Assembly: GCF_016859125.1 (NCBI RefSeq)
Contig: NZ_CP069338.1
Location: 7,751,501-7,815,500, forward strand
Source of the DNA: Archangium violaceum
GTDB lineage: Bacteria; Myxococcota; Myxococcia; Myxococcales; Myxococcaceae
Reading direction: 5' to 3'
DNA length: 64,000 nt
In this document: positions 1 to 64,000 of the stretch, one piece after another
Numbering within the stretch: position 1 is the first letter of the stretch
Layout: every line of letters starts with the position of its first letter
The notes under the pieces: model-generated
What the model saw: only the letters and a program-made list of their open reading frames with translations
What the model was told of the DNA's origin: nothing
Database searches by the model: none
Translations under genes and position numbers: made by a program

Positions 1-47
1 CAGAACGGGCGCCCCGCCGTGTCCTTCTCACAGTTCCAGCACTTCAC
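1..47 (-). CDS. Start of a CxxC zinc-motif protein, probably HscB co-chaperone (cut by left edge)
   Basis: Only the first 15 codons are inside the window. Read from a GTG at 47-45 they give MKCWNCEKDTAGRPF, with a GGAAGGGGG ribosome binding site just upstream. A CxxC pair right after the start is typical of the zinc-binding N-terminus found in many HscB (J-domain co-chaperone) proteins. The position directly after iscS-iscU-iscA is where hscB normally sits, and the IscU here carries the LPPVK motif that HscA recognises. HscB would deliver IscU to HscA for cluster release. The identity is inferred from these 15 residues and the context only. Confidence 0.45.
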   Translation of the reverse strand, partial: MKCWNCEKDTAGRPF

Positions 48-117
48 TTCGCGTCCCCCTTCCGGGGCAAAACGAAAGGGCCCGGCTTTTCGTGGCCGAG
101 CCCCACTTGAACACAGA

Positions 118-150
118 CCCTCACCCCAGCCCTCTCCCGGAGGGAGAGGG
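118..150. repeat. Intergenic CCCTCTCCC hairpin element (copy 1)
   Basis: A 12-nt lead CCCTCACCCCAG is followed by a perfect hairpin CCCTCTCCC-GGA-GGGAGAGGG. It lies between the iscA stop and the next gene of the operon. The same element occurs inverted at 40851-40883 and as a bare hairpin at 53356-53376, so it is a dispersed intergenic (REP-like) repeat and not a gene-specific terminator. No T-tract follows. Confidence 0.7.
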
Positions 151-153
151 GGC

Positions 154-555
154 TTACACGGAGAAGCTCTCTCCGCAGCCGCACGAGCCCTTCACGTTGG
201 GGTTGTTCAGCTTGAACCCCGAGGCCATCAGCGTCGACTCGTACACGATCTCCGTGCCGAGCAGGTACAGGTAGCTCTTCGGGTCCACGAACACCCGCAC
301 CCCGTCCCGCTCGAAGATCTTGTCCTTCTCGCGCGGCTTCTCCGCCCACTCCATCACGTACGCCAGCCCCGAACATCCGCCGCCCCTCACCGCGATGCGC
401 AGCCCCGCATCCGGCGTCTGCCGCTCCTCCAGCAGTTTCCGGAGCTGCGTCACCGCGCTGTCGTGCAGCGTGATGCCCCTCGCCGGCTTCGCGGCCGGGG
501 TGGCAGGCGCCGTCTGCGTCTGGCTCGTCTGGGTACTCGCCTGCTCGTTCATCAC
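154..555 (-). CDS. iscA: A-type iron-sulfur carrier IscA/HesB
   Basis: A 133-residue A-type Fe-S carrier protein that accepts or delivers clusters to apo-proteins in the cytoplasm. The three conserved cysteines are present: C61 in GGGCSGL and C125/C127 in the terminal GSCGCGESF motif. The first ~26 residues are a Q/T/A/P-rich tail absent from the shorter E. coli IscA (about 107 residues). It is the third gene of a minus-strand iscS-iscU-iscA set, with only 22 bp between it and iscU, which supports co-transcription. ErpA or HesB are alternative labels within the same family. Confidence 0.93.
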   Translation of the reverse strand: MMNEQASTQTSQTQTAPATPAAKPARGITLHDSAVTQLRKLLEERQTPDAGLRIAVRGGGCSGLAYVMEWAEKPREKDKIFERDGVRVFVDPKSYLYLLGTEIVYESTLMASGFKLNNPNVKGSCGCGESFSV

Positions 556-577
556 GCGCCTCCTCCTTCGGTCCTGC

Positions 578-976
578 TCACGCCTTGTTCTGCCGCGCCT
601 CGCGCTTCTTCTTGAAATCCTCGATGGCCGCCTTGATGGCGTCCTCGGCCAGCACCGAGCAGTGGATCTTCACCGGCGGCAGCGCCAGCTCGCGAGCCAC
701 GTCCTTGTTGGAGATGGTCATCGCCTCGTCCACCGTCTTGCCCTTCACCCACTCGGTCACCAGCGAGCTGGACGCGATGGCCGAGCCGCACCCGAAGGTC
801 TTGAACTTGGCGTCCTCGATGATGCCCTCGTCGGTGATCTTCAGCTGCAGGCGCATCACGTCGCCGCACGCTGGCGCTCCCACCAGACCGGTCCCCACGT
901 TGGGATCCTGCTTGTCGAGCGTGCCGACATTGCGGGGGTTCTCGTAGTGGTCGATGACTTTGTCGCTGTAGGCCAT
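578..976 (-). CDS. iscU: Iron-sulfur cluster scaffold IscU
   Basis: A 132-residue scaffold on which Fe-S clusters are assembled with sulfur from IscS. The three cluster cysteines are C37 (PACGDV), C63 (FGCGSA) and C106 (KIHCSV). The LPPVK motif at residues 99-103 is the HscA chaperone recognition site, so this is the Isc-type scaffold and not SufU or NifU. Length matches the family (about 128). It lies between iscS and iscA; the 110 bp separating it from iscS include a G/C-rich inverted repeat (1018-1079) that could tune expression of the downstream genes. Confidence 0.95.
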   Translation of the reverse strand: MAYSDKVIDHYENPRNVGTLDKQDPNVGTGLVGAPACGDVMRLQLKITDEGIIEDAKFKTFGCGSAIASSSLVTEWVKGKTVDEAMTISNKDVARELALPPVKIHCSVLAEDAIKAAIEDFKKKREARQNKA

Positions 977-1086
977 GGTGCTCCCGTACTCTCTTATGAA
1001 GCCTTGTCACCGGGTCCGTTGCCCGGCAACCGTGCCGGGGCAGGGGGCCCGTCTGCCCTCCTACCAGGGGAGGGCACCGGACGGTG

Positions 1087-2451
<1,365 letters not shown>

Positions 2452-2803
2452 TTCGGTAAACCTTCCGGACGACTGTCCGTCCCCTCGCCGCAGGTGCCGG
2501 TAACCCCGCGAGGCCCTAGGAGGTCCTACATGGACACACCTAATGTGGACTGGACCGGTCAATTATAAAATCGAGCCCCCCTCGGTCAAGCTGACATAAG
2601 GAGAGGGCGTTCCAGCCTCTATCAACCGCGAATCGGACCGATTCAGTCCTCTATCACGGGTGGACCGGAGCGGCGCGGTCCAATTCGGTGCACGTGCGCC
2701 AGGGTGGAGCACCCCTGGCGGCCAAGTGCGCGATTTCAGGGCAGGGGGGCGTTGGCCGACGGGCTGCAATTCCGGGAGTCCGAGACTTCCGGAGGTTGCG
2801 CCG
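2452..2803. promoter_or_regulatory. Divergent control region between iscS and the SPFH gene, with GGACCG palindromes
   Basis: This 352-bp gene-free stretch contains the isc promoter and three copies of the core GGACCG/CGGTCC. They are TGGACCGGTCA around 2551-2561, a perfect inverted repeat GAATCGG-A-CCGATTC at 2630-2644, and TGGACCG-8 nt-CGGTCCA at 2661-2682. Repeated palindromes with a shared core suggest operators controlling one or both flanking genes. No ORF here looks coding. Confidence 0.5.
2562..2589 (-). promoter_or_regulatory. Sigma-70 promoter of the isc operon
   Basis: On the minus strand a -35 TTGACC (2584-2589) and a perfect -10 TATAAT (2562-2567) are separated by 16 bp. Transcription would begin near 2554 and give a leader of about 100 nt before iscS. 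A GACCGGTC palindrome immediately downstream of the -10, over the start site, is well placed for a repressor such as an Rrf2-family regulator. The promoter is seen in the sequence; the regulator is inferred. Confidence 0.7.
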
Positions 2804-4435
2804 ATGAGCACGAACGAGAAGCGGGCCGTGAAGCTGAACGCCGTGGGGGCCCTGGAGCTGGCGTCCGCACAGGGGGGCGGGGACGAGCCGCGCCGGTACC
2901 AGGGCGGGTGGCGCGCGGGCAAGCCGGAGGAGGATCCGGAGAAGATGAAGAAGTGGGGCCTCGTCACCGCGAGGCCGAGCGAGTTCCTCATCCACATGCG
3001 ACGGGGCCGGGTTCGCGAGGTGAGCGGGCAGGGGGCCTCGTGCTTCAAGCTGCCGGGCGACGCGGTGGCGATCGTCCCCACGAGCGTGCAGCGGTTGCAG
3101 TTCACCGCGGACCAGGTGACGAGCGAGAAGGTGGGCGTCCAGGTGACGGGCCTGGCGGTGTACCGCATCGTGGATCCGCTGGTGGCCTTCCGGATGCTGA
3201 ACTTCTCCTTCCCGGAGCGGGCGCAGCAGAAGCTGCAGGAGCTGCTGCGGGAGATGTTCGTGGGCGCGGTGCGGCGGCTGGTGGCGAACCTGTCGGTGGA
3301 GGAGTGCCTCTCCAAGCGCAAGGAGGGCATCGCCACGGAGTTGATGCGGGAGATCGCCCCGGTGGTGTCGGGCAAGGGGCGGCTGGAGGACCGGAGCGAC
3401 ACGGGGTGGGGCGTGGTCCTGGACACGATCGAAATCCAGGACGTGCGGGTGCTGTCGGAGACGGTGTTCGCGAACATGCAGGCGCGCTTCCGGCAGGAGC
3501 AGGAGCGGGTGGCGCGCGAGGCGGAGCTGGCGAAGGAGCGCTTCATCCGGCGGGAGGAGGCGGAGGCGGAGCGGCAGATCTCCCTGACGCGGCTGGCGAC
3601 GGAGGAGGAGGTCCGTCACAAGCGGCAGGAGGCGGAGGAGCAGGCGAAGCTGGAGGCGCTGGCGGTCGAGTCGCGCGTGGAGGAGGCGCGGGTCGCCAAG
3701 GAGCGGAGCACCCGGCAGGCGCAGGTGGGGCTGGAGCGCGAGACGGCGCTGGCGAGGCTGAATGCCGAGCTGGAGGTGAGGGAGCAGAAGGCGAGGGCGG
3801 AGGAGACGCAGAAGCTGGCGCAGCTCGAGGCCGAGCGGAGGCTGGCGGAGGCGAAGCTGGCGCAGGAGCGGGCGCTGGCGGCGGCGAAGGCGCAGGCGGA
3901 GCTGGAGAAGCTGAAGCTGGAGCAGGAGGCGGAGGCGGCGCGCCTGGCACACGAGCGGCGGATGGCGGCGGTGCGCGCGGAGGCGGAGCTGGAGAAGCTG
4001 CACCAGGAGCAGCAGGCGCAGGCGTCCCGGCACGCGGCGATGATGGAGGTGCTGCTGCAGGAGGCGGAGCGGGCGAGGGCGCAGGCGAAGGTTGCGGAGG
4101 CGCGGTGTGCCATCGCCGAGGCGGAGCTGGCGATGGCGGAGATGGAGGCGCGCAAGGCCCGCATCACGCAGGACCCGGAGCTGGCGCGGGTGCGCGCGCT
4201 GCGGGAGATCGAGAACACGCTCTCACCGGAGTCCATCCAGCTGGTGGTGGCGCAGCAGCTGCCGCAGGTGGCCGCCGCGTTCCAGCAGAAGATGGGCGAG
4301 GTGCACGTGACGGCGGTGGATGGAGCCAACCCGTTCGGCTACATCGCGGCGGCGGTGGAAGGCGTCATGGGGCTGGCGAAGTCGGCGGGCCTGCGGGTGC
4401 CAACCCCGCCGGTGTCTACCCCTCCAAACGGGTGA
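2804..4435 (+). CDS. SPFH/band-7 domain protein with long coiled coil
   Basis: A 543-residue protein. The N-terminal third (about residues 40-240) resembles SPFH/band-7 proteins (stomatin/flotillin-like, scaffold proteins usually associated with membranes). Residues 230-480 are an almost uninterrupted E/A/R/Q-rich coiled coil, as in flotillins. No signal peptide or obvious transmembrane segment is visible. The start is the ATG at 2804 with GGAGG 8 nt upstream; the longer frame upstream carries no family sequence. Its last 20 bp overlap the 3' end of the convergent map gene. The specific role is unknown. Confidence 0.75.
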   Translation: MSTNEKRAVKLNAVGALELASAQGGGDEPRRYQGGWRAGKPEEDPEKMKKWGLVTARPSEFLIHMRRGRVREVSGQGASCFKLPGDAVAIVPTSVQRLQFTADQVTSEKVGVQVTGLAVYRIVDPLVAFRMLNFSFPERAQQKLQELLREMFVGAVRRLVANLSVEECLSKRKEGIATELMREIAPVVSGKGRLEDRSDTGWGVVLDTIEIQDVRVLSETVFANMQARFRQEQERVAREAELAKERFIRREEAEAERQISLTRLATEEEVRHKRQEAEEQAKLEALAVESRVEEARVAKERSTRQAQVGLERETALARLNAELEVREQKARAEETQKLAQLEAERRLAEAKLAQERALAAAKAQAELEKLKLEQEAEAARLAHERRMAAVRAEAELEKLHQEQQAQASRHAAMMEVLLQEAERARAQAKVAEARCAIAEAELAMAEMEARKARITQDPELARVRALREIENTLSPESIQLVVAQQLPQVAAAFQQKMGEVHVTAVDGANPFGYIAAAVEGVMGLAKSAGLRVPTPPVSTPPNG

Positions 4436-5402
4436 GGATCTCCGCGCCATCGCGCGTCACGTGGATGGTGTGCTCGAACTGCGCCGAGCGCCTGCCGTCC
4501 GCGGTGACCACCGTCCAGTCGTCATCCCAGTCCTGGTGCTGGATGGAGCCCATCGTGAGCATGGGCTCGACGGTGAAGAACATGCCCTCCTCGATGATGT
4601 CCGTCGCGCGGGGATCGAAGTAGTGGCAGACCTGCGGCTCGAGGTGGAACACCTCGCCGATGCCGTGTCCGCAGTAGGCGCGCACCACGCCGTAGCCATA
4701 GCGGCTGGCGTGCGCCTCGATGGCCCGGCCGATGACGTTGATGGGCAGGCCCGGGCGTACCGCCTCGATGCCCAACATCATGCACTCGCGGGTCACCCGG
4801 AGCAGCTGCTCGGAGGCCGCGTCGATCTTCCCCACGGGGAAGGTCGCCGAGCAGTCGCCGTGCATCCCATCGAGGTAGATGGTGATGTCGAGGTTGACGA
4901 TGTCTCCGTCCTCCAGGGGCCGGCTGTCCGGGATGCCGTGGAGGATGACCTCGTTGACCGAGGTGCAGAGCGACTTGGGGAACCCGTGGTAGTTCAGCGT
5001 GCTGGGGTAGCCACCGCGGCGGATGTACTCCTCGTGCGCGATGGCGTCGATCGCGTCCGTCGTGACACCCGGCCGCAAGGCGGCACCCGTTACCTGGAGG
5101 ACCTCGGCGGCGGCGCGGCAGGCCCTCCGCATCCGCTCCAGCCGGGTCGCCGGATCTCCCTTCACCCCGGGGCCGGGACGACCCGTCTCCGCGTAGTCGG
5201 GCCGAGGGATGTGGGGAGGCACCGGACGGCGAGGGCTCACCACGCCCGGCTTCACACGCCGGGAAGCGGGCACCGGTGCACGTGCCTGGCTGTCCTCGCC
5301 CCGGTGGCACTTCTTGTACTTGGTTCCGCTCCCGCACCAGCAGGGCTCGTTGGGGCCAGGAAGCTTCGCGGGGGGCAGGACGGGCGTGTTGGACGTGCTC
5401 AT
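4416..5402 (-). CDS. map: Type I methionine aminopeptidase with N-terminal SEC-C zinc motif
   Basis: Removes the initiator methionine from nascent proteins in the cytoplasm. The catalytic half carries the M24A metal ligands: the two Asp of NLDITIYLDGMHGD, the His of CGHGIGEVFH, the Glu of FTVEPM and the Glu of QFEHTI. The N-terminus has a SEC-C zinc motif, CWCGSGTKYKKCH (residues 21-33), followed by a Pro/Arg-rich linker, so at 328 residues it is longer than E. coli MAP (264). SEC-C-tagged MAPs are thought to bind the ribosome. Start placed at the ATG 5402; a 12-codon longer form is possible. Confidence 0.92.
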   Translation of the reverse strand: MSTSNTPVLPPAKLPGPNEPCWCGSGTKYKKCHRGEDSQARAPVPASRRVKPGVVSPRRPVPPHIPRPDYAETGRPGPGVKGDPATRLERMRRACRAAAEVLQVTGAALRPGVTTDAIDAIAHEEYIRRGGYPSTLNYHGFPKSLCTSVNEVILHGIPDSRPLEDGDIVNLDITIYLDGMHGDCSATFPVGKIDAASEQLLRVTRECMMLGIEAVRPGLPINVIGRAIEAHASRYGYGVVRAYCGHGIGEVFHLEPQVCHYFDPRATDIIEEGMFFTVEPMLTMGSIQHQDWDDDWTVVTADGRRSAQFEHTIHVTRDGAEILTRLEG

Positions 5403-5450
5403 GGGGGTGCTTTCTATACCAACACCTTGGGGGGCCACCCGAAGTCCTCT

Positions 5451-6443
5451 TCAAGTCCCCGGAGTGGGCGCGTGTGCTGGCAGGATGCCCTCCTGCTTCA
5501 GCGCCTTCCAGAACGAGGCGGGGATGGGCTGACGCATCAGCTCCACGTTCTGGCGCACCCGCTCCCCGCTCTTGGCCCCGGGGATGACCGAGGCCACGAC
5601 GGGATGGGCCGCGCAGAACTGCAGGGCCGCCGCCTTGATGTCTACGCCGTGCTGACGGCACATCGCGGCGATGCGGTCCCGCGCGGCCACCTGCTCGCGA
5701 GGCGCCTCCGCGTACTCGAACATGGAGCCTCCCGCGAGCAGGCCGGAGTTGTAGGGGCCTCCCACGACGACCTTCACGCCGCGCGCGGCACAAGCGGGGA
5801 ACAGCGTGTCCAGGGCCGCGAGATCCAACAGGCTGTATCGCCCGGCGAGCAGGAATACGTCCGGGTCCGACTCCTCCAGCGCTCGCTGGCAGGCCTCCAC
5901 CCGGTTCACGCCCAGGCCCCAGGCGCGGATGACGCCCTGGTCTCGCAGGCGGCTCAGCTCGCGCGCCGCGCCCTTCATGGCGGTGGAGAAGACCTCGGTC
6001 CAGCCCGGCCCGTGATGATCCTCGGCCACGTCGTGGATGTAGGCGATGTCGATGCGCCCCACACCGAGTCGCTGCAGGCTGTCCTCGATGGAGCGGCGTG
6101 TGCCGTCGGCGGAGTAGTCGTAGCGCACCTGGAAGGGCAGGACGCCGATGAAGGGGCCCAGCGTGTCGGGCGCCTTCGGATCGGGGATCAGCAAGCGGCC
6201 GACCTTGGTGGAGAGGACGTACTCGTCGCGATTGTAGCGGCGCAGCACGCGGCCGAAGCGGTGCTCGGACAGGCCGCACCCGTACATCGGCGCGGTGTCG
6301 AAGTACCGGATGCCGGAGTCCCAGGCCGCGACCAGTGCGCCCTCGGCGGTTTCCTCGTCGACGCGGTTGAACATGTTGCCCAGGGGAGCGCCTCCGAAGC
6401 CGAGCGGGCCGGGCGGAGCGAAATGCTTGGGGGTACCAGCCAT
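5451..6443 (-). CDS. Aldo/keto reductase (D-threo-aldose/pyridoxal dehydrogenase type)
   Basis: A 330-residue NAD(P)-dependent oxidoreductase of the AKR superfamily. The catalytic tetrad is visible: Asp and Tyr in YFDTAPMYG, Lys in STKVGR and His in YIHDV. The start LGFGGAPLGN, the GGPYNSGLLAG segment and the SVIPGAKS cofactor loop resemble the D-threo-aldose 1-dehydrogenase/pyridoxal 4-dehydrogenase branch. The substrate cannot be fixed from sequence. It lies 48 bp upstream of map on the same strand, probably by chance and not function. Confidence 0.85.
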   Translation of the reverse strand: MAGTPKHFAPPGPLGFGGAPLGNMFNRVDEETAEGALVAAWDSGIRYFDTAPMYGCGLSEHRFGRVLRRYNRDEYVLSTKVGRLLIPDPKAPDTLGPFIGVLPFQVRYDYSADGTRRSIEDSLQRLGVGRIDIAYIHDVAEDHHGPGWTEVFSTAMKGAARELSRLRDQGVIRAWGLGVNRVEACQRALEESDPDVFLLAGRYSLLDLAALDTLFPACAARGVKVVVGGPYNSGLLAGGSMFEYAEAPREQVAARDRIAAMCRQHGVDIKAAALQFCAAHPVVASVIPGAKSGERVRQNVELMRQPIPASFWKALKQEGILPAHAPTPGT

Positions 6444-6475
6444 GGAGTCCTCCTATCGGGGGTGACTTCCTCGTT

Positions 6476-7702
6476 CTAGCGCATGGCGGCGAGCAGCCTG
6501 CCCCCGAGTGTCACGACCAGGGCGTCCTCCATCAGCCCCGCCACCACGTTGGGCAGGCCCAGGCGGCGCGTCGCCAGTTGTCGCAGCTTGTAGAAGGCGA
6601 AGCTCGAGGCCACGGCCGCCGCGGCACCGAGCAGGGCCCGGCCGGCGGACAATCGTTGGTGTGGCGCGGCCACGGCGGCGCCGGCCAGCGCACCGGAGAG
6701 GGCCCGTGCCACCAGGGATGGCGGCGAGATACGTGCGGGGGTCCACGGCAGCTTGTCCCCGACCAGCTCTCCGGCCGCCAGCACGGCCAGCACGCGCGAG
6801 GTCCGCCGCGACGCGAGTGCGTGTGCTCGTCCTTTGGGCGCCTCGACGGGCTCACGTGAGAGCTGGTGGCTGAGGAGTGCAGGGGCGCTGAAGGTTCGCA
6901 TTCCGGCCAGCACCCCGAAGCCCACGGTCGTCAACAGTTTGTCTCGTCTCACGCGCTCCACCTCCCGCTCGGTGCCGCTGAGGCGGCGGCCCAGGGCCTT
7001 CTGCGAATAGAACCGCACCGACTTCAACCCCACCTCCACGTGCGACAACTCCTCGGCCTCGGGATGCCGCTCCAGGTGGCCGGTGCGCATCAACCCCCGC
7101 AGACGCGCGTGGGACAGGTGGTGCCAGGCGCGCTGGTAGCGTCGCCCCATCAACTCGAAGCCCACGTAGCTCCACCAGTTGGGGAAGTGTCCCTCGCGCC
7201 AGGCGGCCTTGATGTGGAAGCGCAGCTCTCCGCTGCCGTGGTCCTTGCTGAGGAGGAACCACTCCCGCCCGGCCTCGATGTGCCCCCACAGGGTGTCGAG
7301 GCGGAAGCCGAACACGGTGCGCCCCTCCGTGTCCTCATCGCGGACGGCGCCGATGCGCACCGGACAGAGGTAATGCGGGCCCACGCTCTTCAGCTCGAGC
7401 AACACCGGGCGTCCCTCCAACGGCGTGGAGGCATCGAAGTGGGCATGCACGATGCGCGGGTCGGAGAAACCGTAGTGGATGACGGCGTGCTTCAGCCTGT
7501 CGAACGCGTCATCCCCGGACGGCGGGCCCGGGCGATCGCGGGCGATGACGGCCTGCGACTCCACCTGGCTCCAGCCCCTGTCGAGCGTCATCTGCTCCTC
7601 GGTCTCCTCGAAGTTGAGGGGGAGGGTCGCGGCCCGCTCGAGCAGCGCCGACACCTCGTTCTTCGACCAGCCTCTCATCCAGCGCCACTCCACGTCCGTC
7701 AT
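6476..7702 (-). CDS. DUF1990-like domain fused to a DUF4126-like membrane domain
   Basis: A 408-residue protein of unknown function. Residues about 25-235 look like DUF1990 (YGFSDPRIV segment, GHIEAGREWFLL, and a W/Y/R-rich region GRRYQRAWHH). Residues about 255-408 are hydrophobic and begin TTVGFGVLAGMRTFSAPALL, which resembles DUF4126 membrane proteins. The two domains are normally separate. The gene is translationally coupled to the next upstream gene (ATGA overlap at 7699-7702), which is also DUF1990-like. No catalytic role is assigned. Confidence 0.65.
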   Translation of the reverse strand: MTDVEWRWMRGWSKNEVSALLERAATLPLNFEETEEQMTLDRGWSQVESQAVIARDRPGPPSGDDAFDRLKHAVIHYGFSDPRIVHAHFDASTPLEGRPVLLELKSVGPHYLCPVRIGAVRDEDTEGRTVFGFRLDTLWGHIEAGREWFLLSKDHGSGELRFHIKAAWREGHFPNWWSYVGFELMGRRYQRAWHHLSHARLRGLMRTGHLERHPEAEELSHVEVGLKSVRFYSQKALGRRLSGTEREVERVRRDKLLTTVGFGVLAGMRTFSAPALLSHQLSREPVEAPKGRAHALASRRTSRVLAVLAAGELVGDKLPWTPARISPPSLVARALSGALAGAAVAAPHQRLSAGRALLGAAAAVASSFAFYKLRQLATRRLGLPNVVAGLMEDALVVTLGGRLLAAMR

Positions 7703-8322
7703 GTCTCGTCTCCCCGAGCGAGGAAGGTGGGGCCCCGGACGTCATCCGCGCTCTCGTGCTCCTTCTTCATCACGGTGGTCTCCGCGTGGATGAAGCCGAT
7801 GACGCCCTCGCCCACGGTGAGGGCCACGGTGTTCACGAAGTCGGCCCAGGTGTTGGTCTGCATGGCCTCGCCGCCCGTTCGGAACCCCAGGTACTTCACT
7901 CGCGAGCCCGAGCGCGCCCGGCTGCGGATGTGGAAGATGACGTCGCCCCGCTCGTTGCGGTAGGCCCCGAAGGTGATGCGTCCCGCCTCGGGGTGTCCGG
8001 GCAGGGTGGCCAGGGTGAGGCTCTGGCGATCCCGGTGGATGATGCGCACGTGGAACGTCCCCGCCCCGCGGATGCGCACCCGCAGCTCGTCACCCGTTTC
8101 GAGTAGCCGGTTCCGCTCGTTCTCGGGCGTGAAGACGACCAGCTCCTCGGGGGCGAACTCCGCGAAGCGGGCGGACACCAGCTCCATCAGCTCCGAGGGA
8201 GAGCAGCGGCAGTGGTCGATGAGGGCCCAGTAGTCTCGCTGCAGCAGGGGCCCGGCGCCGTCCACCGCGGACAACAACCCATCCTGCAACCCATCGCCTG
8301 CTTCCATGCCTGCTCCCGCCAT
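7699..8322 (-). CDS. DUF1990-like protein
   Basis: 207 residues, preceded by GAGGAGG 5 nt before the ATG at 8322. The central part (GHPEAGRITFGAYRNERGDV, then FHIRSRARSGS) matches the pattern of DUF1990 proteins, including the Arg-rich region after the beta hairpin. Its stop overlaps the start of the neighbouring DUF1990-DUF4126 gene, so the two are co-translated and may act together. Function unknown; no signal peptide or membrane segment is seen. Confidence 0.6.
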   Translation of the reverse strand: MAGAGMEAGDGLQDGLLSAVDGAGPLLQRDYWALIDHCRCSPSELMELVSARFAEFAPEELVVFTPENERNRLLETGDELRVRIRGAGTFHVRIIHRDRQSLTLATLPGHPEAGRITFGAYRNERGDVIFHIRSRARSGSRVKYLGFRTGGEAMQTNTWADFVNTVALTVGEGVIGFIHAETTVMKKEHESADDVRGPTFLARGDET

Positions 8323-8389
8323 CTCGCCTCCTCATCCAGGAGTCCTCAATATGTGTGGGGCGCAATGGTGGGCGCATGGGGAGGGCGTC

Positions 8390-8680
8390 ATGCAGCAGGA
8401 CATCAATCCGGCGAGCGAGAAGTCATTGAGGGACTATCGGGCCGCAGCGGTGATGCGCGCCGAGCATGACGAGGGCTCGTTCACCCGGTTGCTGGAGCAG
8501 CAGACGGCGAAGATTCCCTCGGACGTCTTCCTCTTCGCCAGTCTGTGCGCGATGGCCTTCTCACTGGGCGCGGAGTTGGCTCAACGGGACCGGGCCAGCC
8601 GCTTCGTGGGCATGTGGGTGGGGCCGCTGCTCATCATGGGCGTCTACAACAAGATGGTGAAGACGTTCGGAGCGCGCTGA
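8390..8680 (+). CDS. Small membrane protein of unknown function
   Basis: 96 residues from the ATG at 8390 (GGGGAGGG just upstream). Two hydrophobic segments at about residues 46-64 and 72-89 suggest a two-pass inner-membrane protein; the N-terminal half is hydrophilic. It is divergent from the DUF1990 pair and convergent with the following STAS-like gene. No recognised family. Confidence 0.6.
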   Translation: MQQDINPASEKSLRDYRAAAVMRAEHDEGSFTRLLEQQTAKIPSDVFLFASLCAMAFSLGAELAQRDRASRFVGMWVGPLLIMGVYNKMVKTFGAR

Positions 8681-8702
8681 GCGCTGGCGGTGGGCATCGG
8701 CG

Positions 8703-9164
8703 TCAGCCGGCGCGCTGCCCCTCGTGCAGACCGTGGTGCCGCAGGATGCGCTGGGCGGCGGGTTGGAGTCCCGCGTCGTCCAGGCACTTCGCCGTCCACT
8801 TCACGGCCTCGGGCAGGGAACTGGCCGTGAGGTACGGGAAGGGAGGGGGCTTGAGGTAGAGCATGAGGCTCGCCGCCAGCTGCATCACGGGCGAGGTGAT
8901 GATGGTGGCGCAGCCCAGGAGGCGTGTGCGAAGCAGCGCGTCGTGCTCCCTGACGAACTCCGCCAGCCGCTGGCGATTCTCGGTCGTCATCATGATCACC
9001 TGCTGCGTGTCGACGATGACCACGAGCTTCTCTTCCCGCTTCAGGTGGTCGAGCATCTGGACGAAGTAGGCCTCCTGCTGCTGGAGGGAGGGCTGCCCCA
9101 CGAACCTCACCACCAGCAGTGGCCACTGCGTGTCGTCGATGGTGATGGAGCCCGAGATGCTCAT
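8703..9164 (-). CDS. STAS/SpoIIAA-like protein
   Basis: 153 residues starting MSISGSITIDDTQ at 9164. The alternation of beta strands and helices (LLVVRFVG, KLVVIVDTQQV, ATIITSPVMQLA) and the closing LTASSLPEAVKW resemble the small SpoIIAA/STAS-like proteins common in myxobacteria. These are usually soluble regulatory or partner-binding domains; no phospho-acceptor Ser is obvious. The open frame continues far upstream, but that part is antisense to the MaoC and MFS genes and is not coding. Confidence 0.55.
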   Translation of the reverse strand: MSISGSITIDDTQWPLLVVRFVGQPSLQQQEAYFVQMLDHLKREEKLVVIVDTQQVIMMTTENRQRLAEFVREHDALLRTRLLGCATIITSPVMQLAASLMLYLKPPPFPYLTASSLPEAVKWTAKCLDDAGLQPAAQRILRHHGLHEGQRAG

Positions 9165-9356
9165 GCCGTGTGTTCGAGAGAGTGCCTGGGAACAGTGTAT
9201 TCCCATGGCGAGGGGGTTTCGCCTGGGGGGCCCCATCGGGCGATGGTTCGAGGGGACCTGTGTCGCGAGGAGAACGGATGAGCTGCCGCCGCATCGAAAC
9301 TTGCCGCGGCTTCCGAAGCTTTGAAAGCATCGGCGCGGGCTCCTATAGGGGAACAC

Positions 9357-9806
9357 ATGCGCTACTTCGAGGACTTTCAGGTGGGACAGGTACACGAGCT
9401 CGGCTCGTATGTGGTGACGCGCGAGGAGATCCTCGCGTTCGCCCGGCAGTACGATCCGCAGCCCTTTCACATCGATGAGGAAGCCGGTCGTCAATCCATC
9501 TACGGGAGCATCATCGCCAGTGGCTGGCAGACCGCGGCCATCTGCCACCGGCTGCTCGTTCGCGGCGTGTTGGAGGACTCCTCGAGCATGGGCTCGCCGG
9601 GCCTGGACGAGCTGCGCTGGCTGCGTCCGGTGCGGCCCGGGGACACGCTCTCCGCGCGCATCGAGGTGCTCGAGTCCACGCCCTCGCGCAGCAAGCCGGA
9701 TCGCGGCTCCATCAAGATTCGCATGGAGGTCCGCAACCAGCAGGGCGAGGTGGTGATGACCGAGAGTCCCATCGCGCTGTTCCGCCGCCGCCCCACGACG
9801 ACGTGA
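9357..9806 (+). CDS. MaoC-like hotdog dehydratase
   Basis: 149 residues with the MaoC/R-hydratase pattern: [16 protein letters not shown] at the start, [16 protein letters not shown] containing the catalytic Asp/His pair, SGWQTAA, then [13 protein letters not shown]. The family hydrates trans-2-enoyl-CoA or a related acyl thioester. Start at ATG 9357. The 16-bp gap to the next gene suggests co-transcription with the AmpG-like transporter, though no functional link is obvious. Confidence 0.85.
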
Positions 9807-9821
9807 GCTAGGGTCCCGGGT

Positions 9822-11072
9822 GTGAAGACGACCTCGTACCGGAAGCTGGGGCTGCTCAGCGCGCTGTACTTCGTGCAGGGACTGCCCTACGGCTTCCAGA
9901 CCACCGCGCTGCCCGTGTACCTGCGCACGCAGGGCGTGTCGTTGATGGTCATCAGCAGCATCGGGTTGTTGGCGGCTCCGTGGATGGGCAAGGCGCTGTG
10001 GGCGCCCCTGGTGGACCGCTACGGCTCGGAGCGCATCGGCCGGCGCAAGTCGTGGATATTGCCCATGCAGGCGGGCATGGCGGCGGCCTGCGCGGCGGCG
10101 GCCTTCGTACCGGTGCAGGGCGCGTTGCCCGTGCTGCTGGGGCTCGTCTTCGTGATGAACCTCTTCGCGGCCACGCAGGACATCGCGGTGGACGGCTTCG
10201 CGGTGGACCTGCTGGAGCCGCGCGAGCTGGGCTGGGGCAACTCGGCCCAGGTGGTGGGCTACAAGGTGGGGATGCTCACCGGGGGCGGGTTGCTCGTGTG
10301 GATGAGCGACGCCATCGGTTGGCGCGGCCTCTTCCTGACAATGGCGGGGTTGTCGTTGTTGGTGCTCGGGGTGGCGGCCCTGGCGCGCGAGCCCCGGCAC
10401 GTGGCGGAAGGCCCGGGCGGTGAGGGGGCGCGGCTCTCCTGGGACGAGGTGAAGGAGCGGTTGCTCTCCCTGTGGCACCAGCCCGGCACGGGCTGGATGC
10501 TGCTCTTCATCGGCACCTACAAGCTGGGCGAGACGATGGTGGACGTGCTCTTCAAGCCCTTCCTCGTCGACATGGGCTTCACGGCCGCGCAGATCGGCCA
10601 GTGGGTGGGGACGTGGGGCACCGTGGCGTCGCTGCTCGGCTCGGCCGCGGGCGGACTGCTCGCCAGCCGGATGCCGCTGCTGGGGGCGTTGGCCCTCGCC
10701 TCGTGCCTGCGCGTGTTCCCGCTCGGAGGGGAGTGGTGGCTGGCGCTCCATGGTCCCACGGCGTCGGGCGTCATCGCCGTCACGGTGGCGGAGCACTTCT
10801 TCGGAGGGGTGCTCACCACGGTCCTGTTCGCGTTCATGATGTCGCGGGTGGACCGGCGCATCGGGGCCACGCACTACACGTTGCTGGCGAGCGTGGAGGT
10901 GCTGGGCAAATCGCCTGGGGGGCCCCTGGCTGGCCTGCTCGCCACCGGGGCGGGCTGGAGCTACGCGGACGTGTTCCTGTTCGGCATGGTGCTCTCGGTG
11001 GCCTTCGTGTTGCTCCTGTTCCCCCTGCGCCGGACGGAGCCCTCGCCCCAGCCCGCTTCACCTCCGGTATAG
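9822..11072 (+). CDS. AmpG-like major facilitator transporter
   Basis: 416 residues with about 12 membrane segments, starting at a GTG. The opening [23 protein letters not shown] and the [13 protein letters not shown] signature in the fourth helix region are typical of the AmpG/SLC33 branch of the MFS, which imports muropeptides in Gram-negative bacteria. At 416 residues it is the short form without the extra C-terminal helices of E. coli AmpG (491). Muropeptide import would suit a predatory bacterium, but the substrate is inferred from family only. Confidence 0.8.
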
Positions 11073-11195
11073 GAAGAGGGAGTCGGGAGCGGCTGTTCGT
11101 TCGCCGGTAGAATGGGCGGAAGGGGGCTGGCATGGCGGGCCGGATTCCGTTACCTGCTCGCCTCGCGGGGGCCCGGTAGGGCAAAGAGGAGCCAC

Positions 11196-12614
11196 ATGGA
11201 AGCGAAGAAGAAGGTCGGAGTCATCGCGGCGGTATTCGGGCTGGCCGTGGCGGTCATTCCCTTTCTCCTCCCGACGGGCCCGAGCTCGAGCCTGGACGCG
11301 GCGCGTTTCCTCGAGGCCGGCAGCTTCGCGCTCGGCGCGGCCGTGGTGTTCGCCGGGGGGCTGCTCACCGCGATGACGCCGTGCGTCTACCCGCTCATCC
11401 CCATCACCGTGTCCGTCTTCGGGGCGCGCAAGGCCGAGGGCCGGGGCAAGGCGCTCGTGCTGACCAGCGCGTACATCGTCGGCATGGGGGGGGTGTTCAG
11501 CGCGCTGGGCGTGCTGGCGGCGAAGACGGGGCAGGCCTTCGGCTCGATGCTCGGGAGTCCCGTGGTGGTGACGGGGCTGGCGGTGTTCCTCCTGGCGTTG
11601 GCCACGTCCATGTTCGGCGCCTTCGAGCTGGCGCTGCCCCAGGAGCTGCAGCAGCGGCTCAACTCGGTGGGGGGCTCGGGCCTCACGGGGGCCTTCCTCA
11701 TGGGCAGCGTGTCCGGCTTCCTCGCGGCCCCGTGCACCGGGCCGGTCCTGACGGGCCTGCTGGCCTTCGTGGCGAAGTCGCAGAGCACCGTGCTCGGCGC
11801 GGCGCTGCTCTTCATCTACGCGCTCGGCATTGGCGTGCCCTTCTTCCTCATCGGCGTCTTCACCGTGCGGCTGCCCCGGGGCGGCGTGTGGATGGAGTGG
11901 GTGAAGAGCGTGCTGGGCATCGTGCTGGTGGCGCTCGCCATCTCGTACCTGAAGGACGGTTTCCCGGCGGTGGGCGGGGTGGTGAAGGGCCTGGCCGATC
12001 AGCTCGGTCGCGCACCCGGCGCGGCCATCGCCGCGGTGCTGGCCATGCTGGGCGTGCTGCTGGGCGCCATCCACCTGTCCTTCAAGGAGGGCGCGCGCGA
12101 CTTCACGCTCAAGGGCTTCGGCGTGGCGTTGGTGGTGGTGGCGCTGGTGGTGCGGGGGGGCGCCATGGACACGAAGAGCGTGGGCTCCCTGTGGGTGTCG
12201 CTCGGCCTGATGGAGCAGCCGAAGGCGCCCTCCTTCGAGTGGCACGCGGTGATGCCGGCCAAGGGCAGCGGCTTCTCGTCCGAGTCCTTCGAGCAGGTGC
12301 TGGCCCGCGCGAGGAGCGAGGGCCGGCCGGTGATGATCGACTTCTTCGCGGAGTGGTGCGCGGCCTGCAAGGAGCTGGACCGTGAGACGTACCCGGCCCT
12401 CGAGGTCATCGAGGAGTCGGGCCGCTTCGTCAACGTGAAGGTCGACGCCACGAACGGCGATGACGCCCTGGACGCGCTGATGGAGCGCTTCGGGGTGGAG
12501 GGCCTGCCCACGGTGGCGTTCATCTCCTCCACCGGGGAGCTCCTCCCGGCCCCCCGGGTGACGGGCTTCCTCGAGCCGCGCTCCTTCGTCGTGGAGATGA
12601 AGAAGGTCAACTAG
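11196..12614 (+). CDS. DsbD-like thiol:disulfide interchange protein lacking the N-terminal periplasmic domain
   Basis: 472 residues from the ATG at 11196 (AGAGGA upstream). The transmembrane core has the two redox cysteines C63 (TPCVYPLIP) and C180 (APCTGPV), as in DsbD/CcdA. The C-terminus is a thioredoxin domain with WCAAC (C388/C391). It would pass electrons from cytoplasmic thioredoxin across the inner membrane to periplasmic thiols. The N-terminal alpha domain of E. coli DsbD is absent; one helix at residues 7-26 takes its place. Confidence 0.87.
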   Translation: MEAKKKVGVIAAVFGLAVAVIPFLLPTGPSSSLDAARFLEAGSFALGAAVVFAGGLLTAMTPCVYPLIPITVSVFGARKAEGRGKALVLTSAYIVGMGGVFSALGVLAAKTGQAFGSMLGSPVVVTGLAVFLLALATSMFGAFELALPQELQQRLNSVGGSGLTGAFLMGSVSGFLAAPCTGPVLTGLLAFVAKSQSTVLGAALLFIYALGIGVPFFLIGVFTVRLPRGGVWMEWVKSVLGIVLVALAISYLKDGFPAVGGVVKGLADQLGRAPGAAIAAVLAMLGVLLGAIHLSFKEGARDFTLKGFGVALVVVALVVRGGAMDTKSVGSLWVSLGLMEQPKAPSFEWHAVMPAKGSGFSSESFEQVLARARSEGRPVMIDFFAEWCAACKELDRETYPALEVIEESGRFVNVKVDATNGDDALDALMERFGVEGLPTVAFISSTGELLPAPRVTGFLEPRSFVVEMKKVN

Positions 12615-12635
12615 CGCGAGCGCCCGTCGCGGCGG

Positions 12636-12998
12636 CTACGCGTCGCGGTGGACGGTGTCGGGCGAGAAGGCGGGGAGGCAGATGGCGATGTACTCGGCGC
12701 CCTCGGCCTCGGGGGTGCTGTAGCGCACCCACTCGCCGGGCTCGGTCACCACGGCCTGCCCCGCGCGCACGTCCAGGTGCCCGCCCTTGTGCTCCACACG
12801 CAACAGGCCCTTGAGCACCACGGTCATCTCCCGGAACTCGGGCGTCTGGCCGGGCTCCACCCACCCTCCGGGGCTGCGCATGTGGGCGACGCTGAGATCG
12901 CCCTGCTTCGTGTTCACCCGCCCCACGTACTCGTCGATGAGCTTGGGCTTGTTGCCCGCGGCGGTGATGCGCGTGGGGGCGGCGATGAGGGTCGGCAT
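12636..12998 (-). CDS. Small cupin-fold protein
   Basis: 120 residues forming a single cupin barrel: VVLKGLLRVEHKGGHLDVRAGQAVVTEPGEWVRY holds the two short cupin motifs. It may bind a metal or small ligand; the function is not determined. Convergent with the DsbD-like gene and 33 bp downstream-facing from the S41 peptidase region. Ordinary base composition. Confidence 0.75.
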   Translation of the reverse strand: MPTLIAAPTRITAAGNKPKLIDEYVGRVNTKQGDLSVAHMRSPGGWVEPGQTPEFREMTVVLKGLLRVEHKGGHLDVRAGQAVVTEPGEWVRYSTPEAEGAEYIAICLPAFSPDTVHRDA

Positions 12999-13030
12999 GG
13001 CTCGTTCTCCTGGGGAAGGGGTACGGCGTG

Positions 13031-15316
13031 CTACCGGACGGAGTCGCCGGCCACCGCGGGGCTGCCGCTGGCCTTCAGGAACTCGAGCGCCTTGTCCAGC
13101 ACCTCGTCCCTTCCGGCCTGGATACCCGCGAGTGTCGGCCTCACGAAGACCTGGGGCCTCAGGCCCATCCGCTGCAACTGGCGTCCATCCACGTGCCGCA
13201 CGTCGTGGCCGGTGAAGATGAGCGAGATGCCGCCGGGCAGCACCAGGTCCGTGATGTCGCCGTTGGCACCCGCGCTCGGGCTGCCGATGAAGGTGGTGCC
13301 GTTCGCGACCTCGAAGAACAGGCCCGAGTGCTCGGACTGGCTGATGGCCCGCTCGTCGATGAGCATCACCGTCCGGCCGCGGTACAGGGTCACGTTGGCC
13401 TTCGGCAGCTCCTGGAAGAACTTGAACCGGCCATTCGCCTCCTCCTTGGAGACGGCCGAGATGACGTTGCGCTCGAACACCGCCGCGTAGCGCGCCTTGC
13501 GCGTGTTGAGATACGGCGCGATGGCCCAGGCCGTCCCGTTCGGGTAGCCGCGCATGTCGAACACGAGCGCCCGCGTGTTCTTCAGCTTCCCGAACATCGC
13601 CTCCACCTCGGACACCTGCAGGCGGGTCAGGTCCACGTAACCGATGTTGTCCCCGAGCATTCGCCAGGCCTCGCCCTGGGGGGGCTTCTGGAACGACTTC
13701 ATGCTCCGGGTGAAGCGCACCTGCTTGAGCTGCCCCGTGGCATCACGCACGCCCACCGTCGCCTGGGAGCCCTCGGGCCCCGCCAGCGCCCTGGCCAGCA
13801 GCTTGTGCCTCAGGTGCACGGGGTGCGAGGCCGTGACATAGGGCCGCAGCGTCTCGATCCGCTCCGAGAGGGGCTTTCCGTCGAGCGTCTCGATCACCTG
13901 GCCGCGCGCGAGACCCGGGGCGGCCGCCTCGTCCCAGATGTTCACCACCACCGGCTTGCCCTCGATCTCCATCAGCTCGAAGGGCGCGTTCATCCCGGAC
14001 AGGCCCCGCTTCTCCAACTCGGGGTGACCGCGCAGGGTCGTGTGCCCGTCCTGGATGAGCGCGCTCATCTCCGCCACCGCGAGCGCGTACTCCGCCGCGT
14101 CCTTCGCCTTGTCGAACTTCGGCAGGAACGTGAGCAGCGCGCCGTCCCAGTCCCGGTCCAGCAGGTGCTTGTAGGGGTAGAAGAGCTGGATGACGTTCCA
14201 GAGCCGGAAGAGCGCCAGCAGACGGTACTCGCGCTTCGGGTAGAGCATGTCCTCGTACTTCCGGTCCGCCTGCCACCGGGCCGGGGGCAGATCGAACTCG
14301 CGTGTCTTCGCCTTCTTCGCCGGCTTGCGCGCCAGCTCGAGCGCCTTCTGGAGCGTCTCGTCCTTGCCCTCCGAGCGCGCGCGCTTGGGCAGCACGGCGT
14401 CCGCGCGCATGGGGATGCCGAGCTCGCTCAGCCGCACCGCCACCTTCAGCCCGGCGCCGAGCTCCACCTGCGTCTGCTGCACCGCGGCGCCGTCGTCCAG
14501 GCGCCCCTCGGTGATGATCTGCGCCACGCCCAGGGCCTTCATCGTGAGGATGCGGGGATCCGCATACGACGCGTCATCCAGCAGGAAGATGACCGGGCGC
14601 GCCTTGCCGTCCCCCTTGGGGGAGATCAGCTCACCCGCCGTGGTGAGCAACGAGGTGGAGTAGCCGCTCGCCGTGGGGCGGCTCTGCGGGCGGTAGCCCG
14701 AGTGGTACACACTGCGCTCTCCCGGCACCTGGAGCTCCTGGCTCAACAGGAACGGGAGGATGTTGCCGAACGCATCGTGCATGGCCCAGGCGGTGTGCTC
14801 CTCCATCCCGCGGGCGCGCAGGTCGACGATGACTGCCTTGGCCTTGGAGATGTCCGGCCTCAGCTCCTCGGGCCTGTTGCGCAGGGTGGACAGGTTCGCC
14901 GGAGTCTTGACGGCGCGCAGATCCAGCACGAGCACGTCCTTGGCCTCCCAGCTGCGCAGCTCGCGCGCCGGGGCCGCTGGCGTCTTCTGCGCGCTCTCCT
15001 GCTGCTCGTCGGGGCGGAGGATGCGCGTGGCCGGATCCCTCAGCACGTCCAGCATGTCCTGCACGGCCGCGGCGTAGGCCACCTTGTCCCTGGCCTCCTC
15101 CACCCGGGGGATGGCGGCCACGAGCGCGGCGTCCCAGTCGATGTCCTTGTAGGCCAGATACGGGTGGCGGTATCTCACCTGGCCCCACAGGCGGGCCAGG
15201 CGGTCCAGACGCTCCTCGCGCGAGGGGAGGGGGGCGTTGGTGGGCTCCACCGCGGACGCGGTCGAGGCGACGAGACCGAGGACCAGGGTGAGACTCGTGA
15301 GGAGGGTGCGCAACAT
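13031..15316 (-). CDS. Secreted S41-family peptidase (C-terminal/tricorn protease type)
   Basis: 761 residues from the ATG at 15316 (AGGAAGG upstream). A signal peptide covers residues 1-22, ending near ASTASA, so the protein is exported. The C-terminal region has the S41 core: GYVDLTRLQ, RALVFDMRGYPNGTAW, then ISQSEHSGLFFE with the likely catalytic Ser and GSPSAGANGD. A PDZ-like segment (APGLARGQVIETLDGKPL) precedes it. The N-terminal 350 residues contain what looks like a second, degenerate copy of the same fold. Role: periplasmic or outer-surface proteolysis. Confidence 0.85.
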   Translation of the reverse strand: MLRTLLTSLTLVLGLVASTASAVEPTNAPLPSREERLDRLARLWGQVRYRHPYLAYKDIDWDAALVAAIPRVEEARDKVAYAAAVQDMLDVLRDPATRILRPDEQQESAQKTPAAPARELRSWEAKDVLVLDLRAVKTPANLSTLRNRPEELRPDISKAKAVIVDLRARGMEEHTAWAMHDAFGNILPFLLSQELQVPGERSVYHSGYRPQSRPTASGYSTSLLTTAGELISPKGDGKARPVIFLLDDASYADPRILTMKALGVAQIITEGRLDDGAAVQQTQVELGAGLKVAVRLSELGIPMRADAVLPKRARSEGKDETLQKALELARKPAKKAKTREFDLPPARWQADRKYEDMLYPKREYRLLALFRLWNVIQLFYPYKHLLDRDWDGALLTFLPKFDKAKDAAEYALAVAEMSALIQDGHTTLRGHPELEKRGLSGMNAPFELMEIEGKPVVVNIWDEAAAPGLARGQVIETLDGKPLSERIETLRPYVTASHPVHLRHKLLARALAGPEGSQATVGVRDATGQLKQVRFTRSMKSFQKPPQGEAWRMLGDNIGYVDLTRLQVSEVEAMFGKLKNTRALVFDMRGYPNGTAWAIAPYLNTRKARYAAVFERNVISAVSKEEANGRFKFFQELPKANVTLYRGRTVMLIDERAISQSEHSGLFFEVANGTTFIGSPSAGANGDITDLVLPGGISLIFTGHDVRHVDGRQLQRMGLRPQVFVRPTLAGIQAGRDEVLDKALEFLKASGSPAVAGDSVR

Positions 15317-15463
15317 GTGCCTTCCTGGGGGAAGAAGAGCGTCTGGGGCCCCAACGGTATCGCACCAGCCGCGATCCACCGAAGAGGGGAGTAGGGCACC
15401 GGGTGCGAAGGCCCGCTCGGGCACCCCTGCCTGCTCGCATGGAGGGCAGGGGGTGGAGGGGGT

Positions 15464-15500
15464 GTGAACCAGTTCACATCAACGGAGTGAGCGGGCTCAC
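15464..15500. promoter_or_regulatory. Tandem palindromic operators GTGARC-NN-GYTCAC
   Basis: GTGAACCAGTTCAC (15464-15477) and GTGAGCGGGCTCAC (15487-15500) are 6-bp inverted repeats with 2-bp centres sharing one consensus. Their centres are 23 bp apart, about two helical turns. A half-site GGCTCA recurs near 15514. This format is typical of TetR-family dimer sites. They lie about 150 bp before the S41 peptidase start and just before the candidate small RNA. Confidence 0.55.
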
Positions 15501-15570
15501 AGCGCTGGAGGCGGGCTCATGAGAAGGTGCTTTCAGAACACGGGGGACGGGTTCCGCGAGGCGAGGGGGC

Positions 15571-15722
15571 TTGCACTGCGGATCCGACAAACTCCGAGGA
15601 GGCGCCTTGCAGTGCAAAGGGGGGAGGCGCCTCCCGTTCCCGCGAGGTCCGGGGGGGCACGCGGGATTCTACGTGGCCCGCTTCTTGATGCCCAGGCATC
15701 GAGGAGCGGGCCGCGGTTTTTT
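15571..15722 (+). ncRNA. Candidate small RNA with overlapping hairpins and its own terminator
   Basis: Two perfect inverted repeats interleave: TTGCACTG (15571-15578) with CAGTGCAA (15610-15617), and GGAGGCGCC (15598-15606) with GGCGCCTCC (15626-15634). The stems cannot both form as simple nested hairpins; they make a pseudoknot or a switch. A strong intrinsic terminator follows at 15675-15722. With no coding frame and no upstream plus-strand gene, a short transcript ending at about 15722 is the simplest explanation. Its 5' end is not determined. Confidence 0.4.
15675..15722 (+). terminator. Plus-strand rho-independent terminator
   Basis: The arm GGCCCGCTTCTTGATGCC pairs with GGCATCGAGGAGCGGGCC almost perfectly (one G-T wobble and one mismatch), followed after GCGG by six T residues (15717-15722). 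The T-tract is on the plus side only, so it ends plus-strand transcription although both neighbours are minus-strand genes. Confidence 0.7.
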
Positions 15723-15733
15723 GCGGGCTCGGA

Positions 15734-16324
15734 TCAGTCGTCGTCCTCGAGCCGGCCCCGGGCGGTCAACACCCGGTCGATCATCAACTCGTGGAGCTCG
15801 TGGAGCGGGCGGGCCACCTCCTCGCCCTCGAGGACGGTGATCGCCCCGGCGATGGCCTCCACGGTGGACATGCCATAGGGGTGGGGCGAGCGGCGCAGGC
15901 GCCGGGCCTCCGGGGGCGGCGGGGGCAGGGCGAGCCCCGGAAGGCGGCGCAGCTCGTGGAGCCGCTGGTACATGCGCCGGGCCTGTGTCCAGTTACCGTC
16001 CAGCACCACGAGCCGCTCGGGCGGAGGTGTGCCGGGCGGAGGCGGCTGGGCATCCGGGAAGAGCAGCCAGGTGCCCGGCGCGGCGAGCACCGACAGGTCG
16101 AACGGCTGGCCCGGCGCCCCGTAGGTGACGATGCGGCAGCGCGTCAGGGCGAGCCCCGCCAACCGCGCCGTGTTGGTGGACTTGTTGGCTTCCTTGTTGT
16201 GCCGGATGACGAGGAAGTCGGTGCGCGTCTCAATCCGAGGGACGTCGGCGCACAGGCACAGGGCGGTGGGCAGGTAGCAGGTAGGACAGCGTCCGGCGAA
16301 ATCCGCCGGGGTGCGAGACCTCAT
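15734..16324 (-). CDS. DTW domain protein (tRNA acp3U transferase family)
   Basis: 196 residues. The DTW signature appears as VLDGNWTQARRMYQR. An N-terminal Cys cluster, CPTCYLPTALCLCADV, is the usual zinc site, and the conserved HNKEANKSTNTARLA segment follows. The family (TapT/TuaA, DTWD1/2) transfers an aminocarboxypropyl group from S-adenosylmethionine to uridine in tRNA. The start codon overlaps the stop of the upstream gene (16321-16324), so the two are translationally coupled. TapT or a TSR3-like rRNA enzyme cannot be separated from sequence alone. Confidence 0.8.
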   Translation of the reverse strand: MRSRTPADFAGRCPTCYLPTALCLCADVPRIETRTDFLVIRHNKEANKSTNTARLAGLALTRCRIVTYGAPGQPFDLSVLAAPGTWLLFPDAQPPPPGTPPPERLVVLDGNWTQARRMYQRLHELRRLPGLALPPPPPEARRLRRSPHPYGMSTVEAIAGAITVLEGEEVARPLHELHELMIDRVLTARGRLEDDD

Positions 16325-16866
16325 TTGCCCTGACGGTAACGCTGCATGAGCTCGCGCGCCTCGCGCAGCTTGGACTCGACGAAGCGGTCCTCGGCGTCCA
16401 TCTCCTCGTCCGTCTCCATGCCGAGCTGGAAGAGGGCCGACAGGTTGGCCGGGTTGATGTCCAGCCACTCGGCGGTGCGGTCGAGCACGTTGCGGCGGCG
16501 GCCGGCGAACGTCTCGGGGCTCTCGTCGGGCAGGCAGCGACAGACCCGGGCCGAGTCGCTGCCCACGTCCACGTAGAGACCGAGCACCTCGGTGTCCAGC
16601 TCGGCGGCGATGGCGGAGGCGGCCTCGGTGACATGGGCGGCCAGGGCGTGCGCGGCGGAGCGCTCGGTCATGGAGCGCACCAGGTAGACGCGCCAGCCGG
16701 CCTCGCCGAGCGTGCCAGCGGCCTCGAGCGGGGCGAGCTCGGCGGGAGGAGCGGAGATGCGCGTGAGGACGCGGCGCACGGGTGCCTCGATGTTCTCGAG
16801 CTGGGCGCTCGAGGTCGGGCAGAAGAAGACGACGCGGTACTCGCGGCTATCGACGGAGGGTTCCAT
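16321..16866 (-). CDS. Hypothetical protein coupled to the DTW gene
   Basis: 181 residues from the ATG at 16866; no family recognised. It begins EYRVVFFCPTSSAQLENIEAPVRRVL, and the C-terminal third is acidic and helical (AEWLDINPANLSALFQLGM). No signal peptide, membrane span or cysteine motif. The 4-bp overlap with the DTW gene downstream suggests a functional pair. It is divergent from the selenoprotein candidate, with 111 bp between starts. Confidence 0.6.
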   Translation of the reverse strand: MEPSVDSREYRVVFFCPTSSAQLENIEAPVRRVLTRISAPPAELAPLEAAGTLGEAGWRVYLVRSMTERSAAHALAAHVTEAASAIAAELDTEVLGLYVDVGSDSARVCRCLPDESPETFAGRRRNVLDRTAEWLDINPANLSALFQLGMETDEEMDAEDRFVESKLREARELMQRYRQGK

Positions 16867-16977
16867 GAGGGGACTGCTCCCGTGGACTCTGACGGGATCT
16901 CTCAAGAGGACCACTCCCCCGGCCCCCAGTGCAAGCGGGTATTTGAGGGAGTGCGGTGGGACTGCTACACGGGAGGC

Positions 16978-17316
16978 ATGTCCATCACGCTCTATATCAA
17001 GAACGGTTGAACGGGTTGTAAGTCAGCGCGGGAGTTTCTCGCGCAAAAGGAAGTGCAGGCGGAAGTACGGGAGCTGACGAAGAAGCCGCTGAGCGAGGCC
17101 GAGGTCCGGGCGCTGGCGGCGAAGATGGGAGGCGTCCACCAGTTGATAGCGCCCAAGAGGAAGGCGGAGCTGGGGGCGCTCGGGGAGGAAGAGCTGGTGA
17201 CGCACCTGGCGGCGAACCCGAACCACGTACGCAGGCCCCTCATCGACACGGGGAGCCGGCTACTGGGGGGCTTCACCGCGGAAGTCCGGGCGGCGCTGGA
17301 GAAGGAGCTGAAGTAG
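16978..17316 (+). CDS. Putative selenoprotein: ArsC/Spx-family thioredoxin-fold protein with in-frame TGA (UxxC)
   Basis: From the ATG at 16978, with GGGAGG 4 nt before it, the frame reads MSITLYIKNG, a TGA at 17008-17010, then TGCKSAREFLAQKE and on to a stop at 17316: 112 residues if TGA is read as selenocysteine. Length, the LYxxxx-C-TxC-KSAREFL N-terminus, TKKPLSEAEV and the ANPNHVRRPLID segment fit the ArsC/Spx (PF03960) family. TGA falls exactly on the catalytic Cys of the CxxC motif, giving UTGC. A stem-loop follows it at 17026-17044. The frame is open on both sides, so no frameshift is needed. A nonsense mutation is the alternative. Annotators would otherwise miscall it as an 87-residue ORF from 17053. 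Confidence 0.75.
17026..17044 (+). promoter_or_regulatory. Candidate bacterial SECIS stem-loop
   Basis: GCGCGGGA (17026-17033) pairs with TTCTCGCGC ending at 17044: five G-C pairs, a G-T wobble, a G-C and an A-T pair close a GTT loop (or an AGTTT loop without the A-T pair). The loop G is the 24th nucleotide after the TGA, inside the range known for SelB-binding SECIS elements, and it is followed by T as in fdhF. The bulged U of the E. coli element is not evident. Confidence 0.5.
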
Positions 17317-17340
17317 CCCCTTCCCTCCGGTCCCCATGGG

Positions 17341-18222
17341 TCACCCCGTACCCGTGGGGACCGGTGCGTCCTGGACCGGGACGCCCTCCCGAGCCCGAGG
17401 CTCGCTGGCGACCCAGACGCCGGAGCCGAGGACCACCAACCCTCCCAGGACACCGAGGGGCCCGAGGGTCTCGCCGAAGACGATCACTCCGACGAGGGCG
17501 GCGGTAAGGGGTTCCAGGTAGGTCAGGACGCTGGCGGTGGCGGTGGGGATGCGGCGCAGTCCGGCATAGAACAGCAGGCTGGCGACGAAGCCGCACAGGA
17601 GGACGCCGCAGGAGGCCAGGAGGAGGCGGGAGTCGAGGGCGGGAGGCAGGGCCTCGCGCCCGAAGACGAGCAGGAGGGCGAGGGTGGCGATGGGGGAGTG
17701 GAGGGCGGAGATGGCCAGGGGCGAGTAGGCGCGCGAGGCCTCCTTCGAGGCGAGCACGTTGGCCATGAAGAAGAGGGCGCTGCCGCCGCCGAGCAGGGCG
17801 GTCCAGGGATCGGCGAGGCCTCCCCGGTGTACATCCAGCAGGAGCGCCAGCCCCACGAGGGTGAGGGGCGCACCCAGGAGGGCGCGAGGGGAGCGGCGCT
17901 CGCGGAGGACCCAGGGGGCGCACAGGGCCGTGAGGAGGGGAGCGAGGTAGTGGGTGAGGACGGCGACGGCGACGGGGCCGCGCTGGACGCCGCCGAAGAA
18001 GAGGGCGCAGTTGGCCGCGTCACTGAACCCGAGGACGACGAGCGCGAGCGTGGCACGGCGATCGCGGAAGGCCTCGCGGCGCAGGACGAAGGGGGCCGGG
18101 AGCGACAGGAGCGCCATCGAGAGGAAGGCGCTCTGGATGCCGGTGAGCCCGGCCGGCCGCAGGAAGAGGGACCAGCACCCCCAGAGGGTGGCTCCCAGCG
18201 CGACCATGACGAAGTGCCTCAC
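17341..18222 (-). CDS. DMT-superfamily (EamA) transporter
   Basis: 293 residues with about ten membrane segments in two EamA repeats (residues about 5-135 and 145-280; LTHYLAPLLTALCAPWVLRE and VLTYLEPLTAALVGVIVFGE are the equivalent positions). Drug/metabolite transporters of this group export amino acids or other small metabolites; the substrate is unknown. It ends convergently 24 bp from the selenoprotein candidate and lies 17 bp downstream of the MATE gene, probably in one transcript with it. Confidence 0.85.
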   Translation of the reverse strand: MRHFVMVALGATLWGCWSLFLRPAGLTGIQSAFLSMALLSLPAPFVLRREAFRDRRATLALVVLGFSDAANCALFFGGVQRGPVAVAVLTHYLAPLLTALCAPWVLRERRSPRALLGAPLTLVGLALLLDVHRGGLADPWTALLGGGSALFFMANVLASKEASRAYSPLAISALHSPIATLALLLVFGREALPPALDSRLLLASCGVLLCGFVASLLFYAGLRRIPTATASVLTYLEPLTAALVGVIVFGETLGPLGVLGGLVVLGSGVWVASEPRAREGVPVQDAPVPTGTG

Positions 18223-18239
18223 CTACGCTCCCATGGACC

Positions 18240-19649
18240 TCAAGCGCCGACGGCCACCGCGGCGGGCTGCTCCTGCTCCACGGGGGTGACGAGCGATTTC
18301 TTCTCCCAGGCCCTGCTCCGCCACCGGTACCAGAAGACGAGGCCGCGCGTCCATTCATCCGCCGCGATGGCCAGCCAGACGCCCGGCAGTCCCAGGTTCA
18401 GCTTGAAGACGAAGAGGTAGCCCAGCGACAGGCTGAGGCAGGCCATGGACAGGAAGCCCATGTAGACGGTGAACGTGGCATCTCCGGCGGCGCGCAGGGC
18501 GTTCACCAGCACGAGGTTGAAGGCCCGCCCGGTCTCGAGCACGAGGCTCAGGATGATGACCTGCGAGGTCAGCCGGATGATGTCGGCGTTGTCCGTGAAC
18601 ATCCCGACGAGCTGCTCGCGGAAGAGGATCGCGACCACATCCACCGCGAGGGTGATCAGTACGCTCCACTTCAGGCTTTGCAGGACCTGCCGGTACGCGT
18701 CTCCCGGGCGGCGTGCACCCACCAGGCGCCCGACGATGATGGACGTACCGATCCCGATCGCCAGGCTGAAGAGGAAGACATACTGGGAGATGGCCAGGGC
18801 GTACTGCCTGGACGCCAGGGCCGCGGTGCCCACGAAGGTCACGTAGTACAGGAACACCGTCTGGCAGACGTGGTACGTGACCTGCTCGCCGGCGGAAGGA
18901 ATGCCCACCTTGAGAATCTTGTGGATGTACTCCTTCGAGAACGTCACGTAGTCGCGGAGCACCATCCGGACTTCCATCACCAGGTAGAGCATCCAGACGA
19001 AGACGACGAGTGCGAGGGCACGGCTCATCACGGTGGAGATCGCGGCACCGGCCACCTCCATCCTCGGGAAGCCGAAGTGGCCGAAGATGAGCAGGTAGTT
19101 GCAGAGCACGTGGACCACGTTCATGCCCAGCGACACGTACATGGATTGCCTGGTGAATCCGTACGTGCGGAGCATGCTGGAGAAGACGTTGATGAGCGCC
19201 TGGATGAACAGGAATCCACCCGCGATTCCCATGTACGTCTGGGCATGAGCCAGCACCTGGCCCTGCAGGTTCATGTGGCTCAGGATCGCGTTGCCGAACA
19301 GCAACAGGCCCGCGCTGACGACGATGCCGAGCAGGAAGTTCAGCGTGATGGAGAGCGCGGTGATCCGGGCGGCCTCCTGCGCTCGCCGGGCGCCGATGTA
19401 CTGCGCGACGACGACGGAGGCCCCGTTGCTGATGACCTCCATGATGAGGATGCAGATGAAGATGTATTGATTGACCACACCTACCGCGGACACGGCATCG
19501 TCCGAGACGCCGCTGAGCATGAGCGTGTCCGCCGTGCCCATCAGCATGAACAGTAGGAACTCAAAAAAGATTGGCCAGGTCAGCCGGAAGAGCCCCAGAG
19601 GTGGTTGGCCCTGTGTCGACTGTCCCTCGTGCATCACCGCGATTTCCAC
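18240..19649 (-). CDS. MATE-family multidrug/sodium antiporter
   Basis: 469 residues with 12 predicted membrane segments, in two MatE halves (LTWPIFFEFLLFMLMGTADTLMLS and KVGIPSAGEQVTYHVCQTVF are the equivalent first helices). Such proteins export cationic drugs or metabolites in exchange for Na+ or H+. A GTG at 19649 with AGGAGA 4 nt upstream is the best start; an ATG five codons later is the alternative. It lies just upstream of the DMT transporter on the same strand. Confidence 0.87.
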   Translation of the reverse strand: MEIAVMHEGQSTQGQPPLGLFRLTWPIFFEFLLFMLMGTADTLMLSGVSDDAVSAVGVVNQYIFICILIMEVISNGASVVVAQYIGARRAQEAARITALSITLNFLLGIVVSAGLLLFGNAILSHMNLQGQVLAHAQTYMGIAGGFLFIQALINVFSSMLRTYGFTRQSMYVSLGMNVVHVLCNYLLIFGHFGFPRMEVAGAAISTVMSRALALVVFVWMLYLVMEVRMVLRDYVTFSKEYIHKILKVGIPSAGEQVTYHVCQTVFLYYVTFVGTAALASRQYALAISQYVFLFSLAIGIGTSIIVGRLVGARRPGDAYRQVLQSLKWSVLITLAVDVVAILFREQLVGMFTDNADIIRLTSQVIILSLVLETGRAFNLVLVNALRAAGDATFTVYMGFLSMACLSLSLGYLFVFKLNLGLPGVWLAIAADEWTRGLVFWYRWRSRAWEKKSLVTPVEQEQPAAVAVGA

Positions 19650-20116
19650 GTGCTCTCCTGCGCCTCGGAGCGACTTCGGCCTTGGGCCGGGCTGGTGTGG
19701 CCCCGGGGTCCATCTCAATCGGGCCGTGGCGTCTCTCATGACCGCTGTGCCGGCGTCGAGCAACTAACCGAGAAGGGGCCAGCCCGCTGCCTGTTCGATA
19801 CCGTTTTTTGGCGCGCGCAGGGAGAAAGTCTTCGTGACGTGCGAGGGATATTGATTGTTGCTCAAATGAGTTGGGCCTGGAGGCAACGCTTATTCACTCA
19901 AGGAGTGAGAACCAGTCCATCCGCCACGCAGTGCTCCACCGCTGCGCGGATGTCGGATTCCGCCACTCCCGTGGCTACACGGTGCGCATCGGGTAGGCGT
20001 GTCACATGGGGGGCGGTGGCTCTCCACCTCGTGGAACTGAGTGACGGGTCTCCGGGGGCCATACACCGGTTGTCCCGCTCTGTTCGCCTGATGCATCCGC
20101 ACATGGAGAGCCGACA
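19650..20116. other. 467-bp stretch with a gene remnant
   Basis: Upstream region of the MATE gene and of the plus-strand gene at 20117. The only recognisable content is the DUF2063 3'-end remnant at 19898-19981. The part around 19795-19880 is more AT-rich than its surroundings and may hold promoters, but no clear -35/-10 pair was found. Confidence 0.5.
19898..19981 (-). pseudogene. Broken duplicate of the 3' end of the DUF2063 (HvfC/BufC-like) gene
   Basis: On the minus strand this encodes VATGVAESDIRAAVEH, then CVADGLVLTP and a stop. The intact gene at 21129-21842 ends VATGVAESDIRAAVER, GLADGLVLTP, stop. Similarity stops abruptly on the 5' side, so only the last ~27 codons remain. The two copies flank the low-GC gene at 20117-20938. 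This looks like debris of a duplication or an insertion event. Confidence 0.7.
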
Positions 20117-20938
20117 ATGCGTGACTCCGCCTGGCTGTATCACCTCACCACCAGGAAAGTGGCCCTGCTCATCAAAGACCACGGGATGACCTCGGAGTTG
20201 ATGCGGAGCGGCCGTGCAGTGGCCCATCCACAGGGAGCCTTCGCGAAGGATCGAAGGGAAAGAGAGCCAAAATCAACAAATAACAAGCTGAAGGCCTATC
20301 TCTGCGACATCCTTTCGCGCGGCGTCTCGATGGATCAGATCCGGGAGGAAAAAGGTCAGTACCAGCCCTTCGTTTTCGAGCCACAAGGCAGCAACGAAGT
20401 CGATAATCCGAAGCTCGATGGCCTCGAGAAGGGGAAATTTCTCTCGTATGTTCGATTGCTGTTGCCCAATGAGGGACAGGTCAACAGAGCCAGGAGGCTT
20501 CGACTTGGCAGGGACCCGGAGGTTGAGAAGGCGGCAAAGGACATGCTCCTGAAGGACAAGAGCCATTTCCTGGTTCGTCTCGCCATTCAATACGTGGCAT
20601 GCCGATTCGATATCGAGGAGACCATCACGGCGAGCCACATCTACTTCCAGAAGCCAGAGTATGCAGCCTATTGCTACGATGACTACAAGAAAAAGCTCGG
20701 CGATGTGCCGATGGTGGTACTGCGGGTCCGCAAGGCGGACGTCTCGCTCCTGGTGGCTGACGATTCAGATTTTCGCGCCATGATGACCAGGCACAGGGTG
20801 GGAGCAGAGCTGATCCAGTTGATGGAAGCGCATGAAACAACGAAGGAACAACCTGGCTTCAAGGACCTGAACTATCGCTGCAACGCCAGCAACTGGATCC
20901 CATTGCTCTCGTGGGTCGATGGGGAAAATCAAGCATGA
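20117..20938 (+). CDS. Unknown protein, possible ADP-ribosyltransferase fold, probably acquired
   Basis: 273 residues from the ATG at 20117 (GGAGAG upstream). Base composition is clearly lower in GC than the neighbours. The start WLYHLTTRKVALLIKDHGM resembles the first strand-helix of ADP-ribosyltransferase-like proteins (DarT/Tpt1 type). The segment SHIYFQKPEYAAYCYDDY, then VPMVVLRVRKADVSLLVADD, resembles the later strands that pack the NAD site. A catalytic Glu cannot be assigned. It sits between an intact and a broken DUF2063 gene end. A toxin or defence role is possible but unproven. Confidence 0.5.
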   Translation: MRDSAWLYHLTTRKVALLIKDHGMTSELMRSGRAVAHPQGAFAKDRREREPKSTNNKLKAYLCDILSRGVSMDQIREEKGQYQPFVFEPQGSNEVDNPKLDGLEKGKFLSYVRLLLPNEGQVNRARRLRLGRDPEVEKAAKDMLLKDKSHFLVRLAIQYVACRFDIEETITASHIYFQKPEYAAYCYDDYKKKLGDVPMVVLRVRKADVSLLVADDSDFRAMMTRHRVGAELIQLMEAHETTKEQPGFKDLNYRCNASNWIPLLSWVDGENQA

Positions 20939-21128
20939 CAGGCCCTCTTCGGGAATCACCCCAATCGGCTCACCCCGCTGGCGTCATGATGGATGTCTTG
21001 CAGCGAAGCGAGCCCTGTGGGGAGCACGTCGATTCTGTCGCCGAGCACGCGCTGCGCCGGGCCGACCGGTTTCGTGGGGGAGCGGTTCGCATGTTCCGGC
21101 CCCGCTGCAGTCCGAAGACGTCATCCCT

Positions 21129-21842
21129 TCAGGGGGTGAGTACCAGACCATCCGCGAGGCCGCGTTCCACCGCGGCGCGGATGTCGGATTCCGCCACTCC
21201 CGTAGCCACAGCCACCTCGGCCGGCGTTAGCCCCTCCACCGCCATCTTCAGCGCCAGCAACGCCACGTCATCCGCGGCCATGTACAGGGTCACCAGGTCT
21301 CGCGGGTGGCGCCACAGCAGCGCCAGCTCCTCGCCCGGCCGTGGCTCTCCTTCCGCGCTACCTCGGACGAAGGGGCACAGCCGCCAGGAGTGCCGCAGCA
21401 CCGCGAGTGTGGGGTTGGGCGAGAGCCTCTCCACCGTCGCTGGCACCCGCTCCTCCGAGGCGTACACCGCGAAGTCCGTCCACTCGAAGCGCGCCAGCTC
21501 TGGCACCCACGCGGGAAGCCCACGTGCCGGCGCTTTGTCCGAGAGGAAGTCCGGGAAGTGCTCACCCAGCCGGTTGAGCTCGTAGTGCCGCGCGGGCCCG
21601 GTGGCGAAGTAACCCCGCACCAGTTCTTCCCAGGCGGCCTCGCCCACGCACCGACGCACCAATGGGAAGAGCTTCTCCACTCCGTCCACCACGTGGTGGC
21701 GGACGAAGCGCCCATACAGCGCCACCCGAGCGCGCGGTACCTCCCATCCGGGGTGCGCCGCGTACAGCCGCTCCAACCCCGCCGCCCCGGGCTCCGTCAG
21801 GTAGGTCCTCATGGACTCGAAGAAATGCTGAAGGCCTGGCAT
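21129..21842 (-). CDS. DUF2063 (HvfC/BufC-like) partner of the MNIO enzyme
   Basis: 237 residues from the ATG at 21842. The N-terminal half (LQHFFESMRTYLTEPGAAGLERLYAAHPGWE, then YGRFVRHHVVDGVEKLFPLVRR) follows the DUF2063 pattern. The C-terminal half ends in a helix-turn-helix-like ATGVAESDIRAAVE. Partner proteins of this type bind the precursor peptide and present it to the DUF692 enzyme. Start and stop overlap with the DUF692 gene (TGATG), so they are translated together. A truncated copy of its 3' end lies at 19898-19981. Confidence 0.82.
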   Translation of the reverse strand: MPGLQHFFESMRTYLTEPGAAGLERLYAAHPGWEVPRARVALYGRFVRHHVVDGVEKLFPLVRRCVGEAAWEELVRGYFATGPARHYELNRLGEHFPDFLSDKAPARGLPAWVPELARFEWTDFAVYASEERVPATVERLSPNPTLAVLRHSWRLCPFVRGSAEGEPRPGEELALLWRHPRDLVTLYMAADDVALLALKMAVEGLTPAEVAVATGVAESDIRAAVERGLADGLVLTP

Positions 21843-22690
21843 CACCGTTCCCCCAGCTCTCCGAGTACCGCACGCGCCCGGTCCGCCTCGTCCAGTACTG
21901 CCTCCATCGAGGGAATCTCCTGGTCCCATTCGATGAGTGTCGACACCGGACCGGTTCGCTCCAGGAGATACCGGTAGAGCGCCCACACCTCGTTGCGGAC
22001 GGTGGCTCCGTGGCTGTCGATGAGGATGTCTGGCAATTCTGTGTGACCGGCCAGATGGACCTGCACCACCCGCTCCAGCGGCAGCGCGTCCAGAAATGCC
22101 CTTGGGTCGTAGCCGTGGTTGCATGCGTTCACATACACGTTGTTCACGTCGAGCAGCAGACCGCAGTCGGCCTCCTCGACCACCGTCCGGAGGAAGGCGG
22201 CCTCGGACAGGGTGCTCCCGGGCATGCGTGCGTAGTAGGTGATGTTCTCCAGCAGGAAGGGTCGTTCCACCCTCGCCATCACCTCGCGGACCCGAGACAC
22301 CACGTGTTCCACCGCTTCCTCGGAAAAAGGGAGCGGTAGCAGGTCATGCAGGTACACCCCGCCCAGCCGCGCGTAGCACAGGTGGTCGGAGAAGAAGGGC
22401 GCGTCCACCCGCTCCACCAGAGCCGCGAGCCGGGTCAGGTAGTCCTCGTTCAGGGGCTCGGGCCCGCCGATGTCGAGTCCCACCCCGTGGGGAATCACCG
22501 GCCAGCGCTCGGCACAGGCGTCCAGCGCCCTCTGCGCGCGACCCCCCAGGGTGAGGAAGTTCTCGGAGACGAGCTCCACCCAATCGAGTGCTCGCTGGGT
22601 GCGAGGGAGTTGCTCATAGAAGTCCCGCCGGAGCCCGATGCCGGCTCCCAGCGGCTTCAATCCCTTTCTCTGTGCATGGCTCGCCGTCAT
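21842..22690 (-). CDS. DUF692 multinuclear non-haem iron oxygenase (MNIO), RiPP maturase
   Basis: 282 residues with a TIM-barrel metal site: FFSDHLCYARL, LLENITYYARM, LLLDVNNVYVNACNHGYD, QVHLAGH, ILIDSHG and IEWDQEIP match the conserved His/Asp/Glu/Asn ligands of the MbnB/TglH/BufB/HvfB family. These enzymes use iron and oxygen to convert Cys residues of a precursor (oxazolone-thioamide, thiooxazole and related products). Start at ATG 22690. It lies 20 bp downstream of a Cys-rich precursor gene and overlaps the DUF2063 partner gene. Confidence 0.9.
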   Translation of the reverse strand: MTASHAQRKGLKPLGAGIGLRRDFYEQLPRTQRALDWVELVSENFLTLGGRAQRALDACAERWPVIPHGVGLDIGGPEPLNEDYLTRLAALVERVDAPFFSDHLCYARLGGVYLHDLLPLPFSEEAVEHVVSRVREVMARVERPFLLENITYYARMPGSTLSEAAFLRTVVEEADCGLLLDVNNVYVNACNHGYDPRAFLDALPLERVVQVHLAGHTELPDILIDSHGATVRNEVWALYRYLLERTGPVSTLIEWDQEIPSMEAVLDEADRARAVLGELGER

Positions 22691-22710
22691 GAGGGCCTCC
22701 GAGAGACGGG

Positions 22711-22995
22711 CTACCTGCCACCCGCGCAGCTGTTCTCGCCGCAGCCTCCCAGGGAACCCTTCTCCGGAGTTGCGGCCTTCTGGGCGCCGCTGCAGGATCC
22801 TTCGCCGCACGAGGCCTCGCCGCCCTTCTGGGTGGCCTTGCCGCTGCAGGAGACCTCGCCGCTCGTGGTGCTACACGAGCCCTGCGCGCCCTTCTCCGTG
22901 CGAGGTGCCGCGGAACCACTGGCGGTCGCACACCCCGCCGCGAGCGAGCCGAGCGACAAGGTGCCGATGATCGTCGCTAATGCCTTGGTATTCAT
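22711..22995 (-). CDS. Cys-rich precursor peptide of the MNIO cluster (HvfA/bufferin-like)
   Basis: 94 residues. Residues 1-22 are a signal peptide ending LAAGC, possibly a lipoprotein site. The remainder is low-complexity G/S/E/K with six Cys at 41, 50, 63, 68, 85 and 90. The motif CGExSC occurs twice (63-68 and 85-90), comparable to the EGKCG repeats of HvfA. Bufferin- and HvfA-type peptides are exported after MNIO modification and bind copper or other metals. It is the first gene of precursor-DUF692-DUF2063. The exact class and modified Cys are not predictable here. Confidence 0.8.
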   Translation of the reverse strand: MNTKALATIIGTLSLGSLAAGCATASGSAAPRTEKGAQGSCSTTSGEVSCSGKATQKGGEASCGEGSCSGAQKAATPEKGSLGGCGENSCAGGR

Positions 22996-23081
22996 ATGTC
23001 AGTTCCTTTGGGGTGGTGAGACTGTGTTTGGGCAGAGAGAGGAGGATGGACGTGACGAACATTTCATGCGTCCCCGAATGA

Positions 23082-24005
23082 TCACTGATGCGCGTGAGCG
23101 CTAGCTCCCTTGCCTGATGCCCCGTTGCAGATGCCGCATGCGGGGACGAGATTGATGAGATTGTTCACGCAAATCTTTTCGGTTCGACTTTGGCCGTAGT
23201 ACATCACGCAAACTGACAGGAATGTCTCGCCGTACTCGGTGATCCTGTATCGGTCCTGTTTGGCTTGTGCGTTGATGTGCGCGAGCGGATCATTGGCTGT
23301 GGCGAGCGCGTTGACCCGCGTAGCCAGCCCCGACTGCCAATTCCCCCAGCTCCATCCTTTGGGAGTGATCGGCTGGATGTTGCCATTTTGCATGATGTTG
23401 TCCAGCTGCGTGGCCTTTCGGCCATGCGCGCCACTGCCAGCGTACTGATTGTGGAGTGTGTGTAGAGACTTCAGAATGGCCGGGCCTGGACGCGATTTGG
23501 GCTGGCGGTGATCAACTTCAATCAACTGCTCTGGGAGGACGATGCCGCAATAGTGGCACGGATAGGTCCACACGTTTTGGCTCTGCGTCAAATTGCCCGC
23601 GGCATTGACAAGGTTCACGGGTCGTGGCGCCCTCATGTATGCTGTTTGCCAGCCTGGGTGGTTTTTTACGTTGGAGTAGGTGTTGATGTATCCCGCCTCA
23701 AGACGGGTAAGTGTTGTGATGATGATGTCTTCCGGTACCCTTCCATGAACGTTTCCTGTCTGGTCTCTGAGGCAATACTCCCAGATGCTGTTGGTGTGAT
23801 GGCGAATCAGTGTCTTGCCATTTATCCGAGTCAGTCTCCCAGCTGTTCCGGATGCCGTTTGGCCTGACTTGCTGGAGTGACTCATGTTGTAACGGAGGAG
23901 AACATTCTGTGCGTTCGGCATGGGGTATATCCGTTGTTGGTTGAAGGTGTGCTGTGTTGATGTTTGGGACATGGAGCATTTCGTGCCCATGGAAACAGCA
24001 TACAT
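23082..24005 (-). CDS. HNH-like nuclease, candidate T6SS effector
   Basis: 307 residues if the ATG at 24005 is used; internal ATGs at 23990 and 23972 are alternatives. The HNH core is CHYCGIVLPEQLIEVDHRQPKSR plus NLVPACGICNGASG: two CxxC pairs for zinc around the DH catalytic motif. Base composition is much lower in GC than the neighbouring T6SS genes, with many Asn/Gln residues. It is the last gene after vgrG, PAAR-like and lectin genes, the usual place for a T6SS cargo effector. No obvious immunity gene follows; the next gene is the MNIO precursor. Effector role inferred from position. Confidence 0.65.
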   Translation of the reverse strand: MYAVSMGTKCSMSQTSTQHTFNQQRIYPMPNAQNVLLRYNMSHSSKSGQTASGTAGRLTRINGKTLIRHHTNSIWEYCLRDQTGNVHGRVPEDIIITTLTRLEAGYINTYSNVKNHPGWQTAYMRAPRPVNLVNAAGNLTQSQNVWTYPCHYCGIVLPEQLIEVDHRQPKSRPGPAILKSLHTLHNQYAGSGAHGRKATQLDNIMQNGNIQPITPKGWSWGNWQSGLATRVNALATANDPLAHINAQAKQDRYRITEYGETFLSVCVMYYGQSRTEKICVNNLINLVPACGICNGASGKGASAHAHQ

Positions 24006-24074
24006 CCCCACCGCTCCCCTGCGCCCCTATCCGCTCATGGGGTTGATCTGAATTCCGCCAGCCCCGATCTCTTG

Positions 24075-24632
24075 CTATTCGTTGGCTGGATTGGCTCTCT
24101 GCTGGGCCACGGTGGATGCCGTCGTCTGTGGAGCGCTGATGCGGAACCGCTGTTCGTCCTGTGATGTGCAGTTCGCCTGGATGAGTGAGTTGCCGGTAGT
24201 GGCGCCGCCCCCATGCGCTGCCATGCACTTGTCGCTGAGCTTGTTGCGGAGCTCCCGGTGGCCATCGGTGCCCCGCTCGCTCACGTGGAACACCTGACAT
24301 TCCGCGCCATTGCACGGCCGTTGGACGATCGGGGCTCCCTCCTCGCGGCTCCCATCTTTGACATCCACGCACTTGCCGCTCTGCTGGGAGATGATGTTGA
24401 AGAGCCGGTCCTCGGGATTTCCGACTGGCTTCAGGCTGAAGCCCTGGCCGGGTTGGAGCTGGAAGGGCGACAGGACGACCGCATCCTCATCCTTCCCCGC
24501 GGAGCCGCCAACGGTCAGCACCTGCTCGCTGTCCTTGAGCGTGATGGCGAGAGGCGGTTCTTCTGCTCGAGCTGCGGCACCCATTCCGAAGGTCGCGGCG
24601 GCAACCATGGCCATGCGCATCATTCGTTTCAT
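24075..24632 (-). CDS. Exported ricin-type beta-trefoil lectin domain protein
   Basis: 185 residues starting MKRMMRMAMVAAATFGMGAAARA, a clear signal peptide. The rest reads as a ricin-B-type trefoil (FNIISQQSGKCVDVKD, IVQRPCNGAECQVFHVSE, LSDKCMAAHGGG, QANCTSQDEQRFRI), which would bind carbohydrate. It lies between the PAAR-like gene and the HNH nuclease gene in the T6SS cluster. A Sec signal is unexpected for a T6SS cargo, so it may be a periplasmic accessory instead. Confidence 0.7.
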   Translation of the reverse strand: MKRMMRMAMVAAATFGMGAAARAEEPPLAITLKDSEQVLTVGGSAGKDEDAVVLSPFQLQPGQGFSLKPVGNPEDRLFNIISQQSGKCVDVKDGSREEGAPIVQRPCNGAECQVFHVSERGTDGHRELRNKLSDKCMAAHGGGATTGNSLIQANCTSQDEQRFRISAPQTTASTVAQQRANPANE

Positions 24633-24683
24633 CGTGTGTTCCTTGTCTCGTGAGGGGCAACGCACCTGGGAGGGAGAGCCACT

Positions 24684-25073
24684 TCAAGGCACTTCCACGG
24701 TGAGCTGGCCGGGCTGGATGATTTGGATGATGCCTCCCCAGGTGCACATCAGCCGGGACTGGTCGTCGAGGGCGGGAGCTCCTCCCACCACCACGGTGGG
24801 CGCGCCCACGACCCAGGGAGCTGGGGTCACCGGTATGCAAGGCATGGGGGTCGGCACGCCCAGGGCCGCGGTGGTCGCGGCGATTACCGTGGGGTTGAGC
24901 GGTGACATGCACATTCCAAACGGAGGAATGTTCGCCACGGGAGCATGGTCCTGGATGTTGGCCGCCGGGCTCCCACCAACGAGCACCCTCTTCACGGGCG
25001 GTACCACGAGCGGGGACGGCGTCATGCCAAAGCTGCACCGCATCATCGCGCCCATACAGACATGCCGAGCCAT
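24684..25073 (-). CDS. PAAR-like protein (DUF4280/DUF4150 type), T6SS spike tip
   Basis: 129 residues starting MARHVCMGAMMRCSFGM. The pattern of short GA.M.CSFG repeats, IPPFGMCMSPLNPT, TPMPCIPVTPAPWVVGAP and MCTWGGIIQI is that of PAAR-like DUF4280/DUF4150 proteins that cap VgrG. It lies 71 bp downstream of vgrG and carries no toxin extension, so it probably recruits a separate effector such as the downstream HNH protein. Confidence 0.78.
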   Translation of the reverse strand: MARHVCMGAMMRCSFGMTPSPLVVPPVKRVLVGGSPAANIQDHAPVANIPPFGMCMSPLNPTVIAATTAALGVPTPMPCIPVTPAPWVVGAPTVVVGGAPALDDQSRLMCTWGGIIQIIQPGQLTVEVP

Positions 25074-25144
25074 GAGTGCTTTCCTTTTCAGTGTTGGATT
25101 CACTTGTTTTTGAGAGAGGTTCCGCGCGCCGGTTGTGACACGCT

Positions 25145-26965
25145 TCAATCAGCAGTGTTCTTGGGGCGCTTGGGGTTCGCACCGCCTCCAGACAGCGCAC
25201 TGCCTCCCGAGTTGATCTTCACCAGCAATCCCTGGATGGAAACTCCGCTCGCATCGATGGTGATGAAATTGCCGGGCCCGGGCCCCTTGAGGGTAAGTCC
25301 GCTCGTGGCCTCGATGATCACCTTGGAGGATTTCAGGTGGACCTCCTCGCCTGCCTCCAACGCATGCCGCTTGTTCGCCTTCACCTGCAGGTCCTCGCCC
25401 ACGGTGAGGGATTGTCCCTGCTCGACACTCACGATCTGGTCCTTCTTCACCACCAGCGTGTCGTCGTTGCCCACCTCGCGCAGGCTGTCCTGCTCCACCG
25501 CGACCTTCATGTCCCGGCGGGCGTGCAGATACAACTCCTCCACGCCCTTCTTGTCCTCGAAGCGCAGCTCGTTGGGCTGCCCTTCGCCGGAAGGGGCGCC
25601 GCGGATCGTGCTCTTGGTCTGCTCGGCGGACAGGGGATAGGGCACCCGCTGCTCGGCGTTGTAGACCGAGCCGGTGATGATGGGCCGATCCGGATCCCCG
25701 TCCACGAACGTGACCAGGACCTCCTGGCCCACGTGGGGAAGGAAGAAGGTGCCCCAACCCTTGCCGGCCTGGCTCTGGGCCACCCGTATCCAGCAGGAGT
25801 CCCGGTCCTCCCGGTCCCAGGGGAAGCGCACCTTCACGCGGCCGTAGCTGTCCGTCCAGATATCCCTGGCACCCGACTCGCCCACCACCCGGGCGCTCTG
25901 TACGCCCGTCATCACGGGCCGAGGCGTCTCCCGGGGCGGACGGAAGGGCGTGGCGGCCGGGAATGCCTCGAAGCTGTTGGCGTACTGCTCCACCGTGGCC
26001 GAGTGGGAGACCCACCGCAGCACGTAGTCCCCATTGACGTCGTCGCGGTCATGTTCCGTCAGCGAGAAGCGGTGGCCGGGGATGAACCAGCGCACCCGGC
26101 TCTGGCCCCTCAGCGTCCGGGCTCGCACCTCGTGGGATTCCAGGCGCACCCGGCCGCGCTGCTCGCCCACGTGCTGCTGGGTGAAGTTCCCGGGGTACTC
26201 GTACTGCTCGAAGCGGGCCTGCTCGCCAGCGACCTTCGTGCGCAGTCGCGTCGAGGGCGTCACGAAGTAGTAGTCCCCCAGGGCATGGACATCGGGGACC
26301 ACCTGCTGCTCGAGCTCGCAGCCGGTCACGGCGTCGTCTGTCTTCACCGTGGATTGATGCCCCTGCACCCTCGCCACTCCCGGCCCGGGGCAGGGGGCGT
26401 GGGCGCCGGCATCGTCCGCCAGCACCAGTGTGTGCCGTGACTCCGAGTGCTCGAAGAAATAGAAGATGCCCTCGTCCTCCATGAGCCGGGAGACGAAGTC
26501 GAAGGTGGACTCCTGGTGCTGCACGCAGTACTCGCGAGGTGGGTAGCTGCGCTGGAGCTCCATCCGGAAGTCGGTGAAGCCGTGCTCGGTGAAGAGCTGC
26601 TCGAGGATCTGCGGTACCGTCTTGTCCTGGAAGATGCGGCTGTCTCGGGTGAGGGTGAGCAGCCACAGCCAGGGACGCAGCTCGGCGATGTACTTCGTGA
26701 AGTCCGGGTAGGTGCCGGCCTGGACGAAGCGGGTCACCACTCCGTGGAAGAAGCGTTCGCCACCGCGGACCAGGTCCAGGGTGATGGCGGCGTCCTTGCC
26801 CACCACCTGGGCGAAGTCCACGTCGCGCTGCTCGGAGCGCAGCTCCAGGGTGAAGTGGAAGGGCCGTGAGAGGGATTCCTCTCCATGGAAGCCGTGGAGC
26901 AGCAGCACGTCCTTGCCCAGGGGAGTGGTGAGGGACAGGTAGACGCGATCCTGGGTGTAGCTCAT
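25145..26965 (-). CDS. vgrG: T6SS spike protein VgrG (TssI)
   Basis: 606 residues from the ATG at 26965. The N-terminal gp27-like part starts DRVYLSLTTPLGKDVLLLHGFHGEE. The gp5 OB-fold follows (YGRVKVRFPWDRE, WGTFFLPHVGQEVLVTF, GDPDRPIITGSVYN), then a gp5 C-terminal repeat stalk (residues about 470-580, VEQDSLREVGNDDTLVVKKDQ-type repeats). No extra enzymatic domain is attached. It overlaps tssG by 4 bp and precedes the PAAR-like gene. Confidence 0.93.
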   Translation of the reverse strand: MSYTQDRVYLSLTTPLGKDVLLLHGFHGEESLSRPFHFTLELRSEQRDVDFAQVVGKDAAITLDLVRGGERFFHGVVTRFVQAGTYPDFTKYIAELRPWLWLLTLTRDSRIFQDKTVPQILEQLFTEHGFTDFRMELQRSYPPREYCVQHQESTFDFVSRLMEDEGIFYFFEHSESRHTLVLADDAGAHAPCPGPGVARVQGHQSTVKTDDAVTGCELEQQVVPDVHALGDYYFVTPSTRLRTKVAGEQARFEQYEYPGNFTQQHVGEQRGRVRLESHEVRARTLRGQSRVRWFIPGHRFSLTEHDRDDVNGDYVLRWVSHSATVEQYANSFEAFPAATPFRPPRETPRPVMTGVQSARVVGESGARDIWTDSYGRVKVRFPWDREDRDSCWIRVAQSQAGKGWGTFFLPHVGQEVLVTFVDGDPDRPIITGSVYNAEQRVPYPLSAEQTKSTIRGAPSGEGQPNELRFEDKKGVEELYLHARRDMKVAVEQDSLREVGNDDTLVVKKDQIVSVEQGQSLTVGEDLQVKANKRHALEAGEEVHLKSSKVIIEATSGLTLKGPGPGNFITIDASGVSIQGLLVKINSGGSALSGGGANPKRPKNTAD

Positions 26966-28053
26966 GTTCCGGCCTCTTCTCGTTGTTCGCGCAGGTGGCG
27001 GGGTGGGAGCGCCACCGTCCGCAATCCCTGTTGTCCGGGCCTGGCGCGCAGCCAGGACGTCCATCCCAATCGCGGGCTCCGGTGATCACCCACGTTGCGC
27101 AGGGGCAGGGCGGGGATGTCCTCGGCGCGTGGCCGCAGCACCAGCGCCACCTCCGGGCCCGGGCCGAGCGCGAAGCGGGTGAGTGAGCGCAGCGCGGCCA
27201 ATTCCTGACCACCGGGCAGCAGGCGCTGGTAGCGGTGCCACGAGAGGGGGCCGAGCTCCAGTTCCAGGCCCGCCTGTTCCTGCCACGCGCGCCTGCCGAG
27301 CACCGCTCCCTGGCCGAGACGCTGGTTGCGGCCGGTGGGTCCCAGACGCGTCCACTGTTCCTCCTCCAACTCCAGCCAGGACCCACGGGGCAGCCGGAGG
27401 CGCACGTCCAACCCCAACCAATCCGAGAGCATCGCTCGCAGCGCCCCCACGGACACGGGCCGGCGCGCCAGCAGCCCCGCGTAGCGCAGCAACACCGGGT
27501 CCTTCACCTTCAACCGACCCTGCATTCCCTGGGTGCCCAGGCCCATGAAGGCATACAGGTAGCGGGCCACGTCATGAGTCTCGGGTGCGCCCTCCGCCAG
27601 CCACACCCGGCGGAGCTGCCGCCCCCGGTACAGCAACGACAGCAGCCGGTGGTGGAAGATATCCAGGAAGTCGCGCATCCCCGTGTCCCCGGCGCGCGTC
27701 CGGTCCCGCAGTTGCTGGGCGAAGGGCCTCGGCAGCGGCCCCAACGCCCCGCCCAGCCCGAAGAAGGCCACCGTCATCTCCGGCACGCCCCCCCGCTTCG
27801 GTGCATCCGCCTTCTCCGGGGGAAACTCCACCTGGACGATGTCGCTGGGCGGGAAGGACATCTCCACCGTGGAGCGCAGGCGCACCGGCTCCTGGCGGAA
27901 CGACACGCCTCGGCCCGCGGGCGCCTCCTGCCCCGGGTGGAGCAGGCGCAGCAGGCGCATCGCCTGGAAGAAGTCGAAGCGGTAGCCGGCCTCGCGGAGC
28001 TCCTGCTCTACAGAAGGGGCTGGTCGCCGGTCCTGGGTGGCCATCTCATCCAT
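26962..28053 (-). CDS. tssG: T6SS baseplate protein TssG
   Basis: 363 residues from the ATG at 28053 (GGGAGGG upstream). Family landmarks: YRFDFFQAMRLL near the start, VSFRQEPVRLRSTVEMSFPPSDI, VAFFGLGGALGPLPRPFAQ, RDFLDIFHHRLLSLLYR. TssG forms the baseplate wedge with TssE, TssF and TssK. It overlaps the end of tssF by 46 bp and the start of vgrG by 4 bp, the usual tight packing of these genes. Confidence 0.92.
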   Translation of the reverse strand: MDEMATQDRRPAPSVEQELREAGYRFDFFQAMRLLRLLHPGQEAPAGRGVSFRQEPVRLRSTVEMSFPPSDIVQVEFPPEKADAPKRGGVPEMTVAFFGLGGALGPLPRPFAQQLRDRTRAGDTGMRDFLDIFHHRLLSLLYRGRQLRRVWLAEGAPETHDVARYLYAFMGLGTQGMQGRLKVKDPVLLRYAGLLARRPVSVGALRAMLSDWLGLDVRLRLPRGSWLELEEEQWTRLGPTGRNQRLGQGAVLGRRAWQEQAGLELELGPLSWHRYQRLLPGGQELAALRSLTRFALGPGPEVALVLRPRAEDIPALPLRNVGDHRSPRLGWTSWLRARPGQQGLRTVALPPRHLREQREEAGT

Positions 28054-29828
28054 GTGCCCTCCCGTTGCTCGCTCTTCGCCACGAGCTGGGTAAAGGAATC
28101 CACCGCGGCGTACAGGCCGAAGAAGTGGCTGAGCACCGTCCCGAGCAGCAGGGCGCTGCTGCCCACGTAGAATGACTCGTCGAAGGTGAGGGTGAGCTCC
28201 AGGCCCCGGCAGAAGCCTCGCCAGGCATCCCACCCGCGTTGTCTCACCACCGGCCGGCACTCCAGCTTCGTCAGTCCCTGGAGCTGTTTCTCGGCGACAT
28301 CGCCTCCGGAGCCGTCATGCAGCCGCAGCAGCTCCTCGAGCGCCTCCAGCGCCTGCTCGCCTCCGCTGAGCGACAGGTGGTGCAGGGACAGCAGGGAGAC
28401 GAGCTGCCAGAGCGTGGGGCCTCGCTCCGGAGGGAGGCGCGGCGGTGTGGGGCGGCGCAGGCAGCGGATGGAACCCACCGGAGCGCGCTGCTCCACCTGC
28501 AGCGGTGCGCCGGTGGCGAGCTGCACGGGCAGCGAGCCGTTGGTGCACAGCGTGTGTGCGTAGAGCGTCTGATCTGCTGGAAGCCGGGGGTTGAAGTCCA
28601 GATCCACGAAGGACAGCAGTACCCGTGAGCCCCTCGCGTCCGCGTCACCGGTGGGCTGGCGCCGTGCGTGCCAGAAGGCGCGTGGCTGGCTTCCTCGCTC
28701 ACGGTGGTGCCAGGAGAAGATGGGCTCCACCACACGCGTCCGCTTCTTCTCGTCGGGTGACGCGCTGACGGAGACGATGGAGTGCAGCTCCACCTCCCTC
28801 GGGCGGCGGGCGTCGGGCACCAGCGGATACTCGGTGCGGCGCTGATCCATCCGCAGGGGCTCGGCCAGCTTGGGAAAGAGATTGATGATGGGCGTGCAAC
28901 CCAGCCGGAACATCTCCGGCGAGACCGCGAGACCCTCGTCGGGCTCATCGTCCAGGAGCAGGAGCACCTCGAGTGTCTTCTCGGCGGATTGGATGCACTC
29001 GCGGCTCAGCGACAGCTCGGTGAAGAGGAACTTCTCCGGGAAGGCGAAGTACTCCCGCAGCAGTCGGTAGCCAGGGTGGGCGTGGGGCGGGTTGGGCAGC
29101 ACCTCCTCCTCCGGGCCAAAGCCCAGTTGTCGCAAGCTTCCCGCAGGCAGAAGGTGGGGTCTGCCCGGTGGTCCATCGGGTATGAGCGCCACGCTCTGGA
29201 TGTGACCGGTGAGCAATTCGTAGAGGCGGAAGGCCACCTCCGAAGGCCCGTCGAGGAAGAACCGCAGGTGCTCGATATCCAGATCCTGCCATCGGGCACC
29301 GTTGAAGGTCTCCAGCCGTAGCCGAAGCACCGCCGACACGTTCCGCTGCTCACGCAGCCACTTGTGGGCAAGAGGTGACTCCAGGCACGCCTCGGTCACC
29401 TTCAGCGGCCAGAGTGTGACCGGGTAGCAGGTGCGAAAGCGGCAGACCTGCCCCGGACGAGGCTCGGCGAGCAGGGGCGTACCGCGCTCGATGCGGGTGC
29501 CCGCCAGGGACAGGCCTGCATCCGGATCCACCTTGAAATAAGCGATCGACATGGAGGGCTGCGGCTCCACCAGATGAGGGGCCAGTTGGCCCAGCAGGCT
29601 GGTGCCAATCTCCGGCAGATCGCTGTCGAAGGCGAGCTGGACGCGCGCGGTGAGGAACGCGAACGACTCGATGAGCCGCTCCACGTGGGGATCCCCCACC
29701 TCGCCATCCGCCAGTCGTAGCCGCGGGGCCAGCTTGTCGTAGCTGGCCGAGAATTCCGCCCCCGCCCCGCGCAGCCAGGCCAGTTCCCGTTGGTAGGCCT
29801 TGAGCAGCTCGTCCTGGCTAGAGCCCAT
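28008..29828 (-). CDS. tssF: T6SS baseplate protein TssF
   Basis: 606 residues. YQRELAWLRGAGAEFSASYDKLAPRL, then GDPHVERLIESFAFLTARVQ and LPEIGTSLLGQLAPHLVEPQPSMSI are the standard TssF N-terminus; the C-terminal RGLELTLTFDESFYVGSSALLLGTVLSHFFGLYAAVDSFTQL is equally typical. It is the main baseplate wedge subunit. The start at 29828 overlaps tssE by 11 bp. Length is normal for the family. Confidence 0.93.
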   Translation of the reverse strand: MGSSQDELLKAYQRELAWLRGAGAEFSASYDKLAPRLRLADGEVGDPHVERLIESFAFLTARVQLAFDSDLPEIGTSLLGQLAPHLVEPQPSMSIAYFKVDPDAGLSLAGTRIERGTPLLAEPRPGQVCRFRTCYPVTLWPLKVTEACLESPLAHKWLREQRNVSAVLRLRLETFNGARWQDLDIEHLRFFLDGPSEVAFRLYELLTGHIQSVALIPDGPPGRPHLLPAGSLRQLGFGPEEEVLPNPPHAHPGYRLLREYFAFPEKFLFTELSLSRECIQSAEKTLEVLLLLDDEPDEGLAVSPEMFRLGCTPIINLFPKLAEPLRMDQRRTEYPLVPDARRPREVELHSIVSVSASPDEKKRTRVVEPIFSWHHRERGSQPRAFWHARRQPTGDADARGSRVLLSFVDLDFNPRLPADQTLYAHTLCTNGSLPVQLATGAPLQVEQRAPVGSIRCLRRPTPPRLPPERGPTLWQLVSLLSLHHLSLSGGEQALEALEELLRLHDGSGGDVAEKQLQGLTKLECRPVVRQRGWDAWRGFCRGLELTLTFDESFYVGSSALLLGTVLSHFFGLYAAVDSFTQLVAKSEQREGTWMRWPPRTGDQPLL

Positions 29829-30300
29829 CGCCCACCTCCACCAACCGTCCGCTCCGGTCCAGCCGAAGCGGAAGGGAAAAGGGTTCAAGGTTGAGCCCCG
29901 GAGCGAGCCGGGCGGTGAGCACCGCCACCACGGCTCCCTCCTCGGAAGGAGGGAGCCTCACGGAGACCTGGAGCTGGCACAGACGTGGCTCGTAGGCCTC
30001 CACCGCTCGGGTGATGAGCCGCTCCAGGCGCCGGGCATCCTCTGGAGCCGAGCCGAGGGACCACAGGTCCGGCAGTCCATAGTCCAGGACGGATCGCTCG
30101 CCGGGTTCGAGCGACTCGGCCTCCTTGACGGAGAGCGTGCAGCGGGTGCCCAGCACATGGGCCACCTCTCGCCTCACCGAGGCGCGCAACGCCTCCTCCG
30201 GGTCCTGCGGCTCGAAGGGCTCGCCAGTCGCCCCTTTCAGGTCCATCAACCTGTCCAGCAGTGGAGTGGAGACTCCGCCGTCCTGGTGTGCGGCTCTCAT
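29818..30300 (-). CDS. tssE: T6SS baseplate protein TssE (gp25-like)
   Basis: 160 residues from the ATG at 30300. STPLLDRLMD near the start, SVRREVAHVLGTR, LDYGLPDLWSLGS and TRAVEAYEPRLCQLQVSV follow the gp25/TssE pattern (the YGLPD motif is typical). It connects the baseplate to the sheath. It is followed by tssF with an 11-bp overlap and preceded by hcp with a 17-bp gap. Confidence 0.9.
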   Translation of the reverse strand: MRAAHQDGGVSTPLLDRLMDLKGATGEPFEPQDPEEALRASVRREVAHVLGTRCTLSVKEAESLEPGERSVLDYGLPDLWSLGSAPEDARRLERLITRAVEAYEPRLCQLQVSVRLPPSEEGAVVAVLTARLAPGLNLEPFSLPLRLDRSGRLVEVGDGL

Positions 30301-30317
30301 GCGTGCTTCTCCCGGGC

Positions 30318-30773
30318 TTACTTCTTCGCGTTCGTTTCCAGGTCCCAAGCCGTCGAATTGCTGGCGCCCTCCGTCCATTTGATGGACGAGTAGTTGAGCG
30401 TCACCGTCTCCATGGGATCGTCCCCCGGGCTTCCACTGATGGACACCGAGGTGATGAAGACCTTGTCCAGCTCGAAGGAGAAGATCTTGCTCTTGTTGTT
30501 GCCCTGGATGCTGATGGTGGCCTTTCCGACCTGCTCGCCCGAGCTGCAGTACAGGAAGAGATTGGGTGTGGCGTCGTCTGCCTTCTTGACGATGGTGAAG
30601 GCCTCGTGCTGGCTGCGGCCCTGTCTGTCATCGCCCTCGTTGGAGCGCTCACCGCTGGTCATCGGGAAGGAGACGCCGTGGCTGAAAGAGAACACCTCGA
30701 TCTGGCCCGCGAAATCAGCGTTCTTGGAGGCGCCACTGATCTTGTCGATCTTGAGATAGATGCTGGATGCCAT
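30318..30773 (-). CDS. hcp: T6SS tube protein Hcp (TssD)
   Basis: 151 residues starting SSIYLKIDKISGASKNADFAGQIEVFSFSHG, the classic Hcp opening; SQHEAFTIVKKADDATPNLF and VTLNYSSIKWTEG are the conserved later strands. It forms the hexameric rings of the inner tube. It carries no C-terminal extension, so it is a structural Hcp. It lies between tssC (54-bp gap) and tssE. Confidence 0.94.
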   Translation of the reverse strand: MASSIYLKIDKISGASKNADFAGQIEVFSFSHGVSFPMTSGERSNEGDDRQGRSQHEAFTIVKKADDATPNLFLYCSSGEQVGKATISIQGNNKSKIFSFELDKVFITSVSISGSPGDDPMETVTLNYSSIKWTEGASNSTAWDLETNAKK

Positions 30774-30827
30774 GTCTGGTCATGACCTCATGGAGTGGAA
30801 GGGGATTCACTGAGGAGGAGGAGTGCT

Positions 30828-32321
30828 TCAGGCGGCCGGGGTGGGCAGATCGGCCACCAGTCGGATGGAGGCGGTCAGCTCGTTGAGCTGGAAGTGGGGG
30901 CGGAGGAACACCACGGCCCGGTAGGAGCCGGGGCGGCCGGGGATGTCGGTGACGTCCACCCGCGCCTCGCGCAGGGGCTGGCGGGCCTTGATGGAGAACG
31001 ACGCGTTGTCGTTGATCTGCACGTAATTGCTGATCCACCGGTTGAGGAAGGTGGAGATCTCCTGGCTCGAGGAGAAGCCGCCGATCTTGTCGCGCATGAT
31101 GACCTTGAGGTAGTGAGCGAAGCGTGAGGTGGCCATCAGGTAGGGGAGCTGGGCGGACAGCTCGGCGTTGGCATTGGCCTCGGGCGTGTCGTAGCGACGC
31201 GGCTTGTTGGCCGTCCGCGAGCCGAAGAAGGCCGCGTAGTCGGTGCCCTTGCAATGGCAGAGCGCGATGAAGCCCAGGTCGCTCAATTCCTTCTCACGCC
31301 GGTCGGTGATGGCCACCTCGGTGGGACACTTCTGGGCGATATCCCCCTCGTCGGTGCGGAAGGTATAGGTGGGCAGTCCCTGGACGATGCCGCCGCTCTC
31401 CACGCCTCGGATGTTGGCGCACCACTGGTAGAGGGAGAAGGCCTGGGTGATGCGCTGGGCCATCGCATACGCGGCATTGCCCCACAGGTACTTGTGGTGA
31501 TCACGCCCGTCCACGTTCTCGGTGTAGTTGATGCCCTCCACCGGCACCGTGTCGGGCCCGTAGGGCTCCCGCAGCAGGACGTGCGGCAGCACCAGCGCCA
31601 CGTAGCGAGAGTCCTCCGACTCCCGGAAGCTGCGCCAGCGGATGAGCTCGGTGCTCTCGAACAGGCGTGCCAGGTCCCTCGGGGCGCCGAGGTCGGTGAA
31701 GCTGTCCATGTCGAACAGGGAGGGGCTTGCCGCGGAGATGAAGGGAGCGTGGGCGGCGGCGGCCACCCGGGAGATGGACTCCAACATCGCCACGTCCTGC
31801 GGTGCTCGGCCGAACTCGTAGTCGCCGATGAGCACACCATAGGGCTGGCCACCGAAGGTGCCGTACTCCTCCTCGTAGACCTTCTTGAAGAGGTTGCTCT
31901 GGTCGAACTCGGGTGCCCGCTCCATGTCGTTGCGCAGCTCGTTCTTGGTGGCGTGCAGCACGCGCAGCTTCAGGTTCGTCCCCGTCTCCGAGTCGAACAC
32001 CAGCATGCGCAGTCCCCGCCAGGAGGCTTCCAGCCGCTGGAAGGGCTCGGCGTGCAGCACCTCGTCGAGCTGAGCGCTCAGCAACCCGTCGATCTCGGTG
32101 ATGCGCCGGTTGAGGAGGGCCAGCACGTCCACATCGGCGGTTGCCTCCGTGGAGAGCGCCTGGGCCACGAACTCGCCCACCAGCTCCCGGGCGCGAGGCT
32201 GTTGGTTCTCGTCGCGCGCCAGCCTGCCCTTCTCGATGAGTCGTGCCAGCAGTCCCGGGGCCGGTTCCTCCACGGGGGCCTGCTTCTCGGCGGATGCCAT
32301 CTGCGTCGTGTCGTCAGCCAT
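30828..32321 (-). CDS. tssC: T6SS sheath large subunit TssC (VipB)
   Basis: 497 residues, matching the family length. Landmarks include RITEIDGLLSAQLDEVLHAEPFQRLEASWRGL, YGTFGGQPYGVLIGDYEF, LPHVLLREPYG and RFAHYLKVIMRDKIGGF. With TssB it builds the contractile sheath. The 39-bp spacing to tssB is usual for this pair. Confidence 0.95.
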   Translation of the reverse strand: MADDTTQMASAEKQAPVEEPAPGLLARLIEKGRLARDENQQPRARELVGEFVAQALSTEATADVDVLALLNRRITEIDGLLSAQLDEVLHAEPFQRLEASWRGLRMLVFDSETGTNLKLRVLHATKNELRNDMERAPEFDQSNLFKKVYEEEYGTFGGQPYGVLIGDYEFGRAPQDVAMLESISRVAAAAHAPFISAASPSLFDMDSFTDLGAPRDLARLFESTELIRWRSFRESEDSRYVALVLPHVLLREPYGPDTVPVEGINYTENVDGRDHHKYLWGNAAYAMAQRITQAFSLYQWCANIRGVESGGIVQGLPTYTFRTDEGDIAQKCPTEVAITDRREKELSDLGFIALCHCKGTDYAAFFGSRTANKPRRYDTPEANANAELSAQLPYLMATSRFAHYLKVIMRDKIGGFSSSQEISTFLNRWISNYVQINDNASFSIKARQPLREARVDVTDIPGRPGSYRAVVFLRPHFQLNELTASIRLVADLPTPAA

Positions 32322-32360
32322 TGTTCTTCTCTTTCTGTGGGGTGGGGGGGAGGGGGCGGG

Positions 32361-32870
32361 TCAGGGATTGCTCTTCGCGTTCAGCTCGGACGCGAGCGCC
32401 TGGAGGCTGGCCTTGTCCTTCAACGCGGACCGCAGTTGCTCCATCAGCGCGTCATTGCCATCCAACTTGGCCAGCAGGTCCACCAGCCGTTCGCGCGATT
32501 GCAGGAGCTTGCTCAGGGGCTCGATCTTCTCGACGATCTGGCGTGGGTTGAACGCATCGAAGCTCTCGAATTCCAGCTCCACGGGCATGCGGTTGTCGCC
32601 GCCGCGGAGCTTGTCCTCCACGGACAGCTTCAATCGGGGTTTGATGGCGGCCATCACCTTGTCGAAGTTGTCGCGGTCGATCTCCACGAACTTGCGTTCC
32701 TTCAACCGGGGCAGCCCCTCGCGCTGACCGGCCAGGTCCGCCAGGATGCCGACCACCAGTGGGAGCTCCTTCTGCTCCACCGCGTCTCCGATCTCCACAT
32801 CATAGGTGATCTGCACTCGAGGGGGGCGGATCCGGTCCAGCACGTGTTGAATGCTTTCTTTCGCGGGCAT
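32361..32870 (-). CDS. tssB: T6SS sheath small subunit TssB (VipA)
   Basis: 169 residues. IQHVLDRIRPPRVQITYDVE, LPLVVGILADLAGQ, REGLPRLKERKFVEIDRDNFDKVMA and FDAFNPRQIVEKIEPL are textbook TssB. It pairs with TssC in the sheath. It precedes tssC and follows tssA by 61 bp; it is preceded by a G-rich ribosome binding region. Confidence 0.95.
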   Translation of the reverse strand: MPAKESIQHVLDRIRPPRVQITYDVEIGDAVEQKELPLVVGILADLAGQREGLPRLKERKFVEIDRDNFDKVMAAIKPRLKLSVEDKLRGGDNRMPVELEFESFDAFNPRQIVEKIEPLSKLLQSRERLVDLLAKLDGNDALMEQLRSALKDKASLQALASELNAKSNP

Positions 32871-32931
32871 TGTGTTTCTCCTTGTTGGGGGTTGGGTGGG
32901 GTGCGTGGATTTGTGATGACGAATGACGGAT

Positions 32932-34029
32932 TCACTCCCGCTGCTTCATGCCGAGCAGTGTGTGGAGTGCCTCCACACTGGAGGAGTCGGGGACGAGCTC
33001 CTCCAGGAGTTTGTCGAGAGACAGCTGGCCCCAGGCCATGGCGCGTTTGACCAGGTAGGGGACGGGACTGTGTGGCTCGGTGCGCAGCAGGTAGTCCGCT
33101 GCGTGCCCGAGGAGTAGATAGGCCTCTTTCCGGCTACGGATGACGCTCGGGACCTGCCCCGGTCCGAGAGGCGGGGACGGAGCCCCTGGTTCGGTGGTGA
33201 CCTCCGGTGGGTCATCTGTCAGGGAATGAGAGGCATTGCTTTTCAACAGGGCAATCAGTGCCTGGATGTCACCCAGGACGGCGCGGGTCCGGCGGAGGGC
33301 CGCGGAGGTCTGGTCCAGCCGCGTATCGAGCGCCTGTTCCAGTGCGGAGATGGCCTCGAGCGCATCCGTGAGCTGCTGTGCGAGCGCGACGAAGGTGGGC
33401 GCGGGTATCTGGGAGGCGGCGGCCATGAACCGCTCCCGGGTCAACGGGGGAGGATCGGTACCATCCGGTTGCTCCTTCTTCTTGGCATCCTCCTGCTTGC
33501 CGGGTTGTTTCTCCCGGAGGAGGATCTGCTGCCAATCCGCGAAGCCATACGTCACGGCTCCGGGGGCGGGTGGCCGGATGAGGGGCTGCTTGCCCAGCGC
33601 GATGAAAAGTTTGTCATCGAGCCACTTCAGCAGGGAGAGGCGGGCCTCCGGATCGCCATCATCGAGAGTGGGCCAGAGTGTGTCCCAGAAGTGTTCCACC
33701 AGCGCGGTAGACAGGTTCAGCCCCCACCGCAGGCCGGTGAACCCCTGCTGCATCACCCAGGCCTCCGTGAGCCAGACGGCGAGCTGGAGGTCCTTGGTTT
33801 CACGCGCCAGGGCCTGCTGGCAGAGCGCGCTCACCTGCGCCCAGTCGGCCCGTTTGAGCGAGACCTGCCAGACGCCCTGAGGCAGTGAGGGATCATCCTC
33901 GCGGCGTGCCTCGCGAATGTGCTCGTAGATCGGCTCGTAGCGAAGGTTCCGCCCCGAGGGCGCCTCGGGGGAGATGGGTTGCAGGAGCGACTGCAGGTCT
34001 GGCGGGGAGGCGGAAGTCGTATCCGTCAT
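32932..34029 (-). CDS. tssA: T6SS TssA-like protein (ImpA N-terminal domain)
   Basis: 365 residues. The N-terminal ImpA domain is clear: PISPEAPSGRNLRYEPIYEHIREARREDDPSLPQ, then WAQVSALCQQALARETKDLQLAVWLTEAWV. TssA coordinates baseplate docking and sheath polymerisation. The C-terminus holds LRTEPHSPVPYLVKRAMAWGQLSLDKLLEELVPD, as in the short TssA types. Its start overlaps the TssM-like stop by 4 bp (34026-34029). Confidence 0.9.
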   Translation of the reverse strand: MTDTTSASPPDLQSLLQPISPEAPSGRNLRYEPIYEHIREARREDDPSLPQGVWQVSLKRADWAQVSALCQQALARETKDLQLAVWLTEAWVMQQGFTGLRWGLNLSTALVEHFWDTLWPTLDDGDPEARLSLLKWLDDKLFIALGKQPLIRPPAPGAVTYGFADWQQILLREKQPGKQEDAKKKEQPDGTDPPPLTRERFMAAASQIPAPTFVALAQQLTDALEAISALEQALDTRLDQTSAALRRTRAVLGDIQALIALLKSNASHSLTDDPPEVTTEPGAPSPPLGPGQVPSVIRSRKEAYLLLGHAADYLLRTEPHSPVPYLVKRAMAWGQLSLDKLLEELVPDSSSVEALHTLLGMKQRE

Positions 34030-35375
34030 GGTGGGTTCCCATGAGAGGTGGTGGCCGCTCCAGGCCGGGGGGGTGGGGCGTCATCCCAGGCAGAAGTCCG
34101 CCGGGTGACCTTGGGTGGCGGAGCGTCATCCCAGACAGGCGTGCTCGGGGCTCGCGGCGCCTGGATGGGCTGGGGAGCACGCGCCATTCGAGGGGTCTTC
34201 CGTGGAGGCTTGGGTTTCGCCTTGGCCCGGGGCCGCTCCGGCGGCCTGGGTTCCGGTGGCGGAGGTGTGCTCACCACGGTCTGTGTCGGGTGGGGGTGGA
34301 CCGGAGTCGCCACCTTGGCGGGACGGAGTTGTGCCCACGTCACCCCCAGGCCGCCCACCGCCAGCAGCACGCAGGCGGCGAGCACGGTTTGGAGCATCGC
34401 GATCTTCCGCCGGTTGCCGCGCGCGGCCTCCGGATCCGGGCCGGCGAGGCCGCTCTCCGGGAAGATCTTGCGCTCCACCAGGTGGGTGACGAACGCCGGA
34501 GAGCGCAGCCCGGAGGCTCGTTTCCCGCCGCTCGCGGATGCTCCGTCGGCCTCCGGGTCTCCGCAGAAATAGAGTCCCCGCAGCATCGAGGGCCGCGTGT
34601 AGGGCGTGGACTGGAACAGGACGTCGAGCAGCCGCCGTACCGGTTCGGCCAGCTTTCGCAGCTCGGTGGGGAAGAGGAAGGAGTCCTCGCGATCGGAGGG
34701 CTCTCCCCACCCATCCGCGAGCAGCTCCAGTTGCATCTGGCTCAGCGCCCGATGGATGTCCTGGAAGGCCTCGTCCACCCAGGCGGGCGCGTAGGCCTCC
34801 TCGGGAGAGTAAGGACTGGACCAGCCGAGCATCTCGTCCCGCGTTCGCGGAGGCAGGGTTCGGCAGAAGGCGGAGAACCCGGGAATGGCGTCCGCTTGGG
34901 TGATGACGACGTAGATGGGGACGCGGACGCCCAGCTCACCTCGCAGGGACTGCAACTTCTCGAAGAGGCGCTGGGCCTTGCGATCGAGCTGGACCTCGTC
35001 CAGTGCCTTGGGGCCGGCCAGCTCGGTGGCGGGCACGGCCAGCATCAGCCCATCGATGGGCCGCTGACCGCGGAGGTGCCGCAGGCGCCGGATGACGGAG
35101 CGCCAATCTTCCGTGGGCTCCTCGGTCATGGCGGGCATGTCGAGCACGACGCCCTGCTCGAAGAGCCAGACACCCCAGCCGTCCCTCGCCATCTCCTTCT
35201 GGGTGGGAGAGCCGTAGGGGCGGCGCAGGTCGATGCTCGCCGCCAGTGAGGTGCGCCCCGAGCCTGGTTCGCCCACCACCATGAGCCAGGGGACCTGGTA
35301 GCGCCGCTCCCGGTGGCGGCCGGTCGCGCCCATCCGGTGCAGTGTCGTGTCGAGAGGTGCATGTCGGGCGGTCAT
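34026..35375 (-). CDS. Short TssM-like protein (IcmF NTPase domain only)
   Basis: 449 residues against about 1,100-1,200 for a full TssM. Residues 26-260 look like the cytoplasmic NTPase domain (LMVVGEPGSGRTS, VVLDMPAM, IDGLMLAVPA, VRVPIYVVITQADAIPGF). The Walker A Lys is Arg (GEPGSGRT, 35-42). The usual N-terminal membrane pair is absent. One membrane helix lies at 326-346, followed by a Pro/Arg-rich tail ending in two WDDAPPP repeats. The large periplasmic domain that binds TssJ is missing. It is coupled to tssL and tssA by 4-bp overlaps, so it is an integral part of the operon and not a random fragment. Confidence 0.75.
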   Translation of the reverse strand: MTARHAPLDTTLHRMGATGRHRERRYQVPWLMVVGEPGSGRTSLAASIDLRRPYGSPTQKEMARDGWGVWLFEQGVVLDMPAMTEEPTEDWRSVIRRLRHLRGQRPIDGLMLAVPATELAGPKALDEVQLDRKAQRLFEKLQSLRGELGVRVPIYVVITQADAIPGFSAFCRTLPPRTRDEMLGWSSPYSPEEAYAPAWVDEAFQDIHRALSQMQLELLADGWGEPSDREDSFLFPTELRKLAEPVRRLLDVLFQSTPYTRPSMLRGLYFCGDPEADGASASGGKRASGLRSPAFVTHLVERKIFPESGLAGPDPEAARGNRRKIAMLQTVLAACVLLAVGGLGVTWAQLRPAKVATPVHPHPTQTVVSTPPPPEPRPPERPRAKAKPKPPRKTPRMARAPQPIQAPRAPSTPVWDDAPPPKVTRRTSAWDDAPPPRPGAATTSHGNPP

Positions 35376-36139
35376 GGGCGGGACTCCTGCGTGACGGAGG
35401 TCGAAGAACGGTGGGCGTGCGAGCTGACGAGGATTCCTCCGGCGGCGAACGCACTCACGAGCACGGCGGCGATGGCGGTGGTCCAGGGCCAGCGGCGCAT
35501 GAAGCGTCGATCCGTCCGCTCATCCCGGGTGTGTTCGTAGGACTGGGGCACCAGCCGGCGGGCGGGCGTGTCCGGTTCGGGGCGTCGCCGCCAGGTCAGG
35601 GTGTAGAGCTGGCATTGCAGATCCTGCAGCAAGGCCTCGGCCCCGAGCCCCCGGTAGCGGCCCTGGAAGCCGAGTGCGAGCGCCATCAGGTACACGGCCG
35701 CGATCTCCGCGCGTGCCGGATCCCTCTCGCGCAACAAGCGTTCCACTTCCTCGAAGATCCGGTCCCCGGCGACGTGGGTGCCGAAGAGCTCGTCCTCCAG
35801 CAGGTTCTCCCGCCAGGCTTCATGGCCGTACCAGGGCGTGTGAACCATCATCTCGTCGGCGAAGGAGGTGAGCACATAGCGGCACTCCTCGAGATGGCGC
35901 TCGATGAGCGAGCCACGCGGGGCCCCTTCGATGCGGGTCTGCTCCTGAACGCGATGGAGCAGTTGCCGCCGGAGCTCCTCGACGGTGGGGCCCGGTGTGA
36001 ACCTGCTGTTGAAGCGGGTGGGGGTGGAAATGGCCTGGAGTTGCTGGCGCAGCTGAAGGATCTCCGTGAACACGATACGGGACTTGTCGAGGAGGGGCGT
36101 GCTCTCGGAGGAGGGGGGAGAGATGTCTGGAATTGGCAT
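35372..36139 (-). CDS. tssL: T6SS membrane-complex protein TssL (DotU/IcmH)
   Basis: 255 residues. VEELRRQLLHRVQEQTRIEG, RYVLTSFADEMMVHTPWYGHEAWRENLLEDELFGTHVAGDRIFEEVERLL and YLMALALGFQGRYRG are the DotU domain. A single C-terminal transmembrane helix lies at about residues 218-237, with only a ~15-residue periplasmic tail; no peptidoglycan-binding domain is attached. It is located 6 bp after tssK and overlaps the TssM-like start. Confidence 0.92.
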   Translation of the reverse strand: MPIPDISPPSSESTPLLDKSRIVFTEILQLRQQLQAISTPTRFNSRFTPGPTVEELRRQLLHRVQEQTRIEGAPRGSLIERHLEECRYVLTSFADEMMVHTPWYGHEAWRENLLEDELFGTHVAGDRIFEEVERLLRERDPARAEIAAVYLMALALGFQGRYRGLGAEALLQDLQCQLYTLTWRRRPEPDTPARRLVPQSYEHTRDERTDRRFMRRWPWTTAIAAVLVSAFAAGGILVSSHAHRSSTSVTQESRP

Positions 36140-36145
36140 GGGGGT

Positions 36146-37462
36146 TCAGTTCTCCTTTCGGATGAGGAGGGAGATGGCGGAGGGGGTCTGGACCTCGCGC
36201 TGCTCGAGAGTGTTCTCGAGCAGCAGCCGTTCATCGGGGCGGATGAAGGTGGGGTTGGCCTCGAGGGAGAACAGGAGCGAGTGGGGACGGGGCACCAGGC
36301 CCGGGCGGCTTTCGACGAGCTCGCGGCGGGCCCCGAGCGTGCGCGTCTCACGCATGAGCCGGTGACGGCTCTCCGAGCCGATGCGGCAACTGGCCACCCA
36401 CCCGAGGAGCTGCTGACGGGTGGTGTTGGGCCCACCTTGAACCTCGAGCACCAGCTCGCGGCCCATCCAGCTCGGGAGGAAGCGCGTGGAGAAGCCGCCC
36501 CCCTCGGGGTCGAGCTTGACGCGGGTGTAGGCCTCGGAGACGCCTTCCTCCAGTGTGCCCTCGATGAAGGAGAGGACCGACTCGAAGGAGCGCAGGAGCT
36601 CCCGATGTTCGTAGGCCGGGAAGGCGGGCGGAATCCGGCTCTCGCTCAGTGGGGCGAGGTGGCCGGCCAGTGTGCACAACGCCAGGTAGAGGCCAAAGGG
36701 GTGGGGCGTGCCCGAGCGAAGCACGGCCTCGAAGGCCGGGAGTCCGGCGACGATCCAGCGCAGCAGTTGCTGGTTCTCGGCGAGCTGCGTGGGCTCGGCT
36801 GCCCGGGCCCTGAGTGCCTCCACCAGACTGGCGGCCTTCTGCCGGATGCGCAGGGTGATCCGGTCGCACCGATCTCCGAGTGGCGAGTCGAAAGGCACCG
36901 CCATCAGGGGGGGCAGGTACTCCTCCACGGAGAAGGATTCGTGGTTGCGGCGGACCTCGAGCAATGGGAGTGCGCTGTATCCGGCGGGGGGAATATTCGC
37001 GAACAGCTCGAGCCGTGGTTGGAGCTGGACAATGCGCAGGGGCATGTCTCCGGTGCTCTCGTCGACGAGTGGCTCGCTCGTGGTGGAGACGAAGCGGCCG
37101 GGGCCGGGGACTCCACTTTGTTCGCAGGCAACGGCCACGTGCATGCGCACCGGACGCTGCCAGTCCACACCTTTCAGGCTACCGAGCGAGAGCTGCAGCT
37201 CTTCTCGCGCGTTCGCCCGGTGGGAGATGATGAGCCCGTCGGGAAGAATGGCCTCCAACTCCAATATCCGAAGCGTGCCCGCGAGGAGCAGTGAACGATC
37301 GTACTGGAGCTGGCGCACGCCCCAGTGGAAGGGCATGGCCAGACCCAGATGGTAATGGAGGAGCTCTTCGTAGCGGCGGTCCTGTTGTTGGAAGTGCTGG
37401 GGGGCGAGCAGCATCCCTTCGTGCCACTGCACGGCGGCGGGAAGATCATGAGCGCGAGTCAT
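36146..37462 (-). CDS. tssK: T6SS baseplate-membrane connector TssK
   Basis: 438 residues. PAAVQWHEGMLLAPQHFQQQDRRYEELLHYHLG is the family's strongly conserved start; LPLLEVRRNHESFSVEEYLPPLMAV and FGLYLALCTLAGHLAPL follow. TssK links the baseplate to TssL/TssM. It is the first gene of the minus-strand T6SS operon; GAGGAAT precedes the ATG. The operon promoter should lie in the 236 bp upstream (37463-37698), where no clear consensus was found. Confidence 0.94.
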   Translation of the reverse strand: MTRAHDLPAAVQWHEGMLLAPQHFQQQDRRYEELLHYHLGLAMPFHWGVRQLQYDRSLLLAGTLRILELEAILPDGLIISHRANAREELQLSLGSLKGVDWQRPVRMHVAVACEQSGVPGPGRFVSTTSEPLVDESTGDMPLRIVQLQPRLELFANIPPAGYSALPLLEVRRNHESFSVEEYLPPLMAVPFDSPLGDRCDRITLRIRQKAASLVEALRARAAEPTQLAENQQLLRWIVAGLPAFEAVLRSGTPHPFGLYLALCTLAGHLAPLSESRIPPAFPAYEHRELLRSFESVLSFIEGTLEEGVSEAYTRVKLDPEGGGFSTRFLPSWMGRELVLEVQGGPNTTRQQLLGWVASCRIGSESRHRLMRETRTLGARRELVESRPGLVPRPHSLLFSLEANPTFIRPDERLLLENTLEQREVQTPSAISLLIRKEN

Positions 37463-37698
37463 GCATGTATTCCTCGAGCCGAAGACGGAGCCCGGCTCTT
37501 CGGGTCGCTCTCGTCGAGTGACCCGCTGTCGATGAGCGGTAGAGATGGAAGTGAAGAATGTGATGCGGGTGCGAGGCCGTACGTCGGCACACTCGCGGTG
37601 GCGAGGTCGCGGCTCTCGTTCACCCGTCAGCCTGCTCCGGGTCCTTCTCCAGCGGGCCCAGGGTCAGGTGTGGTTGGCGGCCGAGGGTGGGGCTCCGC

Positions 37699-39336
37699 TC
37701 AGGCTTCTTCGGCGATCGCTCGTCCGGACACGTCGGCCCAGCTCAGGCCAAAGCGGGCGAGGTACTTCCGCAACCGGTCCGCGTCGTTGACGCTCTTCTT
37801 CTGTGCTCGGGATTGCGCGAAGAGGGCCCGACCCGCGTCGGACATCGAGCGCGCCTGTCGGCACACATCGAGCACCTCCGCGAGCTGTGCCCGATCGAAG
37901 CGATCCAGCTCCGCCGCCCGTTCCTCGCCGAGCACCCGCACCACGAGGTCCACCGAAGCCTCCCGCCTGGGCCCGCTCCTGGACCACGCGGCGCGCAGTC
38001 GCTCCAGCTCTTCGTCCACGCCCTCGCGGGTGATGCGCCCGCCCGGGGCGAGCGTGGCCATGCGCAGCACCGCCGCGTTGAGGTCGCGGAAGTTGCCGCT
38101 CCAGCGCGCCTCGGGCGACGTGGCGAAGCGCAGGAAGTGCTCCTGGGCCTCCTTGTTCATCGTCACCCGCGTCCCCATCACCTGGGAGGCCTGATCCAGC
38201 TCGTAGAGGAGGTTGGGGGCGATGTCCTCGGGCCGCTCGCGCAGGGGCGGCAGGCGGAAGGTCCACAGGTTGATGCGCGCCAGCAGATCCTCCCGGAAGC
38301 GTCCGCGCTCCACCTCGGCCTGCAGGTCCCGGTTGGTGCCGGCGATGAGCTGGAAATCACTCTCCACCTCCTTGTCCGAGCCCACCGGCAGGAAGCGCTT
38401 GTCCTCGAGCGCTCGCAGCAACATGGCCTGCTCATCCGCGCCCAGCTCGCCAATCTCATCCAGGAACAGCACGCCCCCATTCGCCTGGCGCAGGAGCCCC
38501 GGCCGGTCCGCCAGCGCTCCGGTGAAGGCTCCCTTCACGTGGCCGAAGAGCGCGGACATGGCCCCATCCCCGCGCAGGGTGGCGCAGTTGATGTCCACGA
38601 ACGGACCGCTCACGTGCCGCCGCGCCTTCTTGAGCTGGTAGATGCGTCTGGCGAGCTGGGACTTGCCAGCCCCCGTGGGCCCGGTGAGGAGCAGTGGCGC
38701 GCGAGAGCTCGTGGCCACCTGTTCGATCCGCTCGATGAGCCGGTTGAAGGCCGGGTTGCGCGTGTCGATGCCCGCCTTGAGGAAGGACAGACCCTCGCGC
38801 TGCTCCTGCTGGAAGCGCCGCGCCAGCTTGTCGTACTTCGACAGGTCCAGGTCGATGAGGGCGTGGGAGCCCGGGCCGCCGTAGTCCCTCCCCGAGGGAG
38901 GTGGAGACGTCTGGATGAGCCGCGCGGGGATGTGCCGGCTCTCCGCCAGGAGGAACATCGTTATCTGGGCGATGTGCGTGCCGGTGGTGATGTGGACGAG
39001 GTAGTCCTCCTGCTCGGGCTGGAAGGGGTACGCCTTCGCGTAGTCGAGCAGCGCCGTGTAGGTCTCCTCCAGGTCCCACGGGTTCTGGATGTCCATGGCG
39101 GTCAGGCGCACCCGCGTCTCCGGTGACACCTGGGCGATGTCCTCGGCCACCTGCCGGGCCATTTCGGCATGGGCGCTCTGATGGAGCAGCTCCAGGCGGT
39201 GCACCAACAGGTCCTCCTGCTGACAGAGCGCCACCGTGGGGCGCCACTTCTCCCAGCGCTTGGGGCCCCGCCCCGCGTCGAGGATGGAGCCCAGCATCCC
39301 GATGACCACCGTCTCGCGCGCCCGAGTCTTCGCCAT
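37699..39336 (-). CDS. rtcR: RtcR, sigma-54-dependent activator of the RNA repair operon
   Basis: 545 residues. The N-terminal ~180 residues are the CARF-like RtcR sensor domain (VIGMLGSILDAGRGPKRWEKWRPTVALCQQ, DYLVHITTGTHIAQI). The AAA+ domain has Walker A GPTGAGKS (219-226) and the sigma-54 contact loop GAFTGA (269-274). A C-terminal helical region would bind DNA. It is divergent from rtcB with 140 bp between starts, containing a sigma-54 promoter for rtcBA. RtcR responds to RNA end/damage signals and activates rtcBA. Confidence 0.95.
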   Translation of the reverse strand: MAKTRARETVVIGMLGSILDAGRGPKRWEKWRPTVALCQQEDLLVHRLELLHQSAHAEMARQVAEDIAQVSPETRVRLTAMDIQNPWDLEETYTALLDYAKAYPFQPEQEDYLVHITTGTHIAQITMFLLAESRHIPARLIQTSPPPSGRDYGGPGSHALIDLDLSKYDKLARRFQQEQREGLSFLKAGIDTRNPAFNRLIERIEQVATSSRAPLLLTGPTGAGKSQLARRIYQLKKARRHVSGPFVDINCATLRGDGAMSALFGHVKGAFTGALADRPGLLRQANGGVLFLDEIGELGADEQAMLLRALEDKRFLPVGSDKEVESDFQLIAGTNRDLQAEVERGRFREDLLARINLWTFRLPPLRERPEDIAPNLLYELDQASQVMGTRVTMNKEAQEHFLRFATSPEARWSGNFRDLNAAVLRMATLAPGGRITREGVDEELERLRAAWSRSGPRREASVDLVVRVLGEERAAELDRFDRAQLAEVLDVCRQARSMSDAGRALFAQSRAQKKSVNDADRLRKYLARFGLSWADVSGRAIAEEA

Positions 39337-39338
39337 GC

Positions 39339-39365
39339 GGATAGGATTTTATCCTGGAGGATAGA
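39339..39365. promoter_or_regulatory. Candidate RtcR upstream activating site
   Basis: An AGGAT-TTT-ATCCT palindrome (39343-39355) is flanked by GGATA at 39339-39343 and GGATA at 39359-39363, so GGAT repeats four times in both orientations. It lies about 45-65 bp upstream of the sigma-54 -24 element, the usual enhancer position for an activator such as RtcR. Confidence 0.5.
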
Positions 39366-39406
39366 CGGACGGGCAGGGGATTCGCGCGCTCCCTCGGGGA
39401 GGAAGC

Positions 39407-39422
39407 TGGCACGCGGCCTGCT
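39407..39422 (+). promoter_or_regulatory. Sigma-54 promoter of rtcB-rtcA
   Basis: TGGCACG-CGGC-CTGCT matches the -24/-12 consensus TGGCACG-N4-TTGCW at all but one position. GG (39408-39409) and GC (39420-39421) are exactly 10 bp apart. Transcription would start near 39433, about 44 nt before the rtcB ATG. Confidence 0.82.
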
Positions 39423-39476
39423 CTACCCCCTCGCGTGCCCGGCAAGGCCGAGGCGAACGGACTGAAGGAGACGGTC

Positions 39477-40712
39477 ATGCAGACGCAGCGCAACTACGAG
39501 GTTCTGTCGAACGAGGCGGGTGGGGTGCCCATCAAGGCGTGGACGGTGGGTGTGCCGTTCGAGGACGAGGCGAAGAAGCAGTTGCGCGCGATGGCGTCCC
39601 TGCCGTTCATCCACAAGTGGGTGGCGGTGATGCCGGACGTGCACCGCGGGTTCGGCGCGACGGTGGGGAGCGTGGTGGCGACGGCGGGCGCGGTGATTCC
39701 GGCGGCGGTGGGGGTGGACATCGGCTGCGGGATGATCGCCGTGCGGACGACGTTGCGCGCGGAGCAGCTCCCGGACTCGCTGGGGAAGGTGCGCTCGGCC
39801 ATCGAGCAGGCGGTGCCGCACGGCCGTACCGACAACGGGGGCCGCAACGACCGGGGTGCGTGGAAGGACGCGCCCGCCATGCACCGCGAGGCGTGGGCCC
39901 GCCTGAAGCCCGGCTATGACGCCATCATCGAGAAGCACCCGCACATCAACCGGGGCCCGGACCTCGGGCACCTCGGGACGCTGGGGACGGGGAACCACTT
40001 CATCGAGGTGTGCCTGGATGAGTCCGGCCAGGTGTGGCTGATGCTGCACAGCGGTTCGCGCGGGGTGGGGAACCGGATCGGAAGCCACTTCATCGAGCTG
40101 GCGAAGGAGGACATGCGCCGCTTCTTCATCCATCTGCCCGAGCAGGATCTGGCGTACCTGCCCGAGGGGACGGAGCACTTCGAGGACTACCTGCACGCGG
40201 TGAGCTGGGCGCAGGAGTACGCGGCGATGAACCGCGAGCTGATGCTGCGCTCGGTGGTGGAGGCGCTGAAGGCGAGCGGTGAGCTGCCGGAGTTCGAGCT
40301 CACGGAGGCGGCGGTGAACTGCCACCACAACTACGTGTCACGCGAGCACCACTACGGGAAGAACGTCCTGGTGACGCGCAAGGGGGCGGTGCGGGCGCGA
40401 GAGGGGGACCTGGGGATCATCCCGGGCAGCATGGGGGCGCGCTCGTACATCGTGCGAGGGAAGGGGAACGCGGAGGCGTTCGAGTCGTGCAGCCACGGGG
40501 CGGGTCGGGTGATGTCGCGCGAGGCGGCGAAGCGGCGCTTCACGCTGGAGGACCACGCGAAGGCGACGGCGGGCATCGAGTGCCGCAAGGACGCGGAGGT
40601 CATCGACGAGACGCCGGGTGCGTACAAGCCGATCGACGCGGTGATGGCGGCGCAGGCGGACCTGGTGGACGTGGTCCACACGCTGCGCCAGGTGGTGTGC
40701 GTGAAGGGATGA
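39477..40712 (+). CDS. rtcB: RNA-splicing ligase RtcB
   Basis: 411 residues from the ATG at 39477 (AAGGAGA upstream). It joins 2',3'-cyclic phosphate or 3'-phosphate RNA ends to 5'-OH ends using GTP and Mn2+. The metal and active-site residues are visible: MPDVHRGFGATVG, VGVDIGCGM (the Cys/Asp ligands), LGTLGTGNHFIEV, HSGSRGVGN, NCHHNYV, PGSMGARSYIV and SCSHGAGRVMSR with the guanylated His. Length is normal for the bacterial form. Confidence 0.96.
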   Translation: MQTQRNYEVLSNEAGGVPIKAWTVGVPFEDEAKKQLRAMASLPFIHKWVAVMPDVHRGFGATVGSVVATAGAVIPAAVGVDIGCGMIAVRTTLRAEQLPDSLGKVRSAIEQAVPHGRTDNGGRNDRGAWKDAPAMHREAWARLKPGYDAIIEKHPHINRGPDLGHLGTLGTGNHFIEVCLDESGQVWLMLHSGSRGVGNRIGSHFIELAKEDMRRFFIHLPEQDLAYLPEGTEHFEDYLHAVSWAQEYAAMNRELMLRSVVEALKASGELPEFELTEAAVNCHHNYVSREHHYGKNVLVTRKGAVRAREGDLGIIPGSMGARSYIVRGKGNAEAFESCSHGAGRVMSREAAKRRFTLEDHAKATAGIECRKDAEVIDETPGAYKPIDAVMAAQADLVDVVHTLRQVVCVKG

Positions 40713-40928
40713 GGCGTGGACCCGAAGAAGGGGGGACCCGACATGGGAGGAAACACATGAGGGGATAGAGACATCGAGATGCCCGCTCTCTCCGAGACTT
40801 CGGTCGCTAGGATGAGGGAGCGGGCATCGCTACGTGCGGGGGGGGATGCCCCCTCTCCCTTCGGGAGAGGGCTGGGGTGAGGGTATGTCGGGCCCGTGAA
40901 GGGCACAGTGGCTCGAGGGGTTCAGAAA
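40713..40928 (+). other. rtcB-rtcA spacer with structured RNA element
   Basis: A perfect 11-bp stem GATGCCCGCTC (40778-40788)/GAGCGGGCATC (40818-40828) encloses a small hairpin with a TTCG tetraloop, GAC-TTCG-GTC (40796-40805). A copy of the CCCTCTCCC repeat follows at 40851-40883. Spacers in RNA repair operons of other bacteria can carry Y RNAs or tRNA-like RNAs; this structure is short (~51 nt) and cannot be named from sequence. It could also be a 3' end or processing hairpin. Confidence 0.5.
40851..40883. repeat. Intergenic CCCTCTCCC hairpin element (copy 2, inverted)
   Basis: Hairpin CCCTCTCCC-TTC-GGGAGAGGG followed by CTGGGGTGAGGG. It is the reverse complement of the element at 118-150 apart from the loop, including the CTGGGGTGAGGG arm. 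It lies 45 bp upstream of rtcA. Confidence 0.7.
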
Positions 40929-41948
40929 ATGATTCGCATCGATGGTTCGAAGGGAGAGGGAGGGGGACAGGTGCTGCGCACGTCGCTGGCGCTGTCGCTG
41001 GTGACGGGGACGCCCTTCCAGATGGTGAATATCCGAGCGGGACGCTCGAAGCCGGGGCTGCTGCGCCAGCACCTCACCGCCGTGAAGGCGGCGGCGGCCG
41101 TGGGAGACGCGGAGTTGGAGGGGGCGGAGCTGCACTCGAAGGAGCTGACGTTCCGGCCGAGGAGCCTGAAGGCGGGGGAGTACCACTTCGCGGTGGGGAC
41201 GGCGGGGAGCGCGACGCTGGTGCTGCAGACGGTGCTACCGGCGCTGCTGAAGGCGAGCGGGCCGTCGATGCTGGTGCTCGAGGGCGGGACGCACAACCCG
41301 GCGGCGCCGCCGTTCGACTTCCTGACGAAGGCGTACCTGCCGCTCCTGAGACGGATGGGGCCGAGCGTGGAGGCCACGCTGGAGCGGCCCGGGTTCTTCC
41401 CGGCGGGAGGAGGGAAGTTCCTGGTGGGCGTGGAGCCCGCGCCGCTGAAGCCCCTGCATCTGCCCGAGCGGGGAGCGGTGTTGCGACGTCAGGCGACGGC
41501 GCTGATCGCGCAGGTGCCGTACGAGGTGGCGAAGCGGGAACTGGAGGCGGTGGGGCGGAAGCTGGGGTGGTTCCCGGAGGAGCGGAAGGTCGAGGAGGTG
41601 AAGAACTCGGCGGGGCCGGGGAACGCGCTGACTCTCGAGGTCGAGAGCGAGCACGTGACCGAGGTGTTCACCGCGTTCGGGGAGCGGGGTGTGCGAGCGG
41701 AGGACGTGGCCGAGACGGTGGCGGAGGAGGCGCGGGTCTACCTGGAGGCCGGGGTACCGGTGGGGGAGCACCTGTGTGATCAGCTCATGCTGTTGCTCGC
41801 GCTGGCGAGAGGAGGCTCGTTCCGGACCCTGCCCCTGGATGGACATGCACAGACGCAGATTGAAACGTTCGCGCACTTCCTCGACGTGAAGGTTTCCGTC
41901 AGCGAGGTGTCGCCGCTGGTGCGCGAGGTGGAGGTCCGGGGGGCGTAA
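40929..41948 (+). CDS. rtcA: RNA 3'-terminal phosphate cyclase RtcA
   Basis: 339 residues from the ATG at 40929 (MIRIDGSKGEGGGQVLRTSLALS). It converts RNA 3'-phosphates to 2',3'-cyclic phosphates with ATP via a covalent adenylate. The conserved RAGRSKPGLLRQHL, GTAGSATLVLQT and VGEHLCDQLMLLLALA segments are present, the last with the catalytic His. Second gene of the rtcBA operon, 216 bp after rtcB. With RtcR and RtcB it forms a complete repair set. Confidence 0.94.
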   Translation: MIRIDGSKGEGGGQVLRTSLALSLVTGTPFQMVNIRAGRSKPGLLRQHLTAVKAAAAVGDAELEGAELHSKELTFRPRSLKAGEYHFAVGTAGSATLVLQTVLPALLKASGPSMLVLEGGTHNPAAPPFDFLTKAYLPLLRRMGPSVEATLERPGFFPAGGGKFLVGVEPAPLKPLHLPERGAVLRRQATALIAQVPYEVAKRELEAVGRKLGWFPEERKVEEVKNSAGPGNALTLEVESEHVTEVFTAFGERGVRAEDVAETVAEEARVYLEAGVPVGEHLCDQLMLLLALARGGSFRTLPLDGHAQTQIETFAHFLDVKVSVSEVSPLVREVEVRGA

Positions 41949-42074
41949 TCGGTCCAATCCTGGGGCTATCCGCGCGCCCCTGGTTGTGGTCGCGTTCTTT
42001 TCGGAGGGTGGGGTTGGCTATGCCTCATGCGATGGATTCTTCCAATATGTCCCACTCACAGGTGAATTGCTGAA

Positions 42075-42470
42075 ATGGACCGCGGGGGCGAGGGAGTGGA
42101 GGCGGGAACCGTATGGTGCGGTGCGGTGGCTGGATTCCGAGAATTTCGAAATCGAGCTTCGTCCGTCCAACTCCCCGTCTTCGATCACTCCCTGAGACCA
42201 GAGGCTGACCTGGATGGATACACGCTCCAGGCCATCCGCATCGCGGCAGACGATCTCCTGGATGCGGACCCGACGGGTCTCCCTTGTGGAGAGAAGCAGG
42301 TCTCCTACAGGTACCGGGCCCTACGAAAGGGTGACGTCATCTTCGTTCGGATCGAGTTCAAGCCAGAGAACTGCGGAAGGACCGTCGGTATGCTCGATGA
42401 TGGGGCAACCTATGCGATCAGCGTGGACGGGCGAATCCTGAGGCGGGCTCTGGACGGAGGGGAGCCCTGA
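42075..42470 (+). CDS. Hypothetical protein, start uncertain
   Basis: The last ~95 codons look coding (GYTLQAIRIAADDLLDAD, then SYRYRALRKGDVIFVRIEFK, VGMLDDGATYAISVDGRILR) and suggest a small alpha/beta protein with two Cys. The first ~35 codons are less convincing. An overlapping frame at 41986-42195 encodes GYASCDGFFQYVPLTGELLKW and might be the true N-terminus of a gene broken by a frameshift. No family recognised. Base composition is less GC-rich than rtcA upstream. Confidence 0.45.
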   Translation: MDRGGEGVEAGTVWCGAVAGFREFRNRASSVQLPVFDHSLRPEADLDGYTLQAIRIAADDLLDADPTGLPCGEKQVSYRYRALRKGDVIFVRIEFKPENCGRTVGMLDDGATYAISVDGRILRRALDGGEP

Positions 42471-42489
42471 CCTGCCCCGCAGGCGCCGG

Positions 42490-42768
42490 ATGCAGTCGAA
42501 CGTCGTGCCCCGGGCATGCTTTGATGGGGCCGTGGCCGACTTCACCGAAGAGCAGATGGATTCCGCACTCCGCCGCGCCAGCGAGGAACTGTCCTTCCCC
42601 AGTTACTACGAGGCCTGTGTCCGGCCCCTGTTGCGCAACCCCGAGGGTCATTGGCCCCGGTGCTGCGGCGGGGGCTGTGAGCCTTGCGCGCAGACGCTCA
42701 TCCAGGTCGCGTTGCGTACCCTGGAGATCCTCGGGACGCCTCGCGTCACGCCGCTTCCGGAGTGGTGA
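42490..42768 (+). CDS. Small Cys-rich protein with CCGGGCEPC motif
   Basis: Up to 92 residues; a GTG at 42532 is an alternative start. The C-terminal half reads RNPEGHWPRCCGGGCEPCAQTLIQVALRTLEIL. CCxxGCxPC followed by a helix resembles the short oxidoreductase-like domain (PF09791), which also has CC-G-GC-x-C near a WD/Y helix. It could bind zinc or an iron-sulfur cluster. It lies 144 bp upstream of the sensor kinase on the same strand. Confidence 0.5.
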   Translation: MQSNVVPRACFDGAVADFTEEQMDSALRRASEELSFPSYYEACVRPLLRNPEGHWPRCCGGGCEPCAQTLIQVALRTLEILGTPRVTPLPEW

Positions 42769-42772
42769 GCAC

Positions 42773-42784
42773 GGGCACGTGCCC
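42773..42784. promoter_or_regulatory. Perfect 12-bp palindrome upstream of the sensor kinase
   Basis: GGGCACGTGCCC is a perfect palindrome 129 bp before the kinase start. It may be an operator; it could also be chance in GC-rich DNA. No promoter hexamers were identified nearby. Confidence 0.3.
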
Positions 42785-42912
42785 CCTCCTCGCCTGCCTC
42801 TTCGCTCACCTGGGGAACGGTCTCACGGCTTCTCGCTCGATCCCCACGAAAGAGGGGTTGTCCCGCGCCACCCCCTCTGGCCTCCTCTCCGTGACGTTCT
42901 TATCCACTGAGG

Positions 42913-45900
42913 ATGGAAGAGCAGGCGAACCTGGAAGGGATCCTTCAAGGTACCTCCTCGCGAGGGGAGCATCTCTCCGACCGCACGTTCCGGCGCCTCT
43001 TCGAAGCCGTCCCAGGGCTCTACCTGGTCCTGGATCCAGACCTGATCATCGTCGCCGTCAGTGATGCCTATCTGCACGCCACGATGACCCGGCGTGAAGA
43101 CATCCTGGGCCGGCCCATCTTCGAGGCCTTTCCCGACAATCCGGACGACCCGCATGCCACGGGGACGAAGAACCTGGGCGCTTCCCTGAGGCGCGTCCTG
43201 GCGAACAAGGCCACGGATACCATGGCCGTGCAGAAGTACTCCGTCCGCCGGCCCGCGTCGGAGGGAGGCGGATTCGAGGCGAAGTACTGGTCACCGGTCA
43301 ATTCCCCGCTCCTGGACGAGTCGGGCGACGTCTCCCACATCATCCACCGGGTCGAGGATGTGACCGAATACGTCCAGCTCAAGGAGCGAGGACGCGAGCA
43401 GCGCAGGCTCACCGAGGCGCTCGAGAGCCGTGCTCATGAGATGGAAGCGGAGATCTATTGTCGAGCGCAGGAGCTCCAGCGAACCAATGCGCAGCTCGAG
43501 CATCGCACCCGGCAGCTCGAAATCCTGACGACCGCCGCTCAGGAGCTCAACTCGAGCCTTCAGATCGAGGACATCATGAGGTGCCTCGTCCGGATGTCCC
43601 TGGAGCTCGTCAACGCGGCCGGGGGAACCTGGGGACGCTTGAGGTCCGGCCGCATGATCTTCACCGAATATCTGAGGCGGCAAGGCCAGAACATCGAACC
43701 CCATTTCATCGTGTTCGAGCCGGAGGTGGGCGTTCCCGGTCATGTGATGGTCACGAGAGCACCCTATATCTCGAACGATGCGGCCCATGATCCTCACGTC
43801 CCTCCGCATCTCCAGAAGGCCATGGGCTTTCGCAGCCTGATCGACCTGCCCATCTTTGGCCGCTCGGGGGCGCTCCTGGGCTGTTTCGAGCTCCACGACA
43901 AGAAGGACGGCCAGCCCTTCACCCGCGAGGATCTGGAACTCCTCAAGGGGCTTGGCGCCTCGGCCGCGGTGGCGCTGGAGAACGCGCGCCTCTACGAAGA
44001 GGTCCAATCCGAGCGCAGGACGCTGGATGCCATCGTGAAACAGATGCCAGCGGGCCTCGCCCTCGTCGAAGCGCCGTCAGGCCGGGTCATCTATTGCAAT
44101 CAGGAAGCGGAGCGCCTCCTCGGGCATTCTCTTTCCCCGGTCGACAATCCCGCACAGGGCACCCTTCATGGCGCCGTTCATGAGGACCTCTCTGCCTATG
44201 GGCCGGACGAGTACCCGATGGTCCGAGCACTCCGCCAGGGCGAGACCGTCAAGGATGAGGAGATGTTGTACCGAAGGGATGACGGAAGTTTCACGCACCT
44301 GTCCGTCACGGCGGCACCCATCCGGGATTCGGAGGGGCGGGTCATCCAGGCCGTCACACTCTTCATCGACATCTCCGCGCGGAAGGCCGCGGAAGCGGCG
44401 TTACATGACGAGCGCAAGTGGTTGGAGGCTCTGCTGGATCGCCTCCCCGTGCCCGTGGCGCTGATCGACCCGGCCACCCGGGAGTTCACCTTCAGGAACG
44501 AAGAGGCGAAGAGATTGAGTTTCCCCGTCCCGACCCATCTCTCCCAGGTGGATGGCGTGAAGTACTTCGCGACCGATGGGCGGGGCAGGCGGGTTTCCCT
44601 CTCGGAGCTGCCGAGAGTCAGGGTCGCCAGTGGCGAGACGTTCTCGGGGGTCGAACTGACCTGGCATACGCCGGAAGGCTCCCTCCCCCTCATCTTCAAT
44701 GGCAGGCTGATGCCTGCCCTCCATGGGCGCCCCGCGCTGGCGATGCTCGTCTTCCAGGACATCTCGGGGTTGAAGAGAGTCGAGGCGGAGCTCAAGCAGA
44801 GCGAGACCCGGTTCAGGCGGCTCTTCGAGTCCAACCTGCTCGGGATCGTCTTCGGCGACATCGAGGGGGGGCTGTACGACGTGAACGAGTACTACGCCCG
44901 GCTCATCGGCTTCTCACGAGAGGAGATCCTGACGGGTCAGGTGCGATGGGATGAGATCACGCCGCCGGAGGAACTCGAGAAGGACAGGGCCGCGGCGAGG
45001 GAGATGCTCGAATCCCCGGAGGGAGTCTGTACCCCGTACGAGAAGCGATACGTCCTCGCGGATGGTCGCGTGGTGTGGATCCTCCTGGGCGTCGCCTTCC
45101 TCGATGAGAGCCGTTTCAAGAACGTCGCCTTCGTCCTCGACATCACCCAGGGCAAGGCGGCCGAGGAGCAGCTCGCGCGGAGCCTCTCCAGTGAGCAACT
45201 GGCCAGGGAAGACGCGGAGACCGCTTTGACCCAACTCCGGATGGAGCGGGAGCTGCGCGAACAGTTCGTGTCGGCGCTCAGTCATGATCTGCGGACGCCC
45301 CTGACCGCGGCGAAGATGAGCGCCCAGCTGATTCCCCGGCAGCCCAACCTGCCCGACAAGGTCTACTCGCTCGCCGCCAGGGTGAAGCTCAACATCGACC
45401 GGGCGGACCAGATGATCACCGACCTCCTGGATGCCAGCCGGATCCGCGCGGGGCAGGGATTGCCGATCGTGACGTCACCCTGCGATCTCCGTCAGGTGGT
45501 GGCCGATACGCTGGAGGATCTCACGACCGTTCACGGAGAGCGGTTTTCCCTTCAGGGGGAGGAGGGACTCCAGGGCTCCTGGGATGCCGATGCGCTCCGC
45601 AGGCTCACCGAGAACCTCTGCAACAACGCCATCAAGTATGGCGACCCCACCGGCCGGGTGACGGTGACCCTGAGCGAGGACGGCGACCAGGTGGAGATGT
45701 CGGTCCACAACTGGGGCAGGCCCATTCCCCCCGAGGAGCGGGAAGGGCTCTTCCAGCACTTCGCCCGCACGAGGAGCGCGGAGAGCAGTGGAAAGAAGGG
45801 CTGGGGGATTGGTCTCACGCTGGTGAGGGGCGTCGCCGAAGCGCACGGGGGATGCGTTCGGGTGGAGAGCACCCAGGAGCACGGGACGACCTTCCGGGTG

Positions 45901-45933
45901 CGTCTCCCCAAGGGCTCGAGGCCTCTTCACTGA
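42913..45933 (+). CDS. Multi-PAS/GAF sensor histidine kinase
   Basis: 1006 residues, soluble (no membrane helix). Order: PAS (about 22-150), coiled linker, GAF (about 200-365), three further PAS domains (about 375-485, 495-610, 625-745), HisKA with the phospho-acceptor His in [12 protein letters not shown] (about residue 791), and HATPase (about 890-1000) with NNAIKYG, an H-W-GRPIPP G-box region and [10 protein letters not shown]. No receiver domain is attached and no response regulator gene is adjacent, as is common in myxobacteria. The signal is unknown. Confidence 0.92.
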
Positions 45934-45942
45934 ACCGAGGAG

Positions 45943-46055
45943 TGAGTCAATCATTGCGACAAGAACCAGGGGCCAGAGGATGCCGGAGAGTGCCGTTGCC
46001 GATTTCGACATGAGGCATTTTGCCCCCAGGCGCCTGTTGCAAGCCATTCCAGGGG
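45943..46055. repeat. Direct repeat copy A flanking the effector cassette
   Basis: About 88% identical to 49032-49140 with one 3-nt and one 1-nt gap. Read on the plus strand it encodes ESIIATRTRGQRMPESAVAD, then FDMRHFAPRRLLQA; copy B gives nearly the same peptide. Most differences are silent, so both derive from a coding sequence. It lies directly after the kinase stop and before the immunity gene stop. Confidence 0.75.
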
Positions 46056-46097
46056 AACTCGCTCATCGCGCAACTGCTTCGGCGAAGAGGGGGCGAA

Positions 46098-47075
46098 TCA
46101 TCGTCCTGACGAATCGCGCCGACGGGGACCAGCAAATCGACGCAACCATTGCCGGGTGAACTCCTCTGGCTCAACACCCTCAGGCGTATCCATCAATATA
46201 TCATCGTACTGAGCCTGCAAGGGCCTCAAGACTTCATAGAGTTGACAGTAATGAACAGGAAGCATGTTCCGCTCCAGATCTCCGAACTCGGGTTGCGGCC
46301 CCGCTTGAATCATCAAACCACCAGGGTAGGGATGAAATATGAAGTCATTCCCCAAGGACTGGATCAGAGCCTTCTGGCCGCCCACCTTTTCCAGGAGGGG
46401 GTCCCCCACGATAGTGAGCCAATTCACGCCTTTGATTCCCTCCGAGAGCAATCTGGACTCCAGGTGAGGCATTTCGATTTCCAGCCCGGGGAAACGCTTG
46501 ACCAACGGGAAGACGAGGGGCTCGATCGCGCGAGCCTCCGAGCCTTCCATGCTGCGCAATAGCCCCAGGCCTGCATAGCCGTGAAAAGGCGAAAGTCTAC
46601 AACACCAGGCGTGGACAAGCTGCTGAAAGAAGCCAGCGGGGCGCCCGAGCAAGAAACGGAAGGGCAAGGATGCGCTGACATAACCCAGGCGACGAAATGG
46701 ACGGTGGCGGCCCAGGAGCGCATGTAAATTGTAGTGACTTGCTTGATGATAGGCCTCGGCACCCGTCGCCGCCATCTCGAAGCTCTCGGCCTCCGGCAAG
46801 GCGCGAGCTACGTCAGTCATGGGGCCGAAAGGCTGATGGCTGATGTCCCTGGGACGTTGCTCCCCAACCACTCCCCAGCGCAAGTGCTCACGAACGAGTA
46901 GAATGTACTCATCGATGCACTCGGCGGCCTTTTGGCGGACGCTGGCTTTGTGGGGGTCTTCCAGGTATAGAGTCATGGTGAGACCAACCCGTGCAACGGG
47001 CTGTCCCAATTCGTCTGTCACTTCCAACGTATCCAGCGAATCAGCCGTGACACTTTCGAGATCGGGCGTTGGCAA
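46098..47075 (-). CDS. TsiV-like (DUF3396) type VI immunity protein
   Basis: 325 residues from a TTG at 47075 (GGAGAA upstream). LSPFHGYAGLGLLRSMEG, LVKRFPGLEIEMPHLESR and IKGVNWLTIVGDPLLEKVGG fit the DUF3396/TsiV family, cytoplasmic or envelope-facing immunity proteins found next to T6SS effectors. It follows the VRR-NUC-like gene on the same strand with 39 bp between, as expected for an effector-immunity pair. Lower GC than flanking genes. Confidence 0.75.
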   Translation of the reverse strand: MPTPDLESVTADSLDTLEVTDELGQPVARVGLTMTLYLEDPHKASVRQKAAECIDEYILLVREHLRWGVVGEQRPRDISHQPFGPMTDVARALPEAESFEMAATGAEAYHQASHYNLHALLGRHRPFRRLGYVSASLPFRFLLGRPAGFFQQLVHAWCCRLSPFHGYAGLGLLRSMEGSEARAIEPLVFPLVKRFPGLEIEMPHLESRLLSEGIKGVNWLTIVGDPLLEKVGGQKALIQSLGNDFIFHPYPGGLMIQAGPQPEFGDLERNMLPVHYCQLYEVLRPLQAQYDDILMDTPEGVEPEEFTRQWLRRFAGPRRRDSSGR

Positions 47076-47114
47076 GAGCGTTCTCCAGGGTGAGGGATAC
47101 GAATACCACTCGGT

Positions 47115-48104
47115 TCATGGTAGCGCAGGTCTGGCAAACAGCGATTGGAAGAGTGCTCGTGCAGCCGCGCCGGTCCGTGCAGCAGCCGCAGTGGTACCTG
47201 CTCCCGCGGCGGCCTCCCCCACGGGACCCTCGAAGGGAGAAATGAGCAAAGCGATTGTTGCCGCGGTCCCAAGTACGGTCACCACTCCCCATCCAGCTGT
47301 TTCAAGTAGTGACTTCCAATCAACCCCAGGCGTATTGAGCCGCTCGTGAACGCTCTTGACGGAAGGGGCATAGACTTCCTGAGGCGCGGTCCTTTTCTGC
47401 CCCTTTCGACAGTCGCAGTTCTTCGTGCTGGAAGAGACATTACGAAGTTCCGTTTTGGATGAGCCCATCACGGCAAACCGGCTGCGCCCGCCCGCTATAT
47501 CGGTGTAGTCCACCTCCCGGTCCTTGCTCAGCGAGTCTCCCATGAACTTGATTTCCACGACCCTGTCGATGTTTCCAGTATCTGGTGGACGAGAAGGATC
47601 GTTCACGATGACGACATCTGGAATCCGGACCTTCCCCTGACCTCCTTCGAATTCATTGATCTCCTCCTTCGCTCGGGCCTGCCAGTAACGGGAAGGCTCC
47701 GTGCCTGGAGAATCATTGCCCTTCGGCTCACGGTGCATGAATGGCGTGGGATGAGGCTTGGCGTCCATATTGTAGGCGATTTCCGCCTTGTATCGGCTCT
47801 TCCAATTCAGCTCGGAGTCCGCTTTTCTCAGAGTCTGTTTCAAGCACTCCTGCATTCCGTTCCGCCCGGAAGGGCTGATGGACGGATTGGCTTCACAGCA
47901 ACACACGATCGCGCATAGCAGTTCTTCGTCAAGCCTTTTGACGAGTGCACGTCTGGCGGCATCTTTTGCTTGCGCCGTTGTGTCAGGGCAGCCCTGGATG
48001 ATGCCGCAGAGTTTCTTCATTCCTTCGTCCCCCGCCGACAACCCCTGGGAGAAGACCATTACCACGGGCGAAAGCGTCTGAACGCATGGGGATTCCAATG
48101 TCAT
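47115..48104 (-). CDS. VRR-NUC-like nuclease, candidate T6SS effector (TseV-like)
   Basis: 329 residues from the ATG at 48104 (GGAGAG upstream). Residues 160-205 hold a PD-(D/E)xK core: RIPDVVIVNDPSRPP with D163, and VVEIKFMGDS with E184 and K186, followed by VDYTDIAGG. This is the arrangement of the VRR-NUC domain found in TseV-type T6SS DNases. The N-terminus is Cys-rich (C64, CCC 68-70) and the C-terminus has a hydrophobic segment (about 270-290). No VgrG or PAAR is attached or adjacent, so it would need the machinery of the 23-37 kb cluster or another one. Confidence 0.68.
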   Translation of the reverse strand: MTLESPCVQTLSPVVMVFSQGLSAGDEGMKKLCGIIQGCPDTTAQAKDAARRALVKRLDEELLCAIVCCCEANPSISPSGRNGMQECLKQTLRKADSELNWKSRYKAEIAYNMDAKPHPTPFMHREPKGNDSPGTEPSRYWQARAKEEINEFEGGQGKVRIPDVVIVNDPSRPPDTGNIDRVVEIKFMGDSLSKDREVDYTDIAGGRSRFAVMGSSKTELRNVSSSTKNCDCRKGQKRTAPQEVYAPSVKSVHERLNTPGVDWKSLLETAGWGVVTVLGTAATIALLISPFEGPVGEAAAGAGTTAAAARTGAAARALFQSLFARPALP

Positions 48105-48148
48105 TCTCTCCTTTCTCGATAACTTGCATGGTGTGTCTTATGGTGGAA

Positions 48149-48517
48149 TCACGGGCGATTCTTCATGATCAGGCTCCAGGTGCGAAGAGGAGCCTGTGTC
48201 AACACCTCGAGCATGCGCATGTCACTGCTCGCGCCTTCACGCATCAGGATGGATGCGATGGCGTTTCTCTCGTGGAAGCCAGGGCAGATGGTGACATCCA
48301 ATGTGACAAAGCAATAGAGGTCCATGCCTGAACTCAACCCGAAGCGTCGGGCAGTCAGGCATGATTGGAAGACCTTCTCGAAGAGAGTTTCGTCCGACAA
48401 GCTGGAGATGTGCTCAGGCCATGTTTGCCTCAGGTACTGGCATAACTCCGGCACGACCTCCCGCCTGTCGAATTCCTCCTGAAGGGCCTTCTGTGTGGAT
48501 TGTGGAATTCTAAACAA
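48149..48517 (-). CDS. Small protein heading the effector cassette
   Basis: 122 residues from a TTG at 48517 with GGGGGA 6 nt upstream. Helical; sequence such as LSDETLFEKVFQSCLTARRFGLSS, then YCFVTLDVTICPGFHERNAIASILM, resembles small proteins often found beside T6SS effector genes in myxobacteria, but I cannot name the family. It may act as a chaperone or adaptor for the nuclease encoded 44 bp downstream. Lower GC than the surroundings. Confidence 0.5.
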   Translation of the reverse strand: MFRIPQSTQKALQEEFDRREVVPELCQYLRQTWPEHISSLSDETLFEKVFQSCLTARRFGLSSGMDLYCFVTLDVTICPGFHERNAIASILMREGASSDMRMLEVLTQAPLRTWSLIMKNRP

Positions 48518-49174
48518 GTTCTTCCCCCGAGGTTTGCACTAGGAAAGCCTACGCGAGCCCGGCAGTGCAAGTCCTTCGACACCGTCTCGGAAGCCAAACC
48601 GGTCCCTGAACGACAAGGTGAACCACACCGGGCCGGAGGTGATACATGCGCGGGTGCGCCGAGAAGTTGGTGCCGGTGGTTGCGCTCATGAGGGCGAGGC
48701 AGACGCAGTGGGCGGTGGGTTACCGGGGGGGCGTGTGCTGGGTGGCAACCGCCTGGCGGTGAGTGAAAAGAGGTTGAAGCCGCCGCGAGGCTTCCGTGGT
48801 GCGGTGCAGCCCGGGCAGTCTCTGCTGGTGGACGGCCAACTTCCAGGTGTCCTCCTCCTGCTACATGACAAGCGAAGAGAGGAATGCCTGCCGCGACATG
48901 ATGATTGCCGTGCCAGAAGCGAAGTGGGAAGGGCTTGAAACCCAATCGGCGCCGGTGCTGAGCCGCTTGCTGCTGCGGATGGCGGCGAACGTCAACCCAG
49001 CCAGGCCGCGTGAGCATCCACGCAAGCCCGTTGAGTCAATCATTGCGACAAGAATCAGGGGGCAGATGCCCGCGAGCGCCATTGCCGACTTCGACATGCG
49101 GCGTCTTGCCCCCAGACGCCTGCTGCAAGCATTCCAGGGGGGCTCCCCCTCATCTCACCTTGAAGCGGGGGACC
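48518..49174. other. 657-bp region with a decayed coding remnant and repeat copy B
   Basis: No intact gene. On the plus strand 48796-49160 has an open frame containing SSCYMTSEERNACRDMMIAV, then ANVNPARPREHPRKP and the repeat-B peptide. The PARPREHPRKP segment recalls the basic ends of some transposases, but no domain is recognisable. It looks like the decayed 3' part of a mobile or repeated gene. Confidence 0.45.
49032..49140. repeat. Direct repeat copy B flanking the effector cassette
   Basis: Partner of 45943-46055, same orientation, about 3.1 kb apart. Encodes ESIIATRIRGQMPASAIAD, then FDMRRLAPRRLLQAFQG on the plus strand. The interval between copies contains exactly the three low-GC cassette genes. 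Confidence 0.75.
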
Positions 49175-49867
49175 TCAGAACAGGCGCACGCCCAGGCCCA
49201 GGCGCACCCCATAGCCCAGCCGCGTCTGTGTCACCCCGCGCAGCTCCTTGAACACGTCCACACCCAGCTCGCCCACCGCCGACAGCGACAGATCCTCGCC
49301 GAGGTAGACCTCCGCGCCTCCGCCCGCCATCGGCTTCACCCGCCACGTCCCGCTCGGGCTCAGCCCCAGGTCGTACGGCACCTCCACCAGCCCCACCACC
49401 GACACCGTCTCCGCCGCCCGCCAGGTCGCCACCAGCGCCGGGTTCAGCCGCAGGAACCACCCTTCCAGGTTCTGCTCGTCGAAGTACCGGCTCCCCGTGC
49501 TCCCCGTAAGCCCCAGCCCCAGCTCCGGCGCCACCGCCCAGGTCCCGTTCGTCCAGAGCTGCCGCCTCACCACTCCCTCTCCCGTCACCGACAGCCGCAG
49601 GTAGTCGAACCGCGCCCGCGCTCCCAGCTCCCAGCCCCCGGTCCCCTGCCGGTACGCCACGCCCACCTCCGGCACTCCCACCCACCCGGAGACCGCCGTC
49701 GCCCCATCCGGCAGCGCCGCTGGTGCCACCACCGCTCCGAAGTTCTCCCGATTCGTTTCCAGCCGCACCGCTTCGGTCGTGGGCGCGGATGGCGTCTCCT
49801 GCGCCCTCGTCTCCTGCGCCACCGCCACCAGCGGCATGAGTGTCCACACCAGCATCAGTCGCGTCAT
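49175..49867 (-). CDS. Outer-membrane beta-barrel-like protein
   Basis: 230 residues from the ATG at 49867 (MTRLMLVWTLMPLVAVAQETRAQE), a signal peptide. The rest alternates polar and hydrophobic residues with many aromatic/Gly turns (GVAYRQGTGGWELGARARFDYLRLSV, VKPMAGGGAEVYLGED) and ends in GLGVRLF, a C-terminal Phe typical of outer-membrane barrels. About eight strands are possible. Function unknown. Confidence 0.7.
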   Translation of the reverse strand: MTRLMLVWTLMPLVAVAQETRAQETPSAPTTEAVRLETNRENFGAVVAPAALPDGATAVSGWVGVPEVGVAYRQGTGGWELGARARFDYLRLSVTGEGVVRRQLWTNGTWAVAPELGLGLTGSTGSRYFDEQNLEGWFLRLNPALVATWRAAETVSVVGLVEVPYDLGLSPSGTWRVKPMAGGGAEVYLGEDLSLSAVGELGVDVFKELRGVTQTRLGYGVRLGLGVRLF

Positions 49868-50093
49868 AGGCCGCGCACTCTGGCGCCTCGCCCCCCGGCC
49901 CGTCGAGCGTTTCCTTTCCCTCACGCTTGACACTTACCCAACAATTTCAGGTAGTTGGCTTCCGGTGACACACTCTTGTCAGGTATAGCGGGGAGCACAC
50001 GCGTTTCCAGATAGTCTTCTTTCGCGGAACCTCGTATTTTTTTGCTGGAAGTGGATGTCCGCTCTTCCAGGCTTGTCGCTCCAGGAGCTTCTC

Positions 50094-51233
50094 ATGGCTG
50101 CCAGCACGCCCCGCGCCACAGTCCTCGAGCCCACTCCGTCTTCCGCCTCCGCGGACGTCAGTCCCCGGCGGCGCTCCAACCGTTTCCGTCCGCGCGTCCT
50201 GCTCGTCGAGTCCGACAAGGACGCGCGCGCCTCGCTGGCCATGGGTCTGGTCGGCGCCGGCTTCGAGGTGCTCGCCGCCCCGGCCATCGAGGACATCCTC
50301 GGGGATCTGGGCGAGGGCCGCCCGTTGCCGCATCTGGTCATCGTCCCCGCCGAGGCCACCGGTGATGGCATGGAGGGCTTCACCCTCTGCGCGCGGCTGC
50401 GCGCCGACGCCCGTACCGAGCACCTCCCGGTGTACCTGCTCTCGCGCCACGAGGAGCCCCACCATCGCGAGCGTGCCGACGCCGTGCGCGCCGACGACTA
50501 CCTCCTCCAGCCCGTGCCCCCGCAGGTGCTGGTGTCGCTCGCCCGGTTGAAGGCCGGCCGCGGAGCCTTCGCTCCCGCCTACGAGGCCCATACCCTCCGC
50601 ATGCCCCTGGTGCAGGTGCTCCATGCGCTGCTGTGCGGCTCGCGCGCCGGCCGCGTGGAGCTGCGCGACAACGAGGGCTGGCTGTCCTTCCGCCAGGGCC
50701 ACGTGGTGGACGCCTCCTTCGATGGGGAGCGGGGGCTCACCGCCATCCGACGGCTGCTCTTCTTCGGCTCGGGCGCCTACGCCGTGTCGTTCGGGGAGGA
50801 GCTCGTCGAGGGGAAGCCGCTGCTCAACCTGAAGATCTACGCCGCGTTGCTCATGCCGGCCGCCGAGCGTTTCGCGGCCCTGTGCACCCTGGGCATCCCC
50901 CTGTCCGCCCGCCTCACCGTGGACTTCAAGCGGCTGGCGGACGTGCTCAAGTCCCTGCCCGACGACGTGGGCCAGGTCATCCGCCTCTTCGATGGTCAGC
51001 GCACCGTGCACACCGCCCTGCTGGAGTGCGGCCTGCCGGAGGTCACCACCCTGGAGGTGGTGACGCTCCTGTACGCGCAGGGGGTGCTGGTGCCGGCCAA
51101 TCTCATCGCCGAGCGCGAGCCGGTGCCCCAGTCCATCCCGCCCTTCTTCGAGCCGGTCCTGCGCGCCGAGGAAGAGGAGGAGGAGCCCTTCTCCGAGGCC
51201 TTCGAGTCCTCGAGTCCCTCCCGGGCGGCCTGA
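50094..51233 (+). CDS. Receiver-like domain plus DUF4388 protein
   Basis: 379 residues from the ATG at 50094 (AGGAG upstream). Residues 33-155 form a response-regulator-like fold (RPRVLLVESDKDARASLAMGL, VIVPAEATGDGMEGF, LPVYLLSRH, ADDYLLQPVPPQVLV). The phospho-acceptor position reads PAEATGD instead of D-x-x-M-P, so phosphorylation is doubtful. Residues 170-290 match DUF4388/PATAN-like (LVQVLHALLCGSRAGRVELRDNEGWLSFRQGHVVDASFDGERG). Such proteins regulate motility or signalling in myxobacteria. Confidence 0.75.
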   Translation: MAASTPRATVLEPTPSSASADVSPRRRSNRFRPRVLLVESDKDARASLAMGLVGAGFEVLAAPAIEDILGDLGEGRPLPHLVIVPAEATGDGMEGFTLCARLRADARTEHLPVYLLSRHEEPHHRERADAVRADDYLLQPVPPQVLVSLARLKAGRGAFAPAYEAHTLRMPLVQVLHALLCGSRAGRVELRDNEGWLSFRQGHVVDASFDGERGLTAIRRLLFFGSGAYAVSFGEELVEGKPLLNLKIYAALLMPAAERFAALCTLGIPLSARLTVDFKRLADVLKSLPDDVGQVIRLFDGQRTVHTALLECGLPEVTTLEVVTLLYAQGVLVPANLIAEREPVPQSIPPFFEPVLRAEEEEEEPFSEAFESSSPSRAA

Positions 51234-51333
51234 CCCGGGCTGGCCCGGCGCCGCGCCGGAAGTCATCGGTGTTTGACTCGCCTCTCCGTCCGAGGCAGAA
51301 GGCGCGGCATTCTCCCAGGAGCGTTACCTCCCC

Positions 51334-52083
51334 ATGTCCGGTCACAATCGATGGTCGAAGCTCAAGCGGTACAAGGCCGCGATGGGTGCGAGCAAGGGCA
51401 AGCTCTACTCCAAGCTCATCAAGGAGCTCACCGTCGCGGCGCGGCTGGGCGGGGGCAACCCCGAGGGCAATGCCCGGTTGCGCGTGGCCATCCTCGCGGC
51501 GCGCGAGGCGAACATGCCCAACGACAACATCCAGCGCGCCATCAAGAAGGGCACCGGCGAGCTGGAGGGGGAGAGCTACGAGGAGATCGTCTACGAGGGC
51601 TACGGCCCCGGGGGCGTGGCGGTGATCGTCGAGTGCCTCACCGACAACCGCAACCGCACCGCCAGTGACGTGCGCTCCATGTTCTCCAAGGAGGGCGGCA
51701 ACCTGGGCGCCGAAGGCTCGGTGAACTGGATGTTCCACAAGAAGGGCGTCATCACCGTGAAGCCGGGCCCGTCCGAGGATCTGGTGATGGAGAAGGCCAT
51801 CGAGGCCGGCGCCGAGGACGTGCTCAACCAGGGCGACGAGGGCTTCGAGGTGCGCACCGCACCGGCGGACCTGCACGCGGTGGCCGCGAGCCTGGAGCAG
51901 GCGGGCCTGAAGCTGGGCGAGCAGAAGTGGACGTACATTCCGCAGAACACCGTCCGCATCGAGGGCGACAACGCCAGGAAGATGCTCAAGCTGATGGAGC
52001 TGCTCGAGGACAACGACGACGTGCAGAACGTGCACGCCAACTTCGAGATGGACGAGGCCCTCATGGAGTCGCTCTCCGCGTAG
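51334..52083 (+). CDS. yebC: YebC/PmpR/TACO1-family protein
   Basis: 249 residues, SGHNRWSKLKRYKAAMGASKGKLYSKLIKELTVAARLGGGNPEGNARLR being the family's N-terminal signature; NMPNDNIQRAIKKGTGE and EGYGPGGVAVIVECLTDNRNRT follow. Members act as transcription regulators or help the ribosome through poly-proline stretches. It stands directly upstream of ruvC-ruvA, a classic arrangement. Confidence 0.95.
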   Translation: MSGHNRWSKLKRYKAAMGASKGKLYSKLIKELTVAARLGGGNPEGNARLRVAILAAREANMPNDNIQRAIKKGTGELEGESYEEIVYEGYGPGGVAVIVECLTDNRNRTASDVRSMFSKEGGNLGAEGSVNWMFHKKGVITVKPGPSEDLVMEKAIEAGAEDVLNQGDEGFEVRTAPADLHAVAASLEQAGLKLGEQKWTYIPQNTVRIEGDNARKMLKLMELLEDNDDVQNVHANFEMDEALMESLSA

Positions 52084-52169
52084 TGGGGGAGACGGGCACA
52101 TCGACAGGGGGGCGGCCCGCGCGTTATAGGGCTGGCTGAACCCCTGTTCCGTTGTCCCCGGAGAGGAAT

Positions 52170-52745
52170 TTGCGCGTTCTAGGCATCGACCCCGGCAGCC
52201 GCTTCATGGGGTATGGCGTGGTGGAGGAGCGGCGCGGCAGGCTGGTCCACGTGGGTCATGGCGTCATCAAGGTGGACCCCGATGCCCCGCTGGAGTTGCG
52301 GCTGAAGGACCTGCATGGCTCGCTCCTGACGGCCGTGAAGCTCTACAAGCCCCAGGCGGTGGCGGTGGAGGGGGTCTTCACCTTCCGCAACGCGCGCAGT
52401 GCGCTCATCCTCGGGCACGCCCGTGGGGTGGCGCTGCTGGCCGCCGCCCAGGCGGGGCTCTCCGTGCACGAGTACCCGCCGGCCCGGGTGAAGCGCGCGG
52501 TGGGCGCGGGCGGAGCCGCCGACAAGGACGCGGTGGCGCGCATGGTGTGCACCTTCCTCGACATCGAGATTCTGGAGCGCGCGGATGCCAGCGACGCGCT
52601 CGCGGTGGCGATCTGCCACCTCAATCAGGGCCGGGCCGGTGTGCCGCTCGCGGGCGTCAAGGTGTCGAAGACGCGGCGCAAGTCGGCGCGGGCCCAGCTC
52701 ACGGACAGGTTGACGCCGTCCTATCGGCGACCGGAGGCGCGATGA
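52170..52745 (+). CDS. ruvC: Holliday junction resolvase RuvC
   Basis: 191 residues. Start set at TTG 52170 (RVLGIDPGSRFMGYG), with GAGAGGA (52161-52167) 2 nt before it; a TTG 18 bp upstream would overlap this site. The catalytic acids are in LGIDPGS, VAVEGVF and DASDALAVAICH. It cuts Holliday junctions within the RuvABC complex. It is coupled to ruvA by an ATGA overlap. Confidence 0.95.
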   Translation: MRVLGIDPGSRFMGYGVVEERRGRLVHVGHGVIKVDPDAPLELRLKDLHGSLLTAVKLYKPQAVAVEGVFTFRNARSALILGHARGVALLAAAQAGLSVHEYPPARVKRAVGAGGAADKDAVARMVCTFLDIEILERADASDALAVAICHLNQGRAGVPLAGVKVSKTRRKSARAQLTDRLTPSYRRPEAR

Positions 52746-53353
52746 TCGCTGCACTGCGCGGCACCGTTCAGGAGAAGAGTCTCGAGGAAGCCATCATCGA
52801 CGTGGGGGGCGTGGGGTACCGCGTGTTCTTCTCCTCGCTCACGTTGGGGCGGCTGCCTCCGGAAGGCGAGCCCGTGCAGGTCCGGGTGCGCACCGTGGTG
52901 CGCGAGGACGCCTTCGAGCTGTTCGGCTTCCTCTCCCGTCCCGAGGAGGAGCTGTTCCTCCTGCTCAACTCGGTGTCCCACGTGGGGCCGAGGCTCGCGC
53001 TGGCGGTGCTCTCCGGCATGGAGGTACCGGAGCTGGTGGCCGCGCTCGGCCGGGGCGAGGTGTCGCGCCTCACCAAGATTCACGGCGTGGGGAAGAAGAC
53101 GGCCGAGCGGCTCGTGCTGGAGCTCAAGGACAAGGTGAAGACGCTGCACCTGGAGCAGGTGGCGACCCAGGCGACGTCGGCCGCGCCCGTGGCCGGGCAT
53201 ATGGCGGACCTGGTCTCGGCGCTGGTGAATCTGGGTTACAAGCAGCCCCAGGCGGAGAAGGCGGCGGAGTCCGCGGGCGAGCGGCTCGGCGGCGAGGCCG
53301 CCTTCCAGGCCCTCCTCCGCGAGGCCCTCAAGGTTCTGCGCACCAGTGCCTAG
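52742..53353 (+). CDS. ruvA: Holliday junction branch migration protein RuvA
   Basis: 203 residues. Domain I (MIAALRGTVQEKSLEEAIIDVGGVGY), two helix-hairpin-helix motifs (SVSHVGPRLALAVL and IHGVGKKTAERLVLEL), and the C-terminal RuvB-contact domain (LVSALVNLGYKQPQAEKAAESAG) are all present. It binds the junction and loads RuvB. ruvB itself is 7 kb away at 60213. Confidence 0.96.
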   Translation: MIAALRGTVQEKSLEEAIIDVGGVGYRVFFSSLTLGRLPPEGEPVQVRVRTVVREDAFELFGFLSRPEEELFLLLNSVSHVGPRLALAVLSGMEVPELVAALGRGEVSRLTKIHGVGKKTAERLVLELKDKVKTLHLEQVATQATSAAPVAGHMADLVSALVNLGYKQPQAEKAAESAGERLGGEAAFQALLREALKVLRTSA

Positions 53354-53355
53354 CT

Positions 53356-53376
53356 CCCTCTCCCTTCGGGAGAGGG
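53356..53376. repeat. Intergenic CCCTCTCCC hairpin element (copy 3, partial)
   Basis: CCCTCTCCC-TTC-GGGAGAGGG begins 2 bp after the ruvA stop. Only the hairpin is present, without the CTGGGGTGAGGG arm. It may help end the yebC-ruvCA transcript, but no T-tract follows. Confidence 0.6.
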
Positions 53377-53450
53377 GAAATGGCAGGGGATGACATCCGG
53401 GGCTTCTACCTCCGCGCCATCGCCCGGCGCGTGGTGGAGGGGGCTCGCGG

Positions 53451-54110
53451 TCAGAAGTAGGTGACGATCACCTGGGGCTCGGGCGGCACGTCCGGGACGC
53501 CCTCGCGCTTGCGCTGACAGGCGGCACAGCACTCCGCCCAGGGGACGATCTGCAGGCGCTCCAGGATGATGGGGTCGCCACAGTCCTCGCACTGGCCGTA
53601 CTTCGTGGCGTCCGTGGCCAGCTTCTGGAGGGCCCGTTGGACGCGCGGGAGGAGCACCGGATCGCGCTCCTCGCCGGACTCCGCCGCGTCCCGGAGCTGG
53701 TTCTGCTGCTCCTCATCGAGCGACGTCCACACCCAGTCGGGGGGTTGCCGGCCCGAGAGGACATAGTGCAGGACGTGGAGCTGGTGCTCGGCCTCGCGGC
53801 GCTGGGCCTCGCGGCGCATGCTCATCAGCCCCGGGTGCTCCATCAGCCGCGCGAGGCGCTTCTGGACCTCGCGCCGCATCCCGGCGTCCTGGGTGATGAC
53901 GTCGATGTAGGCCGCGGGGGTGAGGCCGTGGGGTCCGCAGATCTGTTGGAGCACACGTTCGAAGATCGGTTCGATGCCGACCGTCGCGGCGGTGGGAATC
54001 CATCCGGTGGACGAGGCCAGCGCATCGAGGGTGGTGAGGACCGTCCGGTGGACTTCCTGCCAAGGCGGGGGGGGACCTTCTGGGGAACCGATCGTCATGC
54101 CTGGAATCAT
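53451..54110 (-). CDS. DksA/TraR-type C4 zinc-finger protein
   Basis: 219 residues. The C-terminal segment YGQCEDCGDPIILERLQIVPWAECCAACQ is a TraR/DksA C4 finger, preceded by a helical region (LRDAAESGEERDPVLLPRVQRALQKLATDATK) like the DksA coiled coil. The N-terminal 110 residues are unrelated and of unknown fold. DksA proteins bind RNA polymerase in the secondary channel; whether this longer protein does is uncertain. Confidence 0.75.
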   Translation of the reverse strand: MIPGMTIGSPEGPPPPWQEVHRTVLTTLDALASSTGWIPTAATVGIEPIFERVLQQICGPHGLTPAAYIDVITQDAGMRREVQKRLARLMEHPGLMSMRREAQRREAEHQLHVLHYVLSGRQPPDWVWTSLDEEQQNQLRDAAESGEERDPVLLPRVQRALQKLATDATKYGQCEDCGDPIILERLQIVPWAECCAACQRKREGVPDVPPEPQVIVTYF

Positions 54111-54262
54111 TTAATCACAGCGGGGCCGGGGGCACACGGGGACTTCCCTTTCAGTGCGAGGGGTGCCCAGGACCCTCGACCGGGTCTCCTTCCAGACGGG
54201 AATGAAGTCGTACGTGGGGTAGAGTCCGGTTACGGGCAGGTGCGCCAGGAGGAAGAGCTGCG

Positions 54263-54898
54263 ATGACCGGTGCTTCGCGGTGGTGGGAGAGTGCGAAGGA
54301 GTGGGTGGGCAAATTACCCTCGGGGTTGTCCAGCCAGGTGACGGTGGACGTGGCCCGTCGGAGGTTGCGGCTGCCCCACGCTCGGGTGGAGGCCCTCACG
54401 CGCTCGGCGCTGCGCAACGTGCGCGCGCTCACGCTCGGGGACTGGGTCAACCTGTCACAGACCTATGACGTGCGGTTCGAGGTCTCCGGCTGGAAGCTGC
54501 GGGCGGAGGTGGCCGTCGAGCGGTTGGAGCTCGCGTCGGGTCGCTACAACCTGACGTTGCTCACCCCGGGCCGGGTGGAGCTGGAGGAGTCCCGGGCGGC
54601 CTCGGCCCTGGTGCAGGGGGTGCTGCGCCTCGGCGGGGGAAAGGCGGCGCTGCGCACGGTGCTCGACCAGGTGATGCCGGAGGGGTTGAGCTGGGACGGG
54701 CAGCGACTCCGGGTGTCCGGAGCACTCCCGAAGGAGGGCGTGGTATCCGCGCGCCTCTTCGAGTCCTCCTCGCTGGTGATGAACGCCGAGCATGAGCTGG
54801 AAGGGCTGTGGCTCTCGGCCGAGGCGTGGCCCGGCCTGGTCGATCTGATGCAGGCCGTGCTCAGCGCGGACCTGCCGCGCAAGCCGCCGGGGACCTGA
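54263..54898 (+). CDS. Hypothetical protein
   Basis: 211 residues from the ATG at 54263 (GGAAGAG upstream). No family recognised; the sequence alternates beta strands (YDVRFEVSGWKLRAEVAVERLEL, YNLTLLTPGRVELEE) with a helical middle and lacks signal peptide, membrane span or Cys. Convergent with the kinase gene downstream. Codon use is typical of the host, so it is likely native. Confidence 0.6.
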   Translation: MTGASRWWESAKEWVGKLPSGLSSQVTVDVARRRLRLPHARVEALTRSALRNVRALTLGDWVNLSQTYDVRFEVSGWKLRAEVAVERLELASGRYNLTLLTPGRVELEESRAASALVQGVLRLGGGKAALRTVLDQVMPEGLSWDGQRLRVSGALPKEGVVSARLFESSSLVMNAEHELEGLWLSAEAWPGLVDLMQAVLSADLPRKPPGT

Positions 54899-54929
54899 GC
54901 GGGCGAGCGCGCCAGAAGGGTCCACTGCG

Positions 54930-57107
54930 TCAGGTGTCCGCCTCGTCCTTCCTCCGCAGGAGGTTCCGCCCGGACAGGTCGGGGAGACGGAACTCCTCCT
55001 GGAAGTCGCCAGCCCCGGGCCCTCCCGGTGCCTCGCCAACGCTCTTCAGGAGGGGGAGCCGCACGATGAAGGTGGCTCCCCTGCCCAGACCCGCGCTGTG
55101 CGCCTCGACGCTTCCGCCATGCATCTCGACCAGGTGCTTGACGAGGGACAACCCCAACCCGAGGCCCCCGTGCTTGCGCGTGGTGGAGGAGTCCGCCTGG
55201 CGGAAGCGCTCGAAGAGGTGAGGGAGGAAGTCGGGCGCGATGCCCTCACCGGTATCGGCCACGGTGATGACCGCCTGCGCGTCCCTGTGCTGGAGCAACA
55301 CCTCCACCTGGCCGCCCGCGGGGGTGAACTTCACCGCGTTCTGCACGAGGTTCCACACCACCTGCTGGAGCCGCGTGGCGTCGCCTCTCACCGGGCCCAC
55401 GTTCGCATCGAGCCTGGAGCGCAAGTGAACGCCCCTGGCCTCGGCCGCGGGCCGTACCGTGTCGATGGCGGCACCCACCACGCCGGGCAGCATCACGGCC
55501 TCGACCTCCAGACGCAGCTTTCCCGTGAGGATGCGGCTGACATCCAGCAGATCTCCCACGAGCTGTGCCTGGTGGCGTGTGTTGCGTTCGATGACCTCGA
55601 GCGCCCGCTTGTGTTTCTCCGGCGAGAGGGTGCCTTTGCGCAGCAACTGCAACCAGCCCAGCATGGAGGTGAGGGGCGTGCGCAGCTCGTGGCTCACCGT
55701 CGAGAGGAAGTCATCCTTGAGACGGCTGGCCTCCTCGGCACGATGGCGCTCCGTCTCGGCGGTTTCGAAGAGCCGGGCATTCACCAGCGCGATGGAGGCC
55801 CTTCGCGCCACCTCTTCCGCGACGAGCAGATCCTGGGGCTCGTACAGGCGTCTGGAGTCGAGGTGGACGAGGAGGAGCGCCCCCATGACCTGGCTGCCCG
55901 AGAGCAGGGGCAAGGCGACTCCCGCGCTGGGGGCGCCCTCGCGCAGGAGCTCCAGGTGCTCGCGGCTCCGGGCCACGCTCTCGAGGAGCTCGTCCGTCAT
56001 CGGGGAGAGCAGCTCGCTTCGCCCCGTCCGGAGCACGGTGCCCACCCCGTGGCGTGCATCGAGCGAGGGGAGATGCTTCTCGAGTGCCGCACTCACCAGC
56101 CGGGTTCGTGCGGAGTCGATGTGGTGGGTGGTCAGGAGCCTGGGGAGTCCGTCCTCATCGCGCACGAACACGCCGCACCAGTCGGCGAAGCGCGGGACCA
56201 GCACGTGCAGCAGGCGGTCCATCGTCTCCGCGAAATGGAGGGAGGCCGCGAGGGCGGTGGACGCATCGACGAGCAGGCGCAGGTGCTCCTCGGCGCGCTT
56301 GCGGGCCGTGAGATCGATGGCGAAGGCCACGCCCTCCTCGGCGTTGTCCAGGAAGGTGGCGGAGGCCACGAGGACGGGCACCCGGTGGCCATCCGCGTGC
56401 AGATACTCCTTCTCGTAGGGGGGGTGACGGCCCGTGTGGATGAGGAGCTCCACGTGGGCCTGATCGGACATGGTGTATTCGGGCGGGGTGAGCCGGCGCC
56501 AGTTCAGCCGGCCGGACTCGAGATCCTCGCGGCGGTAGCCCACCAGTTGGAGGAAGTCATCGTTGGCGTAGGTAACCTCGCCGGTCAGCTTCCAGAAGAA
56601 GACGCCCACGATGTTGGAGTCGACGATCCGGCGCAGGCGCGCTTCCGACGCACGAAGGGCCTGCTCCACCTCACGCCGCCGGGACACCTCCCGCGTGAGC
56701 TCATCCACCTTCTGGCCCAGCAGGCCGAAGGCCGCGCTCCCCCCGACCTCGTTGGAGAAGCGCACGAACACCAGTGGCTCACGGTCCTCTCCCCTCATGC
56801 CGAGCCGTGCCCCATGGCAACCCCGGCGCACCCTGCTCCCGGAAGGGGATTTGAGGGTGAAGCCTCCTGGCAGGGGGTCGGTACTTCGCGCGCAGATCCT
56901 GAGGAAACCGCTCACACGCTCGGGGGCTTCCTCCGTGAGCTCCGTGAGCGACCGGCCGTGCAGTGCGGACGCCTGGAGTCCCAGCAACTCCCGGCTGGCG
57001 GTGTTGCTGTCGACCACCTCGCCGCTCGCCGTGACGAGCAGCAAGGGCTCGGGCAGCAGGCGGGACAGAAGGGAGAACAGCTCTGCCGGACCGACGGTGG
57101 TACCCAT
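54930..57107 (-). CDS. PAS-PAS-GAF sensor histidine kinase
   Basis: 725 residues from the ATG at 57107. First PAS (about 10-110), second PAS with PAC (about 155-285), GAF (about 290-450), HisKA with FLSTVSHELRTPLTSMLGW, and HATPase with QNAVKFTP, DTGEGIAPDF and KHGGLGLGLSLVKHL. Cytoplasmic, no receiver domain. Its start overlaps the stop of the upstream gene by 1 bp (TGATG), so it is translationally coupled to the possible sensor or output partner. Confidence 0.9.
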   Translation of the reverse strand: MGTTVGPAELFSLLSRLLPEPLLLVTASGEVVDSNTASRELLGLQASALHGRSLTELTEEAPERVSGFLRICARSTDPLPGGFTLKSPSGSRVRRGCHGARLGMRGEDREPLVFVRFSNEVGGSAAFGLLGQKVDELTREVSRRREVEQALRASEARLRRIVDSNIVGVFFWKLTGEVTYANDDFLQLVGYRREDLESGRLNWRRLTPPEYTMSDQAHVELLIHTGRHPPYEKEYLHADGHRVPVLVASATFLDNAEEGVAFAIDLTARKRAEEHLRLLVDASTALAASLHFAETMDRLLHVLVPRFADWCGVFVRDEDGLPRLLTTHHIDSARTRLVSAALEKHLPSLDARHGVGTVLRTGRSELLSPMTDELLESVARSREHLELLREGAPSAGVALPLLSGSQVMGALLLVHLDSRRLYEPQDLLVAEEVARRASIALVNARLFETAETERHRAEEASRLKDDFLSTVSHELRTPLTSMLGWLQLLRKGTLSPEKHKRALEVIERNTRHQAQLVGDLLDVSRILTGKLRLEVEAVMLPGVVGAAIDTVRPAAEARGVHLRSRLDANVGPVRGDATRLQQVVWNLVQNAVKFTPAGGQVEVLLQHRDAQAVITVADTGEGIAPDFLPHLFERFRQADSSTTRKHGGLGLGLSLVKHLVEMHGGSVEAHSAGLGRGATFIVRLPLLKSVGEAPGGPGAGDFQEEFRLPDLSGRNLLRRKDEADT

Positions 57108-57658
57108 CAGTGCGTGCGAATGTATTCGCGCCCCTCGACGGATGGAGCGGCGGTGGGCTTCAGATAGACCACCACCCGGCAGCCCTTGTCTCCCCGGGCG
57201 ATCGTCTGCTCCAGCGACACCTTGGCGTAGCCCAGGTTCTCCGAGGCGATGAAGCCAAAGACGTTGGACGTCATCATGCACAGGGAGGGGCGTCCGAGGA
57301 CCTTTTCCGCGAAGGGGCAGGCGAGATTGCCCAGGACGATCTTCTCCTCATCCTGCTCGATGATGAAGAAGTCCCCCTGGATGCGGCGCTTCAGATCCAC
57401 GAGCACCTGCGCGACCTGCTCACGGTTGAGCTCGGGGAGGGCCAGGGCCTTCTTGTAACCCTCGTTCATCTCCTCGCCCATGCGTTGGCCCACCACGCTG
57501 ACGAAGCCGGAGGCCTCCTTCACGCCCACCACCTCCTCCAGGGTGCCAGCCAGGTGGCGCAAGAGCGTACGCAGGAAGACATCGCGCTCCAATCCTGTCT
57601 CCAGCTTTTCGATGGACGAGGCTTCGGAAGGGGTGGTCTGGGTGGGGTCGGGGGTCAT
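57107..57658 (-). CDS. Methanogen output domain 1-like protein coupled to the kinase
   Basis: 183 residues from the ATG at 57658. The C-terminal ~140 residues ([69 protein letters not shown]-like [17 protein letters not shown]) resemble the small domain named methanogen output domain 1, which also occurs alone in bacteria near sensor kinases. Two Cys (CPF and LCMM) could bind metal or act in redox. Probably senses a signal for, or is the partner of, the coupled kinase. Confidence 0.6.
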
Positions 57659-57748
57659 GGATGCGATCTCGAATGTTGAACTCCGGGCTCTAACGAAACA
57701 CCGGGTTTTTGCACCTCCATTCAATCGACTGTTGTCGAAGAACGGACA

Positions 57749-57776
57749 GCGGCCGGGCAGTCACATGCCTGGCCGC
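57749..57776. terminator. Hairpin between the kinase and dehydrogenase operons
   Basis: GCGGCCGGGCA (57749-57759) pairs with TGCCTGGCCGC (57766-57776) over 11 bp with one G-T wobble and a 6-nt loop. It lies 9 bp after the stop of the minus-strand MBL gene. A modest T-run (TCATTTTC) is on the plus side only, so its terminator strength on the minus strand is uncertain. Confidence 0.5.
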
Positions 57777-57784
57777 TCATTTTC

Positions 57785-58858
57785 TCAGGCGGCACGGCGG
57801 GCCGCGGGTGTTGGGCGGAGGTCCCCGTGGTTCGGCGCGGGCAGGGTGATGGTGGGCGAGAGGCCCGGTGCCACCAGCGAGCTCGTCAGCAGCGAGGAGG
57901 GGTGGAAATTGACGAAGGAGCCCTCGACTCGAGACGGGCCCGCGAACACCTTCTCCACGATCATCGAGGAGTATTGCTCCAGCGAGTTCTCGCGGGTGTT
58001 GCCATTGAGCACCACCTCCCAGCCCATCTGCTCGGCGTAGGAGCGCACTCCGGGGATGCGCGACTGCAGCGGCGTATAGCTCTCCGACGCCACGCCATTC
58101 TCGCTCACCACGAACACCTCCTTGTCCGTGGCCACCGCGAGCGACATGTTCCCCAGGGTGTGCCCCGGCGTGGCCAGGATGGCCGCGCCCCGGCCCAGCC
58201 ACGTGTCCCCCTCCAGCTGCACCACGCGCTCCTCCGGCACCCCGTCCGTCCCGCCCGGCACGTACCAGACCTTCTCCAGCGGGTGCAGGTTCTTCACGGA
58301 CTCCCACTCGGCCCGCTGCACCAGCAGCTTCGCCCTCGGGAAGTACGCCGGCTCCCCATCTCCGCCCAGCCACCGCCGCACGTCCTGGATGTGAAGGTGA
58401 TCGTACGCGATGTAGTCCACGTCCTCCGGCTTCAGCCCCAGCGCCGCCAGGTGGCCCTGCACCGTGCCGATCCGCCGGGTCATCACCTTATCCGAGAGGA
58501 AGTCGCCGTACTTCTCGCGCAGCGACTTGTAGAAGGGCGCCGCCTGGCCGCGCTCGTAGTCGCTCGGGTTGAAGATCAGGGTGCGCGTCACCCCGTCCTC
58601 CAGGTACTGCACCACCTGCATCCGGTTCGTCATCATCACGTAGGGTGCCGGGGACAGGGCTCCTCCGCTGAAGGCGAACTGCGACGGGTAGGGGAACGTG
58701 ACGAGGTTGCACGTGGCCAGCGCCGCCACGGGGCCCCCGGCCGTGAAGGCATCACGTGCCTGCTGCGCGGCCCGGCGGAGCTTCTTCAGGCGGACGGCGG
58801 ACACGGACTCGGCACGGGCCTCGTTGAGGAAGGGCAGGGGACGGAACGATGGATTCAT
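57785..58858 (-). CDS. Metallo-beta-lactamase-fold hydrolase
   Basis: 357 residues from the ATG at 58858. The metal motif is AYDHLHIQDVRRW (H-x-H-x-x-D-variant), with ATPGHTLGNMSL giving the third His, VVSENGVASE the bridging acid and VLNGNTRENS near the end. The usual HxHxDH reads DHLHIQD, so the first ligand set is slightly altered. Its start overlaps the dehydrogenase stop (ATGA), so the pair is co-translated. Substrate unknown; a two-step oxidation then hydrolysis is a reasonable inference. Confidence 0.72.
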   Translation of the reverse strand: MNPSFRPLPFLNEARAESVSAVRLKKLRRAAQQARDAFTAGGPVAALATCNLVTFPYPSQFAFSGGALSPAPYVMMTNRMQVVQYLEDGVTRTLIFNPSDYERGQAAPFYKSLREKYGDFLSDKVMTRRIGTVQGHLAALGLKPEDVDYIAYDHLHIQDVRRWLGGDGEPAYFPRAKLLVQRAEWESVKNLHPLEKVWYVPGGTDGVPEERVVQLEGDTWLGRGAAILATPGHTLGNMSLAVATDKEVFVVSENGVASESYTPLQSRIPGVRSYAEQMGWEVVLNGNTRENSLEQYSSMIVEKVFAGPSRVEGSFVNFHPSSLLTSSLVAPGLSPTITLPAPNHGDLRPTPAARRAA

Positions 58859-60096
58859 GGGTTCTCCGAGAGATCGAAGACGGTCTTCACCGACTGCGAG
58901 CGGCCACGCGCCAGGTTTGCCTCGATGGCCTCCTGGTAACGCGCGAGCGGAAAGGTATGTGTCACCAGCATGCTCGGGTCCGGGCCTTCCCGGCGGGCGA
59001 GCAGCTCCAACACCAGCTCGAAGGTGTGCGCGCGCCGGCCCCGGAAGCTCTCCAGTCCGTACACGTAGGAGCCGAGCAGCGTCAGCTCGTTGCGCCACAC
59101 CATCGTCCAGTCCACGCGCTCGAGGAGCCCCGCCGCCCCCACCAGCACCACCTTCCCCAGCGAGCGAGTGTAGCGCAGCGAGTCCTGTACCGAGGCCGCG
59201 CTGCCGATGCAGTCGAACGTCACCTCGAAGCCGCCCATGAGCGCCGGCGGGCCGAGGATGGGGCGGTACACCTTCGCCCCCGTGCGCCGCGCCACCTCCT
59301 CGGCCTCGGCGGTGTCGTCCCGCATCACCCGGAAGGCCTCGTCCGCCCCGAGCTGCCGGGCCAGCCGCAGCTGGTAGTCCTCGGCCGCGAGCAGCGTCAC
59401 GTGGCAGCGCGAGCCCAGCGCGCGGATCGCCCACAGGCACGCGAAGGCCACCGGTCCGCCCCCAATCACCAGCACCCGGTCCTCATTCTTCAGCGGTACC
59501 TTCAGCACCGCGTGCAGGCTCACCGCCAGGGGCTCCACCAACACGCCCGCCTTGTCGCCCACCTCTTCTGGCAGCGGGTGGAGCTGCGAGGGGTGCGCCA
59601 CCATCTCCGTCCCCATTCCCCCCGGCAGGTCCTTCTGGAAGCCGAGCATCTGCCCGGGCGCGAGGCAGCCCTCGGCCGTGTGCTCGCAGCCGTTCTCCTG
59701 GCCGGAGGCGCACGGTGGGCAGGGCGGCTGGATGCCCCGCAGGCGGCAGGGGAGCAGCGGGTTCACCGCCACCTTCTGGCCCACCTCCACGCCGCGGGCC
59801 TGGGGCCCCAGCTCCGTCACCTCGGCGAGCACCTCGTGTCCCAGCACGGCGGGGAAGCTGTTGAAGGGCTCCATCTGTGGGCTCAGCTTGAAGAAGAGCG
59901 TCCCCATGTCCGAGCCGCACAGTCCCGTCAGCAGCGGGCGCAGCCGCACCCAGTCCGGTCCGGGCAGGGTGGGGGAGGCCAGGTCACGCAGAGAGAGACA
60001 GCTCCCGTGCCCGTAGTGCGCCTTCGGGTAAAGGCCACCAATCCCCTTGGCGAGGACGTACTTGGGGATGGAGAGTTCGAAGACGAGTCCCTTCAC
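58855..60096 (-). CDS. Zinc-dependent alcohol dehydrogenase (MDR superfamily)
   Basis: 413 residues. Catalytic zinc region TGLCGSDMGTLF and LGHEVLAEV; a modified structural-zinc loop (LLPCRLRGIQPPCPPCASGQENGCEH) with extra Cys; EPLAVSLHAVL; and the Rossmann motif VLVIGGGPVAFACLWAI. NAD(P)-dependent oxidation of an alcohol or polyol. It is coupled to the MBL-fold gene downstream. Substrate not predictable. Confidence 0.88.
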   Translation of the reverse strand: MKGLVFELSIPKYVLAKGIGGLYPKAHYGHGSCLSLRDLASPTLPGPDWVRLRPLLTGLCGSDMGTLFFKLSPQMEPFNSFPAVLGHEVLAEVTELGPQARGVEVGQKVAVNPLLPCRLRGIQPPCPPCASGQENGCEHTAEGCLAPGQMLGFQKDLPGGMGTEMVAHPSQLHPLPEEVGDKAGVLVEPLAVSLHAVLKVPLKNEDRVLVIGGGPVAFACLWAIRALGSRCHVTLLAAEDYQLRLARQLGADEAFRVMRDDTAEAEEVARRTGAKVYRPILGPPALMGGFEVTFDCIGSAASVQDSLRYTRSLGKVVLVGAAGLLERVDWTMVWRNELTLLGSYVYGLESFRGRRAHTFELVLELLARREGPDPSMLVTHTFPLARYQEAIEANLARGRSQSVKTVFDLSENP

Positions 60097-60212
60097 GGCG
60101 GGCTGGCTCCCTGGGCAGGCTGCCTGACGGCGGGAGGGCGGAGTCTAGCGCCGAGAGAGGACCCGCGACACGGGGTCCGTTCTGGTAGGGTGACGGCAGA
60201 GGGTTGACTGGT

Positions 60213-61250
60213 ATGGCGAAGTCGAAGCGGAAGTCCGACGACACGCTCACGGGAGAGGCGCTCAACGACGAGGTCCGCGTCGAGGCCTCGCTGCGTCCGC
60301 GCACCTTCGACGAGTACGTGGGCCAGAGCGCCGTCGTCGACAAGCTCAGGGTGTACGTCCAGGCGGCCAGGAGCCGCGGGGAGGCGCTGGATCACTGCCT
60401 CTTCTCCGGGCCCCCGGGTCTGGGCAAGACGTCCCTCGCCTACCTCATGGCCACCGAGCTGGGCGTGGGCATCCACGTCACCAGCGGCCCCGCGCTCGAG
60501 CGCAAGGGGGACCTGGCGGGCCTGCTCACCAACCTCAACGAGCGCGACATCCTCTTCATCGACGAGGTCCACCGCCTCAACGCCGCCATCGAGGAGTATC
60601 TCTACCCGGCCATGGAGGACTTCCGGCTGGACATCACCATCGACACCGGGCCCGCCGCCCGGGCGATGAAGATCGACCTGCCGCCCTTCACCCTCATCGG
60701 CGCCACCACCCGCACCGGCCTGCTCACCTCGCCGCTGCGCGACCGCTTTCAAATCCAGGAGCGGCTCGAGTACTACGAGCCCAGGCACCTGGAGATGATC
60801 CTCAACCGCTCGGCGCGCATCCTCGGGGTGAAGCTGGAGCGCGATGGCGCGAGGGAGATCTCCACCCGCGCCCGGGGCACGCCCCGTATCGCCAACCGGC
60901 TGTTGCGCCGGCTGCGCGACTTCGCCCAGGTGGAGGGCGATGGCCGCATCACCCAGGAGCTGGCCGCCCAGGCGCTCACCCGGCTCGGCGTGGACGCCTC
61001 CGGCCTGGACGCGATGGACCGGAAGATCCTCCTCACCATCCTCGACAAGTTCGGCGGGGGCCCGGTGGGCGTGGAGACGATCGCCGCCAGCGTGGGCGAG
61101 CAGCGCGATACCATCGAGGACGTGTACGAACCGTTCCTCCTGCAGGAAGGCTTCCTCCAGCGCACGCCGCGGGGCCGCGTGGCCACGCACCACGCGTATT
61201 CCTATTTCAACAAGAAGGCGCCCACCTCGGCGCAGGGGACACTCTTGTGA
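60213..61250 (+). CDS. ruvB: Holliday junction ATPase RuvB
   Basis: 345 residues from the ATG at 60213. [12 protein letters not shown], Walker [13 protein letters not shown], Walker [11 protein letters not shown], sensor [17 protein letters not shown] and the winged-helix ending [29 protein letters not shown] are all standard. It drives branch migration with RuvA. It is separated from ruvC-ruvA by about 7 kb and followed, with a 4-bp overlap, by a hypothetical gene. Confidence 0.97.
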
Positions 61251-62737
61251 GCACCACCGCGACCGCGGCCCAGCCGCCTCACATGTCTCGCGTTCCCCGT
61301 GACTTCTACGAGGAGCTCGTGCGCACCTCGCAGGGCAACCGCGCCGGCTTCCTCGCCGAGCGCGAGCGCTGGCTGCGCGCCCTGCCCGTGGAGGCCCGCG
61401 AGGAGCTCCTCTTCGAGTTCGAGATGCTCCTGCGGGGCGTGGAGCGCTACGTCCACCTGCATGACAACGGCGTCATCGACTCCCATGAGCAGCCGCTCGT
61501 CACGCGCGACTTCCGCGAGGAGCTCAAGGACGTCCGCGCCACCCTCAGTCAGGCCATCCGCCTCGCGCGGCACCTGTTGGATCCGGACTCCACCCAGAAG
61601 CTCCAGTTCCGCCGCTACGTGGAGACGCAGCTCTCCGATGACCGGATGCGCCGCTCGCGCATCGAGGGCGAGCAGGATCAGGAGACGCCCCAGGAGAGCC
61701 TCTTCGTCCTGCGCCAGTCCTTCGAGTCGTTGCGCAACCTCATCGACCACCTGCTGCAACTGCCGGTGTGCGGGCTGAACCTCTTCAACGACGTGGGCAA
61801 CCTCGTCCTGCGGGAGATCGTCCTCAACCGGTACTTCCGGCCCTGCCGCCTCAACGAGTTCCGCCTGGAGTACGACCGGCTGCGCTCGGTGCGCCTGCTG
61901 TCGCTGCTCTCCACGGTGCCGCCGGAGACCCGGCCCCTCTTCACCACCGCCTATCTGGGCCTGTTCCGCCTGCTGCACTACCTGGCCTACGTGAGCCAGG
62001 ACGCGCAGGGGCCCATCCCCCGCCGCGTGCGCGTGCTGCTCGCCCTGGTGCGCAGCGAGGCCCTCAGCCTCGTGGGCTTCCTGAAGAACGAGCTCGCTCC
62101 CAAGGCCGGTCCCAAGCCCCTCCAGGCCACGAGCCTGCGCGTCGCCCGGGACATCGCCCGCGAGACGGAGCGCATCGCCCGGGACGTCCTCGTGGAGCTG
62201 GACCGCGACCGCGCCGCCGCCGCCCGCGCCTCCTACGCCTTCACCCAGCTCTTCCAGGCCCAGGTGGTGGCCCTCACCGAGGCGCTCGCTCCCGGCTCCG
62301 CTTCCGGCGAGGCCCCCTTCGAGCAGCTCGCCTCCTCCATGGAGGCCGCCGAGCGGCTGCGGAAGGATCTGTGGGTCTTCGCCCAGCTGTGCCGTGCCGC
62401 CGAGGGGCACCTGCGCAATGACGACGTGCAGTCCGCCGAGTCCGTCATCTCCAGCATCGTGGCCTTCCTCGGCTACTTCCAGGACGGCAGCTACCAGTTG
62501 CTGCGCTACGTGGACTACGAGGCCTTCGATCGTTTCAGCGCGCTGCTCACCGAGCTGCCCTGGCCGCCCGAGGGCCCCGCCGTGCGCACCCGTCTGATCG
62601 AGGACCTGCGCGGCTTCTCCATGGTGCTGGAGAACACCTTCGCCGCCGTCAGCCGGCGTGCCCAGCTCCGGGGCTTCACCTTCGACCGGGCCGAGGCCGA
62701 GCTGCTCCGGGACCGGTTCCTCGCCGCCACCCGATGA
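61247..62737 (+). CDS. Large helical hypothetical protein coupled to ruvB
   Basis: 496 residues, GTG start overlapping the ruvB stop (GTGA). Predicted almost wholly helical and soluble; segments such as [30 protein letters not shown] and [21 protein letters not shown] show no known motif. Arg- and Leu-rich, host-like codon use. Translational coupling to ruvB suggests co-expression with the recombination machinery; the function is unknown. Confidence 0.72.
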
Positions 62738-63166
62738 GACACGGATGTCGTGATTCCGTCACCCTAGGTGCCCCTTACGTCACGGATTCGTTCGCCAACC
62801 GTTTGATTCCAGGCGTCCGCCTGCGCTATTGGGTCGCGGCATGACGCGTCAGGACGGAGGGCTGCAAGTGGAAGTTCTGACACAATTGTCACGGTGACGG
62901 GGTAGGTGCACAGCGAGTCGAGGGGGGAGCGGGGCGTCGGACGCCTTGGAGCTCCCGGAAGGCCAGTCAAAAACTCCAGTGAATTCCAGCCCTTGGGACT
63001 CCTGGGGACCCTCGACGGGCTCCCTCCCAGAGGTGGGTCTACTGGCGTGTGGCTTGCATCGATACGCGGCGCGTCAGATGGGTAGAGAACATTGACGGGC
63101 CTGTCCCCGGCGGTGGGTCCGGGGGTGGGTAGGGAAGCACCCGCATCGAAGAGGCGACACCGAACC
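62738..63166. other. 429-bp intergenic region before lpxC
   Basis: No coding frame looks real; the 134-codon minus-strand frame at 62764-63168 is Pro-rich and antisense-like. The stretch contains an inverted repeat TGACA-CAAT-TGTCA at 62878-62891. The lpxC promoter should lie here but no clear hexamers were found. Confidence 0.5.
62878..62891. promoter_or_regulatory. Inverted repeat TGACA-CAAT-TGTCA upstream of lpxC
   Basis: A 5-bp inverted repeat with a 4-bp AT-rich centre in otherwise GC-rich sequence, followed by GGTGACGG. It could be a regulator site for lpxC; it lies 276 bp before the start, so the link is weak. Confidence 0.3.
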
Positions 63167-64000
63167 ATGGCTTACACGTCCTACAACCAGCGCACCCTCT
63201 CACAGCCCGTTCGTTGCCAGGGCGTGGGGCTGCATTCCGGCGCGCCGGTGAACCTGTCGCTGCTGCCCGCGCCAGCGAACCACGGCATCGTCTTCGTGCG
63301 CACGGACACGGCCCGTCCCGTGGCCATCCCCGCGCTGACGGAGTTCGTGGTGGACACGTCGCTGGCCACCACGCTGGGCAAGGAGGGCGTCAAGGTCGGC
63401 ACGGTGGAGCACCTGATGTCGGCCCTGGCCGGCATGGGGCTGGACAACGTGCGCGTGGAGCTGGACGGCCCCGAGGTGCCCATCATGGATGGCAGCGCCG
63501 CGCCCTTCGCCGCGCTGATCGCCGAGGCGGGCGTGCGCGAGCAGGAGGAGCCCCGCCGCCTGCTGGTCATCAAGAAGACGGTCTCCGTGGTGGATGGTGA
63601 CAAGGAGGCCAGCTTCTCTCCCTGCAACCGCTTCCGCATCTCCTGCACCGTCGACTTCAAGCACCCGCTCATCACCGAGCAGTCCTTCGAGATGGAGTTC
63701 ACCGATCGGTGCTTCGCCAAGGAGATCTCCCGCGCGCGCACCTTCGGCTTCCTGCGCGACGTGGAGATGCTCAAGAAGATGGGCCTGGCCCGGGGCGGCT
63801 CCCTGGACAACGCCATCGTGGTGGACGAGTTCTCCATCCTCAACCCGGACGGCCTGCGCTTCCCGGACGAGTTCGTGCGCCACAAGATCCTGGACGCCAT
63901 CGGGGACATCTCCCTGTTCGGGCGCCCGGTGATCGGCCATCTCAAGGCCTTCAAGACGGGGCACGCGCTCAACCAGAAGTTGGTGAAGGCCGTCCTGGCC
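63167..64000 (+). CDS. lpxC: UDP-3-O-acyl-N-acetylglucosamine deacetylase LpxC (3' end outside window)
   Basis: The first 278 codons are present. LpxC performs the committed step of lipid A synthesis, a zinc-dependent deacetylation. YNQRTLSQPVRCQGVGLHSG at the start, TVEHLMSALAGMGLDNVRVELDGPEVPIMDGSA with the first zinc His, KEISRARTFGF and PDEFVRHKILDAIGD with the His/Asp zinc ligands are all canonical. Only about 25 codons should be missing. It confirms a Gram-negative outer membrane. Confidence 0.96.
   Translation, partial: MAYTSYNQRTLSQPVRCQGVGLHSGAPVNLSLLPAPANHGIVFVRTDTARPVAIPALTEFVVDTSLATTLGKEGVKVGTVEHLMSALAGMGLDNVRVELDGPEVPIMDGSAAPFAALIAEAGVREQEEPRRLLVIKKTVSVVDGDKEASFSPCNRFRISCTVDFKHPLITEQSFEMEFTDRCFAKEISRARTFGFLRDVEMLKKMGLARGGSLDNAIVVDEFSILNPDGLRFPDEFVRHKILDAIGDISLFGRPVIGHLKAFKTGHALNQKLVKAVLA

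Follow-up and report, generated by a model that had tools for sequence, protein, structure and literature searches.

A probable selenocysteine-containing protein of the ArsC/Spx fold in Archangium violaceum and related myxobacteria

The window (the whole analyzed stretch of 64,000 nucleotides from Archangium violaceum) contains a seemingly broken gene that almost certainly yields a complete redox protein, because its internal stop codon is very probably read as selenocysteine (Sec). The gene (16978-17316, plus strand) codes for a protein of 112 residues, 111 ordinary ones and Sec at position 11, with a predicted ArsC/Spx-like thioredoxin fold. The frame ends with TAG (17314-17316) and has a single in-frame TGA (17008-17010). 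By alignment to Spx and by comparison of homologues, this TGA very probably specifies U11, the first residue of a UxxC motif (U-T-G-C). Cys14 (17017-17019), invariant in 19 of 19 homologues, is the likely resolving cysteine of this motif. With the TGA read as Sec, the N-terminus is MSITLYIKNG-U-TGCKSAREFLAQ.... An initial annotation had already proposed that the TGA is read as selenocysteine, and this is strongly supported by the Sec machinery of the genome, the TGA in all 19 close homologues found, the Cys paralogues and a constrained hairpin. The whole is best explained by a functional UxxC selenoprotein made by SelB- and hairpin-dependent Sec insertion, which we consider highly probable.

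The initial annotation had described the frame as MSITLYIKNG-TGA-TGCKSAREFL, open to codon 112, which was confirmed (112 residues, one TGA). It also considered the ATG well supported. This applies to its conservation (the position is identical in 9/9 same-family sequences) but not to its ribosome-binding site, which is not a good one: GGAGG is found one base upstream of the ATG in the window, and the stretch is intact in 3 of the 9 same-family sequences. A shorter, GTG-started ORF (17053-17316, plus strand) does exist, as claimed, and is the output expected of a standard gene caller. Its GTG is present in just 7 of the 19 homologues (six same-genus sequences and L015), and thus is not the start codon of the family. 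A truncated gene starting at 17053 is therefore ruled out, and this ORF is not the real gene.

The downstream ORF is nevertheless what might be expected of a pseudogene, that is, an ArsC-like gene recently inactivated by the TGA, its 3' part being either in decay or saved by a start codon further down. The restricted occurrence of the GTG argues against this, as does the conservation of the TGA itself. In a first search of 59 relatives, a gene with one TGA was found in 11 genomes, and weaker, TGA-less matches in 17. A profile search of 195 genomes from the phylum yielded 38 matches with E values up to 1e-12; the 15 that scored 145-193 bits have exactly one TGA each, and the 23 that scored 51.6-56.1 bits have none. 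Two peptide patterns, one of which included the Cys form GCTGC, were run against 84,980 named species genomes and returned nine loci, all with TGA. Duplicates were removed (L053, L054, L055, L056 and L057, which are the same contigs as G004, G001, G010, G028 and G080), and 19 distinct genes remain. Their sources include Archangium, two Myxococcaceae MAGs, one Polyangium MAG and further Myxococcales MAGs, with six of the 19 belonging to one genus. Within the scope of the phylum genomes and the two-pattern scan, all 19 close homologues carry the TGA codon, with zero other stops and zero substitutions. The initial annotation had named such stops or random substitutions as signs of a pseudogene. 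Protein identity to the window protein ranges from 92 down to 39% in the homologues measured (L071, L073 and L075 left out), and the reading frame, open apart from the TGA, is conserved on either side of it. Independent decay would not retain one stop codon together with a hairpin, so that a pseudogene is rejected on the grounds of conservation and has a very small probability. The pattern is that of a selenoprotein, with UGA conserved in the close homologues and Cys in others.

The hairpin is of the bacterial SECIS type (17026-17044, plus strand) and also codes for the residues AREFLA. An 8-bp stem (17026-17033 paired with 17037-17044) encloses a GUU loop (17034-17036). It begins 15 nt past the TGA, and the loop G lies 24 nt past the last TGA base; the spacing and the GTT loop are as described in the initial annotation. 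The loop G of a SECIS element has a usual distance from the UGA, and this hairpin is positioned just 3' of the UGA with its loop G within the range commonly given. Its folding energy (-13.2 kcal/mol, z -2.32; 4 of 200 shuffles were equally good) is by itself modest evidence, and the comparative evidence carries the case. A scan of 16900-17320 against Rfam, at E up to 10, found no SECIS family and gave one chance snoRNA match (12.9 bits).

In the 19 genes, the six hairpin codons are GCG (19/19), CGG (18/19), GAG (19/19), TTT (18/19), CTC (18/19) and GCG (19/19). The loop Phe is thus nearly always TTT, a codon used for 4 of the 33 Phe residues in the rest of these genes, where CTC accounts for 93 of 247 Leu codons and CGG for 69 of 172 Arg codons. 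The only invariant residue outside the hairpin that is as fixed in its codon use is P37 (CCG in 18/19). Among pairs with like residues, synonymous differences were found in 54 of 1026 for the six hairpin codons, compared to 288 of 729 for the eight codons that precede the TGA, 286 of 608 for the five that follow and 78 of 188 for the two beyond the hairpin. Synonymous sites of the hairpin thus hardly vary, and, judged from this pattern, it is evidently constrained as RNA.

Covariation was analyzed after the addition of four sister Sec genes of the phylum (L105, L106 and L107, which exceed the NF041106 cut-off, and L110, which does not); they have the same AGUU at the same distance from the TGA (23 rows, 19 of them distinct). 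Two-sided changes occur in three of the eight pairs, and 94.1% of the cells are paired. The covariation score is 0.143 compared to 0.079 in shuffles, with 0 of 500 as high in a shuffle test that ignores relatedness. The true register beats each of the six slid registers in pairing and in covariation score; a slide by +1 equals it on two-sided cells and pair types, and the observed count of pair types is attained by 15 of 500 shuffles. The two-sided changes are found solely in L105, L106 and L110, which are outside the 19-gene clade. Within the 19 genes, the stem is changed on one side (L061) or the loop-closing A-U pair is broken (L019). L106 and L107, which are of the NF041106 type (see below), break three and five of the eight pairs in the register used.

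The initial annotation had suggested a genome search for selA, selB, selD and selC (tRNA-Sec), taking the lack of selB or selC as a sign of a pseudogene. All four are present in the host genome, a single contig of 12.68 Mb. The tRNA-Sec scores 73.2 bits, and ARAGORN agrees (tRNA-SeC, anticodon tca). The protein-coding genes are well above their cut-offs: selA with 576.9 bits (cut-off 268), selB with 325.6 (242) and selD with 380.3 (125). All 11 Sec-gene genomes among the 59 relatives have a tRNA-Sec of at least 66 bits and a selB above the cut-off. This co-occurrence adds little because the background is already high (tRNA-Sec in 44 of 59, selB in 45 of 59; p 0.03 for the association with tRNA-Sec). 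One relative, G013, has a full-length selB above the cut-off and no tRNA-Sec above 44.1 bits, perhaps due to an incomplete assembly.

Two further genes of the host are probable selenoprotein genes. SelD itself (L050; G000:C1:12336739-12337668, minus strand) has an in-frame TGA within the motif HCAG-U-AAK, which corresponds to the UxxK motif given for SelD in the relevant passage of PMC9312934. An FdhA-like ORF (L120; G000:C1:3768004-3768756, minus strand), which scores below the TIGR01591 cut-off, has an in-frame TGA in the context NQARI-U-HSST. Thus, at least three UGA genes (ArsC/Spx-like, SelD and FdhA-like) probably share one Sec machinery.

The TGA had been placed at the position of the catalytic Cys of the family. 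This is borne out: its counterpart in the CxxC motif of Spx is the first Cys, and distant paralogues have Cys there. In a tblastn comparison of 32 paralogue loci, Cys is opposite the UGA position in 30 (29 CxxC and one CxxS; three of these rows are the same gene fetched twice, leaving 27 distinct). For L028 the alignment fell on another part, and L030 yielded no row; eight more phylum matches lie outside the 32 loci. The myxobacterial CxxC paralogues (e.g., L020) are about 27-36% identical to the window protein over the aligned part but form a separate group on long branches.

When the 59 relatives were queried with a Cys protein, 22 genomes had a match of at least 76 bits and the next score was 48; the threshold of 76 bits was chosen after this gap was visible. 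Such a paralogue is found in none of the 11 Sec-gene genomes but in 22 of the other 48. Fisher's test gives p 0.004 by genome and p 0.03 by genus (0 of 6 compared to 18 of 37), with relatedness ignored and several genomes incomplete. In ten of the Sec-gene genomes, the Cys query retrieved the Sec gene itself (and, in G010, also a partial match of 24.5 bits), and in G012 it had no match. This mutual exclusion suggests that the Sec form replaced the CxxC ArsC-like paralogue in these lineages, and the Sec protein may do the job of that paralogue in other myxobacteria.

The label "ArsC/Spx-family" given in the initial annotation is correct by fold and profile. Pfam Glutaredoxin (30.9 bits) and Pfam ArsC (PF03960, 26.7 bits with a gathering cut-off of 24) both match the window protein above their gathering scores, and the closest solved proteins by sequence profile are Spx (61.7 bits, E 7e-16). 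An AlphaFold model, built from ten sequences with Cys in place of Sec, has a pLDDT of 92.1. Its best structure matches (Z 13-15.7) are Spx (3ihq, Z 15.7, 108 aligned residues, 2.3 A), a B. fragilis ArsC-related protein, YffB and ArsC, the matched entries including 3gkx, 1rw1 (YffB) and 1i9d (ArsC, Z 13.1). Glutaredoxins and the Uxx-star glutaredoxin-like selenoproteins (NF041212 and kin) share the thioredoxin-like fold and the U/CxxC motif, and NF041212 weakly matches the N-terminal part, below its cut-off (23 of 66 bits). Their models, however, comprise 70-99 positions and are shorter than the window protein. None of the curated NCBIfam models scored above its cut-off against the window protein.

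Should the resemblance to Spx extend to function, the protein might be a true transcription regulator of the Spx kind (Bacillus subtilis and relatives) that senses selenium or oxidants via U11-C14 and binds the alpha subunit of RNA polymerase. Spx is the best solved relative by sequence and by structure, with the UxxC at the position of its CxxC. The same fold is, however, common to YffB-, ArsC- and glutaredoxin-like proteins. Besides having Sec for Cys, the window protein is also shorter than solved Spx chains (120-132 residues) and falls far short of the Spx model cut-offs (PRK01655, 42.7 of 123 bits; TIGR01617, 42.6 of 75). The only Spx/MgsR row in our tree is on the side of the Cys paralogues, on a long branch and with unsure placement. 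It is thus rather improbable that the protein is an Spx-like regulator. A more specific version, in which replacement of a CxxC ArsC/Spx-like protein by the Sec form produced an Spx-type redox switch that depends on selenium, is given very little credence.

An arsenate reductase of the ArsC type, with its catalytic Cys turned into Sec, would account for the Pfam ArsC match, and related ocean proteins bear that name in a printed row of PMC2398784. This function is nevertheless unlikely: the glutaredoxin-type arsenate reductase model TIGR00014 gives 26.2 of 106 bits, the second Cys is at +3 as in Spx, and a Pfam scan of eight neighboring ORFs found no arsenic-resistance family. The catalytic arginines of ArsC are R60, R94 and R107 of the R773 enzyme. 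In the 19 homologues, R85-R86-P87 is invariant.

The gene neighborhood was compared by an all-against-all comparison of ORFs from 17 neighborhoods of 7-16 kb, considering clusters present in three or more loci. No neighbor common to the lineages was found among them, so that the context gives no hint of the substrate. Sharing is limited to the genus plus G012 and to a single ORF cluster that three f7 loci (L095, L096 and L100) have in common, at varying distance from the Sec gene; the other clusters with many loci are the gene itself and shadow frames. A conserved operon is rejected for these neighborhoods. The nearest scanned neighbors in the window are an ORF without Pfam match and EamA, DTW and MATE proteins. 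As the neighbors also differ between the compared lineages, the Sec gene seems to stand alone. The divergent upstream ORF (16321-16914, minus strand, 197 aa) has no Pfam match, and its frame is found beside the Sec gene in G001, G002, G003 and G012. A DsbD-like membrane protein with a C-terminal thioredoxin domain is encoded about 4.4 kb upstream (11112-12614, plus strand), with no sign that it belongs with the Sec gene.

The closest described kin are the proteins modeled by NF041106 (ArsC_rel_Se_1; 'Arsenate reductase 2' of GOS), which are also small, have the ArsC/Spx fold and carry Sec as the first residue of UxxC. One member, L105, has a related hairpin (GCGCAGGAGTTTCTTGCGC) at the same distance from the UGA as in the window gene. 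Eight of the ten members of set A3 match NF041106 at E 0.001 (best E 2.1e-9), and the window protein reaches 33.4 bits (25.4 from DNA), with a cut-off of 85. In a tree of 43 rows, the NF041106 group is nearest to the Sec genes but separated from them by a branch of 2.0 changes per column (99/98), so that the window protein belongs to a clade apart. One NF041106 member from this phylum (L104) has Cys, whereas the 19 genes all have Sec. Cys paralogues, a YffB-like row and the Spx/MgsR row (the only such protein from a plasmid search, 30% identity) are beyond the midpoint root. Long branches separate the Sec genes from both the Cys paralogues and the NF041106 group; with an open fork and a midpoint root, the tree does not establish that the Sec genes are monophyletic, and the tree program issued a warning about long branches meeting. 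A second kind of ArsC-like gene with TGA in a UTGC motif (L110; G082:C191, minus strand) has the hairpin GTGCGGGA-GTT-TCTCGCAC and scores 56 bits against NF041106 (cut-off 85). It possibly represents a further UxxC sub-clade, and its relative L108 has Cys.

We take cd03032 to be the ArsC-Spx group. This identifier appears in PMC2398784 (row 'Arsenate reductase 2, cd03032, UxxC', with the values 42, 21 and 238), which in 2008 used ocean metagenomes to predict ArsC-like selenoproteins with UxxC. The family is also listed in passages of PMC9312934 and, as NF041106, of PMC13188914. Passages of PMC1794560 list an ArsC-like selenoprotein for Desulfotalea and a distant one for Desulfuromonas; there, the selenoproteome of the anaerobe Anaeromyxobacter consists of 11 proteins, without an ArsC-like one. 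The main text of PMC5029168 contains neither 'Myxococc' nor 'ArsC'. Among the matches listed in a literature search (titles, starts of abstracts and passages), there was no description of this myxobacterial Sec clade, and no selenoprotein study naming Archangium was found. The novelty of a UxxC ArsC-like selenoprotein had thus been overstated in the initial annotation: the kind is known, in print (PMC2398784, PMC9312934) and as a model, and the window protein is a further member, below the NF041106 cut-off.

For the decoding, we propose that SelB, loaded with Sec-tRNA(Sec), binds the hairpin that begins 15 nt past the UGA, and that the ribosome puts Sec at residue 11. The product would be a single-domain ArsC/Spx-like protein of the thioredoxin fold with an N-terminal U-T-G-C. 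The motif suggests, as the most likely first step, an attack of the Sec selenolate on an oxidized substrate; Cys14 would resolve the intermediate as a selenenylsulfide, and a cellular thiol system would then reduce it. The protein would thereby be a selenol/disulfide oxidoreductase, and we consider it somewhat more probable than otherwise that it acts as a stand-alone redox enzyme.

The 19 genes add a well-supported selenoprotein clade in the myxobacteria, one whose gene in the window would be trimmed by a standard gene caller to a fragment without the redox site. The window protein is not claimed by any NCBIfam model. An annotation model could be built from the 19 sequences. If a Spx-type Sec switch did exist, the selenium supply itself would set the stress response in these lineages. 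The mutual exclusion of Sec and Cys forms among related genomes is a natural test of what Sec gains over Cys in one fold.
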